A stretch of 64,000 nt of DNA. It comes from Algoriphagus sp. GTDB lineage: Bacteria; Bacteroidota; Bacteroidia; Cytophagales; Cyclobacteriaceae. Under the pieces are notes generated by a model. It did not search any database, was not told the DNA's origin, and worked only from the letters and a program-made list of their open reading frames with translations. The position numbers and the translations under genes were made by a program. Location: assembly GCF_013373065.1 (NCBI RefSeq), contig NZ_JABXIN010000011.1:1-64000 (forward strand), read 5' to 3'. Positions 1 through 64,000 of the stretch are shown here, piece by piece (position 1 is the stretch's first letter; the number at the start of each line of letters is the position of its first letter).

Positions 1-3000
1 AGACTACGGTTACCTATACCGCTAGGGATATCCATGGCAATACGGAAACTGCGAGCTTCACGGTGACTGTTACGGACAACGAGCTTCCTGTCATCACATG
101 TCCAAATAATATAAGCTCAACCGTTGAGTTTGGTCAGACTGGAAAAGTGATTACTTACGACTTACCTGTTGCAACAGACAACTGTGGAGTTCCAACTGTG
201 GAATTGATCAGTGGCTTAGAAAGCGGACAAGTTTTCCCTTTAGGAATTACTATGGTGACTTATAGAGCAACGGATGCTGCTGGAAATACTGCTGAGTGTA
301 GCTTTACTGTGACAATTACTGAAAGTGAGGATAATGAAGATCCTGTGATCAATGATTGTCCTTCTGATATTACTATTTCAAATGACTCCGGCAATTGTGC
401 AGCGGTTGTTAATTGGATAGCACCAATAGCTACAGACAATAGTGGCTCAGTATCGTTGATAAGTAATTATGAACCAGGTTCAATATTCCCTGTGGGAACG
501 ACTCAGGTGATTTACACAGCAACTGATGGGTCTGGTAATCAGTTTACTTGTAGCTTCAACGTAATAGTAACTGACAACGAATTGCCAATTGTTCTAACTC
601 AAGATCTGGAATTCAGTATTGACGCAGAGGATATAATTACAGTGGACCCATTAGATGTTGATAATGGTTCGTCTGATAACTGTGGAATTGAAAGTTATGC
701 CTTGAGCAAAACAACGTTTACTTCTGGGGATGAAGGAGTGAATGCTGTTACCTTGACGGTTACTGACATTCATGGAAATCAAACTTCTGCTTCTGCTTTT
801 GTTACAATTATTCTCAATTCGGTAGATCCTGGAGATATAGATTCAGATAATGATGGGTTTACTCCGAATCAAGGGGATTGTGACGATACAGATGCAACAG
901 TTTATCCTAATGCTCCTGAGTTATGTGACGGTAAGGACAACAACTGTGACGGAACTGTTGACGAAGGGGTTCAAACCGCTTATTATATCGATGTTGACGG
1001 TGATGGTTACGGAGATGTAAATGCTCAGGCGGTATTTGCCTGCGAGGCTCCTGTGGGCTATGTGGTCGATAATACAGATTGCGACGATTCAGATGCGACA
1101 GTTTATCCGGGAGCACCAGAAGTATGTGACGGTAAGGACAACAACTGCGACGGAAGTATCGATGAGGGTGTACAAACCGCATTCTACATCGATGGAGATG
1201 GAGACGGTTATGGAGACGTAAATGCTCAGGCGATATTTGCCTGTGAAGCTCCTGCAGGCTATGTGACGGATAATTCGGATTGTGACGATTCAGATGCAAC
1301 AGTTTATCCGGGAGCACCGGAAGTCTGCGACGGTAAGGACAACAATTGCGATGGCAGTATCGATGAGGGTGTTCAAACCGCTTACTACTTCGATGGAGAT
1401 GGAGATGGTTACGGAGATGTAAATGCCCAACCAGCATATTTCTGTCTTGCACCAAATGGTTATGTCGATAATAATTTGGATTGTGATGATAAGGATGCAA
1501 ATAAAAACCCTGGTTACCCTGAGTCTTGTACCGAGAATCCATGTGGAGAAAGTTCTGTGATAAGTAGTATTACTGGACCGCTTGATCCTATTCAGGTAAA
1601 TACTCCTATTCAAGTAGATGCCTCGGTTCCTAGCGAAATCCTAGCAGCGAAATGGGTTTGGGATAATGGAGATGAAACTATTCTTGAAGCTCCATTTGAA
1701 AATCTTTCAGCGGAATATACATACACCCAAGCAGGTGTTTATCAAATCCAGTTGATCGTGGTTGATGTTTGCGGAAACGAGTGGATTGGTTTAACAGACC
1801 TTGCGGTAATCTTTGATCCAAACGGTGGGTTTATTACTGGCGGGGGCTGGATATGGTCTCCAAAAGGAGCTTACATTGAGAATGTGGATCTAGAAGGTCG
1901 AGCTAATTTTGGATTTGTCGCCAAATATAGAAAAGGTAGTAACCGAGTAGACGGAAATACCGAATTCCAGTTTAAGAATGGTGATTTGAACTTCAATAGT
2001 TCTTCCCATGAAGATATGTCGCTAGTCATCGCTGGGGCGAAGGGTATCTACAAAGGAACAGGAAAGATAAATGGAGAAGAGGGCTACTCCTTTATGGTGT
2101 CTGCCATTGATGGCGCTTTGAAAGAATCCACTGAGTCTGATAAATTCAGAATCAAGATTTGGGATACTGAAAGTGGAAGAACTGTTTACGATAATCAGTC
2201 CGGTAGTTCAGACTTTGCAGATGCAACGACTGAAATTTCGGGTGGTAATATTGTGATCCACATGCCTCAAAAAGGTAAGAACAAATCCATCGACTCCAAT
2301 TCCTTGGTAACCGTAGATTGGAATACGCCTTTTGAAGAACTGAAGACATATTCTTGGTCTTTGGATACAGGAGATGAATTGCTTGAACTGGAAGTGGATT
2401 GGAATGAAGCGATGTATGATCCTTTGACTCCTGGTTTGCAGCCTATTGAAGGTCAATTGAAAGAATCGATATACACCTCCAGACTACAGAACAGCAAAGT
2501 GGTTATGAATGTCTTGGTGAAGGACAAGCCGATGCCATTGGATATTTTAATAAGCAATGACTTAATCGGAAAGGATGATCTAGAAGGAACAATGATCGGA
2601 ATTCTGTCTACTCAAGATCCGGTTGATTCTATCCATACCTATTCTATGGAACCAAACCCTGATTTTGAGTTGGATGGAGACAAGGTCATCTGGAAAGGAA
2701 GCAAGAATATGAATGCTGCCTATTCAATTAGAATAAACAGTATAGACCGGGCTGGTCAGATTATCTCTAGGGATATCAAGATTAGAAGAGAGTTTGGTGC
2801 CAATGAGGTCAGTCTTTATCCTAACCCTGCCTATGAAGAAACGAATCTGAAGGTTGATTTGTCCAGAGCAGATCAGGTGACGATTCGTGTTTATGATGCT
2901 GCAGGAAGGTTGGTAATGGAGGATAGTGAATTTGTAGAAAAATCCTTAGCTAGAAAGCTTGACTTGAAAGGATTGAGTCCTGGCATGTACCAAGTTCAAG

Positions 3001-3050
3001 TTCAAATTGGGTTTGAAGTAGTTATGAAGCGATTGATAAAAAATCAATAG
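1..3050 (+). CDS. Large secreted surface protein, 5'-truncated by the window edge: HYR domains, MopE-like Cys/Asp repeats, PKD-like domain, C-terminal T9SS sorting domain
   Basis: Frame stays open from base 3 upstream of the listed GTG start at 63. HYR-like motifs (YTATDGSGN.. FTCSFNVIVTDNE), repeated CDDxDATVYPGAPEVCDGKDNNCDGSIDEG, tail SLYPNPAYEETNLKV...GMYQVQVQIG. Confidence 0.85.
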   Translation, partial: TTVTYTARDIHGNTETASFTVTVTDNELPVITCPNNISSTVEFGQTGKVITYDLPVATDNCGVPTVELISGLESGQVFPLGITMVTYRATDAAGNTAECSFTVTITESEDNEDPVINDCPSDITISNDSGNCAAVVNWIAPIATDNSGSVSLISNYEPGSIFPVGTTQVIYTATDGSGNQFTCSFNVIVTDNELPIVLTQDLEFSIDAEDIITVDPLDVDNGSSDNCGIESYALSKTTFTSGDEGVNAVTLTVTDIHGNQTSASAFVTIILNSVDPGDIDSDNDGFTPNQGDCDDTDATVYPNAPELCDGKDNNCDGTVDEGVQTAYYIDVDGDGYGDVNAQAVFACEAPVGYVVDNTDCDDSDATVYPGAPEVCDGKDNNCDGSIDEGVQTAFYIDGDGDGYGDVNAQAIFACEAPAGYVTDNSDCDDSDATVYPGAPEVCDGKDNNCDGSIDEGVQTAYYFDGDGDGYGDVNAQPAYFCLAPNGYVDNNLDCDDKDANKNPGYPESCTENPCGESSVISSITGPLDPIQVNTPIQVDASVPSEILAAKWVWDNGDETILEAPFENLSAEYTYTQAGVYQIQLIVVDVCGNEWIGLTDLAVIFDPNGGFITGGGWIWSPKGAYIENVDLEGRANFGFVAKYRKGSNRVDGNTEFQFKNGDLNFNSSSHEDMSLVIAGAKGIYKGTGKINGEEGYSFMVSAIDGALKESTESDKFRIKIWDTESGRTVYDNQSGSSDFADATTEISGGNIVIHMPQKGKNKSIDSNSLVTVDWNTPFEELKTYSWSLDTGDELLELEVDWNEAMYDPLTPGLQPIEGQLKESIYTSRLQNSKVVMNVLVKDKPMPLDILISNDLIGKDDLEGTMIGILSTQDPVDSIHTYSMEPNPDFELDGDKVIWKGSKNMNAAYSIRINSIDRAGQIISRDIKIRREFGANEVSLYPNPAYEETNLKVDLSRADQVTIRVYDAAGRLVMEDSEFVEKSLARKLDLKGLSPGMYQVQVQIGFEVVMKRLIKNQ
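879..1500 (+). repeat. Three in-frame 201-bp (67-aa) MopE-like tandem repeats plus the start of a fourth degenerate unit
   Basis: CDDxD codons begin at 879, 1080, 1281 and 1482, exactly 201 bp apart. Confidence 0.9.
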
Positions 3051-3073
3051 AAAGGCCCATTGACTTAGAAACA

Positions 3074-3108
3074 AAAAATGCCAGCCCTTCTTTTGGGCTG
3101 GCATTTTT
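3074..3108. terminator. Bidirectional intrinsic terminator between convergent genes
   Basis: Perfect 14-bp stem AAAAATGCCAGCCC-ttctttt-GGGCTGGCATTTTT with T/A tracts on both sides. Confidence 0.9.
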
Positions 3109-3124
3109 GTATTTTTTTAAAAGA

Positions 3125-3727
3125 TTAATTCAAGACTAATGGGAAGGTGATATCTAAATCAGTTTCTCCTCCAGCTTGTACAAAGTTTTCGAAGGTAGGA
3201 TTGTCAGCACCAGGGAAATTTTTATCCAAATCGTGACGCAAGATTACACGCATTTGGGCATTGTTGAAGGAAGGATTTGCAGCTACTGTTACAATTCCTC
3301 TGACACCAATCAATTCTCCTGACTCATCATCATATACATAAGTTAGTGGAGCGGAAGAACCAGAGAAAGCAGAACCTAAGAAGAAGAACTGATGCTCGTC
3401 AGCTTCTTCAATAATTTCCTCCGTTATGTCTTCATTTTCAATACTGTTGAAAACTTCGATTTCCATTTGGTATGTTTTTCCTGCTGTTATATTCACAGTT
3501 TCTACGGTTGGAGCTCCTCCAACCTCAATGCCTTCAGGGTCAGAAGCATCAAAGGAAAAAGTAAGCCCGACAGGATTACCAGCGGCATCCAATTCGGTAA
3601 ACAAGAGTGTGACATCAGTGATTACTTCTCCCTCATTTTCTTGAATTGGATCTTCACTTTCACAAGATGCAAAAGCAAAAGTTCCTGCTGCCATTAAATA
3701 GATAGGTAGTTTTCGTAGGTTTTTCAT
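3125..3727 (-). CDS. Small lipoprotein next to a TonB-dependent receptor
   Basis: Signal peptide with lipobox-like FAFASC; directly downstream of the TonB receptor gene. Confidence 0.7.
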   Translation of the reverse strand: MKNLRKLPIYLMAAGTFAFASCESEDPIQENEGEVITDVTLLFTELDAAGNPVGLTFSFDASDPEGIEVGGAPTVETVNITAGKTYQMEIEVFNSIENEDITEEIIEEADEHQFFFLGSAFSGSSAPLTYVYDDESGELIGVRGIVTVAANPSFNNAQMRVILRHDLDKNFPGADNPTFENFVQAGGETDLDITFPLVLN

Positions 3728-3748
3728 AATTGTTTGATAAATAAATTG

Positions 3749-6055
3749 TTAGAATTGATAGTTGATTTTTATTAAAACATTTCTTCCCATATCCGCAGTG
3801 AAATAACGGAATCGGTTCATGTATTCTTTGTATTCGGTATTGAAAAGGTTTTGCACCTGAAAACCAATATTCAATCTGTTGCCTTGGAAAGGAACTTGAT
3901 ATCGGTAGGCAAAATTGAACAAGGCATAGGCCGGTGGGGCAGGAGCCAAATCAAAGGACGGTTCCCTTTTTTGACGGGCCACCAAAATATTTGAAAGAGA
4001 GAAATTGTGGTTTTTGGATTCGTTGCCTAGTTGATATTGAAGTCCCCAATCCATTCGATCTGAAGGAATGAAAGGGAAAAACTCATCAGTATCAGTATTT
4101 CTAGCTCGGATGATTGAACCTTTAGCGTATGCTTGTAGAGAATTGCTGATTTCATAGCTTCCCGAAAAATCAAAGCCCCAGAAGAAAGCATTGGCTTGCA
4201 AGTATTCGTAAACATTGAATGTGCCACGTAAACTCACAAATGTTTCTCCGGTAGGATTCAAATAAATGTAATCACGGATCTGATTTGCATACAGGGTGAT
4301 TTCTCCGGTAGATTTTTTTCCTTCAAACTCCAATGAATTCACCCATTTCAGGGATTTCTCCGAATTCAAATCGGAATCTCCAATTTCTACTGCCGCTGCC
4401 CCATGATGAAGTCCCTGAGAGAACAATTCATTGACATTGGGAGGTCTCCAAGCTGAACCTAAGTTGGATCGGAAGGAAACCGTTGGGCTGATTTGATAAT
4501 AGGTTCCAAAAAATGCGGTAACATTATTGTAGCTCAAATCCGCTTCCTCTAGTTCATTTCCTATATATCTGGCTGTATTTACGGAGCGATAATCGTATCG
4601 CAATCCACCCTCCAATTCCAAAGGTCCTTTAGAATACTTTTCCATGACATAGAGGCCAGCATTGATCATGTCATAGTTGGGGATCAATGGCGTAACGCCT
4701 GTTCCTGGGACATTTGAGTTGGCTTGCTGAATGACATTGATTCCCCACGTACCGCTGAGTGCATTTTCATGGGTATGGTCCACGAAAAGATCTAGGGTAT
4801 TTGTAAACAGTTCTAAGTCTAAACTGGCCCGACTATTCAAATCACCTCTTCTTCGGTCATATTCCTGACGCTGATTTAGCTGAAAGCCATATTGAATATT
4901 TGCTTTCCATCGGTTATTGAGGTGGTAATGGGCTTTTAATTTGGCAAGGTGATGGCTTACGATCTGTTTAGGATTGGCGATTTCATAGGTGAAATCTGCA
5001 TTGGTAAAAGGACGTCCGTTTTCAATAATTTCCTCCAAATCCGATAAATTACCAGTGTGGGCATCCCGTAGAATCCCCAATTCAGTATTGAAAAAGCTAT
5101 AGTAAAGCTCTGTTCCAATTTTGGAGCTGGTATAATTTAAAGCTCCCGAGAAATTCAGTTCACTCATTCCTGTATTTCCTTGGAAGTATTCTGGGGAGCG
5201 GACGTTTCCTCCTCGTTTGGCCGAACCCTGAACTCGATATCCTAGACCAGCTATTTTTTCAAACCCACTCGCATGGGAAAGGGAAATGTTTCCGGTTCTT
5301 CCATTGGTGCCTCCAACTAGATAGAGATCCGTTTGGTGATTTTTTCCTGTTGGAATTTCTCCAGGATTGACCAAAATAACCCCACCCATCGCTTCTGGCC
5401 CAAAACGAACGGTTTCTGCTCCTTTGATAACCGTAATTTCATTTGCTAAGAATGGGTCGATTTCAGGGGCATGCTCGGCGCCCCACTGCTGTCCTTCCAA
5501 TCGGATTCCATTATTAAGAATCATAATTCGATTGGAGTGCAGACCATGAATGACCGGTTTTGCAATGCTATTTCCTGTAGAAAATGTGGTAACGCCTGCG
5601 ATTCTTTTTAAGCTTTCTCCCAGGTTTTCACCTCTAGCTTCCAAAAGTCTTTCTCCATAAAGGGCGGATACAGCGGTGGTGGTTTGTACTGCATCTCGAT
5701 GACCATGCACTTCAACGCTTCCCAAATCAGTGGCTTCTTCCTCCATTCGGAATGTCTTGTTGAAGGAGCTCGTCGTGAGACTGATTTTTTCTACAATTTC
5801 CTGATGACCCAAAAATTGAATTTTCAACGTGTATTCACCGGGGCAGAGGTTTCTAAATTGAAAATTTCCCGAATTGTCTGTGATCGTTCCTTCTTTTGTT
5901 TCCTCGAGCCAAACGTATGCTCCTGGGATAGTCTCATTATTCTCTAAATGAATTACTTTCCCACGAATAATTAATTTACAATCCTGCCCATTAGCCAAAA
6001 ACACAGGGCTAAGCAGGAGGAATAGACTAAAAACAGAGACCAACAATTGTTTCAC
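3749..6055 (-). CDS. TonB-dependent outer-membrane receptor with N-terminal carboxypeptidase-like regulatory domain
   Basis: GKVIHLENNETIPGAYVWLEETKEGTITDNSGNFQF; plug-domain motifs VIHGLHSNRIMILNNGIRLEGQQWGAEHAPEIDPF; C-terminal beta-barrel end ...INYQF. Confidence 0.9.
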   Translation of the reverse strand: MKQLLVSVFSLFLLLSPVFLANGQDCKLIIRGKVIHLENNETIPGAYVWLEETKEGTITDNSGNFQFRNLCPGEYTLKIQFLGHQEIVEKISLTTSSFNKTFRMEEEATDLGSVEVHGHRDAVQTTTAVSALYGERLLEARGENLGESLKRIAGVTTFSTGNSIAKPVIHGLHSNRIMILNNGIRLEGQQWGAEHAPEIDPFLANEITVIKGAETVRFGPEAMGGVILVNPGEIPTGKNHQTDLYLVGGTNGRTGNISLSHASGFEKIAGLGYRVQGSAKRGGNVRSPEYFQGNTGMSELNFSGALNYTSSKIGTELYYSFFNTELGILRDAHTGNLSDLEEIIENGRPFTNADFTYEIANPKQIVSHHLAKLKAHYHLNNRWKANIQYGFQLNQRQEYDRRRGDLNSRASLDLELFTNTLDLFVDHTHENALSGTWGINVIQQANSNVPGTGVTPLIPNYDMINAGLYVMEKYSKGPLELEGGLRYDYRSVNTARYIGNELEEADLSYNNVTAFFGTYYQISPTVSFRSNLGSAWRPPNVNELFSQGLHHGAAAVEIGDSDLNSEKSLKWVNSLEFEGKKSTGEITLYANQIRDYIYLNPTGETFVSLRGTFNVYEYLQANAFFWGFDFSGSYEISNSLQAYAKGSIIRARNTDTDEFFPFIPSDRMDWGLQYQLGNESKNHNFSLSNILVARQKREPSFDLAPAPPAYALFNFAYRYQVPFQGNRLNIGFQVQNLFNTEYKEYMNRFRYFTADMGRNVLIKINYQF

Positions 6056-6152
6056 GGCTCAAAAATAGTGGGCTTTCTATCTTTAAACCAGAAAAAATGA
6101 AACAAAGTTGCATAAATGGATAAATGGTTGAATTCCTAGAAATTCGGAATGA

Positions 6153-7034
6153 TTACTTTTTCTTTTTTAGCAAATCCAAATCTGAAAGTTGATACTGTGG
6201 CGAACCACCTTGTTGAGAAGCGACATAGGCGCCGACTTTACAGGCGAAATCCAAAGTTTCTGAGATGGGGTGGTTTTCAAGGTAACTTTTAACAAACCCA
6301 CTTAAAAAAGCATCACCGGCACCGATGGTATCGGCAACTTTTACGGAATATCCAGGGTGGGAAATAAATTGGCCCTCTTGATAAATTAAAGCTCCTTTGG
6401 ATCCTAAAGTGATGCAAATAGTCTCCACAGGAAAATGTTTATCTAAAAATTCGCATAGGGCTTCAGCCGTCGGATCAACATTAAAATAATCCCCAAAAGC
6501 GATCAGTTCGTCTTCATTTATTTTAAGGATTTCTGTATAGCCCAAGAGGGTTTCAATGACTTCAAAATCATAATAAGGGGGACGTAGATTGGCGTCGAAT
6601 ACCCTTAGTTCAGTGTGATGCAATAATTCTAAGAGTGTTTGCAAACTTTGATGATTTCGTACACCTAGCGTCCCAAAAACAAGGGCATCGCAGGATTTAG
6701 CGGCTTCAGTAAGCTTGTTTGTATTTTCTATAAAATCCCATGCAACGGGAGAAATAATCGTGTATTTGACGTTTTCTTTATCTCGATTGTCCACCAAAAC
6801 CCTTGAGGTTTCGTGCTGATTGATTTGAATTAACTCATCCGAGGCGCCAAAGCTTCGGAAATGTTCAAGTAGCTTTTCCCCTAGGACGTCTTGACCCACT
6901 GCGGAAATCAATTGACTTTCAAAGCCCATAATGTGAAGATGCAAGGCAACGTTCATACTAGCTCCACCGGGAACATCACCTTCAGGAAGGCAGTCCCACA
7001 ACATTTCACCGAAAACAAGTACTTTATTTAGCAT
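6153..7034 (-). CDS. PfkB-family carbohydrate kinase (fructokinase-like)
   Basis: VFGEMLWDCLPEG..PGGASMNVALHL and the DTIGAGDAFLSGF signature. Confidence 0.88.
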   Translation of the reverse strand: MLNKVLVFGEMLWDCLPEGDVPGGASMNVALHLHIMGFESQLISAVGQDVLGEKLLEHFRSFGASDELIQINQHETSRVLVDNRDKENVKYTIISPVAWDFIENTNKLTEAAKSCDALVFGTLGVRNHQSLQTLLELLHHTELRVFDANLRPPYYDFEVIETLLGYTEILKINEDELIAFGDYFNVDPTAEALCEFLDKHFPVETICITLGSKGALIYQEGQFISHPGYSVKVADTIGAGDAFLSGFVKSYLENHPISETLDFACKVGAYVASQQGGSPQYQLSDLDLLKKKK

Positions 7035-8370
7035 AATTTTGATGTAAGTCTTTTTGAATTTCTTCCAAGGATCGGCCTTTTGTTTCGGGCATTTTGAAGC
7101 GAACCCAGAGTAACTGGATAAACATCATTAGTCCGAAGAATGAAAAGATGTAACCTGGACCGAAGGAATTTGCGAAAAATGGAAAAACATTGGCAATTAA
7201 AGCTGCCATAATCCAATGGGTAAAGGATCCTATTGACTGTCCGTATGCCCTAAGTTCATTGGGGAACATTTCTGAAATAAACACCCAAATAACGGAGCCT
7301 TGACCGATGGCATGCGAAAGTATAAATCCAAACACAAATATCGGAAGCCAAAAGGTAGGGATGCCAGGGCCAAGGAAATTATAAGCCATCAAACTCAATG
7401 AAATAATATAGCCGAAAGAGCCAATGTACATTAATACTTTTCGCCCAAGTTTATCGATCAAATAAAGTCCTAGGAAGGTGCCAAACAAATTGATTAGACC
7501 TATCCCAATGGTAGAAATCAAGGCAGATTCAGTTGAGATGCCTGCCATTTCAAAAATTCGAGGAGCAAAATAAATGATGGCATTGATGCCCGAAACTTGG
7601 TTGAAAAAAGCAATTAGGATGGCTAAGAAGGTACTGGAGAGATATTTTTTATTGAAAAGTACCCCAAAACTTCCTTTGGATTTTACTTGGTTCTCTTCTT
7701 CAATGGCAAGCCGGATAGATTCTTCCACACCTTCTGGATCTGTTCGGGTCAAGATTGCTCTCGCTTCCTCCTGATTATTGTATTTTGAAATTAACCAACG
7801 CGGACTTTCCGGGATTCTGAAAATCATAATGCTGTATATCAAAGCCGGAATGGCCTCGACCCCAAGCATCCATCTCCAGTCTTCAGGCAAATCGGCTGTG
7901 CCAATTAGAAAATTCGATACATAGGCGATTACAATACCAAAAACAATGTTGAATTGATAAAGTGCTACTAAGAGACCTCGGTTTTTGGCTGGAGCGATTT
8001 CGGAAATATACATGGGAGCAACTACTGAGGATGCACCTACTCCCAATCCTCCTATGAATCGAAACAAGGTAAAGCTTTCAATATTCCACGCGAAAGCAGA
8101 ACCTAGGGCGGATATAAAATAGAAAAGGCCAATCCAGAGCAAAGACTTTTTTCGGCCGAATCGATCCGCCGGAATTCCCCCCAGCAAGGCGCCAATGACT
8201 GTTCCATACAGGGCAGAGGCGATGGCCAAGCCGTGTGTCCAATCGTCCAACTTCCATACGTCTTGAATGGCGCGTTCTGCTCCCGAAATTACCGCAGTAT
8301 CAAAGCCAAATAAAAATCCACCCAAGGCAGCAGTGATGGAAATGAAAAAGACATAACGGCCAGTAGACAT
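7024..8370 (-). CDS. MFS sugar porter (XylE-like)
   Basis: GFDTAVISG, DRFGRKKSL, RWLISK, PETKGRSLEEI sugar porter signatures; overlaps the kinase by 11 bp. Confidence 0.9.
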   Translation of the reverse strand: MSTGRYVFFISITAALGGFLFGFDTAVISGAERAIQDVWKLDDWTHGLAIASALYGTVIGALLGGIPADRFGRKKSLLWIGLFYFISALGSAFAWNIESFTLFRFIGGLGVGASSVVAPMYISEIAPAKNRGLLVALYQFNIVFGIVIAYVSNFLIGTADLPEDWRWMLGVEAIPALIYSIMIFRIPESPRWLISKYNNQEEARAILTRTDPEGVEESIRLAIEEENQVKSKGSFGVLFNKKYLSSTFLAILIAFFNQVSGINAIIYFAPRIFEMAGISTESALISTIGIGLINLFGTFLGLYLIDKLGRKVLMYIGSFGYIISLSLMAYNFLGPGIPTFWLPIFVFGFILSHAIGQGSVIWVFISEMFPNELRAYGQSIGSFTHWIMAALIANVFPFFANSFGPGYIFSFFGLMMFIQLLWVRFKMPETKGRSLEEIQKDLHQNYAK

Positions 8371-8708
8371 GTTCGAGAAGGTTCTTTTTTCTTTAATTCA
8401 GGGAATTTAGATCCTGAAATTTTCAATTTTGAATATGCGAAGTTTTTCCTTTTTTGAGTGTTTATTTTTTAAAAAATTAAATTTTAGAAATAATCTTTCG
8501 AATGAGTAAAGTTTTTTGATCGTTTAATTCTAAAAGTAGAAACGATTTAAAAATCATTTTTTTCAATAATAATCAAAATTTTATTTTGCTATTGATGGAA
8601 ATTTACAGAAAGGAACTTTATAAAATTCCTATATTCGCACACATGATAAATGGCCTGTTCTAATCATTTTTGATGGCAGGGAGTTTTGATTAATATAAAC
8701 CCAAATCC

Positions 8709-11700
8709 ATGACGCAGGAAACAACCATCTACAAACCGCAAAATCATATTCGAATCGTCACTGCCGCTTCTCTATTCGACGGGCATGATGCTGCTATCAA
8801 TATTATGAGAAGGATCATCCAGTCCACAGGCTGCGAGGTGATCCATTTGGGGCATAATCGATCCGTGCAAGAGATCGTCGACTGTGCTATTCAAGAGGAT
8901 GTTCAGGCGATTGCAATTACCTCCTATCAGGGTGGTCACCTGGAATTTTTTAAGTATATGTATGATTTGCTTCATGAAAAAGGAGCAGGTCACATCAAGA
9001 TTTTCGGCGGGGGAGGAGGAACTATCCTTCCGGAGGAGATCAAAGAATTACATGCATACGGAATTAGTCGAATTTATTCTCCAGACGATGGCCGTGCGAT
9101 GGGTTTGCAGGGAATGATCAATGATTTGGTCGAAAAATGTGATTTTCCAGTCGGCGATGATGTTTCCGATGATGTTGAATTTGATACTTCCAACAAAAGA
9201 ACCCTTGCCCGTATTATTTCTGCTTTTGAAAATTTCCCTGAAAAATCAGCTTCCCTTTTAGATCAGATTCGGGTAAAAAGTAAAGCAAGCAAAACCCCTG
9301 TTTTAGGTATTACTGGAACGGGTGGTGCAGGTAAATCTTCATTGGTAGATGAATTGGTACGTCGGTTTTTGATGGATTTTGAGGATAAGACGCTTGCAAT
9401 TATTTCAGTAGATCCTTCCAAAAGAAAAACAGGTGGAGCTTTATTGGGAGATCGGATCCGTATGAATTCCATAAATCACCCACGTGTATTTATGCGTTCC
9501 CTGGCTACCCGCCAGTCCAATTTGGCACTTTCCCGCTATGTACAGGATGCCGTTGATACGGTAAAAGCTGCGGGTTTTGATTTGGTAATTTTAGAGACAT
9601 CCGGTATCGGTCAATCTGATACAGAGATCATCGAACATTCAGATCTTTCGCTTTATGTAATGACCCCTGAATACGGGGCCGCTTCTCAGTTGGAAAAGAT
9701 TGATATGTTGGATTTTGCGGATGTCATTGCGCTAAACAAATTTGATAAACGTGGTGCTTTGGACGCAATCCGGGATGTAAAGAAGCAATACAAGCGTAAT
9801 CATAATCTATGGGATGCCAAAGATGAGGAAATTCCTGTTTTTGGTACGATTGCCTCTCAATTCAATGATCCGGGAATGAATCAGCTTTACAGGACTTTGA
9901 TCGAACGAATAGGGGATAAGTACGGTGACTTTAAAAGTGGTTTTGAATTAACAGGAGGTCATTCGGAAAAAATATACATCATTCCTCCGGCCCGTACGCG
10001 CTATTTAAGTGAAATCACAGAAACTAACCGGAATTATGACGCTTGGGTTGAAGAGCAAAAGGAAATTGCCCAACAACTTTTTTCCATCAAGAAATCAATT
10101 GAGACCATTGAAAGGGCTCAATTAGAAGATAAAGATCGGTTGGTAAAGGAACTTCAAGAAGTTTATGCGCAAGTTGAGCTTAACCTCGATCCGAAGAATA
10201 AAAAATGGTTGGAAGAATGGCCTGAAGAAGCAGCGCGCTATACTGAGGATTTTTACGTTTTTAAAGTCCGTGATAAGGAAATCAAAGTTAAGACCTATCA
10301 TAATTCTTTAGCAGATTCCCGTATTCCAAAAGTGGCTTTACCAAAGTATGAAGCTTGGGGTGAGCTATTGAAATGGGGATTGCGGGAGAATGTACCTGGG
10401 AAATTTCCGTATACAGCAGGGGTATTTCCTTTCAAAAGAGAAGGCGAAGATCCTACCCGAATGTTTGCAGGAGAAGGTGGACCTGAGCGTACCAACAAGC
10501 GTTTCCATTATGTATCGAAAGACATGCCTGCTAAGCGACTTTCGACAGCTTTTGACTCGGTAACCTTGTATGGGGAAGATCCGGATTACAGACCTGATAT
10601 CTATGGTAAGATTGGAAACTCCGGCGTCAATGTCTGCTGCTTGGATGATGCAAAAAAATTGTACTCCGGCTTCAACTTGGTGAACCCCATGACTTCCGTT
10701 TCCATGACGATCAATGGGCCTGCAGCCACCATGACCGCTTTCTTTATGAATGCGGCTATCGATCAGCAATGTGAATTGTACATCAAAGCCAATGGCTTGG
10801 AAAAAGAAGTCGATCAAAAGATTGATTCCATTTACAAAGGGAAAGGAATTGCCCGTCCAAGGTACAATGCAACTGTCCCGGAAGGAAATGATGGTTTAGG
10901 CTTGATGTTGTTAGGAGTAAGTGGGGATCAGGTTTTGCCGAAGGATGTTTATGAAAAAATCAAAGCGGATACTATTTCCAAAGTAAGAGGAACTGTTCAG
11001 GCAGATATCTTGAAGGAAGATCAAGCCCAAAATACTTGTATTTTCTCCACCGAGTTTTCGCTTCGGTTGATGGGAGATGTGCAGCAGTATTTCATCGATC
11101 ACAAAATCCGCAATTTCTATTCGGTCTCTATTTCTGGTTATCATATAGCGGAAGCGGGTGCCAACCCGATCACGCAATTGGCTTTGACGCTTTCAAATGG
11201 ATTCACCTATGTGGAATATTATGTTTCCCGTGGGATGAATGTCAATGATTTTGCACCAAACCTTTCTTTCTTTTTCTCGAATGGGATTGATCCGGAATAT
11301 GCGGTAATTGGACGAGTGGCAAGAAGGATTTGGGCGAAAGCCATGAAGTTGAAATATGGTGCCAATGAACGATCCCAGATGTTGAAATACCATATTCAGA
11401 CCTCTGGACGCTCCTTGCATGCGCAGGAAATTGACTTCAACGATATCCGAACCACCTTGCAGGCTTTGTATGCGATTTACGATAACTGTAACTCTTTGCA
11501 TACCAATGCTTACGATGAAGCGATCACGACACCAACAGAGGCTTCTGTTCGAAGAGCCATGGCTATTCAGTTGATCATTAACAAAGAGTTGGGATTAGCG
11601 AAAAATGAAAATCCGCTTCAAGGCTCTTTCATCATAGAAGAACTGACTGACTTGGTGGAAGAGGCAGTATACCTGGAATTCGACCGAATCACCGAACGCG

Positions 11701-12086
11701 GTGGCGTTTTGGGTGCGATGGAAACCATGTATCAACGAGGAAAGATTCAGGAAGAAAGCATGCATTACGAAATGCTGAAGCATACGGGAGAATATCCAAT
11801 CATTGGAGTCAATACCTTCCTTTCTTCTGAAGGATCACCGACGATTGTTCCGGGGGAAGTTATTCGAGCTACACAAGAAGAAAAGGAAAATCAAATTCAG
11901 ACCCTTCAAAATCTTCATGAACACTATGAAGGAAAAGCCGAAGAGCAATTGCAACTTTTGAAGAAGGCAGCTATTTCAAATCAAAATGTATTTGAGCGTT
12001 TGATGGAGGCTACAAAATATTGTTCTTTGGGACAGATTACTCAAGCCCTATACCAAGTAGGAGGGCAATATAGAAGAAACATGTAA
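8709..12086 (+). CDS. icmF: Fused isobutyryl-CoA mutase IcmF (B12-binding domain, MeaB/ArgK-like GTPase, mutase large subunit)
   Basis: N-terminal [27 protein letters not shown]12 domain; P-loop [17 protein letters not shown]-terminal mutase domain in one 1125-aa ORF. Confidence 0.9.
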
Positions 12087-12104
12087 TTCAATTATTCTAA
12101 AATA

Positions 12105-12524
12105 ATGGCACATACCCGACATGTAACCGTCCGCATGAAAGCGGATTTTGAATACGAAGCTGTAAACCAACAAGGGAACACCGTTCAGATTGATATGTAT
12201 GACGCTCCGGAGAAAAAAGCACAATCTCCCATGGACTTGCTTTTAAGTTCCTTGGGTGGCTGCGCTTCCGTTGACGCCGTATTGATGATGAAGAAAAAGC
12301 GAAAAGAAGTGGTGGATTTTTATGTGGAGATTACAGGAGATCGAAACGAAGGGATTCCCTCTTTTTACACCGATATTCATTTACATTTTGTATTGGTTTC
12401 TCCTGATGCCAAAGAAGAGGAATTTGCCAAAGTAGTAGCTCTGTCTGTTGATAAATATTGCTCTGTAGCCTCTTCTTTGAAATCACGGATTTCATATAGT
12501 GCCACTGTGAAAAGAGTGCTATGA
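12105..12524 (+). CDS. OsmC/Ohr family protein
   Basis: SPMDLLLSSLGGCASVDAVLMMKKKRK motif with the conserved Cys. Confidence 0.85.
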   Translation: MAHTRHVTVRMKADFEYEAVNQQGNTVQIDMYDAPEKKAQSPMDLLLSSLGGCASVDAVLMMKKKRKEVVDFYVEITGDRNEGIPSFYTDIHLHFVLVSPDAKEEEFAKVVALSVDKYCSVASSLKSRISYSATVKRVL

Positions 12525-12760
12525 GAGTAGTCAAAGAATGGAGCCAAGATGATATCCGGATCAGTATTTTTTCTTGGAACAATAAGTACCTGATCAAATT
12601 CGAATTGGGACCCATGGAGCAAACCTTCAAGATCAATGAGCTTGATGTGCTATCCGAGGATGATTTGGAAGTCTTTTATAAGGGAGAGTTTTTTGATGGA
12701 GTAAAGCTCCGCTTTGAAGAAATGGGAAAAACCTTGCGTAAGCAACTAGAAAATCTTTAA
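12521..12760 (+). CDS. Small conserved hypothetical protein (79 aa)
   Basis: 4-bp ATGA overlap with the osmC-like gene; no recognised domain. Confidence 0.6.
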   Translation: MRVVKEWSQDDIRISIFSWNNKYLIKFELGPMEQTFKINELDVLSEDDLEVFYKGEFFDGVKLRFEEMGKTLRKQLENL

Positions 12761-12781
12761 TTTTCCTGAAAGGATCAGGAA

Positions 12782-13789
12782 ATGCACAGATTAATCTATC
12801 TTTTTAGCTCACTTTTTTTACTAATATCCTGTACCAACTCAGAAGAAAAACAGTATCAAGAGGATAAGGTACTTCTTCAAGAAATGGTCGGAAATCTTGA
12901 AGAGCAAGCAGCTATTCTGACGAGGGAAATAATTGTACTCGCAGATTTTATGGACTCCTTGGTTCAAAACAAGGAGGTTATTCTCGCAAAAAACCTACCC
13001 GACCGATATCAAATGGATGGGCCTTTTTCATCCATTTCATCTTTGGGAGATTCAACAAAAAGCACGGTAATTCTGCTAAATTCTACCAATGATTATCAGG
13101 CAGGGTTGGATGAAATTCGCTTAACAAACTCTATGGACAGTGTTTTTGCGGCTGTGTTCAAAAAATATGGAAATGTTGCTCAAATTTACTTTAACACTTC
13201 CAACCAAGTTTCTCGAGTATATCCTTCCTATGATGTAGTAAATATTGTTGACCCCAATTTAGATGTAAGGGAATTTAATTTTTTCTATGAGGCTGATGAG
13301 GAGCATAATCCAGAAAAAGGTCCAGTTTGGATTTCTGACCCCTATGTAGATCCTGCAGGAAAAGGTTGGATTTTATCTTTGGTTCATCCCGTATATGATG
13401 GGGATAGATTATTTGCAGTGATTGGGATTGATGTGACAGTAGATGAGATCATCCAAAATTTCTTCGATAATTATGAGGGCAGTTTTTTGATTGTAAATCA
13501 GAAGGGCGAAATCGTAGCGGGGACTTCTTCTGCAATTGAATCCCTTAGTATGCCTCCTCTCAAAAATCATGTCTACCGCGAGACTATCCAAGCGGATTAT
13601 TTCCGGATTTCCGATTTTAACTTATTCAACAGTAAAAGTATTGAGGTTCGTAAAATGGGCTCTCAATTTTTGATTGAAGGAAAAGATCGATTTTCATTTG
13701 AAAACGAGCCGTATCTCCAAAATGCAGTTTGTAAGCGTTTTAGTGGTATCGAATGGGTCATGATCAAAATTAACCCTCTTGTGAAATGA
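12782..13789 (+). CDS. Lipoprotein with Cache-type extracytoplasmic sensor domain
   Basis: Lipobox LLISC; VWISDPYVDPAGKGWILSLVHPVYDGDRLFAVIGIDVTVDEI is typical of Cache domains. Confidence 0.75.
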   Translation: MHRLIYLFSSLFLLISCTNSEEKQYQEDKVLLQEMVGNLEEQAAILTREIIVLADFMDSLVQNKEVILAKNLPDRYQMDGPFSSISSLGDSTKSTVILLNSTNDYQAGLDEIRLTNSMDSVFAAVFKKYGNVAQIYFNTSNQVSRVYPSYDVVNIVDPNLDVREFNFFYEADEEHNPEKGPVWISDPYVDPAGKGWILSLVHPVYDGDRLFAVIGIDVTVDEIIQNFFDNYEGSFLIVNQKGEIVAGTSSAIESLSMPPLKNHVYRETIQADYFRISDFNLFNSKSIEVRKMGSQFLIEGKDRFSFENEPYLQNAVCKRFSGIEWVMIKINPLVK

Positions 13790-16617
13790 AACTCCAATTT
13801 CCCAAATTCGGTGAGTTTTGGATCAATTTTTTGATTGGGTCTTTGCTCGTTTTATTGATTCTTGTTTTGGGATTATCCTTTTTCAATGCGATTTACAATA
13901 CTCAAATTGATTCCCGTAGAGAGTTTTTGAGCAAACAGTCTGAACTGGCGGCTCGAGGATTGGAAATGGAAATAAGACGTTTTGAGGAGGAATCCCGCGG
14001 TTTGATCGGCTATCTAGAAGACCCCGGACACGAGTTAGATGATTATGATGAAGAATTTACTTCAGCAGCTCGAAGACTTTTTAATGCTTTTCCGAGTCTG
14101 ATTGATTCGGCCTGGGTCGATATGCAGGATTCGGTCTTAACATTCACTTTTAATGAGCGAAATGACTTTTTCAGAAAAGCGATTGATTCGGGCTTTCCTG
14201 AGTCCAGTACCAAAAAATATTCTACGCTTGTAATCGGTAGAAAAGGATTTCGGATTTTGTATTCCTTGAATTTTCTAGAATATGCCAAAGCCTTTTCTGA
14301 AAATTATTACCTAAATCCAACAGGCGCAAAATTCCTTCTTTTTGATGGGGCACTTTTTGCTTTGAATAGAAGTCAAATCCAACTTCCCGATGATGCTTTT
14401 CAGCGTGTGAAAAATGATTTGAATTTAGGTCTAAAAGGTATTTATGATATTACATGGACCACCAACGGAGAGGAATTTTCAGGTGTTATATCCCATTATC
14501 CCTTCCGTTTTAATATTTCCAATAAAACTGGCGCTTTTGTTTTTGTAATCCCTGTTGAAAGTCTTTCCTCGGGTATTTACCGAACCTATTTTTTCCTCTT
14601 TTTAGGATTTATGCTCTTATTGGTAGGTACCATAGGATTCTTTGTGGTGTCACTTAAAAATAGCCTTGATTTTCAGCGTATCCAAGGAGAGAATATCAAA
14701 GAGATTCAGGGACTTTTTCAACAGCAGAATTTATTGCTTCAGGAATTGAGAGGCTTTGTGTATTTCCATAATCATCGGGGAGAAATCATTCGGGTCAGTG
14801 AAGAGGTAGAGGAAGTTTTGGGATATAATCAGGATGAATTTGTTGAGGCCTTTCAACTCAATTCGACCCATGAAGAGGCGAATCGAGTGCGAGGAATTGT
14901 CTTGGATAAAATAGACCATAAGTATGATTTCATGGACTTGGAATATGATTTTATTCGAAAAGACAATCGAAAGATCAGAGTCCGGATTTTTCAAAAATTT
15001 GTTTATGATTCAGAAGGAAAGTTTCAAGGCGGAATTGGAATTTGTACTGATATCACAGAGCAATATCAATCCCAGGTGAAACTGCAGGAGAGTGAGAATA
15101 GGTTACGAAATCTTATAAAGAGTATCCCGGACATCATTTTTATCTATGATAATGAAGGAACTGTTCTGGATTTCCATGTACCGGAAGGAGGAAAGGAATT
15201 ACCTGATTTGGGGTATACGCTTGGGAAAAACATCACCGAATTAGTCTCAGAAAGCCAGGTAGAGGAAGTTAAATTGGCTTTCGAAAATGCGCGAAAGACG
15301 AAAACCATCCATTCTGTTGAACTTCACTTTGAGGAGTCAGGGCAGGAGATTTTTCTTGAAAACCGGTATTTCCCGATCGATGAAAATCAGGTGATTTCAA
15401 TTTCAAGAGATATTACGGGACAAAAAATTTGGGAAAAGGGTTTGATGGAGGCCATTGCTTCTGCTGATAAAGCAAATAAGGCGAAATCCGAATTTTTGGC
15501 AAATATGAGCCATGAAATACGGACTCCAATGAATGGCTTACTGGGGATCATTGACTTATTGGAGCAAACACGCTTGGATAAAATCCAAAAACAATATGTG
15601 GATATCATTAAGAATAGCGGAAATACTCTCCTTGGCATCATTAAAGACATTTTAGACTACTCCAAAATTGAAGCGGGAAAAATTGAAATTTTAAATGAAG
15701 TCTTTAAGCCTTTTGAGGAACTCGAAAATCAATGTAAAATCTTTTTGGGTCTAGCTTCCAAAAAAAATATCCACTTCTCATTCAAAAAAGGAGATGATGA
15801 TCCGGAGTTGGTAGAAGGGGATAAAGTTAAAATCAATCAGGTTTTTCTCAATTTGGTCGGTAATGCTATGAAGTTTACCCCCGAAGGAGGAAATGTTAAG
15901 GTGGAGGTGAGTTTTGATCCTATAAGTGAAGATGCTGGATTTTTAGTTTGTAGTGTTGAAGATGATGGGATTGGTATTTCTAAAGATCATTTACTGCATT
16001 TGAGTGATCCTTTTTACCAAATTGATAGCTCTAAGACCAGAAGTCATCAGGGTACAGGGCTTGGTTTGGCAATTGCGAAAAAGTTAATTGAGTTAATGGG
16101 AGGGGAGTTTGAGGTGACAAGTGAACTTGGAAAGGGATCCAGATTTGAATTCTCTGTTTTAGTGAAAAAAGTGTTACCCTCCGAAATTCGGAATGATCAA
16201 TCTGAAAAAAGCTGGGCTAAAATCCGAAATGAATCTGGAAAATATCCTTTTAAGGTATTGTTAACAGAGGATAATGATTTGAATTTGCAATTGATGGGGA
16301 TGATGCTGGATCAGTTGGGTTTTACTTACGAAGTTGCCCAAAATGGAGAGGAAGCCGTTGAAAAAGTGAAAAATGGAAATTTTGATATTGTGTTGATGGA
16401 TGTGCAAATGCCGGTAATGAACGGATTAGAGGCTACTCGCGCAATTCGGAAAATGGAAATTTCAAAACAACCCGTAATTATAGGCTTGTCTGCCAATGTT
16501 TTTGATGATGATAAATTAGCTGCAATTGAATCAGGAATGGACGATTATCTCACAAAGCCAATCCGTTTGGGAGTTTTAGCAGAGCGGATGGAATATCATT
16601 TTCAAAAAATCAAATAG
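13786..16617 (+). CDS. Hybrid sensor histidine kinase (TM - periplasmic domain - TM - PAS/PAS - HisKA - HATPase - receiver)
   Basis: H-box FLANMSHEIRTPMNG, N-box NLVGNAMKFTPEGG, G-box GTGLGLAIAKKL, receiver DIVLMDVQMPVMNG. Confidence 0.92.
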   Translation: MKLQFPKFGEFWINFLIGSLLVLLILVLGLSFFNAIYNTQIDSRREFLSKQSELAARGLEMEIRRFEEESRGLIGYLEDPGHELDDYDEEFTSAARRLFNAFPSLIDSAWVDMQDSVLTFTFNERNDFFRKAIDSGFPESSTKKYSTLVIGRKGFRILYSLNFLEYAKAFSENYYLNPTGAKFLLFDGALFALNRSQIQLPDDAFQRVKNDLNLGLKGIYDITWTTNGEEFSGVISHYPFRFNISNKTGAFVFVIPVESLSSGIYRTYFFLFLGFMLLLVGTIGFFVVSLKNSLDFQRIQGENIKEIQGLFQQQNLLLQELRGFVYFHNHRGEIIRVSEEVEEVLGYNQDEFVEAFQLNSTHEEANRVRGIVLDKIDHKYDFMDLEYDFIRKDNRKIRVRIFQKFVYDSEGKFQGGIGICTDITEQYQSQVKLQESENRLRNLIKSIPDIIFIYDNEGTVLDFHVPEGGKELPDLGYTLGKNITELVSESQVEEVKLAFENARKTKTIHSVELHFEESGQEIFLENRYFPIDENQVISISRDITGQKIWEKGLMEAIASADKANKAKSEFLANMSHEIRTPMNGLLGIIDLLEQTRLDKIQKQYVDIIKNSGNTLLGIIKDILDYSKIEAGKIEILNEVFKPFEELENQCKIFLGLASKKNIHFSFKKGDDDPELVEGDKVKINQVFLNLVGNAMKFTPEGGNVKVEVSFDPISEDAGFLVCSVEDDGIGISKDHLLHLSDPFYQIDSSKTRSHQGTGLGLAIAKKLIELMGGEFEVTSELGKGSRFEFSVLVKKVLPSEIRNDQSEKSWAKIRNESGKYPFKVLLTEDNDLNLQLMGMMLDQLGFTYEVAQNGEEAVEKVKNGNFDIVLMDVQMPVMNGLEATRAIRKMEISKQPVIIGLSANVFDDDKLAAIESGMDDYLTKPIRLGVLAERMEYHFQKIK

Positions 16618-16635
16618 CGTGGTGAAAAGACTCAT

Positions 16636-16671
16636 AAAAAAAATGCCTCGAAATTTTCGAGGCATTTTTTT
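16636..16671. terminator. Bidirectional intrinsic terminator
   Basis: aaaaaaaATGCCTCGAAAttttCGAGGCATttttttt between convergent genes. Confidence 0.85.
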
Positions 16672-17980
16672 AGAAGGTTGAGTTCATATCAAAAGCTTCT
16701 AGATAGTCTGCTACTCTTCGAACAAACATTCCTCCAAGCGATCCGTCTACAACCCGGTGGTCATAGGAGTGGGATAGGAACATTTTATGACGGATTGCAA
16801 TGACATCACCGGTAGGAGTCTCTACGACAGCTGGTTTTTTGACAATCGCACCTACAGCCATAATGGCAACTTGTGGTTGAGGAATAATTGGTGTCCCCAT
16901 GACATTCCCAAAGGATCCCACATTAGAAACCGTATAAGTACCTCCGGATAAATCGTCAGCATTTAATTTATTGGTACGAGCTCGGTTAGCCAGGTCATTC
17001 ACTTGCTTTGAAATACCCACAAGATTTAACTGATCCGCATTTTTAATAATCGGTACAATCAGATTTCCTGAAGGCAAAGCCACTGCCATTCCGATATTAA
17101 TATTCTTCTTTTTGATAATTCGGTCTCCATCGACAGAAATATTGATCATTGGAAAATCCCGGATCGCTTTAGCTACCGCTTCAATAAAGAATGGAGTATA
17201 GGTGATCGGTTCACCATATTTTTCTTTGTAGGCATTCTTATTCTTTTCTCTCCACAGAACAATATTGGTCATGTCTGCTTCCACAAATGAAGTCACATGA
17301 GGAGAGATTCGTTTCGAATCCACCATTCGCTGCGCAATCATCTTTCGCATGCGATCCATCTCAATGATTTCATCTGTTGCCGAAATACTAACTTGAACTT
17401 TTGGTTCAGAAATAGATGGAGCTGCTTGTGATTTTCCTTGCGTGCTAGTCGATGGAGCAGATGTTCTGTTTTTCAGGTAGGAAAGCATATCCTGCTTGGT
17501 AACCCTACCATCTTTTCCTGTACCCGGAATTTTGGATAGTTCTGCAGCGCTAATTCCTTCTTCTTTGGCGATGCTTCGAACTAGTGGGGAATAAAATCTA
17601 CCATCCTCAGTCGTAACACTCTCTACTGGTTCAGGTTGTTGCAAAATCGTATCTGTATTGGCAGGGGCGGCTGCTACAAGTTCCTCTTTCTGATCAACAG
17701 TTTCCGGAACCGAAGGTGATTCAGTTTCTGCTACTTCTCCTGAAGTTTCGATAATCGCAATTGGTGCTCCTACTGCAACTACATCTCCTTCTTTTACCAA
17801 GATTTTTTTCAATATTCCTCCATGTGTTGCCGGAACCTCGGTGTCCACCTTATCGGTAGCCACTTCCAATACGGACTCATCTTGCTCAATGGCGTCGCCC
17901 TCGTTTTTTAACCAAGTCAGAATTGTACCCTCTATGATACTTTCACCCATCTTGGGCATGAGCATTTCTACACTAGCCAT
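16670..17980 (-). CDS. Dihydrolipoamide acyltransferase (E2) of a 2-oxoacid dehydrogenase complex
   Basis: Lipoyl domain LEVATDKVDTEVPA, E3-binding domain, catalytic SYDHRVVDGSLGGMFV. Confidence 0.92.
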   Translation of the reverse strand: MASVEMLMPKMGESIIEGTILTWLKNEGDAIEQDESVLEVATDKVDTEVPATHGGILKKILVKEGDVVAVGAPIAIIETSGEVAETESPSVPETVDQKEELVAAAPANTDTILQQPEPVESVTTEDGRFYSPLVRSIAKEEGISAAELSKIPGTGKDGRVTKQDMLSYLKNRTSAPSTSTQGKSQAAPSISEPKVQVSISATDEIIEMDRMRKMIAQRMVDSKRISPHVTSFVEADMTNIVLWREKNKNAYKEKYGEPITYTPFFIEAVAKAIRDFPMINISVDGDRIIKKKNINIGMAVALPSGNLIVPIIKNADQLNLVGISKQVNDLANRARTNKLNADDLSGGTYTVSNVGSFGNVMGTPIIPQPQVAIMAVGAIVKKPAVVETPTGDVIAIRHKMFLSHSYDHRVVDGSLGGMFVRRVADYLEAFDMNSTF

Positions 17981-18066
17981 TCTTTATTTGATATTTAATT
18001 GGGTTTATATTCAAGTTTTAAAATTAAATTTTAAATATGATCCATCAAAACCGATGGTATAAAATT

Positions 18067-19323
18067 TTATTTGTCATATTTCTCAATACAAATCCTTAAA
18101 AGATTTAAAACAGCAACCCCGGTTAATTGAATATTTAATAGTCTATCCTGAGTCAGCTGGAGTTTTTTTGTTTCTATAAAACCCTCACCTGCACAGGCAA
18201 TCCATACCGTACCTACGGGTTTTTCTGCTGTTCCGCCATCAGGACCTGCAATTCCACTACTTGCCAATCCAAAATCTGCACCAAATAATTGCCGCACTCC
18301 TTTGCTCATTTCTTGAACAGTTTCCTCACTCACGGCTCCCTTGGATTCCAATGTTTCCTTTTTTACTCTAAGGATTTTTTGTTTGAATTCATTGTGATAA
18401 GGCACGACAGCTCCTTGTAAGTAGTCGCTGCTTCCCGGGACGGTTGTCACCAAATGGGTGATATAGCCTCCCGAGCAGCTTTCTGCCAAAGCTAAGGTTT
18501 TCCTATTTTCTCTCAAAAGTTTGCCAATCGCAGTTTCAAGAGTTTCATTGTTATACCCGTAGACATACTTTTGAATTTTGGGGAGTACCAATTGAATTTG
18601 ATTATCAACTTCAGCCTCAATGCTTTTAAATTCAGTTCCAAATCCTGTCAACCGTAATTTTACATGTCCCAAAGAGGGTAAATAGGCGAGTTTGATATTT
18701 TCTGGCAGGGCATTTTCCCAATCATTAATCAAGTCAGCCAACCAGCTTTCACCAATTCCAGCTGTTTTAATGACTTTGTGGAAAATAATGGGTAGTTCAA
18801 AAATTTCAGGGAGTTTTGGAATGACAAAATCCCGCATCAATTTTTTCATTTCGTGTGGAACACCAGGCATGGACATCCAATAGGTCTCTCCCCGCTCAAA
18901 CCACATTCCAGGGGCTGTGCCTACCTCATTGGGTACATATTGGCAGCAGGATGGAAGATGACCCTGAAGGATATTCAAGGGGGTCATTTCGCGACCTCTC
19001 CGTTTGAAAAATTCAGTAATCGCTGCCACCGCTTCCGGGACTTCCTGTATTGGACAGTTAAAGTATTCTGCTAGAAGGGGTTTTGTCAAATCATCTTGAG
19101 TTGGACCTAAGCCGCCGGTAATCAGAACAAGATCGGCTCTTTTTTCGGCTTCTGAAAAAGCAGTTAGAATATCCTCTCTTTTGTCACCAACGGTTGTTTT
19201 TCGAACTACTTTAACGCCAACCAAATCCAATTCCTGAGAGATCCAATGGCTATTGGTATCCATGATTTGACCATAGAGAAGTTCATCTCCTATGGCAATG
19301 ATTTCGGCTTTGACCAGTTTCAT
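18067..19323 (-). CDS. cinA: CinA family protein (nicotinamide-nucleotide amidohydrolase / competence-damage protein)
   Basis: KAEIIAIGDELLYGQIMDTNSHWIS, ITGGLGPTQDDLT; C-terminal ALAESCSGGYI, GIAGPDGGTAEKPVGTVWIA. Start placed at internal ATG 19323 rather than at 19413. Confidence 0.9.
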   Translation of the reverse strand: MKLVKAEIIAIGDELLYGQIMDTNSHWISQELDLVGVKVVRKTTVGDKREDILTAFSEAEKRADLVLITGGLGPTQDDLTKPLLAEYFNCPIQEVPEAVAAITEFFKRRGREMTPLNILQGHLPSCCQYVPNEVGTAPGMWFERGETYWMSMPGVPHEMKKLMRDFVIPKLPEIFELPIIFHKVIKTAGIGESWLADLINDWENALPENIKLAYLPSLGHVKLRLTGFGTEFKSIEAEVDNQIQLVLPKIQKYVYGYNNETLETAIGKLLRENRKTLALAESCSGGYITHLVTTVPGSSDYLQGAVVPYHNEFKQKILRVKKETLESKGAVSEETVQEMSKGVRQLFGADFGLASSGIAGPDGGTAEKPVGTVWIACAGEGFIETKKLQLTQDRLLNIQLTGVAVLNLLRICIEKYDK

Positions 19324-19324
19324 A

Positions 19325-20110
19325 TTATCTGACTTTGGCTTTTCGAAGAATTTTTGAAAAAATGCGAGGGAAGAATCGTTTGAGGTAGACAGCATAAGTC
19401 TCTTTTCCTCCAATTAAGACTTCTTCTTTTCGCTGCTTAATGGCCTTGAAAATTGCAGAAGTACAATCTTCAGGACTCATTCCTTTTGCTTGAGCATCGT
19501 CCATTTTTCCTAAGGAAGTACCATCTCCCGTCAGTGCATTTACTGAAACTTGAGTTCGGATAAATCCTGGGCAAATTAGAGTAACTGAAATATGGTCCTG
19601 GTAGTGTTCTGCTCTCAAAGTGTCAAAAAAGCCATGAAGGGCATGCTTAGAAGCAGCGTAAGCCGATCGATATGGCGAGGCAAATTTGCCTACTAAGCTT
19701 GTCACAACTGCAAAGTGTCCGGATTTGCGTTCCATATAATAAGGAAGTATGGCTTTGGTCAGCGCAACGGTTCCAAAGAAATTGACCTCCATTAATTTTC
19801 GATCCACCTCTAATTCGGTGTCTCTGATAAGTGAGCGCTGAGAAATTCCACCATTATGTAGAAGGATGTCAATTTTCCCAAATAGGGAGATAGCCTTTTT
19901 GACAAGGGAGTCGAAGTTAGATTGATCGGCTAAATCAAGTGGGAGTATTTTGACGTTTTCAGGGTTATTACAGGAATTTTTGACTCGTTGCAGCTCGGAT
20001 TCTTTTCGAGATGAAAGGATCACCTGGTAGCCTTCCTGCGAAAATTTCTTTGCACAAGCCTCACCAATTCCTGAAGAGGCGCCTGTAATCCAAATTACGG
20101 GTTCATTCAT
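19325..20110 (-). CDS. SDR family oxidoreductase
   Basis: WITGASSGIGEACAKKF, NGGI, YAASKHAL. Confidence 0.9.
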   Translation of the reverse strand: MNEPVIWITGASSGIGEACAKKFSQEGYQVILSSRKESELQRVKNSCNNPENVKILPLDLADQSNFDSLVKKAISLFGKIDILLHNGGISQRSLIRDTELEVDRKLMEVNFFGTVALTKAILPYYMERKSGHFAVVTSLVGKFASPYRSAYAASKHALHGFFDTLRAEHYQDHISVTLICPGFIRTQVSVNALTGDGTSLGKMDDAQAKGMSPEDCTSAIFKAIKQRKEEVLIGGKETYAVYLKRFFPRIFSKILRKAKVR

Positions 20111-20610
20111 GCTTCTGATACTTTTTCATAATCCACAAAGGAGAAAGGATAACGGTGTTTACTATCTGCGGGGTGGTATTCCCGAAAGACCTCTTTCCAT
20201 TCGTTTGGATCGAATTCGGGAAAATAAGTGTCACCTTCTGGGTTTGCTTCAACTTCGGTAAGAATCATTTTATCTGCCAAAGGAAGAGTTTGCTTGTAGA
20301 TTTCTCCCCCTCCAATGACAAAAAGCTTATCTACGTCCAATTTGTTACAAAAGGTGAAGGCATCTTCAATTGTTTGGAAAACAAAATGTCCTGCTGGAAC
20401 CTGATAATTTTTATCTCGGGTAATTACCAAATGCGTGCGATTGGGTAGGGGACTACCCAAAGATTCAAAGGTTTTTCTCCCCATCAGGAGGTAGTTTCCT
20501 GTCGTCAGTGCTTTGAAACGCTTAAAATCAGCAGGAAGTCTCCAAACGAGTTCGTTATTTTTACCGATTACATTATTTTTTGCCTTGGCAGCAATAATTA
20601 AAATCTCCAT
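20107..20610 (-). CDS. folA: Dihydrofolate reductase
   Basis: VIGKNNELVWRLPADFKRFKALTTGNYLLMGRKTFESLG; VIGGGEIY. Confidence 0.93.
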   Translation of the reverse strand: MEILIIAAKAKNNVIGKNNELVWRLPADFKRFKALTTGNYLLMGRKTFESLGSPLPNRTHLVITRDKNYQVPAGHFVFQTIEDAFTFCNKLDVDKLFVIGGGEIYKQTLPLADKMILTEVEANPEGDTYFPEFDPNEWKEVFREYHPADSKHRYPFSFVDYEKVSEA

Positions 20611-20710
20611 TCCTTTAAAATTAGGCTTGAAGATACCGGAGATATTTTGCTTAAAAAAGGAAAAAAGTCTTGATGATCCTCATAAAAAATGAAAAGTCTA
20701 AATAAAATAA

Positions 20711-21649
20711 TTAGAGGTTGTAGCCTCTCAAAAAGTCCTTTATTTCCATTCGCTTTTTACCTTCTAGTTGGATTTCAAGTATTTCCAAATGGCCCTCTCC
20801 ACATTGGAATTTGAGGTAATTTTTTCCATCAGAAATCCATTCTCCAGGCTTTTTGTCATCTAAGCATTCCTGATTCCATTTTGACTTATAAATTTTGCAT
20901 AGTTTCCCCTGAAAAATTGTCCATGCTGTAGGATAAGGGGATAGTCCACGTATCAAATTGTGAATGTCTCTGGCGCTTTTTTTCCAGTCTATTTGGCAAG
21001 TTTCCTTGAAAATTTTAGGGGCATTATGAAGGGCTTTTCCTTCATCCTGAGGAATGGCTTCTATTTCATTTTTTGAAATGGCTTCCACCGTTTTTAAAAT
21101 TAGGTCAGCACCAATGGTCATTAATTTTGAATAGACATCACCCAGATTCTCTTCAGGAAGAATGGGGACTTTTTCCTGAAATAAGATGGATCCTGTATCT
21201 ATTTCATGCTTTAAGAAGAAAGTTGTCACCCCTGTTTCTGTTTCCCCATTGATAATAGCCCAGTTGATAGGGGCGGCACCGCGGTAATCGGGAAGGAGAG
21301 AAGCATGGAGATTAAATGTGCCCAATGGAGGCATATTCCAAACGACCTCTGGAAGCATTCGGAAGGCAACCACAATTTGTAAATCGGCCTTTAAAGAACG
21401 AAGTTCCTCCAGGAATTCCAGATTTTTCAAATTTGTGGGTTGTAAAACCCGCAATCCATGTTTTAAGGCTGCTTCCTTTACAGCTGATGGAATTAGTTTT
21501 TGCCCTCTTCCTTTGGGTTTGTCTGGCGCTGTGATAACACCAACGATATTCCAGCCAGCTTCTACAAGTTTTTCTAATCCGGGTACAGCAAATTCTGGGG
21601 TACCCATGTAGACGATTCGTAAATTTTTGGATGGAGTAGGATTAGGCAT
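20711..21649 (-). CDS. fmt: Methionyl-tRNA formyltransferase
   Basis: VYMGTPEFAVPGLEKL, FNLHASLLPDYRGAAPINWAIINGE. Confidence 0.95.
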   Translation of the reverse strand: MPNPTPSKNLRIVYMGTPEFAVPGLEKLVEAGWNIVGVITAPDKPKGRGQKLIPSAVKEAALKHGLRVLQPTNLKNLEFLEELRSLKADLQIVVAFRMLPEVVWNMPPLGTFNLHASLLPDYRGAAPINWAIINGETETGVTTFFLKHEIDTGSILFQEKVPILPEENLGDVYSKLMTIGADLILKTVEAISKNEIEAIPQDEGKALHNAPKIFKETCQIDWKKSARDIHNLIRGLSPYPTAWTIFQGKLCKIYKSKWNQECLDDKKPGEWISDGKNYLKFQCGEGHLEILEIQLEGKKRMEIKDFLRGYNL

Positions 21650-21683
21650 AGGTAATTTTTAAAATCTTTTTAATAATTATTTA

Positions 21684-22865
21684 TTAGTTATAAATCAGGT
21701 ATTTGTCTCTTTTTTGCAGGTAATTTTGAAGTCCGGCTTCCCAAGTTTTCCGTATTTCGGCCTCACTTTTCCCCGCTAAGATCTGCTTTTTGAGCTCATC
21801 AGTTCCAGCTAGGGTGTTAAAAAAGTTGTTGAAAAACTTTTCCTTCATTCCGGATTTTTGGTAGGCATCCAAAAGGTATTTTAGTGTAAAGTGATGATCT
21901 AGTGATTCACCCCGAAGATCCACTCCATAGCATTTTTTATCTTGGTGAGGAGGTGTTTTGGACATTCCATCGATGCTGACAGGAGTGAAGGTGAAGTCAC
22001 CAAATTTAGGATCCGGATAGCCGTACATTTGGAAAGGTTCATAGGTTCCCCTTCCTAAAGACATCACCGTTCCTTCAAAAAAACAAGTGCTGGGATAAAG
22101 TCGGATAGCCAAGTCATTGGGGAGGTTTGGAGAAGGCTTGATGGGTAGTCTATAAGTCTGAGTATGATCCCAATTTTCAACGGGGATGACTTTTAAGTCG
22201 ACTTGAATTCCGCCTTTTAGCCACTTTTCTCCATTTATCATTTGGGCTAATTCCCCCACTGTCAAGCCATGGACAATTGGAATTGGATGCATTCCCACAA
22301 AACTTTGAAATCCTTCCTGCCTGATAGGACCATCTACATAATCTCCCAAAGGGTTGGGGCGGTCAAAAATGATGACTTCTTTTCCATTTTCTGCTGCTGC
22401 TTCCATCACATAATGCATCGTACTGATGTATGTAAAAAAGCGAACACCCACATCTTGCAGATCAAAAATCACCACATCCAGATCCTTCAGTTGCTCTGGA
22501 GAAGGCTTTTTGTTGTTGCCATAAAGTGATACGATAGGAAGCCCTGTTTTTGAATCAATGGAATTATCTACTTTTTCGCCTGCATCAGCTGTTCCCCGAA
22601 AGCCATGCTCTGGAACAAACACTTTTACAAGGTTGATTTCATTTTCCAATAAAAAATCTACCACATGGAAATTATCCCGCTGCGGCATGATGGATGTCTG
22701 ATTGGCAATAATTCCTACCTTTTTTCCTTTTAGCATCGGAAAATATAAATCAGGACGTTCGGAGCCAGTCAAAACTTGAGCATGTAAAACATAAATTTGA
22801 ATAAGAGTCAAAAAAAGAAGAATTGACAAAAAACTTGTTTGGATTAATTTTTTCATATGCTTCAT
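21684..22865 (-). CDS. DUF1343 / NamZ-like exo-beta-N-acetylmuramidase family protein
   Basis: KVGIIANQTSI, FVPEHGFRGTADAGEKVDNSID, DLQDVGVRFFTYISTM, FDRPNPLG. Internal start at 22865 or 22856 gives a signal peptide. Confidence 0.82.
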   Translation of the reverse strand: MKHMKKLIQTSFLSILLFLTLIQIYVLHAQVLTGSERPDLYFPMLKGKKVGIIANQTSIMPQRDNFHVVDFLLENEINLVKVFVPEHGFRGTADAGEKVDNSIDSKTGLPIVSLYGNNKKPSPEQLKDLDVVIFDLQDVGVRFFTYISTMHYVMEAAAENGKEVIIFDRPNPLGDYVDGPIRQEGFQSFVGMHPIPIVHGLTVGELAQMINGEKWLKGGIQVDLKVIPVENWDHTQTYRLPIKPSPNLPNDLAIRLYPSTCFFEGTVMSLGRGTYEPFQMYGYPDPKFGDFTFTPVSIDGMSKTPPHQDKKCYGVDLRGESLDHHFTLKYLLDAYQKSGMKEKFFNNFFNTLAGTDELKKQILAGKSEAEIRKTWEAGLQNYLQKRDKYLIYN

Positions 22866-22904
22866 GCTATTTTGCGCTGTGGTAAGACAAATTAAATCAC
22901 TCCT

Positions 22905-24119
22905 TTGAACCTTTCCTATTTCATTGCCAAAAGAATCAGTTTTAGCCGGATTGGTGGGTTTTCCGCCATCATCCATCGGATTGCTGTTGGCAGTTTGGCA
23001 ATTGGGATTGCAGTTTCCTTACTAGCCTTCATGATATTGGGTGGTTTTCAAAAAACTGTATCTGATAAGGTTTATGATTTTACAGGGCACTATCAAGTGC
23101 AACGTTTTACTATGAGCAATTCTTTTGAAGAAAATCCTTTTTCGCTTCAGGCTGATTTTGTTCGTAATTATTCCTCAATACCTAAAATTGAAAAAGTCCA
23201 ATCATTTGCCCATAAAGCGGCTTTGATTAAAGGAGATCAAGAGGTGGAAGGAGTCATCATGAAAGGACTGGGTGATGATTTCGACACTCTAAACTTTCAG
23301 CAATATCTTGTAGAAGGAAGATTTTTGAATTTCCCAGAGGAAGGAACTTCCAATGAAGTTGTGATTAGCAAGTATTTAGCGAATCGACTTTTGTTGGAAG
23401 TGGGAGACAGGATCATCCTTTATTTTGTTCAAAATCCTCCAAGGTACCGACGTGTGGAAGTGGTAGGGATTTATGAAACCTTGCTGGAAAACTTTGATCA
23501 AAAAATAATTTTAGGTGAGCTTCAAACTATTCGAAATCTGAATGGATGGAGTTCTGATGAAGTAGGAGGGTTAGAGGTTTTTGTTAAAGAGAACCCGAAT
23601 GATGAAATCACTCGATCTATCGAAGATAATTTGGATTTAGACTTGAAACTGATCAATTCTGAAAATAAATATTTGGAGATTTTTGACTGGCTTAAGTTAC
23701 TGGATACCAATGTATATGTGTTTATCAGTTTAATTGGTTTTGTAGCTATTTTTAATATGGGGGCTATCCTCTTTATTCTAATTATGGAGCGTACCCAAAT
23801 GATAGGGTTGCTCAAGGCTTTAGGAGCTCAGGACTTTCAGATTCGTCGAATTTTCTTTTGGAATGGTATGCGAATTTTGGGAAGAGGACTTTTGATAGGG
23901 AATGCCATTGGTTTGGGATTTGGCCTTCTTCAGGATCTATTTCGGATTGTGCCATTAGACCCTCAAAGTTATTACATGAGTTATGTGCCCATCGAGTGGA
24001 ATTGGCCAGTTTTTATCGCGATCAACCTGGGAATAACTTTGTTGACAGCCCTTGTTTTATGGATTCCGGTAATCGTAATTTCCAGAGTAAACCCGATTCA
24101 ATCTATACGCTTTGATTGA
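22905..24119 (+). CDS. FtsX/LolC-E-like ABC transporter permease (TTG start)
   Basis: SYFIAKRISFSR..., MacB-PCD-like N-terminus, four TM segments, MIGLLKALGAQDFQIRRIFFWNG. Confidence 0.85.
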   Translation: MNLSYFIAKRISFSRIGGFSAIIHRIAVGSLAIGIAVSLLAFMILGGFQKTVSDKVYDFTGHYQVQRFTMSNSFEENPFSLQADFVRNYSSIPKIEKVQSFAHKAALIKGDQEVEGVIMKGLGDDFDTLNFQQYLVEGRFLNFPEEGTSNEVVISKYLANRLLLEVGDRIILYFVQNPPRYRRVEVVGIYETLLENFDQKIILGELQTIRNLNGWSSDEVGGLEVFVKENPNDEITRSIEDNLDLDLKLINSENKYLEIFDWLKLLDTNVYVFISLIGFVAIFNMGAILFILIMERTQMIGLLKALGAQDFQIRRIFFWNGMRILGRGLLIGNAIGLGFGLLQDLFRIVPLDPQSYYMSYVPIEWNWPVFIAINLGITLLTALVLWIPVIVISRVNPIQSIRFD

Positions 24120-24849
24120 GTTTGTAAGGAGAAAAAATACTTTTCAGCTTCATCCAAATCACCCCAAATACAGCTTCCTTAAAGATTCCTTTGCTCATTT
24201 TGGAAGTACCCTTGGTTCGATCTGTAAAAATGATGGGAACTTCTTTAATCTTAAACCCTAATTTCCAAGCGGTAAATTTCATCTCAATCTGAAAGGCATA
24301 GCCGATAAATTTAATCTCGTCGAGTTGAATTCCGGCTAACACCGATCGATGATAACATTTAAATCCTGCAGTAGCATCGTTGATAGGCAAGCCTGTTATA
24401 AAGCGAACATAAACGGAAGCAAAATAGGACATCAATACACGTCCTATCGGCCAATTAACCACATTGACGCCAGTGATGTATCGACTCCCAATGGCCATAT
24501 CAAATCCTTCATTGGCGCAGGCTTCATATAGATGGATTAAATCATTTGGGTTATGTGAAAAATCAGCATCCATCTCAAAAATGTAATCATATCCATGATT
24601 CAGGGCCCACTTGAAGCCAGTGATATAGGCTGTTCCAAGTCCCAATTTTCCCGAGCGTTGGATTAAATGGAGTCTATCTTTGAATATATCCTGCTGCTGT
24701 TTTACAAGCTTGGAAGTACCATCAGGAGAGGCATCATCGATCACTAAAAGTTCAAAATCCCCATCTAGCCCCATGACTGTCTGAATCATGTCTACAATAT
24801 TTTCCTTTTCTTTGTAGGTCGGAATGATGACTAGCTTTCGATGTGTCAT
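24103..24849 (-). CDS. GT2 polyprenol monophosphomannose synthase-like glycosyltransferase
   Basis: LVIIPTYKEKENI, LLVIDDASPDGTSKLV, FEMDADFSHNPNDL; start probably at 24849. Confidence 0.88.
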   Translation of the reverse strand: MTHRKLVIIPTYKEKENIVDMIQTVMGLDGDFELLVIDDASPDGTSKLVKQQQDIFKDRLHLIQRSGKLGLGTAYITGFKWALNHGYDYIFEMDADFSHNPNDLIHLYEACANEGFDMAIGSRYITGVNVVNWPIGRVLMSYFASVYVRFITGLPINDATAGFKCYHRSVLAGIQLDEIKFIGYAFQIEMKFTAWKLGFKIKEVPIIFTDRTKGTSKMSKGIFKEAVFGVIWMKLKSIFSPYKLNQSV

Positions 24850-24947
24850 AATTTTTTCAATGCTCAAAAGTAATCCTTCGACTTGGTTTTTGAAGAATGG
24901 TCTATACAAAAATTGGTTAAAGGCTATTTTTGCGTCAAAATAGGAAT

Positions 24948-25844
24948 ATGAAAAAGAAGATAGGTATTGTTAGTTATTTTTCTACAGGCGCATATGACGC
25001 CAATACCATTGATGAGGATCAAATTCTTTCAGAGATAGTTACGGAATTGGGCTTTGAAAATGAAATTTTACCTTGGTCTGATCCATCGGTTCATTGGGAA
25101 CAATTTGATGCACTTTTGATCAAATCAGTCTGGGATTATTTCGATTTCTATCCTCAATTTTTGAATTGGTTGGAACAGGTGGAGTCTTTAGGGATTCCTG
25201 TGCTAAATGATATTAAAACCGTACGCTGGAATAGTAATAAACGCTATTTGCTGGAAATGGCCGAAAAGGGATTTCCGGTCATTTCTGGAGTGCTTTTGGT
25301 GAAAGGTACGCATCCTGAATTTTCGCAAATTCAAAATCAACTGAAATCAGGATGGGCTGTCATAAAGCCATTAGTTAGTGGTGGAGCTAAAAATACCTTC
25401 AAAATCTCTGAGGAAAATTGGTCTCAACATGTAGAAAAACTGGAAAAGCTTTTAAAAGAAGAATCATTTTTGGTACAACCCTTTGTGAAAGAAGTAGCAG
25501 AGGTAGGGGAGTATTCCCTGATTTTCTTCAATGGGAGTTTTTCTCATGCAGTGCTAAAAACACCCAAAAAGAAGGATTTTCGAGTGCAGCATTATTTTGG
25601 AGGAACCATCCAAGTAATTCAGCCTACTTCAGAAATGCTTCAAACAGCACAAGGATTCGTAGATCAATTTGCTCCGAATTCGCTTTATGCGCGAGTAGAT
25701 GGAGTAGAAATTGAGGGTGAATTTTATTTAATGGAATTAGAGCTGATTGAACCTTATCTGTTTTTAGGGCTGACAGAAGAGTCTATCCCAAATTATAAAT
25801 CAGCTATTAAGAAAAGGCTTTATCAGGAACAAATATCCAAATGA
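24948..25844 (+). CDS. ATP-grasp (RimK/glutathione synthetase-like) ligase of unknown substrate
   Basis: NSNKRYLLEMAEKGFPV, AVIKPLVSGGAKNTFKI, RVDGVEIEGEFYLMELELIEPYLFL. Confidence 0.75.
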   Translation: MKKKIGIVSYFSTGAYDANTIDEDQILSEIVTELGFENEILPWSDPSVHWEQFDALLIKSVWDYFDFYPQFLNWLEQVESLGIPVLNDIKTVRWNSNKRYLLEMAEKGFPVISGVLLVKGTHPEFSQIQNQLKSGWAVIKPLVSGGAKNTFKISEENWSQHVEKLEKLLKEESFLVQPFVKEVAEVGEYSLIFFNGSFSHAVLKTPKKKDFRVQHYFGGTIQVIQPTSEMLQTAQGFVDQFAPNSLYARVDGVEIEGEFYLMELELIEPYLFLGLTEESIPNYKSAIKKRLYQEQISK

Positions 25845-26620
25845 TTCAGCGCATAATCTGAGCCTTTGGAGGCAGCTTGTTGGATAAACTGGCAACCTTG
25901 AGAATCTCCCATTTTGGCTAAGCAAATCCCTTTTTTCGCCAACGCTTCCAAATGGTCAGGGTATTCTTTTAAAACCGCTTCAAAATCCTCCAAAGCCCAC
26001 TCTAGGTAGCCCACCTTCATCAAGGCAAATCCTCTGTTGTATCGCCCTACCAGATTATCAGGTTCCAATTTTACATATTGGTTGAATGATGCGGCACACC
26101 CTAAGACGTCGCCTTGGTAGGCTCTTGCCATTCCTTGATAAAAATAGAGTCTTGGATGCTGATCGTTTAGCTCTTTTGCTTTTTGGAAAAACTCATCAGC
26201 TAATTTGAAATTTCTATTTTGAAGCAATGTCCTTCCTAAAAGGTAAAGAATCTCAAAATCAGCTGGATCATACTTAGCGGCTCTCAATAATCGTAATTCA
26301 GCTTCTTTATACTCTTTTTGGTTAAAAAGGATCTTTCCAATTCCTGCATGAGCTTGTGCGTATTCAGGATTCAGTGAAATGATTCGCTCGTAATCTGCCA
26401 AGGCCTCCTTTATTTCTCCAATCTCTTCATAGGATCGTGCCCGAAGATGTAAAGCTTTGATATCTGTGACATGGAAGAAGAGATAGGTGTTAAGTGAGCC
26501 AATAGCTTTCTCATAATTCTTTTCAGAGAAAAAATCTTCTGCCTCATAAAGCTCTGAACGGCAGGAACTAAATAGCAGAACCAAAAAAATCAAGAATGAT
26601 ATATTAAATTTTCGTAGCAT
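25823..26620 (-). CDS. TPR-repeat lipoprotein
   Basis: Lipobox LLFSSC; repeated TPR motifs (ALADYERIISLNPEYAQAHAGIGKILF). Confidence 0.85.
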   Translation of the reverse strand: MLRKFNISFLIFLVLLFSSCRSELYEAEDFFSEKNYEKAIGSLNTYLFFHVTDIKALHLRARSYEEIGEIKEALADYERIISLNPEYAQAHAGIGKILFNQKEYKEAELRLLRAAKYDPADFEILYLLGRTLLQNRNFKLADEFFQKAKELNDQHPRLYFYQGMARAYQGDVLGCAASFNQYVKLEPDNLVGRYNRGFALMKVGYLEWALEDFEAVLKEYPDHLEALAKKGICLAKMGDSQGCQFIQQAASKGSDYALNHLDICS

Positions 26621-26635
26621 AACGAAAGAAACAAA

Positions 26636-26683
26636 AAATTGGATTTGAAAAAAAGTGATTTAACAATTTTTCAAATCCAATTT
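26636..26683 (-). terminator. Intrinsic terminator after hisB
   Basis: 17-bp perfect stem AAATTGGATTTGAAAAA / TTTTTCAAATCCAATTT, T-tract on the his-operon strand. Confidence 0.8.
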
Positions 26684-26687
26684 GAGA

Positions 26688-27785
26688 TTAAAGCACACCT
26701 TTGGTGCTTGGAAGCTGATTAATGGTCTGTGGATCTCGTTTGACAGCCATTTTGATAGCTCTTGCCAGACCTTTGAAAATCGCTTCAATTTTGTGGTGTT
26801 CGTTATCTCCCTCCACTTTGATATTTAAGTTGCATTTGGCAGTATCGGAAAATGATTTGAAGAAATGATAAAACATTTCAGTGGGCATATCTCCGATTTT
26901 TTCCCGCTTAAATTCTGCATCCCAAACGATCCAAGGCCTTCCTCCAAAATCAATCGCAACTTGTGCCAATGCATCATCCATGGGCAAGAGGAATCCATAT
27001 CGGTAAATGCCTTTTTTATCGCCCAAGGCTTTTAAATAGGCCTCACCTAAGGCTAAAGCAGTATCTTCAATCGTGTGGTGCTCATCAATATGAAGGTCTC
27101 CTTTAACTTCGATTTCCAGATCTGTGGCTCCATGTTTTCCTAATTGCTCCAACATGTGGTCAAAAAAGCTCAGGCCTGTATTTATTTTGCATTTCCCGCT
27201 TCCGTCCAAATTCAGGTGGATACGGATATCGGTTTCTGAGGTAGTCCGTGTAACCGTTGCTTTTCGAGCTGGTATTTTCAGAAATTGATAAATTTCATCC
27301 CAATCGAATGTTGAAAGGACCGCATCCTCGTGAGGCTCTCCTAGAAAAATAGCCTTTGCTCCTAAATTTTGAGCTAATTGAATGTCGGTAATCCTGTCCC
27401 CAATGACATAAGAGTTAGCTAAATCATAAGCATCCGAAAAGTATTCTTGAAGCAGGCCTGTTCGAGGTTTTCTGGTAGGTGCATTTTCGTGTTCAAAAGA
27501 CCGATCCACATGAATAGCCTTAAAAAATACATTTTCTTGCTCCAAGGTCTTTAGCATCTTGTACTGAGCAGGCCAAAAATCTTGTTCAGGAAAGGATTCT
27601 GTACCTAAGCCATCTTGATTGGTTACCATCACCAATTCAAAGTCAGTTTCTTCCGCAATTTTGCGAAGGTTAGAAATTGCTTTTGGAATGAATTCTAATT
27701 TTTCAAGGCTATCGACTTGAAAGTCCGTGGGTGGTTCCTTGATTATAGTCCCGTCCCGATCGATGAATAAAATTTTCTTTTTCAT
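26688..27785 (-). CDS. hisB: Bifunctional histidinol-phosphatase / imidazoleglycerol-phosphate dehydratase
   Basis: HAD motif [13 protein letters not shown] motifs [30 protein letters not shown]. Confidence 0.96.
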
Positions 27786-27802
27786 TAAAATTCAATATTT
27801 CT

Positions 27803-28873
27803 TTAATTCTCAATCCCAATTTCTTCAGCTACTCTTTTCATGGTTTTAATCAATGCTTCGTTTTCGGATTTCTTCCCGATAGTAATTCGCAAACAATCCT
27901 CGCAAAGTTGAACCTTGGAACGGTTCCGTACAATTATCTTTTGATCGATTAATTGATTATAAAATTCTGTTGCCTTCGGTACTTTCACCAAAAAAAAATT
28001 GGCATTGGATGGATATATTTTTTGGACGAAATCAAGGTTTCTCAATTCATATTCCAAGCTATTCTTTTCTTCAAGGATAGTTTGAATCATGGCCTTGACC
28101 TTCTTTTCATTCTGAAGTGCCTTCAGTACATACTCTTGTGTCAGTCCTGAAATATTATACGGTGGTTTAATCCGGTTCAAAATTCGAATCAGCTCTTCAG
28201 AAGCAAAAGCCATCCCTAGCCGGAGGGAAGCCAGGCCCCATGCTTTCGAAAGGGTTTGCATTACCAATAAGTTCGGAAACTTATCTAACTCCAGTGTAAA
28301 ACTTGGCTCATCATTAAAATCAATGTAGGCTTCATCAATGACTACCAATCCTTGAAATTGGTTTAGAATTTCATAAATCGAATCCCGCTTGATTTTATTT
28401 CCGCTTGGATTGTTCGGAGAGCAGATGAAAATAATTTTGGTATGTTCATCTACCTGATGTAATACTTCTTTGGGATCGATTTGAAATTCTTCTGTTAAAG
28501 AAACCTTTTTTGTAAGGACATCATTTATAGCCGCACTGACTTCATACATCCCATAAGTAGGGGGAAGAAGAATGACATTGTCTTTTCCGGGATTACAAAA
28601 TGCCCTAAATAAAAGGTCAATGGCTTCATCAGATCCGTTTCCCAAGAAGATCTGCTCAGGGCGAACTCCCTTGATTTTGGAGAGCTTCTTTTTAATCTCC
28701 CATTGATAAGGGTCTGGGTAGCGATTGAAGTCTTCTTCAGTAGCAGACCCTAGAGGGTTTTCATTGGCATCCAGGAATATTCCTTCTGTTCCGGTATACT
28801 CATCCCGAGCTGAAGTATAGGGCTTCAAGGAAGCAATATGTGGCCTAAGTAAAGAATTTAAATTAAATGCCAT
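27803..28873 (-). CDS. hisC: Histidinol-phosphate aminotransferase
   Basis: LDANENPLG, NGSDEAIDLL, CSPNNPSGN, QTLSKAWGLASLRLG. Confidence 0.95.
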   Translation of the reverse strand: MAFNLNSLLRPHIASLKPYTSARDEYTGTEGIFLDANENPLGSATEEDFNRYPDPYQWEIKKKLSKIKGVRPEQIFLGNGSDEAIDLLFRAFCNPGKDNVILLPPTYGMYEVSAAINDVLTKKVSLTEEFQIDPKEVLHQVDEHTKIIFICSPNNPSGNKIKRDSIYEILNQFQGLVVIDEAYIDFNDEPSFTLELDKFPNLLVMQTLSKAWGLASLRLGMAFASEELIRILNRIKPPYNISGLTQEYVLKALQNEKKVKAMIQTILEEKNSLEYELRNLDFVQKIYPSNANFFLVKVPKATEFYNQLIDQKIIVRNRSKVQLCEDCLRITIGKKSENEALIKTMKRVAEEIGIEN

Positions 28874-30165
28874 TAGGAATTCTTTTTCAGGTAGTTAAGA
28901 CGAACAGAAACGGCATTCTTGTGAGCTTGGAGTAATTCTTCCTGAGCCATGACTTCTACAGTCGGCCCTAAGTTTTTCAATCCTTCTGGACTTAATTTTT
29001 GATAAGTGATTTTCTTAACAAAACTATCCAAAGAAACACCGCTATAATTGCGTGCATAGCCATATGTCGGAAGAGTGTGATTAGTCCCTGATGCGTAATC
29101 TCCTACTGACTCTGGGGTATATTTTCCAATAAAAACAGAACCGGCATTGACGATTCCTTGGACAGCCTCTTCTTCTTGTTCCACGCTGATGATCAAGTGT
29201 TCCGGTGCATAGAAGTTGATCAAGTCCAAGGCAGTTTTTAGATCATCTAGAACGATAGCAACCGAGTTTTCCAATGACTTCTTGGCGATATCCTTTCTGG
29301 GTAGTTGTTCTACTTGAACTTCAATTTCCTTAAGAACCTTTTTTGCAAATTTTTGGCTGTGCGTCACAAGGACTACTTGGGAATCAACTCCATGTTCCGC
29401 CTGAGATAACAAATCCGCCGCGACGAAAGCTGGAATAGCAGTATCATCTGCATAGACTAAAACCTCCGAAGGACCTGCTGGCATATCAATAGCTACTCCA
29501 TAACTCGTTGCAAGTTGCTTGGCTGCCGTAACGAATTGGTTACCCGGTCCAAAAATCTTATCGACTTGAGGAACAGATTCTGTCCCAAAAGTCATGGCGG
29601 CAATTGCCTGGGCACCTCCAGATTTGATGATTTTATTGATTCCTATCAAATCAGCTGTAAAAAGGATTGCCGGATGGATTTTTCCCTCTTCATTAGGAGG
29701 AGTACAAAGAACGATTTCCTTGCATCCAGCCAATTTTGCTGGAATACCAAGCATGAGCACTGTACTGAAAAGGGGAGCTGTTCCTCCAGGGATATAAAGG
29801 CCTACCCGTTGAATAGGGACACTTTTTCGTCTACAAATAACTCCCGGCATAACCTCTTCCACAAGTTCCGCTTGTATTTGCGCACCGTGAAAGCGTTCAA
29901 TATTTCGTTTGGCGGTAAGAATAGCATCCTTTAATTCAGGAGAAAGGGCTGAAGCTGCAGCTTTAATTTCGGATTGATCCACTCGGAGCTCTTGAAGCTC
30001 TACATGATCAAACTCATAGGCATATTTGATCAGTGCTTTATCTCCTTTTCGTTCTACTTTACGAAGGATAGGCTTGACAATCCGGTTTATTTTTTTGGTT
30101 TTGAAAACTGGCCTCGCCAATTCCTCTTTCCAAGTAGAAACATCTGGGTTGATGAGAATTTTCAT
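28873..30165 (-). CDS. hisD: Histidinol dehydrogenase
   Basis: QRVGLYIPGGTAPLFSTVLM, GPGNQFVTAAKQ, PAGPSEVLV, GDYASGTNHTLPTYG. Confidence 0.96.
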   Translation of the reverse strand: MKILINPDVSTWKEELARPVFKTKKINRIVKPILRKVERKGDKALIKYAYEFDHVELQELRVDQSEIKAAASALSPELKDAILTAKRNIERFHGAQIQAELVEEVMPGVICRRKSVPIQRVGLYIPGGTAPLFSTVLMLGIPAKLAGCKEIVLCTPPNEEGKIHPAILFTADLIGINKIIKSGGAQAIAAMTFGTESVPQVDKIFGPGNQFVTAAKQLATSYGVAIDMPAGPSEVLVYADDTAIPAFVAADLLSQAEHGVDSQVVLVTHSQKFAKKVLKEIEVQVEQLPRKDIAKKSLENSVAIVLDDLKTALDLINFYAPEHLIISVEQEEEAVQGIVNAGSVFIGKYTPESVGDYASGTNHTLPTYGYARNYSGVSLDSFVKKITYQKLSPEGLKNLGPTVEVMAQEELLQAHKNAVSVRLNYLKKNS

Positions 30166-30203
30166 CAGGCAAATTTTTTCGTTGGACTTTTTATTTGATA
30201 AGC

Positions 30204-31064
30204 TTATATCACCATTTTTTCGATGGGAACTACCAGAATTCCTTCAGCACCAGCGGCTCGGAGTTCTTCGATATTCTCCCAGAATTGATCCTCACTCAAA
30301 ACCGAATGAACGGATGACCAGCCTTCCTGTGCTAATGGAAGAATCGTTGGACTTCGCATTCCTGGAATCAAGCTTATTATTTTTTCTAATGCATGATTTG
30401 GAGCATTTAGAAGCACATATTTATTGCTTTTTCCTTTTTGTACTGCATTGATACGGAACAAAAGTTTTTCTACAATCGCTTGCTTCCAGTCTTCCAGATT
30501 TTCATTGGCAATTAGTACTGCCTCCGAATAGAAGATTTCCTCAACCTCCTTAAGCCCGTTCATCATCAAGGTTGAGCCAGAGCTTACTATATCACAGATA
30601 CCTTCTGCCAATCCGATGCTCGGTGCAATTTCTACGGAACCGCTAATTTCATGGATATCTGCCTGAACCCCTTTTTGCTCGAGGTAATCTTGAAGAATTT
30701 TAGGATAGGAAGTTGCAATGCTTTTTCCCTGAAAATAATCAAGCCCAATATAGGTTTGACCTTTAGGGATGGCTAGTGAAAGTCTACATTTTGAAAAACC
30801 CAGTTTTTTGAGGGTTTGGACTTTTTTGTCCTTTTCAACTAATTCATTTTCTCCAACAATACCCAAATCAGCGACCCCATCTGCCACATAGCCAGGGATA
30901 TCATCATCCCGAAGGAACAAAAATTCGATAGGGAAATTGGTTGAAGTAGATTTGAGTTTACCGGTTCCGTTGTAAAATTTGATCCCACATTCCTTGATCA
31001 ATTTCAACGAATCCTCTGATAGTCGTCCGCTTTTTTGAACAGCGATACGGATAATTTTTTCCAT
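30204..31064 (-). CDS. hisG: ATP phosphoribosyltransferase (long form)
   Basis: IRIAVQKSGRLSEDSLKLI, DLGIVGENEL, DIVSSGSTLMMNGL; C-terminal regulatory region. Confidence 0.95.
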   Translation of the reverse strand: MEKIIRIAVQKSGRLSEDSLKLIKECGIKFYNGTGKLKSTSTNFPIEFLFLRDDDIPGYVADGVADLGIVGENELVEKDKKVQTLKKLGFSKCRLSLAIPKGQTYIGLDYFQGKSIATSYPKILQDYLEQKGVQADIHEISGSVEIAPSIGLAEGICDIVSSGSTLMMNGLKEVEEIFYSEAVLIANENLEDWKQAIVEKLLFRINAVQKGKSNKYVLLNAPNHALEKIISLIPGMRSPTILPLAQEGWSSVHSVLSEDQFWENIEELRAAGAEGILVVPIEKMVI

Positions 31065-31107
31065 GAGTCTAAAATACGCTAAGAAATAAACTTGATGAAT
31101 GAAATTT

Positions 31108-31141
31108 GGTGAAAAGTGGAATCCTTGATTCCAGAGTCACC
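31108..31141 (-). promoter_or_regulatory. Stem-loop in the hisG leader (candidate attenuator hairpin)
   Basis: RNA sense: GGUGA-CUC-UGGAAUC-AAG-GAUUCCA-CUUU-UCACC, a 7-bp inner and 5-bp outer stem. Confidence 0.6.
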
Positions 31142-31158
31142 GGATTGGGTGTGTATTT

Positions 31159-31177
31159 ATTCCTCCTTAAGAGGAAT
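31159..31177 (-). promoter_or_regulatory. Stem-loop overlapping the end of the His-rich leader ORF
   Basis: RNA sense: AUUCCUC-UUAAG-GAGGAAU, 7-bp perfect stem. Confidence 0.55.
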
Positions 31178-31250
31178 GATGGAAATGATGCACATGCACC
31201 TGATGGTGATGTGAAGAAAAAATGGCGATATAAATGCCCTGAGCTTTCAT
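31167..31250 (-). CDS. hisL: Histidine-rich leader peptide MKAQGIYIAIFSSHHHQVHVHHFHHSS (candidate his operon attenuator)
   Basis: 27-codon ATG..TAA ORF 102 nt upstream of hisG; 8 His among 12 codons; absent from the ORF track because of its size. Confidence 0.88.
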   Translation of the reverse strand: MKAQGIYIAIFSSHHHQVHVHHFHHSS

Positions 31251-31259
31251 TTACGGTGA

Positions 31260-31290
31260 CAAAGTTAACCACAGGGATGAAACATGCAAA
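31260..31290 (-). promoter_or_regulatory. Bacteroidota-type sigma-A promoter for the his leader
   Basis: Minus strand TTTG-N19-TAACTTTG, a full match to the TTTG/TAnnTTTG consensus, ending 9 nt before the leader ATG. Confidence 0.75.
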
Positions 31291-31311
31291 TTGATAAAAG
31301 GGTTTTCGGAA

Positions 31312-32580
31312 TTAATTGATGGGTGGTTGCCAAGGGCCATAAACTGCCTCTCTAAATGCCTTGTGAAGGCCGATTCCATCATAGGGAGTCAACTGTACAA
31401 ATAAAATTGCAATCAATTCATTTTTTGGATCGATAAAAAACAAGGTGCTTAAAGCTCCATCCCAAAAGAATTCGCCCACTTCTCCTTGGTTTTCCTGCGC
31501 ATTTTGTGGGGGAGCAATTCGTACTGCAAAGTCGATCCCAAAGCCTACCTGTCCACGATGAGGTAACCAAGAACGTTCCTTTATTGAGTCTGGAAGGTGA
31601 TTGGTTCGCATCAATGCAACAGAAGCTGGTTGAAGAATCGCTTGGTTTTCGTGTTGGCCTTCATTCAAAAGCATTTTAGCAAACTTCAAATAATCATCAA
31701 TAGTACTGCTCAGACCGAAGCCTCCGGGGGTCAAAGGCCAATGATTGTAACTGAAACGGTAGGCTATCGAGTCGTCTTGGCGAGCTACAAATCCATCTGC
31801 TTGCCGCTCATAAACAGCTGCCATTCGATCTCTGAATTCTTCTGGAACATAGTACATGGTTTCCTCCATCCCTAAGGGATCCAGTATTTCTTTTTGTAAA
31901 AATTCATCATAGGGCATTCCTGCTAGTTTTTCAACCAAATAGGCTTGAATATCCACGCATAGGCCATATTCCCATTGAGTGCCTGGTTGAAACCAAAGAG
32001 GAGTACTCCCTATTTTTTCAGCCATACTGGCTAAAGTATTGTTATAATTTCGGGCATCTTTTTCCTTCATTATTTCACTCAAACCGGGAATATTATCCCG
32101 GTTTGGAAAGCCGGCCGTGTGACGGGTAATATCCCTAACACTTATGGATCGATCAGCTTCTGTCAGAATCATTTGACCGTTTTCATCCACTCCTTGATAC
32201 ACTTCCATATTGGAAAATTCCGGTAAATATTTTTCCAATGGATCATCCAATTCGAACATTCCCCGCTCATAAAGCTTCATCAACGCAGTGCCTGTAATGG
32301 GTTTGGTCATGGAATAAATCTGAACCAGCGTTTGACGTTCCATGGGTTTTTGCTTTTCCCGATCGGCATAGCCATATGCCTGAAAATATCGTTCTTCTCC
32401 TTTTTCATAAATCAAAGCAGAAATTCCAGCAACTTTACCTGATTCAATAAAGGACTTTAAGGTACTGTCGACTCGGACTTGAGCAACCTCATCAAAAACT
32501 AGTTTTGTGGATTGGGGAGAAGAACCACATGCTGTTAGAATTAATTGAAGGAGAAGGATGAAGTAAACCGCGCGGAACAT
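31312..32580 (-). CDS. Serine hydrolase (class C beta-lactamase-like), lipoprotein
   Basis: Lipobox LILTACG; SMTKPITGTALM (SxxK), YGL; HRGQVGFG region. Confidence 0.88.
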   Translation of the reverse strand: MFRAVYFILLLQLILTACGSSPQSTKLVFDEVAQVRVDSTLKSFIESGKVAGISALIYEKGEERYFQAYGYADREKQKPMERQTLVQIYSMTKPITGTALMKLYERGMFELDDPLEKYLPEFSNMEVYQGVDENGQMILTEADRSISVRDITRHTAGFPNRDNIPGLSEIMKEKDARNYNNTLASMAEKIGSTPLWFQPGTQWEYGLCVDIQAYLVEKLAGMPYDEFLQKEILDPLGMEETMYYVPEEFRDRMAAVYERQADGFVARQDDSIAYRFSYNHWPLTPGGFGLSSTIDDYLKFAKMLLNEGQHENQAILQPASVALMRTNHLPDSIKERSWLPHRGQVGFGIDFAVRIAPPQNAQENQGEVGEFFWDGALSTLFFIDPKNELIAILFVQLTPYDGIGLHKAFREAVYGPWQPPIN

Positions 32581-32610
32581 AAGTAGAGTAGAATTCGATT
32601 GGATAGAAAT

Positions 32611-33342
32611 TTAAAAAATATCTTTTTTCATTTTTGCTGACCATCTTTTTATTCCATCAATGGCAAATTCTGCAATGGCTTTATATCCTAGGTTTGAAGG
32701 ATGAATTCCGTCACTACAGAAAAATTCTTTGTCTAAGCTCATCTGTATTTTCTCATAAATCAATAATGGATTTGATGTAGCGAGCTTTTGCATTTCACCT
32801 GTCAGAAACCCCCGCTGTTTTTCTAGGTAAAATTGAAGACTAGTTGGAAAGGATGGGAAAAGCTGTACTGGGGGAATATCTGCGAGATATATCCATTTGG
32901 GTGATAAATCTTGTTGAAGTTGTTTGATGAGGTATTCAAGCTTGTTTCTAAAGTCTTTCGGATTAGTCAATCGAAAGCAATCATTAGCCCCGATGAAGAG
33001 GAATATTCCTTCAAAATCCCCTATTAATCCGGATAAATCCTCTTGGAATGTAGGAATCAATTCTTTTACCCGAAGGCCATTTTTTCCAAGATTAATGACT
33101 TGATAATTTTGATCAAACATCCTGTAAATATTTCCGGCTAAGGTATTTTCCGGTTCACTCGCCCCAACACCCGCAGCAGTGGACTCTCCAAGAATAAGAA
33201 TACGTTTTGTATTTGTGCCTAGAATTAAATGATTGCTTTTGGCAGGTGGTAAGGGGTTGTTTTTCCTTACTTGTTTTGCCTGAAAAATTAAATAGGGTAA
33301 AACCGGAAAGAGTTGGGCTTGAAACAAACGGTAGCTGCGCAT
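32611..33342 (-). CDS. SGNH/GDSL-type lipase/esterase
   Basis: ILGESTAAGVGAS, GKNGLRV, FIGANDCFRL, DGIHPSNLGYKAIAE. Confidence 0.85.
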   Translation of the reverse strand: MRSYRLFQAQLFPVLPYLIFQAKQVRKNNPLPPAKSNHLILGTNTKRILILGESTAAGVGASEPENTLAGNIYRMFDQNYQVINLGKNGLRVKELIPTFQEDLSGLIGDFEGIFLFIGANDCFRLTNPKDFRNKLEYLIKQLQQDLSPKWIYLADIPPVQLFPSFPTSLQFYLEKQRGFLTGEMQKLATSNPLLIYEKIQMSLDKEFFCSDGIHPSNLGYKAIAEFAIDGIKRWSAKMKKDIF

Positions 33343-33696
33343 TTATCCGCCGGCTTTTTTGGCTCGGTAGCCTTCTTTCAATAGAATCTGAAGGATTTTT
33401 TCACGATGGTCTCCCTGAATTAATATCTCGCCATCTTTTGCGGAGCCACCAACACCGCATTTGGACTTCAATAGTTTGCCAAGTTCTTTTAAATCTTCTT
33501 CCGAACCTACAAATCCACTAATCAAGGTTACCTGCTTGCCACCTCTTGCTTTTTTATCGAGCATCACTTTTAAGTTTTGCTCAGCAGGAGAGAGCGTTTC
33601 AGCCGAATCATCCGAATCGTATTGATATTCAAAATCTGAGGAGGTTGAGTAAACGACCCCATCTCTTTTTTTCCAATCGTTGTTTTTTCTATCCAT
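33343..33696 (-). CDS. SUI1/YciH-family translation initiation factor-like protein
   Basis: KQVTLISGFVGSEEDLKELGKLLKSKCGVGGSAKDGEILIQGDHREKI. Confidence 0.93.
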   Translation of the reverse strand: MDRKNNDWKKRDGVVYSTSSDFEYQYDSDDSAETLSPAEQNLKVMLDKKARGGKQVTLISGFVGSEEDLKELGKLLKSKCGVGGSAKDGEILIQGDHREKILQILLKEGYRAKKAGG

Positions 33697-33703
33697 GTCG
33701 TAA

Positions 33704-33734
33704 AATTAAAAAAGCCTGCGGAATTGCAGGCTTT
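33704..33734 (-). terminator. Intrinsic terminator after the USP gene
   Basis: AAAGCCTGC-ggaatt-GCAGGCTTT with A/T-rich flank (T-tract on minus strand). Confidence 0.75.
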
Positions 33735-33753
33735 CAATATTTATCAATTCAGT

Positions 33754-34605
33754 TTATTCGATTCGTAAAGTCCACACAGGTCGTTTCGCATGATTGACAA
33801 CATCCTCGGCAATACTGCCGGTGATTAAATGAAGAAAACCTGTTCTTCCACTGGTAGCCATGGCAATCAGATCTGCATCTACATCTTCTGCAAACTGAGT
33901 AATACCGGCCTCTTCTGAGGTCGAGTTGTAGATCTCCGCCTTCACGTTTTTCATTTCAAACTCTTTCACAAATCGTTTAATTCGTGACATAGAGTCTCGT
34001 GTCTGCTCAAAGTTGCTAGGCGTATTCACAATCACTAAATAAACTTCCGCGTCAAACAGATGCTGAAGACGTTTTAAACGTGCAGCGATTTCAGCTGAAT
34101 TTTGTCTAAAATCACTGGCAAATACAATCTTTTTGAGATCACTTGGATTGACTGCTGCTTTGATGGTAACAACTGGGCATTTAGCAGTTCTAACAATTTT
34201 TTCAGTATTGGAGCCGATTAAGACTTCTTCCAGTCCTGAAGAACCTTTTGAGCCCATAACTACCAAATCGGGGTTTTCCTCCAAAATAGACTCGGATATT
34301 CCTTTATAGGCATTCCCTAATTTAATCTTGGTCTTCAAAGAGTAGCTTTTTCCGCGATGGCTTTCTCCAAGTTCTTCCATTTGTTTTTTGCGCCGATCCG
34401 CCAGTTCAACGAAAAAAATCTGATTTTCAATTTCAGGCATCATTTCTCCCCCGCCCATGGTTCCAAAGCCAGTGCCGCTAGGAATCTCCAAAACATGCAA
34501 AACTTCTATTTGGACATTATCCAATCTGCTGGCTAATGCCGTAGTAAAATCGAGGGCGTTCTGAGCTTCCTCAGAAAAATCATAAGGTACAAGTACTTTG
34601 GTCAT
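33754..34605 (-). CDS. Universal stress protein with two tandem USP domains
   Basis: VLVPYDFSEEAQNALDFT...VVMGSKGSSGLEEVLIGSNTEKIV; second domain ...IAMATSGRTGFLHLITGSIAEDVV. Confidence 0.92.
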   Translation of the reverse strand: MTKVLVPYDFSEEAQNALDFTTALASRLDNVQIEVLHVLEIPSGTGFGTMGGGEMMPEIENQIFFVELADRRKKQMEELGESHRGKSYSLKTKIKLGNAYKGISESILEENPDLVVMGSKGSSGLEEVLIGSNTEKIVRTAKCPVVTIKAAVNPSDLKKIVFASDFRQNSAEIAARLKRLQHLFDAEVYLVIVNTPSNFEQTRDSMSRIKRFVKEFEMKNVKAEIYNSTSEEAGITQFAEDVDADLIAMATSGRTGFLHLITGSIAEDVVNHAKRPVWTLRIE

Positions 34606-34675
34606 GGCAAGGTTAATTGTTGTATTATGCCAAATTAATATAAAAATTATAGGAAAAAAGGACTTTGATCAGGTT

Positions 34676-35587
34676 TCAAAAAACTAAAAGCCCGATTCCA
34701 AATAATATGACCCAAAGCAATGTACTTAAAGCCATTTTTTTAAGAAAAGGATCTGTTTGGGCAGCACTTTTAGCCTGCTGAACACCTAAGCCAATTTTTC
34801 CCATTAGCGGGAAAGCCAAAAAAGCGAGTAGGGGTAGGTAAGATTGGATTTGGACAGCAAAAAGAATCAAAAAAATGTTTCCTCCGATAATCAATATCCA
34901 GTTATAGGATACAGCTGCTTTTCTTCCTATCCGGACAGGGATAGATTTTTTACCTGCTTTTTGATCAGATTCTATGTCCCGGATATTGTTGATATTCAGG
35001 ACTGCTGTACTGAAACAACCCAATGCACCTCCAATAAAGATTACCTCCCAGTCAAATTGCAAACCATGAAGAAAATAGGTCCCTGCAACTCCCAATAGTC
35101 CAAAAAAAAGAAAAACAGAAATATCACCTAGGCCTGCATAACCATAGGGGTTTGAGCCGGATGTATAGGAGACTGCAGCCCAAATAGCTAACAAGCCCAG
35201 ACCCATAAAAACTGAAAAAAGGACCCAATCATTGAGCGAAATGTAAATGAGGCTAACTCCAGAAATGAAAGAAAGCATTCCTACTACATACATCGCCTTT
35301 TTCATTTCACCTAATGAAATCACTCCAGATTGGACAGCGCGTATAGGGCCGGTTCGATCCTGGGAGTCTGCTCCATGGACACTATCTCCATAATCATTGG
35401 AGAGATTGGAAAGGACTTGTAAGAATATGGTGGTTAGAGAGGCAAGCAGCAAGATTTCCCATCTAAAAACCTCCTTGTAAGCGGCAAGGATTGAACCTGC
35501 AAAAATGCTGGCCAAGGCTAGGGGTAAAGTGCGAAGCCTGACTGCATGCAGCCAGGCCTCTTTTTTATGGGATATGCTTTTTTTCAA
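34676..35587 (-). CDS. menA: 1,4-dihydroxy-2-naphthoate polyprenyltransferase
   Basis: RLRTLPLALASIFAGS, NLSNDYGDSVHGADSQDRTGP, NNIRDIESDQKAGKKSIPVRIG. Confidence 0.93.
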   Translation of the reverse strand: MKKSISHKKEAWLHAVRLRTLPLALASIFAGSILAAYKEVFRWEILLLASLTTIFLQVLSNLSNDYGDSVHGADSQDRTGPIRAVQSGVISLGEMKKAMYVVGMLSFISGVSLIYISLNDWVLFSVFMGLGLLAIWAAVSYTSGSNPYGYAGLGDISVFLFFGLLGVAGTYFLHGLQFDWEVIFIGGALGCFSTAVLNINNIRDIESDQKAGKKSIPVRIGRKAAVSYNWILIIGGNIFLILFAVQIQSYLPLLAFLAFPLMGKIGLGVQQAKSAAQTDPFLKKMALSTLLWVILFGIGLLVF

Positions 35588-35598
35588 CCTTTTGAAAA

Positions 35599-36189
35599 TT
35601 ATGCTTCGATCAAGGAAAGGATTTCTTCATCCAATGGAGCAACAGAAGAAGGGAAAAACTTCATCAGTTCACCATTTTCATTGATGTAATATTTGCAGAA
35701 ATTCCAAGTAGGTTCTTGGCTATTCCAACCATTCATTTTTTCATCAGAAAGCCATCGATAAAGAGGATGCTTATCAAAGCCTTTGACGGAGATTTTCTCA
35801 AAAACCGGGAAGGTTACTCCATAGTTTGCCGTACAGAATTCTTTGATTTCTTCATTGGAACCAGGTTCTTGTCCACCAAAATTATTGGCAGGGAAAGCCA
35901 AAATTTGAATTTTGTCTCCATAGTTTTCATGAAGCTCTTGAAGTGCCGCATATTGTGGGGTATAGCCACATTTGGAGGCTACGTTTACCACTAAAATCTT
36001 TTTCCCTTTGTATTGGCTGAAATCCACTTGATTTCCGTCCAGGTCCTTCATTTTAAAGTTGTAAAATTCGCTTTGCATAGTTTTTGAATTCATGGGAATC
36101 ATGCTTGCTTGAAGGTGTTTAGGCCGCTCCAAGGTTCTGCCGCAGGCCGCAAGCAGAATACAGATTAAGAAAATTGATAGGTTCTTCAT
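35599..36189 (-). CDS. Glutathione peroxidase family lipoprotein (Cys-type)
   Basis: Lipobox LLAAC; LVVNVASKCGYTPQYAALQELH; FPANNFGGQEPGSNEEI; WNFCKYYIN. Confidence 0.92.
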   Translation of the reverse strand: MKNLSIFLICILLAACGRTLERPKHLQASMIPMNSKTMQSEFYNFKMKDLDGNQVDFSQYKGKKILVVNVASKCGYTPQYAALQELHENYGDKIQILAFPANNFGGQEPGSNEEIKEFCTANYGVTFPVFEKISVKGFDKHPLYRWLSDEKMNGWNSQEPTWNFCKYYINENGELMKFFPSSVAPLDEEILSLIEA

Positions 36190-36190
36190 A

Positions 36191-37978
36191 TTACATTCTT
36201 TCGGGTACTTGTATACCTAGCAAACTCATCCCCTTTTTGATTGTTTTGGCTGTCAGCTCAGAAAGCGCTACCCGGAAGGTAACTACATTCGGATTTTCTT
36301 CACTGAAAATTGGAAGGTCTGCATAGAATCGATTGTATTCCTTCGCCAAATCAAATAAGTATTGTGAAATAATCGAAGGGGAATATTCATCTCCTGCTAA
36401 TTTGATTTTTTTCTCAAAATCATTTAAAAGAAAAATCAAACTGCTTTCAGAGTCTTCAACATGCTTAATCGTTGAAAAATCAAGATTCTTATAATCCACT
36501 CCAATTTGATCAGCTTTTCTCAAAATGGAAGCAATGCGAGCATGTGAATATTGAATAAACGGACCCGTGAACCCCTGGAATTCAATTGATTCCTGAGGGT
36601 TGAAAAGCATGCGCTTTTTTGGATCTACTTTTAATAAGAAAAACTTCAAGGCACCAAGACCTAAAATACCATAAAGCTCCTTTGCTTGTTCTTCGGTAAA
36701 TCCTTCAATTTTCCCTAACTCTTTGGTGTGTCTTTCGGCAGTTTCGATCATTTCTTGGATCAAATCATCTGCATCCACCACCGTGCCCTCTCTGGATTTC
36801 ATTTTTCCGGAAGGAAGATCGACCATTCCATAAGAAAGGTGATACAAGCCAGGTCCATAGGGTCTACCAAGTTTCTGCATGATTTTGAAAAGAACGTCAA
36901 AATGATAATCCTGCTCATTTCCAACTACATATACGGATTTGTCAATATGAAAATCCTTATACTTCAAATCAGCAGTCCCCATATCCTGCGTGATGTAAAC
37001 TGAGGTGCCATCTCCTCTAAGAACTAGTTTTTCATCCAGTCCTTCATCTGTCAAATCAACCCAAACGGATCCATTTTCCTTCTTGAAGAAAACACCTTTT
37101 TGGAGCCCTTCTTCAACAATATCCTTTCCTAATAAGTAGGTGTCAGACTCGTAATAGAATTTATCAAAATCTACTCCCATCTTCCGATAGGTTTCATCAA
37201 AGCCTTCATATACCCATTCGTTCATTTGCTTCCAAAGGGCAACAACCTCAGGGTCTCCTGCTTCCCATTTTCGGAGCATATCTTGAGCTTCCAATAGGAT
37301 AGGAGCGTTCTTTTTGGCTTCTTCCTCAGACTGCCCGGAGGTTTTCAAATCATCTATTTGCCTCTTGTATTCCTTATCAAAAAGCACATAGTATTTTCCT
37401 GCTAGATGATCGCCTTTCAAGCCGGATGATTCTGGAGTTTCTCCATTTCCAAAATGCTGGTAAGCCACCATTGACTTACAGATATGAATACCTCTGTCAT
37501 TGACCAAATTGGCTTTTATTACTTCATAGCCATTGGCTTTCAGAATTTCAGCTACCGAATACCCCAAGAAATTATTTCGTAAGTGCCCCAAGTGAAGAGG
37601 TTTGTTGGTATTCGGAGAGGAGTATTCTACCATCACTTTTTGTCCATTGGAAGGCAATTCTCCCCAGTTGGGTTTTTGATAGATTTTACTGAAGATACTC
37701 AACCATGACTGTTGATTAAGGACCAAGTTCAAAAAGCCTTTTACCACGTTGAAATCAGCGACTTCATCGACGTTTTCTACTAAAAAATCACCGATAAGCT
37801 TGGCTGTGTTTTCAGGGCTTGTTTTGGATAGTTTCAGATAAGGGAATACAACGAAGGTGTAAGTTCCTTCAAATTCCTTTCTAGTAGGTGCAAGAGAAAG
37901 TTCTGTATCAATCTCAGTGTTGAAAATGGATTGAAATGCATCCTGAATACCTTTTATGATACTTTGCTGAATGGTCAT
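36191..37978 (-). CDS. argS: Arginyl-tRNA synthetase
   Basis: VEYSSPNTNKPLHLGHLRNNFLG; KMKSREGTVV; C-terminal DALR domain. Confidence 0.96.
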   Translation of the reverse strand: MTIQQSIIKGIQDAFQSIFNTEIDTELSLAPTRKEFEGTYTFVVFPYLKLSKTSPENTAKLIGDFLVENVDEVADFNVVKGFLNLVLNQQSWLSIFSKIYQKPNWGELPSNGQKVMVEYSSPNTNKPLHLGHLRNNFLGYSVAEILKANGYEVIKANLVNDRGIHICKSMVAYQHFGNGETPESSGLKGDHLAGKYYVLFDKEYKRQIDDLKTSGQSEEEAKKNAPILLEAQDMLRKWEAGDPEVVALWKQMNEWVYEGFDETYRKMGVDFDKFYYESDTYLLGKDIVEEGLQKGVFFKKENGSVWVDLTDEGLDEKLVLRGDGTSVYITQDMGTADLKYKDFHIDKSVYVVGNEQDYHFDVLFKIMQKLGRPYGPGLYHLSYGMVDLPSGKMKSREGTVVDADDLIQEMIETAERHTKELGKIEGFTEEQAKELYGILGLGALKFFLLKVDPKKRMLFNPQESIEFQGFTGPFIQYSHARIASILRKADQIGVDYKNLDFSTIKHVEDSESSLIFLLNDFEKKIKLAGDEYSPSIISQYLFDLAKEYNRFYADLPIFSEENPNVVTFRVALSELTAKTIKKGMSLLGIQVPERM

Positions 37979-38009
37979 GGTTTTAATTTTGATTCACCTA
38001 TCTGATGAT

Positions 38010-38960
38010 TTAAAAGTGTTCAACGAGGGAGTTGGTTGTGATTTCCAATATTTCGAAGGCATGTTCTGCCATGGTGTTTTCTGTATCCAATGTTGGGTTC
38101 ACTTCCACAATTTCCCAGCAACAAACGCGCTTGTCCTTGATAAGTTCGGCATTTAATGAAATTGCCTCTTCCACAGTAAGTCCATTTGGCACGGGTGTAC
38201 CTGTACCGACTGAGATGGAAGAATCCAGGCTATCTACATCGAAAGAAATGTAAATTTGATCGCAATCTTTGAGAATTTCTAGAGTTTCTTGTGCGACTTT
38301 TTGGATTCCAAGATTTCGGACTTCTTCTGTTTTGAAGTTTTTGATTCCATATTTATCTATCAGATAGTCTTCTGGTTTTTCCGTATCTCTAACGGAGATA
38401 AAGACTATATCTTTCGGGTCAATTTTAGGAAAGTCACCCCCAATTTTCTTGATTCTTTCCCAGTAGTGGATGGTTTCCTCAGTGGGTTCATTGACCTGAC
38501 AATCCTTGTTGTCTAACTGAGCAGTCATGGCCAACGGCATCCCATGCATATTTCCTGAGGGAGTGGTATAGGGCGTATGTAGATCAGCATGTGCATCAAT
38601 CCAAATAACTCCTAAGCGTTTTTCTGGATCTGCAGCTTTGATTCCCATGATAGTACCCGCTGCAGTACTGTGATCTCCCGCCAAAACAATCGGAAATTTT
38701 TTTTCTAATCGAAGGGATTCGATTGTGCTGTAAACGTTTTTCAAAACCTGATAAACCCCATCAATGTATTTTGCATGCGGAAACTTATTTCCTTTCCAGA
38801 GGTAATTGTTTGCATCCTGAACGTTGATGGGATCAAACTTGGTGAAAAAATCAGATTTTTTGTCAAGCGAAGCGATTTTCAATGCATCAATACCGAGGCT
38901 TGCACCTCGAGTACCTGCTGCGATTTCTGACCGAACTTCTACAAGCTTGATATTTCTCAT
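38010..38960 (-). CDS. Arginase
   Basis: LAGDHSTAAGTIMG, IWIDAHADLHTPYTTPSGNMHGMPLA, SFDVDSLDSS. Confidence 0.93.
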   Translation of the reverse strand: MRNIKLVEVRSEIAAGTRGASLGIDALKIASLDKKSDFFTKFDPINVQDANNYLWKGNKFPHAKYIDGVYQVLKNVYSTIESLRLEKKFPIVLAGDHSTAAGTIMGIKAADPEKRLGVIWIDAHADLHTPYTTPSGNMHGMPLAMTAQLDNKDCQVNEPTEETIHYWERIKKIGGDFPKIDPKDIVFISVRDTEKPEDYLIDKYGIKNFKTEEVRNLGIQKVAQETLEILKDCDQIYISFDVDSLDSSISVGTGTPVPNGLTVEEAISLNAELIKDKRVCCWEIVEVNPTLDTENTMAEHAFEILEITTNSLVEHF

Positions 38961-39201
38961 GGTATTTTTGGGTCGGGTTTGTATTCAGCTTGCAAAAGTA
39001 CTCAAATTGGGCTAGGAATCCACTCTAAGAAAAATCCTGATTCACATTTCAGTTCTATTTTTAAATATCTATCCCTTCCTTGCTTTTAATTCTAGAAATA
39101 CTCCATTCAAATTAATTTCTTTCTAGATATTCCCATCAGTGATTTGAAAATCCATCTTATTATTCAAATTTTGTGACCTTAATCTTCTTAAAATATTGAC
39201 C

Positions 39202-40590
39202 ATGAACCGATACATCGATCTGATTCAACAAACTTTTGATTTTCCCACAAAAGAGTTCAATGTGGAGAATAATGAGCTTTTTTTCAATGGGGTCAATTTG
39301 ATGGAGATTATTGAGACATACGGTACTCCTCTTAAGCTTACTTACCTTCCTAAGATTTCTGAAAACATTCAGAATGCGAAAACTTATTTTAATAACGCCA
39401 TGAAGGCGCATGATTACCAGGGGAAATACACGTATTGCTATTGTACCAAATCATCGCATTTCAGTTTCGTATTAGATGAGGCATTGAAAAATGACATCCA
39501 CATTGAAACTTCCTCGACTTTTGATATTCCTTTGGTGCGAACCCTTTTCGAAAAAGGAAAAATTACAAAAGATACTTACATCGTTTGTAATGGTTTTAAG
39601 CGGGAAAAATACCTTCAATACATTACCGAATTGCTCAATGATGGATTCAAAAATTGTATTCCGATTTTGGATAATTTGAGTGAGATCGATTATTACTTAG
39701 AGCATGTGAAGGTGCCTTTTCAGGTAGGGATTCGAATTGCTGCTGATGAGGAGCCAAAATTTGGGTTTTACACCTCCCGTTTAGGTGTACGGTATGCGGA
39801 TATTATTAAGCTTTATGAAGAAAAAATAAAAAACAATCCGCAGGTAACTTTGAAGATGCTACATTTTTTCATCAATTCTGGGATTCGTGACACAGCCTAT
39901 TATTGGTCAGAATTGACTCGTTTTATTCAGAAGTATGTGGATTTGAAAAAGATTGCCCCTTCTTTGGATACTATGGATATCGGTGGCGGATGGCCTATTA
40001 AAACCAACGTGTTTTTTGATTACGACTATCAGTACATGGCTGATCAAATCATCAAAAACATCAAGTGGATGTGTGCCAAGAATAACACGAAGGAACCTAA
40101 TATTTTTACAGAATTTGGAAGTTATACTGTAGGGGAGAGCGGGGCAGTTTTATATTCTATTCTGGACCAAAAGCTTCAAAATGATAAGGAGCTTTGGTAT
40201 ATGATTGATGGTTCCTTTATCACGCAGCTTCCGGATAGCTGGGGACTCAATCAAAAATACATAATGCTTGCAGTCAATAATTGGGATGAAGAATATCACA
40301 ATATCTCTTTGGGGGGATTGACATGCGATAGCATGGATTATTATAATTCAGAAGCTCACCAATTCAATATCTATCTTCCTAAAATCAAGGAAGGAAAACC
40401 TCAATACATCGGATTCTTTCACACGGGTGCCTACCAAGAATCATTGGGTGGATACGGTGGTATTCAGCATTGCCTCATTCCAGCTCCGAAACATGTGTTG
40501 ATCGATCGGGATGAAAATGGAAAAGTGAGGCACAGATTATTCGCAGAGGATCAAACCGAAGAAAGTATGCTAAAGGTACTGGGTTATTAA
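39202..40590 (+). CDS. speA: PLP-dependent (group IV) arginine decarboxylase
   Basis: Fold-III PLP decarboxylase: YCYCTKSSHFSFVLDEAL; MDIGGGWPI; C-terminal GAYQESLGGYGGIQHC. Start ATG 39202 preferred over TTG 39196. Confidence 0.82.
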   Translation: MNRYIDLIQQTFDFPTKEFNVENNELFFNGVNLMEIIETYGTPLKLTYLPKISENIQNAKTYFNNAMKAHDYQGKYTYCYCTKSSHFSFVLDEALKNDIHIETSSTFDIPLVRTLFEKGKITKDTYIVCNGFKREKYLQYITELLNDGFKNCIPILDNLSEIDYYLEHVKVPFQVGIRIAADEEPKFGFYTSRLGVRYADIIKLYEEKIKNNPQVTLKMLHFFINSGIRDTAYYWSELTRFIQKYVDLKKIAPSLDTMDIGGGWPIKTNVFFDYDYQYMADQIIKNIKWMCAKNNTKEPNIFTEFGSYTVGESGAVLYSILDQKLQNDKELWYMIDGSFITQLPDSWGLNQKYIMLAVNNWDEEYHNISLGGLTCDSMDYYNSEAHQFNIYLPKIKEGKPQYIGFFHTGAYQESLGGYGGIQHCLIPAPKHVLIDRDENGKVRHRLFAEDQTEESMLKVLGY

Positions 40591-40606
40591 AACCCAGTAC
40601 CTTTTT
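40572..40606. terminator. Bidirectional intrinsic terminator overlapping the decarboxylase stop codon
   Basis: 14-bp perfect stem AAAGGTACTGGGTT-attaa-AACCCAGTACCTTT then TT. Confidence 0.85.
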
Positions 40607-40610
40607 GATT

Positions 40611-41297
40611 TTAGTAGGTGTATTTTACGAAAACTCTCTTGGTAATTTCTTGACCATCAGGTTTAAGCAAGGGTGCATCGGTACTTTCAGCAGTTACTCT
40701 AAATTTTGCTACAGGCATCAATCCTCCTTCAAAAGAAACATGATGAACCCTGATGGTTCGAATCCCCAAGGTTTCTGCGATCAATTGAGCTTGGTTTTGG
40801 GCATCTAATAGCGCTTCCGTGATAAGTGTTTTTTCAATGGCTTTTTGTTGATCCTGAGAAACCTCAAATTGGAGATTAAAAACCATATCCCCGGCCGATT
40901 GAATAGCTTCTACTATCTTTTGCAGTTCATCTGTTTGGCTTGTGGTTATTATCTGTAGGTTTTGGCGAGCGACATAGCCGCTGTCAATCCAGTTATTTCC
41001 TTTCTGAATTCGGTTGATATTTACAGAAAAATTATCAGCTATAAGTTTGTAATCCTTGATTTTGGCTTTTTTCAAAGCATTTGCAAGGTTTTCAGTTTTG
41101 GTGTTTAAAACGCTTGTTGCGGTTGACACATTTATAGCTTTTTCTGAGAGGTAAATATTGAACGAAGCTTGATCTGGAGCAATTTTTCTAGAGGCATTTC
41201 CTTGAACCTCAATAAGCGGAATAGAATTATTTTCTTGTCCCAGCGTGAGGACAGAAATACCGAAAATCAAAAATAAGGTGATGATAGATTTTTTCAT
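40611..41297 (-). CDS. SIMPL (DUF541) domain secreted protein
   Basis: Signal peptide; IEVQGNASRKIAPDQASFNIYLSEK...; VHHVSFEGGLMPVAKFR. Confidence 0.85.
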   Translation of the reverse strand: MKKSIITLFLIFGISVLTLGQENNSIPLIEVQGNASRKIAPDQASFNIYLSEKAINVSTATSVLNTKTENLANALKKAKIKDYKLIADNFSVNINRIQKGNNWIDSGYVARQNLQIITTSQTDELQKIVEAIQSAGDMVFNLQFEVSQDQQKAIEKTLITEALLDAQNQAQLIAETLGIRTIRVHHVSFEGGLMPVAKFRVTAESTDAPLLKPDGQEITKRVFVKYTY

Positions 41298-41377
41298 GAT
41301 TATAATGTTTTTACAAAGACTGAATTCACAAAATATATGCTACAATGATTAACAATTCTTTACAAATCAGATCGGAA

Positions 41378-43621
41378 TCAGATTGGTTTTCTCTTTAGCA
41401 AAAGACTATTGCTGACGACAGAAACAGAGCTGAAGGCCATCGCTGCGCCAGCGATCATAGGATCTAACATGAAACCGTTGATAGGATACAAAATCCCAGC
41501 AGCGATTGGAATTCCAATGACATTGTAAATGAAAGCCCAGAATAAGTTCTGTTTGATTCCTTTGACGGTAAGCTTGGATAATCGAATAGCCTGAGGGATT
41601 TTTCTCAAATCAGATGTGATCAAGGTAATTTTAGCTACATCCATAGCCACATCTGATCCATGGCCCATAGCGATACTGACATCTGCTTTTGCCAATGCTT
41701 CCGAATCATTGATTCCGTCACCAACCATAGCTACAGTTTTTCCCTGCTTCTGCAAACTTGAAACATAATCCCCTTTTTGAGAAGGCAATACGCCGGCTTT
41801 CACGTGCTGAATTCCAGTTTCCTTTGCAATGTATTGGGCTGCTATTTCTTGATCTCCAGTGAGTATATGAACCTCGATTCCCAAATTTTTTAGGGTTTGG
41901 ATGGCTTCTTTGGATCCTGCTTTTAGTTGGTCTGAGACTGAAAAAGCTGCGAGGGACTCTTCTTGGTTAGAAAAATAGATCAGCGTTTTACCTTCCAAGC
42001 TCTTTACATCTGCAAAGTTTCTCATGGAATTCGAGATATGGATACCATTTTCTGTAAGAAGGGATTCATTTCCTACAAAGAAGTTTGTTTTATCATAACT
42101 CGCTCTTATACCCTTTCCTGAAATATTCTCAAAATTTGAAACCGCTTTGATATCGACTTTTTCAGAACCAACAAATGAGCAGATTGCCTGGGCTAGGGGA
42201 TGTTCTGATCTGGATTCCATCTCGTGTAAAATGCTGGAGAGCTCTTGAATAGCTGCTGGAGAAAGATCCTCTTTCCACAAGAAATCTTCCACTTTTGGTT
42301 TACCTTCTGTGATGGTTCCGGTCTTGTCCAAAATTATCGTATCAACCTTTTGTGCGAGTTCCAAACTTTCAGCATCACGAATTAAAATATTGTTCTCAGC
42401 GCCTTTACCCATCCCAACCATCACGGCAGTAGGAGTGGCTAAGCCCAAAGCGCAGGGACAGGCAATTACAAGCACTGCGATTGAAGCCAATAAAGCATGT
42501 GTAAGATTATTTTCGCCGCCAACGGTCATCCAAATTATAAAGGTTAATATGGAGAGGGTAATGACGGTTGGAACAAAAATCCCTGCTATTCGGTCTACTA
42601 ATTTTTGTACGGGAGCTTTACTTCCTTGAGCCTCTTGGACTCGCTGAATGATTTGTGCTAAAATGGTAAATGCTCCAACTGCAGTGGCTTGTAATTGAAG
42701 ACTTCCCTGTTGATTAATGGTACCTGCAAATAATTTATCATCTTTTTGTTTGTGAACTGGAATAGGTTCTCCGGAGATCATACTTTCGTCTACATAGGAA
42801 GAACCGCTAATGACTTTTCCGTCAACAGGGATTTTTTCTCCTGGTTTGACTAGGATTTTGTCACCAAGTAAAACGGCTTCTATGGGAATCTCTTCATTCC
42901 CCTTTTCTCCAATCCGGGTTAAAGTTTTTGGCTGAAGGCCGATTAATTTCTTGAGAGAGGAAGAAGTACTGGATTTTGCTTTTTCCTCCAGTAATTTCCC
43001 GAAGGAAATAAACGTAATAATCACTGTTGCAGCTTCAAAATAGACATGAGGCTGAATTCCGTGTTGGATTAAGAATTGTGGAAAAATGGTGTTGAATGCA
43101 CTGAATAAAAAAGCAATTCCTGTCGATAAAGCCACTAGGGTGTCCATATTGGCTTTTCGATTTTTGGCTTGTTTCCAAGCATTGCTATAAAAATGCTTTC
43201 CAAAGTAAAATAAAACTGGAATGGTCAGAATCAGACTTATCCATCTACCGGGCATCCAATCCATAAAAAACATCCCCAAAACAAAGACAGGAATGGTGAA
43301 AAGGGCAGCGCCGATTGTTTGTCTCTTGATTTCTTGATAGTGACGGTTCTGTTCTTCTTCAACACTTTCTTGAATGGATTTTTCTGAGATGATCAACCCA
43401 TATCCTACTTCCTCCAGGGCTTTATTTAGTATTTCTGGTGTGATGTCTTCTTCGTATTCTACCTGAACAGTATTATTTGCAAAATTCACAGAGGCAGCTT
43501 GAACGCCTTCAGTGTAAGAAAGGATGGTTTCGACACTCGAAGCACAGGCAGAACAAGTCATTCCTGTCACTGGAAAAATTTGAGTGTGCGTTGGTTTTTT
43601 AGTTTCGGTAGTATCCATCAA
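41378..43621 (-). CDS. copA: Copper-translocating P-type ATPase
   Basis: HMA GMTCSACASSVE; CPC motif VIACPCALGLATP; DKTGTITEGKP; GDGINDSEAL. Confidence 0.95.
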   Translation of the reverse strand: MMDTTETKKPTHTQIFPVTGMTCSACASSVETILSYTEGVQAASVNFANNTVQVEYEEDITPEILNKALEEVGYGLIISEKSIQESVEEEQNRHYQEIKRQTIGAALFTIPVFVLGMFFMDWMPGRWISLILTIPVLFYFGKHFYSNAWKQAKNRKANMDTLVALSTGIAFLFSAFNTIFPQFLIQHGIQPHVYFEAATVIITFISFGKLLEEKAKSSTSSSLKKLIGLQPKTLTRIGEKGNEEIPIEAVLLGDKILVKPGEKIPVDGKVISGSSYVDESMISGEPIPVHKQKDDKLFAGTINQQGSLQLQATAVGAFTILAQIIQRVQEAQGSKAPVQKLVDRIAGIFVPTVITLSILTFIIWMTVGGENNLTHALLASIAVLVIACPCALGLATPTAVMVGMGKGAENNILIRDAESLELAQKVDTIILDKTGTITEGKPKVEDFLWKEDLSPAAIQELSSILHEMESRSEHPLAQAICSFVGSEKVDIKAVSNFENISGKGIRASYDKTNFFVGNESLLTENGIHISNSMRNFADVKSLEGKTLIYFSNQEESLAAFSVSDQLKAGSKEAIQTLKNLGIEVHILTGDQEIAAQYIAKETGIQHVKAGVLPSQKGDYVSSLQKQGKTVAMVGDGINDSEALAKADVSIAMGHGSDVAMDVAKITLITSDLRKIPQAIRLSKLTVKGIKQNLFWAFIYNVIGIPIAAGILYPINGFMLDPMIAGAAMAFSSVSVVSNSLLLKRKPI

Positions 43622-43704
43622 TAGAGGAAATGCAATTAAAGATAACGTAATTTTAAAATAGGAAGTGAATTGAAATAGTTCACTTTTTGCTTGGAGTAAT
43701 AGGT

Positions 43705-43739
43705 CAAAAAAAAGCCCTGAAATTTAATTCCAGGGCTTA
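43705..43739 (-). terminator. Intrinsic terminator after the HlyD gene
   Basis: Minus strand AAGCCCTGGAATTAAATTTCAGGGCTTTTTTTT. Confidence 0.8.
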
Positions 43740-43755
43740 TAAATGGTGTTAATCA

Positions 43756-45069
43756 TTAATTTTCTTTCGGGTTTTCCGGAGCCTTGGTGACCTCAATTTT
43801 ATCACCATCCTTCAATTCCTTACTAACTGTGAAATAGGGTCCGGAGATTACTTCGTCTCCCTCTTTAAGTCCTTCCAATACTTCAATGTTTTGATAGTCA
43901 GAAATACCGGTTTTGATCTGGCGCATCACAGCGCTACCATTTTCAACCAAGAAGACTAATTCTTTCAATTGAGTGGTTGTCCCACCTTCTAGTGTATCAA
44001 CTTCATTCTCCCGAGTTGTAACAGAGGAGAGGGGAATGGAAAGAACATCTGATTTTTCTGTGGTGATGATCTCAACAGAAGCGGTCATACCTGGACGGAA
44101 AGGATATCTATTTCCCTCTTTTACCAAGTCTTCATAAGATGAGTTAAGAATTCTAATCTTCACCTTAAATTCTGTCACAGCATCTGCAGAAGCTTTGGTA
44201 TTGGCAGTATTGGCAATGCTCGTTACCACACCCTTGAATTTTTTACCAGAGTAGGAGTAGGCATCTACATCAATAATTGTAGTATCACCCTTACTGAGGC
44301 GAACTATATCGTTTTCGTTGACATCAACCCGAACCTCCATCAATGAAAGGTCCGCGATGGTCAACATTTCAGTACCAGCCATTTGCTGAGTTCCTACCAC
44401 ACGTTCTCCTTTTTCTACTAGAAGATTGGAGACGATACCGGAAACTGGTGAATAAACATTGGTTAGGCGAAGGTTTTCAGCTGCTTCGTTAACGGTTGCT
44501 TGTGAACTTTTTACGATAAATTCTGCAGCTACTACATTTTGCTTTGCGGCTTCTAAATCTTTTTGGGCTGAAATGTAAGAAGCTTCCGCTTGCTCAAAAT
44601 CAGCATCGGAAATTGCCTTTTGATCGTAAAGTACCTTTTGACGTTTGTAATTCAATTCACTTTGTGTGAATTGCGCCTCAGCGCGCTGTAGACTAGCTCT
44701 GGCTTGTGCAAGGTTAGCTTCCTGCTGATTTAAGTTTGCACGGGCACGATCTAAAGCCGAAATAAAGTTGTCAGGACGAATCTTCACTAAGAGTTTTCCA
44801 ACCTCAACAGAGTCACCTTCTTGAACATTAAGTTCAATAATTTCACCAGCAACATCTGGACTTAGGTTGACTTCGATCTCAGGTTGGATTTCTCCAGAAG
44901 CTGATACCTTTTCAATGATTTTGGTTTTCGAAACTTTTGCTGTTTGAACTTGGGTGACTTTTTCTCCTCCAATCCACCCCGCAGATTTACCAATAATTGC
45001 GAGCAGGATAATAAAGCCCACAACTCCTAGGAGGTAGTATAGTGATTTATTTGATTTCTTGTTTGCCAT
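43756..45069 (-). CDS. HlyD/MacA-like efflux periplasmic adaptor
   Basis: Single TM, coiled-coil with ARANLNQQEANLAQARASLQRAEAQF, lipoyl-like halves (VQEGDSVEVGKLLVKI; NVYSPVSGIVSNLLVEKGERV). Confidence 0.92.
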   Translation of the reverse strand: MANKKSNKSLYYLLGVVGFIILLAIIGKSAGWIGGEKVTQVQTAKVSKTKIIEKVSASGEIQPEIEVNLSPDVAGEIIELNVQEGDSVEVGKLLVKIRPDNFISALDRARANLNQQEANLAQARASLQRAEAQFTQSELNYKRQKVLYDQKAISDADFEQAEASYISAQKDLEAAKQNVVAAEFIVKSSQATVNEAAENLRLTNVYSPVSGIVSNLLVEKGERVVGTQQMAGTEMLTIADLSLMEVRVDVNENDIVRLSKGDTTIIDVDAYSYSGKKFKGVVTSIANTANTKASADAVTEFKVKIRILNSSYEDLVKEGNRYPFRPGMTASVEIITTEKSDVLSIPLSSVTTRENEVDTLEGGTTTQLKELVFLVENGSAVMRQIKTGISDYQNIEVLEGLKEGDEVISGPYFTVSKELKDGDKIEVTKAPENPKEN

Positions 45070-45072
45070 GGT

Positions 45073-46413
45073 TTAGTTAAGATTGATGGGGTTTCCTAAA
45101 TAGAAATCGAGCACTTTTACTCGGAAAATATAGGTGTACTTTGCATTTAAAAGGTCTGATTGCGCATTGAAGTAGTTTGCTTGAGCAACTTGAAAATCGA
45201 CAGAGTTGATAGCTCCTAAGTCAAATCGTTGCTGTGCAATTCGAAGCGATTCTTCTAGGCTTTCCACTCGGGTAAGAGATGCTTGATAGGAACGTTCTGC
45301 AGCCAAGGCCTGATTGTAAATGGTTTCAATATCTTGGCGAAGTTGGTTTTTAGCTTCTATTTCTGCTACTTCTGCCAATTGACGCTGAACCCTAGCTCGT
45401 TGCAAACTTGATTTATTATTAAACTGTGTGAAAATCGGGATATTCAATGAGAGGTTCACAGATTGAGAAAGGTTGTTCTCGATTTGTTCTCCAAAAGTTG
45501 GTCTATCTAATCCAAATACCCGATCCACATAGTTAGTGAAGATATTTGCTCCGATGCCTAATGAAGGATAAAATGCTCCTTTTGCCGATTTTACTCCATA
45601 CTCAGCACTTTCAATATTTTTCTGGGCAGCCAAGATTTCCGGCATAATTTCCACCGCAGTGTTAAAAATTTCAACTGGGTTTTCAGTCGCCATCAACAAT
45701 TGGTTAATTTCTAATTGCGGCTCAATGACATCAAATTCTTCAGTGAAGGGAATCTGCATGGCTTGTGCAAGGTTCAATTTGGAAATCCGAAGCGCATTTT
45801 GAGCATTGATGACTTCCAATTCATTGGTTGCATTTTGAGCCTGCAAGTCCAATTGATCTGAAATAGGAAGGGATCCTGCCTCAACCAATTTGGTTGTACG
45901 CTCTAATTGCTCCTGTGTGGTTTTTAATTGATTTTCAGCAATCTTTACCTGTTCACGGTTGAATACCACATTGATAAATAGATTGATGATATTTATCGTG
46001 ATGGTGTTTTCAGTTGCCTCAATGTTAAACTGACCAGCCTCCAAGTCGGTCTTTGCTTGGTTCACGGAATTGTTGATTCTTCCCGCTGCAAAAAGCGTCA
46101 AATTGGAATTCATGGAAAGGTTGATGTTACCGATCCGTTGAGTTTCGAATAAGTTGGTTACCGGGTTAATCGAACGACCCCATCGGTAACCGCTACTTGC
46201 TCCGGTAGAAAGGGTGGGGAAGCGACTTCCTTGACGTTGCAAAAGATTCGCTTCATTTCCTACTTGGTTGAGTTGACTCCGTCTGAGCGTTAGATTGTTT
46301 TCAAGTGCAATTTCCACAGCAGTTTCCAAGTCATAAGGACCGGATACTTCTTGTGCTCGTGACTCAATTAACAATCCGCAGATCAAAGCGAAGCTTACAA
46401 AAAGCTTTTTCAT
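45073..46413 (-). CDS. TolC-family outer-membrane efflux protein
   Basis: Signal peptide; AVEIALENNLTLRRSQLN; repeated coiled-coil halves; FDLGAINSVDFQVAQANYFNAQSDLLNAKY. Confidence 0.92.
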   Translation of the reverse strand: MKKLFVSFALICGLLIESRAQEVSGPYDLETAVEIALENNLTLRRSQLNQVGNEANLLQRQGSRFPTLSTGASSGYRWGRSINPVTNLFETQRIGNINLSMNSNLTLFAAGRINNSVNQAKTDLEAGQFNIEATENTITINIINLFINVVFNREQVKIAENQLKTTQEQLERTTKLVEAGSLPISDQLDLQAQNATNELEVINAQNALRISKLNLAQAMQIPFTEEFDVIEPQLEINQLLMATENPVEIFNTAVEIMPEILAAQKNIESAEYGVKSAKGAFYPSLGIGANIFTNYVDRVFGLDRPTFGEQIENNLSQSVNLSLNIPIFTQFNNKSSLQRARVQRQLAEVAEIEAKNQLRQDIETIYNQALAAERSYQASLTRVESLEESLRIAQQRFDLGAINSVDFQVAQANYFNAQSDLLNAKYTYIFRVKVLDFYLGNPINLN

Positions 46414-46422
46414 TGTGGTGGC

Positions 46423-47100
46423 TTATAGATCTATATCTGGTATGTAAATTAATTCTTTAATCCAAGGTAAGGATTTTAAATAATCGATGGTAATCGGCTG
46501 TATGCCAGAATCCATCTCAATTACGTGGCAAGCTAGGTCATTTTTTCCCTTTCGAGAAACAGACATGGTTGCAATATTTGTTTTTTCTTGGGCAATTACA
46601 GAAGAAATAAAGGCAATTGCTCCAGAAACATCCTGAGCCTTAATAATCAGGGTGTGCATTTGGGCAGAGAAGTTAGCCACAAAGCCATCTACCTCGGCAA
46701 TGTTGATTAAACCACCTCCCAAACTTTCTCCAAGAACTTCTACTTGCCTATCTCCTTTGGAAAGGGTGAGCTTGATCGTGTTTGGGTGATGCACTGAAGA
46801 ATTGCCGATGGATTTAAAATTATAAATCAATCCTTTTTCTTTTGCAAGACTTAAAGAGTTCTTGATTCGTTCATCATCGGTTTTGAAGTCCATCAGGCCT
46901 CCTATAATGGCACGGTCGCTTCCATGTCCTTCATAGGTTCTGGCAAAGGAATTATAAAAGACAACCGTGGCTTTTTCTGGAATTCCTCCTAATATTCGAA
47001 TGGCAGCTCGGGCAATGCGGACTACTCCTGCTGTATGAGAGGAGGAAGGTCCAATCATCACGGGTCCGATCATATCAAATACACTGCTTTTCCCAGACAT
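46423..47100 (-). CDS. sdaAB: L-serine dehydratase, iron-sulfur-dependent, beta subunit
   Basis: MIGPVMIGPSSSHTAGVVRIARAA; C-terminal ACT-like domain. Confidence 0.9.
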   Translation of the reverse strand: MSGKSSVFDMIGPVMIGPSSSHTAGVVRIARAAIRILGGIPEKATVVFYNSFARTYEGHGSDRAIIGGLMDFKTDDERIKNSLSLAKEKGLIYNFKSIGNSSVHHPNTIKLTLSKGDRQVEVLGESLGGGLINIAEVDGFVANFSAQMHTLIIKAQDVSGAIAFISSVIAQEKTNIATMSVSRKGKNDLACHVIEMDSGIQPITIDYLKSLPWIKELIYIPDIDL

Positions 47101-47531
47101 GGCACCTAATACCCAATTATTATGCTAATGATTTCAGCTAACTTCTTTTCGGTCCAAAAATGAAAATATTTAAGGATTTTACAGAATTATTTTAAAGCTC
47201 CTTTCAAAATTATTTGAACTGTGGACAAATCAAACCCTAATACTGTACGTTTTCGGGCAATTTTTTGAACGGTTTTGATACAGTAGTCCTTGCGGAATAT
47301 ACCCTTTGAGTTTTCCGCTTTGAGGAAATGGGATCACATACTTTAGCATGATCAAAAATCACTGTCAATTGAATCCACTCAAAGGCCATTAAAAATCGAT
47401 TGGGGTTTATCGGTGTAAAATTACATGCTGCCATGCAGGACTTTGTTCGAATGTTTTATATTTAGAGGCTAATTTAGCCATTAGTCTTTAACCCAAAACC
47501 TTATTAGTTAAGCTCAATAAACCTAAAATTT

Positions 47532-49175
47532 ATGCTCTTAGAACCCTTAGACCTTGCAGTATTTATAGGATACTGTTTATTAATTGTTGGCATGGGAATT
47601 TTTGTTTCTCGAGAGAAAAAAGGCCATGTCAAAAATTCATCTGACTACTTTTTAGCATCAAAAGCGCTCCCTTGGTGGGCCGTAGGTGCATCCCTTATTG
47701 CTTCAAATATTTCTGCTGAACAGTTCATCGGAATGTCAGGTTCTGGTTTTGCCCTCGGTTTGGCCATTTCTACTTATGAATGGATGGCAGCAGCGACCTT
47801 ACTCGTTGTCGCAATTTTCTTTTTGCCGGTATACATCAAAAAAGGGATTTACACGATGCCGGGATTCCTTTTGGATCGATATGATACACGGGTACGTACT
47901 ACGATGGCCGTTTTCTGGCTCTTGTTATATGTGTTCGTAAATCTAACTTCTGTATTGTATTTGGGGGCCTTGAGTTTGAATACCATTCTTGATATCCCCT
48001 TAACCTATGGGATCATAGGTTTAGCTGTTTTTGCAATGGTTTACTCCATCTATGGAGGCCTCAAAGCAGTTGCATGGACTGATGTAGTCCAAGTTTTCTT
48101 CTTGATAGCCGGTGGTTTGGCAACTACTTACATTGCCCTTCAAATGGTAGGAGGAGGAGATGTTTGGGAAGGGATAAGTCTCCTTCGAAAAGAGGTGCCT
48201 AATCATTTTTCCATGATTCTCTCAAAAGGTGAAATGATGATTCCCGATGGAAAAGGAGGGACTTATGATGCCTATTTGGATTTACCAGGTTTGAGTGTAT
48301 TGATTGGAGGGATGTGGATTGTGAATCTAAGTTATTGGGGTTTTAACCAATATATCACGCAGCGAGCCTTGGCGGCAAAGAGCTTGGATGAAGCACAGAA
48401 GGGGATGATTTTCGCCGGATTTTTGAAGATTTTGATGCCTTTGATTGTGGTCATTCCTGGTATTGCAGCTTTGGTGATTGTGAATAACGGAATGGATTCA
48501 AGCTTTATCTCTTCCATGCAGGATCCAATGACTGGCTTGGTAAAATCCGACCGTGCCTATCCTACCTTGCTTCAATTACTTCCTGTTGGTTTGAAAGGGC
48601 TTGCATTTGCTGCTTTAACTGCTGCCATTGTATCCTCCTTAGCGTCCATGGCTAATAGTACATCCACCATTTTCACCATGGATATTTATAATAAATACTT
48701 TGGAAAGAACTCCACAGAAACACAACAGGTACGCGTGGGTAGAATTACAGCAGTGGTTGCCTTTATTATCGCAGCTTTCGTTGCACCAGCATTGGGTCAA
48801 CTTGATCAAGCCTTCCAGTTTATCCAGGAATACACTGGCTTTATTAGCCCAGGGGTATTTGCTATATTCTTCTTTGGGGTATTTTGGAAAAAAACAACTT
48901 CAAACGCAGCCTTAGTCGGTGCTGGTTTAAGTATCCCGCTTTCCGTTGTTCTAAAGTTTGCTTTTCCAGCCTTGCCATTCATTGATCGAATGGGAATTGT
49001 ATTCTTAATTCTGGCGATACTAATGATCAGCATCAGCTTGATCGAAGGAAAAGGGAAAGATCATCCCAATAGCATTGAAATTAACCGAGATTTGTTTCGG
49101 ACCAGTACAGGTTTTAAAGTGGGAGCCTTCTTGATTTCCGGAATTATTGCTGCATTGTACATTATTTTCTGGTAA
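47532..49175 (+). CDS. SSS-family sodium/sugar symporter (vSGLT-like)
   Basis: SSDYFLASKALPWWAVGASLIASNISAEQFIGMSGSGFA; followed by xylB and xylA. Confidence 0.93.
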   Translation: MLLEPLDLAVFIGYCLLIVGMGIFVSREKKGHVKNSSDYFLASKALPWWAVGASLIASNISAEQFIGMSGSGFALGLAISTYEWMAAATLLVVAIFFLPVYIKKGIYTMPGFLLDRYDTRVRTTMAVFWLLLYVFVNLTSVLYLGALSLNTILDIPLTYGIIGLAVFAMVYSIYGGLKAVAWTDVVQVFFLIAGGLATTYIALQMVGGGDVWEGISLLRKEVPNHFSMILSKGEMMIPDGKGGTYDAYLDLPGLSVLIGGMWIVNLSYWGFNQYITQRALAAKSLDEAQKGMIFAGFLKILMPLIVVIPGIAALVIVNNGMDSSFISSMQDPMTGLVKSDRAYPTLLQLLPVGLKGLAFAALTAAIVSSLASMANSTSTIFTMDIYNKYFGKNSTETQQVRVGRITAVVAFIIAAFVAPALGQLDQAFQFIQEYTGFISPGVFAIFFFGVFWKKTTSNAALVGAGLSIPLSVVLKFAFPALPFIDRMGIVFLILAILMISISLIEGKGKDHPNSIEINRDLFRTSTGFKVGAFLISGIIAALYIIFW

Positions 49176-49178
49176 ATC

Positions 49179-50681
49179 ATGCGAAGCTTATTATTAGGAC
49201 TTGATATTGGAAGCTCCTCGGTCAAAGCTTCCTTATTGGATGCAGATTCTGGTTCAGCTTTGGTGTCTAAGGCTTTTCCAAGTCAGGAAATGCCAATAGC
49301 TTCACCCCAAACAGGTTGGGCAGAACAAGACCCAGAAATGTGGTGGGAATATGTTCAACAAGCTTCCCGTTACGTTCTTAACCAAGCCGGAGTCCAAAAG
49401 GGTGAACTGAAGGGTATTGGTATTGCTTACCAAATGCATGGTTTGGTCCTTGTGGATGAAAATCAACAGGTGCTTCGCTCTTCTATAATCTGGTGCGACA
49501 GTAGGGCAGTGGAGATCGGGGATAAGGCTTTTCAACGGTTAGGCGAGGAGTATTGTCTGAATAACCTGTTGAATTCTCCTGGAAATTTTACAGCTTCCAA
49601 ATTGCGATGGGTGATTGAGAATGAGCCTGATTTGCTCTCAAGGATTCATAAAATAATGCTTCCGGGTGATTTCATCGCCATGAAGCTGACGGGTGAAATC
49701 TTTACTTCAGAAACAGGTCTTTCTGAAGGGATTTTCTGGGATTTTCAGAAAAACGGGATCAGCGAGCAGGTTTTGAACGATTATCAAATCCGAAAGGAAT
49801 GGATTCCAGAAGTTGTTCCTTCCTTCTCTTTACAGGGAAAGGTAACTTCAGAAGCCTCTAAATTAACCGGAATTGAAGCTGGCGTTCCTGTTTCATATAG
49901 GGCGGGAGATCAACCGAATAATGCTTTCTCTTTGCAAGTTTTGAAGCCAGGTGAATTGGCAACTACTGCCGGTACATCAGGTACAGTTTACGGTGTTTGT
50001 GACACGCCACTTTTTGATCCCCTTTCCCGTGTAAACACCTTTGTTCATGTCAATCACCAAAAAAACGCTCCTTCTTACGGCGTATTACTTTGTGTGAATG
50101 GAACAGGAATTTTGAATAGTTGGATTAAGCGTCTCATGGGAGCAGCTCGTATTGAATATGATGAGATGAATAATTTTGCTGCCTCAGCAGGGATTGGAGC
50201 TGAGGGATTGCTTTTTATCCCCTTTGGAAATGGTGCTGAGCGAATCCTTCAAAACAAGCAAATAGGTGCTCACATGATTGGGTTGGATTTGCTTAAACAT
50301 GACAAAGGCCATATGATTCGAGCCGCTCAAGAAGGAATAGTAGCAGCATTAACCTTTGGATTCAACATTATGAAAGATATGGGCTTAGACCTTCAGACGG
50401 TCAAAGCCGGTCATGCAAATATGTTTTTGAGCCCCATTTTCAGAAAAACCTTTATTCATATGAACAAAGTGGAATTGAAACTGTATGATACAGATGGCGC
50501 GCAAGGTGCCGCAAGAGGGGCAGGAATTGGAGCTGGAATATTTTCCAATGAATCTGAGGCTTTTGAAGGGTTGAAGTTGTTGGAAACCTATGAGCCCAAT
50601 GAAAATTTCTTTGAACCCTATGCAGAATTATTCTCCCGTTGGAAAAATTGCCTTCAGGAAATTCAAAAAATGAACGTATAA
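49179..50681 (+). CDS. xylB: Xylulokinase
   Basis: FGGY kinase: LGLDIGSSSVKASLLD, GWAEQDPEMWWEYV, YQMHGLVLVD; upstream of xylA. Confidence 0.93.
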   Translation: MRSLLLGLDIGSSSVKASLLDADSGSALVSKAFPSQEMPIASPQTGWAEQDPEMWWEYVQQASRYVLNQAGVQKGELKGIGIAYQMHGLVLVDENQQVLRSSIIWCDSRAVEIGDKAFQRLGEEYCLNNLLNSPGNFTASKLRWVIENEPDLLSRIHKIMLPGDFIAMKLTGEIFTSETGLSEGIFWDFQKNGISEQVLNDYQIRKEWIPEVVPSFSLQGKVTSEASKLTGIEAGVPVSYRAGDQPNNAFSLQVLKPGELATTAGTSGTVYGVCDTPLFDPLSRVNTFVHVNHQKNAPSYGVLLCVNGTGILNSWIKRLMGAARIEYDEMNNFAASAGIGAEGLLFIPFGNGAERILQNKQIGAHMIGLDLLKHDKGHMIRAAQEGIVAALTFGFNIMKDMGLDLQTVKAGHANMFLSPIFRKTFIHMNKVELKLYDTDGAQGAARGAGIGAGIFSNESEAFEGLKLLETYEPNENFFEPYAELFSRWKNCLQEIQKMNV

Positions 50682-50714
50682 TTCGAAAATAAACTCAAAC
50701 CTAAAATAACTCAT

Positions 50715-52028
50715 ATGTCTAAACGGTATTTCCCTGAAATTGGAAAAATTGGCTATGAAGGCCCTCAGAGTGATAATCCACTAGCTTTTCGGTATTATGA
50801 TGAAAATCGGATAATTGGTGGAAAGACCATGAAGGAGCATTTCAAGTTTGCGATCGCATACTGGCATTCCTTCTGTGGTACTGGAGCCGATCCTTTCGGC
50901 CCAGGAACGATCATGCATCCTTGGGATGCTAATCCTGACCCCATCCAACGTGCCAAGGATAAGATGGACGCTGCTTTTGAATTTATCACCAAAATTGGCG
51001 CCCCTTACTATTGTTTCCATGATGTGGATTTAATTGATGAAGGATCATCTTTATCCGAATATGAAAAGCGGATGGAGATAATTACCGATTATGCTCTTGA
51101 AAAACAAAAAGAAACGGGAGTCAAATTACTTTGGGGTACAGCCAATGTGTTCAGTAACCCGCGCTATATGAATGGGGCTTCAACGAATCCGAATTTTGAA
51201 GTGGTTGCATGGGCAGGAGCTCAGGTAAAAAATGCCTTGGATGCGACGATTAAATTGTCAGGTGAAAATTATGTATTCTGGGGTGGGCGAGAAGGTTATA
51301 TGTCTTTGCTCAATACCGATATGAATCGTGAAGTGGAGCATTTGGCACAGTTCCTTACAATGGCTCGGGATTATGCGCGTAAGAATGGATTTAAAGGAAC
51401 ATTCTTCATCGAACCCAAACCAATGGAGCCCACCAAGCACCAATACGATTATGATGCAGCTACAGTGATTGGTTTCTTGAGACACTATGGCTTGGATAAA
51501 GATTTTAAATTAAATATTGAGGTCAATCATGCCACCCTAGCCGGCCACACCTTCCAACATGAGTTGCAAGTAGCAGCAGATGCAGGTCTTCTCGGAAGTA
51601 TTGATGCAAACCGTGGCGACTATCAAAATGGATGGGATACCGATCAATTCGCCATGAACCTGCAGGAGTTGACAGAGGCCATGTTGGTGCTTTTGACCTC
51701 TGGAGGTCTTCAAGGAGGAGGAGTTAACTTTGATGCAAAAATCAGAAGAAACTCAACCGATCCGGATGATCTTTTCTTGGCTCATATTGGAAGCATGGAT
51801 GCTTTTGCAAGGGGGATGCTAATCGCCAGTGATATTTTGGAAAAGTCAGATTACCTCGAGCGAAGAAAGCAGCGTTATGCTAGTTTTGATGCAGGTAAAG
51901 GGAAAGATTTCGAGAGTGGCAAACTGAATTTGGAAGACTTGAGAAATTATGCAGCTGAAGTCGGAGAACCTGCTCAAATCAGTGGTAAGCAAGAATATTA
52001 CGAAAACTTATTAAACCGGTTTATTTGA
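50715..52028 (+). CDS. xylA: Xylose isomerase
   Basis: [54 protein letters not shown]. Confidence 0.97.
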
Positions 52029-52042
52029 TTTGGAACCTACCA

Positions 52043-52078
52043 AAAAAGCCAGCAGAATTATTTCTGCTGGCCTTTTTT
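52043..52078. terminator. Bidirectional intrinsic terminator after xylA
   Basis: aaaaaaGCCAGCAGAA-ttat-TTCTGCTGGCctttttt. Confidence 0.88.
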
Positions 52079-53141
52079 ATTTTCCTTGCATCAATGAATC
52101 TGCTTTAATCAATTCATCTACTTGCTGTTGGAATTTTGGACTTGGAGGAATACCTACCACATTTTCCAGAAAATCTATAGTTTCAAAAAGTACACCTTCC
52201 CAGTCATTTGATGTGATCGAACTAGCGATCACGTGGTCTCCGGAATTAGGAAATGCTTTTTCTCGTTTTAGTTGTTCGGGAGTGGCTATTTGTTGATACA
52301 TCTCCAACATTTTTGGAACTGAAACGACCGGATCCTGTTCATTTTCATTTTTATAATAATAGCCCAAGAAAAAGGGTTGATTGATTTTTTGAAAGGTCTC
52401 TTTGTTCATCATACTGTAAAGAATCACCGCTAAGCTTTCATATCCATTCATATGGTAATCTTCTGACCAATAAGCTGCTTTATCTCCTTTTCTATCTTGG
52501 TGAATCACCTTGTTTTCCATCATGGCTTTTTCCATGATCCATTGGGTCCAAGGTTTAAAAAATCCTCCAAGTCGCTCTCCATTATCTCGAATAGCAGGAG
52601 AATACACAACCACTGCTTTGATATCTGGTTGCTGGGAAGCAAGGACAAGGGTTAAGGCTCCTCCCATGGAAGTTCCTACTACAATGACTTCATCTCCTAA
52701 GCTTTTTCCAATTTCATAGGCTTCTCCAGCAGCATCCACCAAAGCTTGGGCAGATAGGTATTCCATTCCATTGTCTCTTCGGATTCCATGTTCTGGGAGG
52801 CGGGTGACATACAGATTGGCCCCAAAATGTTCTGCTAGAAAACGATGAACAGGATCACCCTCCATGGGGCTTGCTCCAAAACCATGGATATATACAATTG
52901 AATAAGGGGTTTTTCGGGGATTCAATTCGTCAGCCCACTGAATGTATGCCTCATTTCCTTCTTTTAAGCCGATGACACTATCTTCTCTTGTGTTGACATA
53001 GTCTATCAATTCACTGACACGGGTAGGGACTTCTGGATAGTGGACTTGAAGGTCTTGTTTTTCAACCTGTGGGCCCAAAATGTAAACGATGGCTAAAACC
53101 ATAGCCAAGGCGAAAAGCACAAGAAAGATTTTTCGAAGCAT
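52077..53141 (-). CDS. Alpha/beta hydrolase
   Basis: VYIHGFGASPMEGD, VVGTSMGGALTLVLA; signal anchor. Confidence 0.85.
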   Translation of the reverse strand: MLRKIFLVLFALAMVLAIVYILGPQVEKQDLQVHYPEVPTRVSELIDYVNTREDSVIGLKEGNEAYIQWADELNPRKTPYSIVYIHGFGASPMEGDPVHRFLAEHFGANLYVTRLPEHGIRRDNGMEYLSAQALVDAAGEAYEIGKSLGDEVIVVGTSMGGALTLVLASQQPDIKAVVVYSPAIRDNGERLGGFFKPWTQWIMEKAMMENKVIHQDRKGDKAAYWSEDYHMNGYESLAVILYSMMNKETFQKINQPFFLGYYYKNENEQDPVVSVPKMLEMYQQIATPEQLKREKAFPNSGDHVIASSITSNDWEGVLFETIDFLENVVGIPPSPKFQQQVDELIKADSLMQGK

Positions 53142-53144
53142 AGT

Positions 53145-53738
53145 CTAGTTTGTAGTAAGGACGGGGGAACTTGATTCAAAAATAAGCTGTCTTCCGTCTT
53201 TAAGAAATAAATAAGTCCGTGTATGTATCTGAGAATTATTCTCTAATTGACCAGAAAATTTTAAACTAAATAGGTTTTCAAATTTGCTAAAATCTCGAAT
53301 TTCAGAAAGTGGAATTTGATCTCGATTTTCAAATAGGTAAGAAATATCCGAACCTGCCTGTAGGTTGCCCAAAGGTTTGGTCAAGGTCACGGCAATGTTT
53401 GAAATATTAGTGAAATTATAAAGAGGAAGGCAAGTGAGGGCATAAGCAGCACCCAAAGGGGAGAAAGCTGAAGAATTATCACTGAGTAACTCTAGATCCA
53501 ATTCAACGACTAATTCAAATTCATTTAAGGGGACGGTATCTGCATCCGTAGAGAAGCGGTCATTTTTATAGGGAAGGTATTTAACCTGAATATCAGTGGC
53601 ATTTGCCTCTCGAGCACCAGGACAGCGGCTATATAAATCAGGCAACTGTTCCTGTACACAAGATTGGCCTACTAGGAGTATAAAATAACCTCCGATTAGC
53701 AGAAGTAAGGAAAAGAATTTTTTATTCCTCATTTTCAT
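53145..53738 (-). CDS. Secreted hypothetical protein (possible lipoprotein)
   Basis: Hydrophobic N-terminus ending GQSC; otherwise no recognised motif. Confidence 0.55.
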   Translation of the reverse strand: MKMRNKKFFSLLLLIGGYFILLVGQSCVQEQLPDLYSRCPGAREANATDIQVKYLPYKNDRFSTDADTVPLNEFELVVELDLELLSDNSSAFSPLGAAYALTCLPLYNFTNISNIAVTLTKPLGNLQAGSDISYLFENRDQIPLSEIRDFSKFENLFSLKFSGQLENNSQIHTRTYLFLKDGRQLIFESSSPVLTTN

Positions 53739-53869
53739 TCACTTACTACTAAATTAAATGAATTATTCCCAGTTTTAGAGGAATTCTAAATCTTTAACAA
53801 TTATTTGAATTTTTGTTAGTTGGAAGTATCCTTTCTATTCTAGTTTCCGTTTCGGCTAAAAAGTGTTTT

Positions 53870-54445
53870 ATGAAAAAAATTATCTTCTTCGCTTTTTCTT
53901 TGTTCTTAGTTCATTCGCTGACTGCGCAGGATATTGAAAAATTGCCCACCCAATCTATTTTTGTCGAAATAGGTGGTCCCGGGCTTCCATATAGTTTTAA
54001 TTATGATTTCCGATTTAATAAGGAAAAAATGGACTCTTGGGGACTTCGTCTTGGAGCGAGTGGATATGCAGTCTCCGGAGGAGAATCTTTTTTCTCAATA
54101 CCTATCATGGCCAACCGACTCTATGGCAAAGGTCCACATTATTTTGAGATGGGTTTTGGGTTTACCTTTTTTGGATTCAATGATAGTAGCGAGGATTACT
54201 ATTGCATAGATGGGTATTTTGATCAAAATACCGGTCAATATGTATGCAGCAATTATGGAGGTAATGACTACTCCTTTATTTTGGATGTAGATGGCTCTCC
54301 AAGTGTGATGGGGACGATGAATTTTGGCTATCGAAGAATACCCGTTGATGGTGGTTTTATGTGGAAAATCAGTTTGAATCCGATTTTCAACAATAATGGA
54401 TTTTGGCCTTTATATGCCGGAGTTGGATTAGGGTATGCTTTTTAG
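53870..54445 (+). CDS. Putative outer-membrane beta-barrel protein, tandem paralog A
   Basis: Signal peptide from MKKIIFFAFSLFLVHSLTAQ; alternating barrel-like sequence; C-terminal GVGLGYAF. Confidence 0.7.
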   Translation: MKKIIFFAFSLFLVHSLTAQDIEKLPTQSIFVEIGGPGLPYSFNYDFRFNKEKMDSWGLRLGASGYAVSGGESFFSIPIMANRLYGKGPHYFEMGFGFTFFGFNDSSEDYYCIDGYFDQNTGQYVCSNYGGNDYSFILDVDGSPSVMGTMNFGYRRIPVDGGFMWKISLNPIFNNNGFWPLYAGVGLGYAF

Positions 54446-54454
54446 GGAGAGTTT

Positions 54455-54955
54455 ATGAAAAAGTATTTATTGTTTTTTTTGATTTTTCTGGGGTTCCAAG
54501 TTGCCATTCAAGCTCAATCACCAGAAAGAGAAAAAGGTCGGGGGGTATATGTGGAACTGTTTGGAAATGGTATAACCTATTCTTTCAACTATGATCAACG
54601 ATTTGCAAATCGTTTTGATGGTTTAGGGTATAAAGCAGGGATTTCGTATTTCGCTATAGATGGAAGTTCATTGATGACCATTCCGGTAGGTTTGAATTAC
54701 TTATTGGGAAAGGAAGGAAAATACTTTGAAATGGGTATGGGGGCAACTTATCTACGTGGAGCTGATAAGGCTAATAATTTTACAGTAGGAGACTCCCGAA
54801 CCGTAGGGGATGGTTTTGTAGGAACCATGGTATTTGGCTATCGCCGTGAGCCTGTGGACGGTGGCTTTTTGTTTAGGGCTTCCTTAACTCCCGTATTTAC
54901 GGGAGAGTTCTTTTGGCCTTTGGCTGTAGGAATAAGTTTTGGCTATGCTTTTTAA
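54455..54955 (+). CDS. Putative outer-membrane beta-barrel protein, tandem paralog B
   Basis: Shares YSFNYDxRF, PxxxxxLxGKxxxYFEMGxG, FGYRRxPVDGGF, FFWPL..GxGYAF-like motifs with paralog A. Confidence 0.7.
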   Translation: MKKYLLFFLIFLGFQVAIQAQSPEREKGRGVYVELFGNGITYSFNYDQRFANRFDGLGYKAGISYFAIDGSSLMTIPVGLNYLLGKEGKYFEMGMGATYLRGADKANNFTVGDSRTVGDGFVGTMVFGYRREPVDGGFLFRASLTPVFTGEFFWPLAVGISFGYAF

Positions 54956-54957
54956 TT

Positions 54958-55278
54958 CTACCGCTCAAAACCGTAGTCTTTTTCCACCAAACAAATCCGG
55001 GTTTTGAAAGATTGGTACCATGCATCTTTTCCTAGTTTTTGAGCGAGTTGATGTTCGCTTACTTCTTTCCATTTTTTAATTGATTCAAGATCTTTCCAAT
55101 AGCTGATTGTAATTCCCATTTGGTTGCGGACGCTCTCATGGCCCAAGTATCCAGATTGCTTCTCAGCTAATTCTACCATCCGTTCTGCCATTTCATGGTA
55201 TCCATCTTGATTTTCAGATAAATAATTCGTAAAAATTACTGCGTAGTAGGGTGGACTGGGAGTAGGAGCAATCATCAC
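54958..55278 (-). CDS. Antibiotic biosynthesis monooxygenase (ABM)-domain protein
   Basis: YAVIFTNYLSE..., MAERMVELAEKQSGYLGHESVRNQMGITISYWKDLESIKKWKEVSEHQLAQ. Confidence 0.85.
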   Translation of the reverse strand: MMIAPTPSPPYYAVIFTNYLSENQDGYHEMAERMVELAEKQSGYLGHESVRNQMGITISYWKDLESIKKWKEVSEHQLAQKLGKDAWYQSFKTRICLVEKDYGFER

Positions 55279-55287
55279 TGGCGAAAA

Positions 55288-56502
55288 TTATTGGATACTT
55301 TCTAAGATTAAACGTATAAGTTCTGCTTTATCTCCATTAGGAATCCATCTTGCTACTACCACCAAATCGTTTTCCTGATCTACATAAATCATATTTGTAC
55401 CAGCTCCAATATGTAAAAAGGCGGATTCTGGTGCAGCGGGTACTTGTTCTTTATCCTGATTCAAGAAATAATTCATAAATCCATAGCCGGGATTGGCAGG
55501 GGTAGGAGTTTTAGATTTTTTGATCCAATCCTCAGAAATGAGCTGCTTTCCATTCCAATTTCCATTGCGTAAAGTGAGGTAGCCAAATCGTGCTTGATCC
55601 CATGCAGACAGCATCATTCCTCCTCCCCAATGAGATCCCCCACTTACAGATTGAACAATTTGTCCATCCAATACCACAAAGGAGTTTTCATATCCGGTCC
55701 ATCTCCAAGTATCACTAGCTCCGATGGGGTCCATGATTTTTTCCTTCAGTACAATGGGTAGGGGTTTACGCCAAATATTCAAAAGCGCAAGAGCTAATAC
55801 ATTGACTCTTGTATCGTTGTATTCATACTTGCTTCCGGGTTCATTTTGCGGTCTTGCTCTCTTTTGAGCAACTCCCTCCGCTGGACGGTCTGCCCAGTCA
55901 GGTTTTCCCCAAAGACTTCCTTCCCAATCGGAAGTTTGTCGTAATAAATGATCCCAAGTGATTTTTCGGTTATGCTCGGTCCCGAATAAATCAAACACAT
56001 CATCTTGCTCAAAGTTATCTGCTTTATTCATCATCAACCTTTCAGGTTGATAAGGGTAAATTGGCGCCATGTAGGGATAAACCAAATCATGTTCGCTTTT
56101 AATTAATCCTTCCTGAACGGCAAGTCCTGCGGTAGTTGACAGAAAACTTTTAGCCACTGAAAAGGTCAAATCTACTCGATTAGGATCTCCCCATTGACCG
56201 ACCACATATCCCTTGTAAATAATCAGTCCAGTCGCAGGTCCGCGTGTTTTCATAGGACCTACCGGATAACCAAAAGGCTCTCTACCAAATCCGCTTTCGT
56301 AATGGGCAATTTTTAAATTTGGATTCGCATTACTCTCATGAGCAATAGCAAAGTCTATGGCCTCCTGGATTTTTTCAGGATTTAGATTGAGTTCTTCAGG
56401 TGACTTTTGTTTCCAGTTTTCTTTTTCTGGGAAATAGGTTTGTGCAGAAACTTGCGTGAGGCTAAATGGCAAAAAGAAAGCCAGTATAATTCGTAAATTC
56501 AT
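55288..56502 (-). CDS. Secreted serine hydrolase (class C beta-lactamase family)
   Basis: SVAKSFLSTTAGLA (SxxK), YNDTRVNVLALAL; start placed at 56502 where a signal peptide begins. Confidence 0.87.
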   Translation of the reverse strand: MNLRIILAFFLPFSLTQVSAQTYFPEKENWKQKSPEELNLNPEKIQEAIDFAIAHESNANPNLKIAHYESGFGREPFGYPVGPMKTRGPATGLIIYKGYVVGQWGDPNRVDLTFSVAKSFLSTTAGLAVQEGLIKSEHDLVYPYMAPIYPYQPERLMMNKADNFEQDDVFDLFGTEHNRKITWDHLLRQTSDWEGSLWGKPDWADRPAEGVAQKRARPQNEPGSKYEYNDTRVNVLALALLNIWRKPLPIVLKEKIMDPIGASDTWRWTGYENSFVVLDGQIVQSVSGGSHWGGGMMLSAWDQARFGYLTLRNGNWNGKQLISEDWIKKSKTPTPANPGYGFMNYFLNQDKEQVPAAPESAFLHIGAGTNMIYVDQENDLVVVARWIPNGDKAELIRLILESIQ

Positions 56503-56657
56503 TTTTAATTTTTTTGTGATTTTAAGAAAATGATCCGGATTGGTTTTGACCATTGGTGGATTTATTGAATTTCTACAAACTCTTTACTTTCGCATAAGTT
56601 ATCAAGATTGAAGATATCCTTTAAAGGAAAAAAGTTTTCAGCATTTTTACCCAGCAA

Positions 56658-57908
56658 ATGATGAGAGAAGAAAAGATTTACATTATCGGAGCGGGCCTAT
56701 CAGGTCTTATTGCTGCCCTGGAATTAGAAAAATCCGGATTTCGTCCAATTATTTTAGAGGCATCGGATCGAATAGGAGGCAGGATGAAAACTGATGAAGT
56801 GGATGGGTTTTCATTGGACCATGGCTTTCAAGTATTGAATACGGCTTATCCTGAGGCAAAAAAATATTTGGATTTCCAAGCCTTGCATTTGAAGACCTTT
56901 GATCCCGGAGCGGTGATTTTTGCAGGAAAGGAATCCTATATTATTTCCGATCCGATGCGTAACCCATTGAAGGTGGTGAGTATGGCATTTTCAAAAGTGG
57001 GGACTTTTATGGATAAGGTGAAGATGTTCACCCTGACACAAGATTTGAAGCAGAAAAGCTTTGAGGAGATATTTAGCGCTGAAAGTATTCCTACCCATCA
57101 ATACCTGAAGAATTATGGTTTTTCAGATCAGGTAATTCATAATTTCTTCAAACCTTTCTTTCGTGGAATTTTCCTTGAGAAGCATTTAAATACATCATCC
57201 CGAATGTTTGAGTTTGTATTTAAGATGTTTGCCAAAGGTCATGCTGCAGTTCCGGAAAAAGGAATGGGTGAAATCCCTGCCATGATCCGGGAGCAATTGA
57301 GCTCAACCCAAATCTTTTTCAATCATCCAGTTGCTGAAGTTGAAGGAACAACAATTACGCTTGAAAGTGGGGAAAAGTTAGAAGCTGATCGAATCATTAT
57401 CGCTGTACAACCTGATCGAGTGATGAGGCAACTTCAAGGGCAGTTTTCAGCGCCAAGGTCAGTGATAAACTTGTATTTTTCCCTTCAAAAATCCTTCCTG
57501 GCAAGGCCGATGATTGGATTGTTAGTGGGTGATCATTTGATTAATAATCTCGTCTTCATGGATGATGTATCCCCTGCCTACAGTAAAGATGGAAGAGCTT
57601 TGTTATCAGTAACGGTACTGGAGTCGGATTTGGATGAAAAAGACCTTGTAAAGGAAGTACAAAAGGAACTCAGTGAATTGTCTGGGATCAAACCGGATTA
57701 CTTTAAATTCATTAAAAGTTATCCGATTCAGTATGCCTTACCTTATGTCGATGATTTGAAATATTCAATTCCAGCTACCGAATGCAAGGTTTCTGACCAT
57801 GTCTTTCTTGCAGGAGATTATTTGTTAAACGGCTCAATCAATGCAGCAATGACATCAGGTAGACTCGCTGCAGAAGCTGTAAATCTCTCTTTCATGCCCA
57901 CTCATTGA
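56658..57908 (+). CDS. FAD-dependent amine oxidase/phytoene desaturase-like oxidoreductase
   Basis: IIGAGLSGLIAALELEKSGFRPIILEASDRIGGRMKTDEVDGFSLDHGFQVL. Confidence 0.88.
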   Translation: MMREEKIYIIGAGLSGLIAALELEKSGFRPIILEASDRIGGRMKTDEVDGFSLDHGFQVLNTAYPEAKKYLDFQALHLKTFDPGAVIFAGKESYIISDPMRNPLKVVSMAFSKVGTFMDKVKMFTLTQDLKQKSFEEIFSAESIPTHQYLKNYGFSDQVIHNFFKPFFRGIFLEKHLNTSSRMFEFVFKMFAKGHAAVPEKGMGEIPAMIREQLSSTQIFFNHPVAEVEGTTITLESGEKLEADRIIIAVQPDRVMRQLQGQFSAPRSVINLYFSLQKSFLARPMIGLLVGDHLINNLVFMDDVSPAYSKDGRALLSVTVLESDLDEKDLVKEVQKELSELSGIKPDYFKFIKSYPIQYALPYVDDLKYSIPATECKVSDHVFLAGDYLLNGSINAAMTSGRLAAEAVNLSFMPTH

Positions 57909-58855
57909 TTTCCTAAAGGAGAATCATCGCAGGATACATCACCTATGACGTATTGTATTGCATCCAGAAAAAATTGAAGCAAGGCCGGATTTTCAAAACT
58001 TTGGGAATTGTGCGAAGGCGAGGCATAAAACACTTTTCCCTTTCCCTCTGATCTGATCCAAGCTGCATAGGTTTTGGGATGTATTCCAGTTCCTTTTCTT
58101 TTGCCTTGGATTTCCTCATTCTTGAAATACAATAAGGGCCTGAAGTTCAGTTTTTCATAGGCATTCATGTAAAAGTAAGGTTCATCAATATGCCGGAAAC
58201 CTTCAGAAGGGAATGCTTTTGTAAGCGGGTGGTTCGGGTCTTCAACCCAAACCGTGAATTCTTGCTGCGGGGGATGGTAATCAAAACTTCCACCAACCAA
58301 TTCGCTGAACGCATTGGATTTGTTTTGAGTAGTAATTCCTCCATGCAAGACCATCAATCCTCCTCCTGATTTTACATATTGAATAAGATTTTTTTCCAAA
58401 GACAAAGCTTTATTCATTAGCTCAACCGAGTCGGCTGATGAGGTAAGGCTCAATTGATCCCAAAATAGATTTCGGTGCTCTGGTTTTGAACAGGTATTAT
58501 TGAGTACCACCGCATCAAACTTTTGGAGGTTTTCAAGTTCGAAATTTTGGATATCCTTGCTTCCCATAACTTCAAAGACCCCTGATTTTTCTCCTAAAAT
58601 TCGGATCATTTCTTCAGTATGAGGGATCACCCAATGCTCAAAACCAGTATGGAGGGAAAAAACCAAAACCTTTTTCTTTTTAGAAAACGGGAATCTTGAT
58701 TTCTCAGGAGCTAATTGTTGGATTTTTTCCAGCCAAGCTTGATCCAAGGTGATCTCAGGTAAGTCTTGTGAATAGGAGTTCTGAGTACTAACTAGAAGTG
58801 CTATCCCTAAAAAGCAGGGCCAAGCTGTTTTCTTTATAGTTCTGATTATTTTCAA
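57902..58855 (-). CDS. ThuA-domain secreted protein
   Basis: VLVFSLHTGFEHWVIPHTEEMIR, VVLNNTCSKPEHR, GGGLMVLHGGI. Confidence 0.85.
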   Translation of the reverse strand: MKIIRTIKKTAWPCFLGIALLVSTQNSYSQDLPEITLDQAWLEKIQQLAPEKSRFPFSKKKKVLVFSLHTGFEHWVIPHTEEMIRILGEKSGVFEVMGSKDIQNFELENLQKFDAVVLNNTCSKPEHRNLFWDQLSLTSSADSVELMNKALSLEKNLIQYVKSGGGLMVLHGGITTQNKSNAFSELVGGSFDYHPPQQEFTVWVEDPNHPLTKAFPSEGFRHIDEPYFYMNAYEKLNFRPLLYFKNEEIQGKRKGTGIHPKTYAAWIRSEGKGKVFYASPSHNSQSFENPALLQFFLDAIQYVIGDVSCDDSPLGNQ

Positions 58856-58908
58856 AGTTTAATAGCTTAAGTTTCAGAGAATCTTTTTTACAATTTCTAC
58901 AAAAACCC

Positions 58909-59889
58909 ATGCGATTCAAAAAAATTAAAATCTTGATTCTTTTCAATTTGCTTCCATTCCTGGTAAAGGCTCAATCGGTTCGGTTAATTGAATTAGATTC
59001 TGCCGTTAATTTTTTTATCAATGAGCAACTGGTCTTGACTTATCAAAAAAGTAAAATGGCTGTTCCGGCAGGAGTTCCAGCTTCTTTCTCAAAATCAGGC
59101 TTTATTCATCCTTTAAAGACCATAAGCGGGGAGGTTTTGACTCGGGTTCAGCCTTCAGACCATTACCATCATTACGGAATTTGGGGACCTTGGACGAAGG
59201 TTAAGATTCAGGATAGAGAAGTTGATTTTTGGAATTTGGGTGATCAAAAAGGAAGAGTGGAGTTTGCTGAGGTATTGGGACAAAAAGCGGATGCTTCAGG
59301 TGCTGAATTTAGTGTGAGGCAACATCATTTTGATTTAACTGGATCTTTTCCCAAGCAACCTAGTTTAGTTGAGGATTTAAAGATTCGGGTAGAGCCAATA
59401 TCAAAAAAGAGGTATTTAGTGGATTATCATTCAACTTTTACCAATCAATTAGAACATTTCATTCTTTTCGAGGCCTATCGCTATGGAGGAGGGATTGCAT
59501 TTCGTGCTCGTCAAAATTGGAATCCAACGAATAGTGTGATTTTGTCTTCAGAAGGAAAAACGTGGGATGAAGTTGATGGGACAAGTGCCCGATGGATCAT
59601 GGTTTCTGGATCTACAAATAGCCCCGAGGAAAAATCTGGAATATTGATTCTAAGTTATCCTGGAAACTTTTCGCATCCAGAGCCACTTCGGGTTTGGCCT
59701 TCAGATTCGAATGATGGTAGAGAAAACGTGTTTATAAATTTTACTCCAACCCGAAACCAATCTTGGCGAATTGAGTCTGGAAAAACCTATACTCTTTACT
59801 ATCGACTCATTGTATTTGATGGAGAAATTAGTCTTGAAGAAGCAGAAGACTATTGGTCTACTTTTTCTTCAATTTCTATCCAGAAATAA
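58909..59889 (+). CDS. DUF6807 (PmoA-like) family secreted protein
   Basis: FSKSGFIHPLKTISGEVLTRVQPSDHYHHYGIWGPWTKV is typical of the family. Confidence 0.78.
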   Translation: MRFKKIKILILFNLLPFLVKAQSVRLIELDSAVNFFINEQLVLTYQKSKMAVPAGVPASFSKSGFIHPLKTISGEVLTRVQPSDHYHHYGIWGPWTKVKIQDREVDFWNLGDQKGRVEFAEVLGQKADASGAEFSVRQHHFDLTGSFPKQPSLVEDLKIRVEPISKKRYLVDYHSTFTNQLEHFILFEAYRYGGGIAFRARQNWNPTNSVILSSEGKTWDEVDGTSARWIMVSGSTNSPEEKSGILILSYPGNFSHPEPLRVWPSDSNDGRENVFINFTPTRNQSWRIESGKTYTLYYRLIVFDGEISLEEAEDYWSTFSSISIQK

Positions 59890-59989
59890 ACCTTTTGTAT
59901 CGATTTTCATTAGTATTAAGAGGGCTATTGATTGACCTTTTGCGTTTGAATTGTTTATTTGAAGTAGTAAACCCCATAGTAATTATTAT

Positions 59990-60937
59990 ATGAAAAATGT
60001 AGTGTTTAGAAATGGTGATAAAATGCCAATTGTTGGCCTTGGTACTTGGAAAAGTAAACCCGGCGAGGTAAAACAAGCTGTTTACTGGGCCTTGGAAGCA
60101 GGCTACCGTCACATTGATTGTGCAGCAATTTATGGGAATGAAAAAGAAGTGGGGCAGGGATTGGCTGAAGCTATTGCAGGCGGAATCGTAAAGCGATCCG
60201 ATGTTTTTTTGACTTCAAAACTTTGGAATGATTCACATAGGATGGAAGATGTGGGACCTGCTTTGGATAAATCATTGGAGGATTTGGGATTAGATTATTT
60301 GGATTTGTATCTCATCCATTGGCCTATTTCATTTAAGCATGGAGTTAGTTTTGCATCTCATCGAGAGGAGTTTTACACCTATGAAGATGTGCCTCTAACC
60401 CAAACTTGGTCTGCTATGCAGGAGCAAAAAGCCAATAAAAAAACCAAGCATATCGGGGTTTCCAATTTTAACAGCACCAAACTGATGGAGCTAATAAAAA
60501 TGAAGGAAGAGGTTCCGGAAATGAATCAAATCGAAATGCATCCTTTTCTTCCCCAAGAGAAGTTGGTGGAGTTTTGTAGACATCATCAAATCCTGCTTAC
60601 AGCCTACAGTCCTTTAGGTTCTCCAGATTCTCGCTCTGAAAAACATAGCCAGGATCCAAAACTTTTGACAAATCCTGTGGTATTGGAAATTGCCAAAAAA
60701 CATGGTGTATCAGCAGGTCAGGTTTTGATTGCGTGGTCTGTTGCTCGGGAAGTTGTTGTAATTCCAAAATCAGTCAACCAAAGTCGAATACTTGATAATC
60801 TTAAGGCTGCTGATTTAGAATTAGATGCGCATGACCTGATGGAATTGCGGGACATTGGGATTAATCACCGATTTGTAGATGGTACTTTTTTCACACAAGG
60901 ACATAGCCCATATGAATTAGGTGATCTTTGGGAGTAG
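59990..60937 (+). CDS. Aldo/keto reductase
   Basis: MPIVGLGTWKSKPGEVKQAVYWALEAGYRHIDCAAIYGNEKEVG, LDLYLIHWPI, VIPKSVNQSRILDN. Confidence 0.95.
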   Translation: MKNVVFRNGDKMPIVGLGTWKSKPGEVKQAVYWALEAGYRHIDCAAIYGNEKEVGQGLAEAIAGGIVKRSDVFLTSKLWNDSHRMEDVGPALDKSLEDLGLDYLDLYLIHWPISFKHGVSFASHREEFYTYEDVPLTQTWSAMQEQKANKKTKHIGVSNFNSTKLMELIKMKEEVPEMNQIEMHPFLPQEKLVEFCRHHQILLTAYSPLGSPDSRSEKHSQDPKLLTNPVVLEIAKKHGVSAGQVLIAWSVAREVVVIPKSVNQSRILDNLKAADLELDAHDLMELRDIGINHRFVDGTFFTQGHSPYELGDLWE

Positions 60938-60955
60938 AGCTTTGTTTACGTGGTC

Positions 60956-61576
60956 TTATTCATCTACCTCGAGCTCTTCCAGTATTTCGGCAAGTTCATC
61001 GTAGTCTTTAAGTCCAGGCTTGATTTCCTCGCCACCCTCTAAAGCAATTCCAAATAATTTCAAATCACTTAGTAAGCTTTTGACGTTAAATGGTGTAATT
61101 CCGCCGGCTAGGATGACTTTAGCTTTTTTGGCAAGTAGTGCTAAGGATTTCATCTGATCTCCATCGAGGGTTGAAGAATCTGTTGTAATTAGAAGATGGA
61201 TATGATTCTCCTGAATTTTTTCTGCAACAGCTTCTTCGATGTGTTTGACTTCTTTTAAAGGAGCTTCGAATACAAGTTGATACCCTTTACCTGCAAAGTC
61301 TAAAAGCGTGTTCAAGTGGTTGTGCTGAATCCAGGTTACTGTAGGGTACTTTTCTAGTTTTTGAGAAACAATAGAAGTAGGATCATCTTTAAACTCAGCA
61401 CAAAATTCGCAACCTGAAACCCATCCAGTGATTTCTAGGAACAAATTGGGAGATACAAACTTATCTGAATTTTCATCCAGATTGAATCCGATTACATCTA
61501 CATACATACCGGAACTATAGCGTGCATCACTGAGATTGGTTACTCCACTTATTTTTACGAAAGTACTTAAAGCCAT
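60956..61576 (-). CDS. Phosphoribosylanthranilate isomerase (TrpF)-like protein, catalytic motif degenerate
   Basis: FVKISGVTNLSDARYSSGMYVDVIGFNLDE resembles TrpF KICG...DA...GAD..GF; ends with LAGGITPFNVKSLL. Confidence 0.72.
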   Translation of the reverse strand: MALSTFVKISGVTNLSDARYSSGMYVDVIGFNLDENSDKFVSPNLFLEITGWVSGCEFCAEFKDDPTSIVSQKLEKYPTVTWIQHNHLNTLLDFAGKGYQLVFEAPLKEVKHIEEAVAEKIQENHIHLLITTDSSTLDGDQMKSLALLAKKAKVILAGGITPFNVKSLLSDLKLFGIALEGGEEIKPGLKDYDELAEILEELEVDE

Positions 61577-61696
61577 GTCAAGGAATTTTAAGCGAAGTTA
61601 CTCATTCATTATTTTATAACCAGTGCTTTTAGGCTATCCATTTTTGGTAACTGTCTTTTTTTGTAGAAAAAGCGTAATTTTAAGCGTTTAGTATAT

Positions 61697-62371
61697 ATGA
61701 AGCGATTTCTAGCAGTTTTATTTTTCCTTTCGCCTATATTCTTTTCCTGTGACAGGGAAATAGAAGTTCCTAACTCTAATTCCGGATTTAGTTTTTTTCC
61801 TTTTTTGATAGGGAATTATTGGATCTATGAAGTTGATGAGCGGATTTATTTTGGAGAAAATGACTTTGAGGATCGTAGTTTCTATTACCGGGATTTGATT
61901 CGAACTGTCTATGTGGATGATGCTGGAGAGCAGGTGTTTATTGTGCAGCGAGATTGGTCTTCTGATCAGGAATCCTGGACTTTTGAAACAGAATATACCT
62001 TAGTTGTTCGGGGTCAAAATCTTATTATGAATCTAAATAATTCCCCGATCGTGGTTTTAGCTTTTCCTATTCAAGACGGACTTATGTGGGATGGAAACCG
62101 TTTTCGCGATGCTGTTCGGGATGATTTTCAGATCGAGCTAGAAACCCCAATTTCTTCAGAAAATGTAAGGCTGAAAGTGATTCAAGAAGAAGCTGATGAT
62201 CTAATCACCTTCCGTGACAAGCGGTATGATGTATTTGAAGAAAATGTGGGTTTGATTGAACGTTATTACGAAGTATTAACCTATTGTTCAAGAAATGATT
62301 GTTTGGGAGATCAATTGATAGATTCCGGGAAATTTGTACATATGAGATTAATACGATCGGGAAATGAATAA
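61697..62371 (+). CDS. Hypothetical lipoprotein
   Basis: Signal peptide with FFSC lipobox; overlaps the downstream protease start by 8 bp. Confidence 0.7.
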   Translation: MKRFLAVLFFLSPIFFSCDREIEVPNSNSGFSFFPFLIGNYWIYEVDERIYFGENDFEDRSFYYRDLIRTVYVDDAGEQVFIVQRDWSSDQESWTFETEYTLVVRGQNLIMNLNNSPIVVLAFPIQDGLMWDGNRFRDAVRDDFQIELETPISSENVRLKVIQEEADDLITFRDKRYDVFEENVGLIERYYEVLTYCSRNDCLGDQLIDSGKFVHMRLIRSGNE

Positions 62372-64000
62372 ATTCTACCTTACTTTTTTATTGTTTTTTT
62401 TATTTTGCAGCCATCTGGTGTTGGCTCAGGACCGATATGCGGTTTTTTATAAAAATAAAGCAGGAACAGAATTTAGCTTAGATAAGCCGGAGGATTTTTT
62501 AACTCAAAAAGCACTTCAACGCCGAATCAGGGAAGGTATATCTATAGACAGTACCGATTTGCCAGTTTCTCCAAAATATATTCAGGAAGTTGAAAAGCAT
62601 ACAGACTACCTATTGTATCATTCCAAATGGATGAATGCCTCTTTGATTGTTGCCGATTTGGAGACGATTTCCATTCTTGAGCAATTGCCATTTGTAGATC
62701 ATATAGAAAAAGTAGCAAAGGGATTTATTCCTAGACCCAATGATCGGATGCAATCTCAGGGTTATGAAACCAAGATTCGAAAATTTTTACCCCTCGATAA
62801 TGCACCTGCTCGAACCTTGGCTAATGAAGAGTTGCCCACGGACTTTCAGAATTCACTACTCGGAATTGACAAAATGCATGAAGAAGGTTTCAAAGGAGAG
62901 GGAATAATTATTGCGGTGTTTGATGTGGGATTTCCTGGAGTCAACACGATTAATGCTTTTTCACATTTGATAAGAAATGGTCAAATTATCGATCAGAAGG
63001 ATTTTGTGAGACCATGGAGTTCCAATGTTTTTACTGATCATCCTCATGGAACCAATGTATTGTCTCTTATTGGCGCTTATGAGGAAGGAACCTTTGTTTC
63101 CGGCGCACCGAATGCCGAGTATTTTTTGGCGATCACAGAAGAATTAGCTACTGAATACCAAATTGAAGAATACAACTGGCTCCGGGCAGCCGAATATGCT
63201 GATTCTATAGGCGTGGATATCATCAATAGTTCCGTGGGATATTTTGATTTTGATGATCCTTCTATGAATTATTCATTTGGGGAATTGGACGGACAAACAA
63301 CCATCATTACCCAAGCGGCAAATCTTGCATCAGCCAAAGGGATATTGGTTATAAGTAGCGTGGGAAATTATGGGCCAAATGAGCCAAGCTTAACAGCTCC
63401 TTCTGACTCTCCTGATGTTTTGGCCATTGGTTCGGTGAACCAAGATTTAACAGTTGTAAATTCAAGTTCCCGTGGCCCAACGGGAGATGGAAGATTAAAA
63501 CCTGATCTGGTTGCATTTGGGAATGGACTCCCCATAATCCGAATTAATGGTAATGTTGGACTAGGATATGGAACATCCTTTACAGCTCCGCAAGTTGCAG
63601 CCTTGGCTGCTGGTCTTTGGCAAGCAAAACCCGAGTGGACTCGAGAAGAATTAATCGATGAATTGCTAAGAAGTGCTACGCAATTTGATAACCCTGATAA
63701 CACCTTTGGGTACGGGATTCCCGATTTCTACAAAGCTTATTTTGGAGAAATCTTGAGTGTGGAGGAAAAAACAGAAGAACAACCATGGAATGTTTACCCT
63801 AATCCGCTTATTGGAAATGAATTAAAAATAAATTTTGGATCGGGATTAAAGTCTAATTTTACATTGATTGATCTAAGCGGAAGAGTTATTCGAACGAAAG
63901 AATTGGAACGATTTAACAATAAAAACCCCTTTGAAATTTCTTTGGAAGGGATTCCTTCAGGCTTATATTTGATTCAGCTTCAGGATCAAGTTGAATTAAA
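62364..64000 (+). CDS. S8 (subtilisin-like) serine protease with T9SS sorting domain, 3'-truncated by window edge
   Basis: Translated by eye: signal peptide, AVFDVGFPG (Asp), DHPHGTNVLSLIG (His), YGTSFTAPQVAALAAGLW (Ser), tail VYPNPLIGNELKINF...GIPSGLYLIQL; missing from the ORF track because no stop falls in the window. Confidence 0.9.
   Translation, partial: MNKFYLTFLLFFLFCSHLVLAQDRYAVFYKNKAGTEFSLDKPEDFLTQKALQRRIREGISIDSTDLPVSPKYIQEVEKHTDYLLYHSKWMNASLIVADLETISILEQLPFVDHIEKVAKGFIPRPNDRMQSQGYETKIRKFLPLDNAPARTLANEELPTDFQNSLLGIDKMHEEGFKGEGIIIAVFDVGFPGVNTINAFSHLIRNGQIIDQKDFVRPWSSNVFTDHPHGTNVLSLIGAYEEGTFVSGAPNAEYFLAITEELATEYQIEEYNWLRAAEYADSIGVDIINSSVGYFDFDDPSMNYSFGELDGQTTIITQAANLASAKGILVISSVGNYGPNEPSLTAPSDSPDVLAIGSVNQDLTVVNSSSRGPTGDGRLKPDLVAFGNGLPIIRINGNVGLGYGTSFTAPQVAALAAGLWQAKPEWTREELIDELLRSATQFDNPDNTFGYGIPDFYKAYFGEILSVEEKTEEQPWNVYPNPLIGNELKINFGSGLKSNFTLIDLSGRVIRTKELERFNNKNPFEISLEGIPSGLYLIQLQDQVEL

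Follow-up and report, generated by a model that had tools for sequence, protein, structure and literature searches.

A putative His-tRNA-sensing leader ORF lacking a recognizable intrinsic terminator upstream of hisGDCB in Algoriphagus and related Bacteroidota

The his leader of enterobacteria, hisL (Rfam His_leader), is a short ORF rich in His codons, located upstream of hisG on the same strand and accompanied by nearby hairpins. A second point of reference is tnaC of Escherichia coli, a Rho-dependent system in which the leader stop codon, or a site next to it, is where the ribosome acts, and no intrinsic terminator separates the leader from the first gene. Attenuators in Bacteroidetes/Chlorobi are reportedly mentioned by Vitreschak et al. 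2004, and part of the findings presented below may have an earlier description, for example there. In Flavobacterium psychrophilum and other Flavobacteriaceae a structured 5' element is found upstream of hisG, and leader-peptide attenuation has been proposed upstream of amino-acid operons in F. psychrophilum (PMC9723704); likewise, Rfam includes a Bacteroidetes motif, Bacteroid-trp (PMC2864571). In mycobacteria, the leader ORFs of cysteine genes carry cognate codons near the stop and no conserved terminator hairpin, and Rho was proposed for them in 2005 (PMC1262725); according to Canestrari 2020, as cited in PMC9094748 and PMC13236596, these ORFs are leaderless, and those of M. smegmatis are described as translation attenuation. 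A search of the freely accessible literature yielded no paper on his leaders in Bacteroides.

The locus described here lies in a stretch of 64,000 nucleotides from Algoriphagus sp. (contig NZ_JABXIN010000011.1), hereafter the window, and shares with enterobacterial hisL all of the features listed above. Unlike hisL, no intrinsic terminator or antiterminator was found for the window leader, its conserved His codons adjoin the stop, the stop codon is placed in a hairpin loop, the transcript probably has a near-leaderless start, and there is no Rfam match. It belongs to the same phylum and concerns the same gene as the Flavobacterium element, and it shares with the mycobacterial cysteine leaders, which differ in phylum and amino acid, the cognate codons near the stop and the lack of a conserved terminator hairpin. 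As in tnaC, the ribosome is proposed to act at or near the leader stop with no intrinsic terminator before the first gene; in contrast, tnaC senses free tryptophan via an arrest peptide, whereas the window leader keeps its codons while the neighbouring residues vary.

Table 1. Features of the leader region and the hisGDCB operon, in window coordinates.
Feature	Position	Strand	Basis
hisL-like leader ORF, 27 codons, ATG..TAA, MKAQGIYIAIFSSHHHQVHVHHFHHSS	31167..31250	-	sequence and conservation
His-codon block HHHQVHVHHFHH, 8 His in 12 codons	31176..31211	-	sequence
HHFHH, family-conserved part of the His-codon block	31190..31176	-	66-leader comparison
hisG, ATP phosphoribosyltransferase, first structural gene	30204..31064	-	TIGR00070 and TIGR03455 over cut-off
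hisD	28873..30165	-	TIGR00069 over cut-off
hisC	27803..28873	-	TIGR01141 over cut-off
hisB, bifunctional	26688..27785	-	NF003937 over cut-off
TTTG, candidate -33 promoter element, spacer of 19 nt to the -7 element	31287..31290	-	sequence
TAACTTTG, candidate -7 promoter element, 9 nt between its end and the leader ATG	31260..31267	-	sequence and 66-leader comparison
P1, stop-codon hairpin ATTCCTCT-TAA-GGAGGAAT	31159..31177	-	folding; pairing kept across genera though stem sequences differ
P2, hairpin GGTGA...TTCACC, no T-run after it	31108..31141	-	folding and alignment
Hairpin within the His codons, CACATCACC/GGTG.ATGTG	31191..31213	-	predicted in the window's closest relatives

The original prediction of a His-rich mini-ORF on the minus strand, with eight His among twelve codons and 102 nt between its TAA and the hisG ATG (31064), is borne out by the sequence, and NCBIfam models confirm hisG, hisD, hisC and bifunctional hisB downstream (Table 1). 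A stretch of 8 His in 12 codons is unique to the leader when all frames of the 64 kb window are considered, and when the entire window was resampled 60 times under a first-order Markov model, no 12 codons contained more than 6 His; together with the conservation described below, this rules out a chance ORF. The ORF had also been said to end just before a hairpin, which needs correcting: the first hairpin, P1, encloses the stop codon itself, and the second, P2, is located downstream. The gene directly upstream (31312-32580, minus strand) encodes a serine hydrolase/beta-lactamase-family protein, scoring under the NCBIfam cut-offs shown.

The closest named relatives of the window belong to Algoriphagus, HisG of A. 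kandeliae being 93% identical. Almost every one of the 78 named loci whose upstream region is available has a His-rich mini-ORF about 100 nt upstream of hisG, and most of these ORFs end in HHxHHSS. For closer comparison, 66 distinct leaders of Algoriphagus and related Cyclobacteriaceae were taken, namely those whose peptide ends in HHS or has a single residue after it. Their length is exactly 27 codons in 56 cases, and His occupies codons -7 and -6 in 64 leaders each and codons -4 and -3 in all 66, with CAC replacing CAT at 20 conserved His codons. The codon in the middle of HHxHH (-5) encodes F, I, L, M, S, V or G, the peptide outside HHxHHS is variable, and the last residue varies too; in some relatives the leader shrinks to about 11 codons, and its location directly before hisG does not change. 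Every leader of the set has TCC as codon -2; HHS is imposed by the selection of the leaders whereas the choice of TCC is not, and this constancy, with the few changes of the last residue, would fit base-pairing in P1. Since the ORF is conserved and its His codons change synonymously, we infer that the leader is translated, and the overall pattern is that of a putative codon sensor. Action as an arrest peptide was rejected, because residues differ between leaders in the middle of HHxHH and at the last position, so that conservation applies to codons and not to a peptide motif. Absence of the mini-ORF from close relatives had been named beforehand as grounds for rejecting the prediction; the 66 distinct leaders show the opposite.

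The promoter consensus of Bacteroidetes is TTTG-N19-TAnnTTTG. Upstream of the leader ATG, TAnnTTTG is present in 65 of the 66 distinct leaders, at 7-10 nt in 64 of them and at 16 nt in one, and this short distance makes it probable that transcription begins very near the ATG, the 5' end of the mRNA lying within a few nucleotides of it in a near-leaderless arrangement. A second promoter directly before hisG was rejected, TAnnTTTG occurring there in only 2 of 79 loci. Just upstream of the hisG ATG (window 31065-31095 and relatives) a conserved CTTAGCGTAACTTG / ACTAAACGTATATTGC resembles a weak promoter box.

The leader region folds better than its shuffles (z -4.0), and in 40 aligned relatives 91.7% of the cells of the P1 and P2 pairs are paired; neither the 500 shuffles nor any slid structure reaches their covariation score. 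The P1 stems of different genera (ATTCCTC/GAGGAAT, ATTGCT/AGCAAT, TGTGC/GCACA, ATCTCTC/GAGAGAT, ATTCCCT/GGGGAAT) differ in sequence, which indicates that the pairing rather than the sequence is kept. We scored stems holding the leader stop in their loop against shuffles of the post-stop sequence (pass at p<=0.05). Within the window's family, 20 of 34 terminator-less genera pass and 14 do not, against none of the 16 terminator-bearing genera, in a test designed after P1 had been seen in the window's relatives; the more independent Bacteroidales-like set and controls gave 5/15 for the Bacteroidales-like leaders and 3/121 for ordinary gene stops (two backgrounds), and terminator-bearing leaders across the phylum gave 1/39. 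A covariance-model search for the same element within the genome matched only the leader site, with a narrow model that misses most other genera of the family. In folding models with an assumed ribosome footprint of -15 to +13, P1 is closed without a ribosome or with a ribosome at the first His of HHxHH, and open with a ribosome farther on, at the final two His codons or at the stop, while P2 is the same in all states; P1 is thus the only element whose predicted folding depends on ribosome position. Several smaller observations concern these hairpins. Most Algoriphagus, though not the window, share an almost unchanging P2 loop, GATGAYAGGGATTC, on a stem that varies (alignment A1); AGGGAT of this loop could pair with AUUCCU of the last leader codons; in locus L139, GGTGAGCCGATGG after the leader resembles GGTGAAGCCGATGA of the Algoriphagus P2, and P2 may be a remnant of an antiterminator. 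At 31162-31168 of the window, the stop codon and the right arm of P1 form AAGGAGG, a perfect Shine-Dalgarno sequence that has no nearby downstream start and that most Algoriphagus have not retained.

These comparisons give good support to a leader that senses His-tRNA for hisGDCB, and the likely explanation of the locus is a leader-peptide sensor in which ribosomes stall for scarce charged His-tRNA and the output is non-classical. The sensor codons and the promoter box rest on comparative sequence, and from there we infer translation, stalling and the start site. Among the other explanations, translational attenuation is the least improbable, although still unlikely: the hisG start (AUGGAAA) would be held in a helix with the His codons (UUUCCAU) until a stalled ribosome freed it. 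A long-range helix of this kind is predicted by RNAalifold in 3 of 4 clades, and CAU is the complement of AUG; nevertheless, predicted accessibility of the hisG start is nearly constant over 65 loci (mean 0.44 with the leader free, 0.48 with a ribosome stalled at the first His), and with an effect this small occlusion of the start is not supported. Moreover, several relatives whose hisG starts with ATGAAT keep the UUUCCAU codons, hence the pairing does not covary.

A slightly poorer case can be made for a classical four-segment attenuator, in which P1 would be the 1:2 hairpin, P2 would be or contain the terminator, and an antiterminator would compete with it. The geometry of P1 is that of a 1:2 hairpin, and in trpL the stop codon lies in the loop of that hairpin; in addition, GGAAU of P1 and AUUCC of P2 are complementary in the window, and other genera of the same family look classical (L166, L167; 16 genera). 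However, no T-run terminator was found between the leader and hisG in the window or its relatives, and with no T-run after it P2 was rejected as a canonical terminator. The right arm of P1 has no excess of downstream complementarity (median shuffle p 0.75 in the family set and 0.91 in the others), and for the left arm 5 of 20 cases reached p<=0.05 with no consistent partner. Since P2 is not switched in any modelled ribosome state and the right arm of P1 lacks an excess partner, a four-segment switch is not supported. P1 was likewise rejected as a terminator: a U-rich stretch follows it in some relatives and is absent in the window and others, and its position is such that it would form when the ribosome is absent or has stalled early, which does not suit a biosynthetic operon. 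A search of Rfam returned neither His_leader nor any other family at the gathering score, nor at E up to 10. The original prediction had compared the locus to the enterobacterial layout; its His-sensing part is strongly supported by conservation, whereas the layout does not hold, lacking a T-run terminator, an antiterminator partner and an Rfam match and having His codons that adjoin the stop. That the peptide itself acts, for instance as a small metal-binding protein and not as a regulator, is highly improbable, its His-rich composition being set against free replacement outside HHxHHS, the short forms in relatives and the constant place before hisG.

The same genome contains leaders of the canonical kind. 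The trp leader (L148, trpE; MKTTTNKYWWWHLNSFPGKVQQALA) is rich in Trp codons, the ilv leader (L146, ilvD; MNRNVFLLSIIILLGF) in Ile/Leu/Val codons and the thr leader (L149, thrA) in Thr/Ile/Met codons, and each is followed by a hairpin and a T-run. Canonical attenuators thus seem to be in use elsewhere in this organism, in which leader attenuation is probably a working strategy. The thr leader also has a stop-codon hairpin, TACGGGG-TAA-TCCCGTA, together with its terminator.

Across Bacteroidota, two types of his leader can be distinguished by comparison of their sequences: type I, with an intrinsic terminator and a His run about 9 codons before the stop, and type II, with no terminator, His codons usually few codons from the stop and often a stop-codon hairpin. 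The leader of the window is assigned to type II. Many other Bacteroidota loci are of type I with a canonical T-run terminator, unlike the Cyclobacteriaceae form of the window. The last His codon lies a median of 7 codons from the stop in leaders with a T-run terminator (n=39) and 2 in those without (n=26; p 1.8e-8), a contrast that gives p 5e-4 by family means; when the end of the last HH pair is taken instead and terminators are called by another rule, the two medians become 8.5 and 4 (p 5.5e-4). Within the window's family, sampled as one genome per genus, the medians are 9.5 for the 16 terminator genera and 2 for the 34 terminator-less genera, with a p-value of 8e-8 that, as for all p-values within the family, takes no account of relatedness. 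HisG identity to that of the window is at most 64% in all 16 terminator genera and at least 66% in 33 of the 34 others, and because it separates the two sets in this way the change within the family is probably one evolutionary transition. Bacteroidales-like genomes form a second, separate terminator-less group, the family and order names of the relatives' genomes being our reading from kinship ranks. Their leaders (L116, L119, L124-L126, L128, L129, L132, L134-L136, L192, L193, L199, L208) have, for the most part, a short spacer poor in G, and their His codons reach the stop or come close to it.

Returning to the leader-peptide sensor, transcription would start a few nucleotides from the leader ATG and ribosomes would translate the 27 codons. 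With charged His-tRNA scarce, the ribosome would stall on the His codons; with histidine plentiful, it would reach the stop codon and then leave, leaving about 100 nt of untranslated spacer open to factor-dependent termination by Rho, which a stalled ribosome would prevent, as in tnaC. What remains is the view that a ribosome at the leader end would protect or expose something adjacent. Rho-dependent termination on the spacer is, by analogy with tnaC as the simplest precedent and with the 2005 proposal for mycobacterial cys leaders, the most likely of the possible output steps, and we propose it only tentatively. The C/G ratio of the window spacer is ordinary, about 31% of background segments being as high or higher, and a rut-like composition is not evident in it, as it is not unusually C-rich or G-poor; most Bacteroidales-like spacers are G-poor and C-rich and fall in the top 2.5-10% of the local background. 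With similar reserve, we hypothesize that Bacteroidota could possess two mechanistically different his attenuators, the second of which, in Cyclobacteriaceae and Bacteroidales-like genomes, would have no terminator/antiterminator switch, a ribosome stalled on His codons at the leader end acting via the hairpin around the stop codon and the spacer beside it, through Rho or another factor.

As far as the literature was searched, the Cyclobacteriaceae leader family, the terminator-less type, its link to stop-proximal His codons and the stop-codon hairpin are new. These findings extend the range of leader peptides that sense amino acids to much of Bacteroidota and suggest that the sensing half of an attenuator, the His codons, can persist without the terminator half, whose absence goes with a shift of the His codons to the stop and a hairpin around the stop codon. 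Searches for attenuators that are based on terminators would miss leaders of this type.
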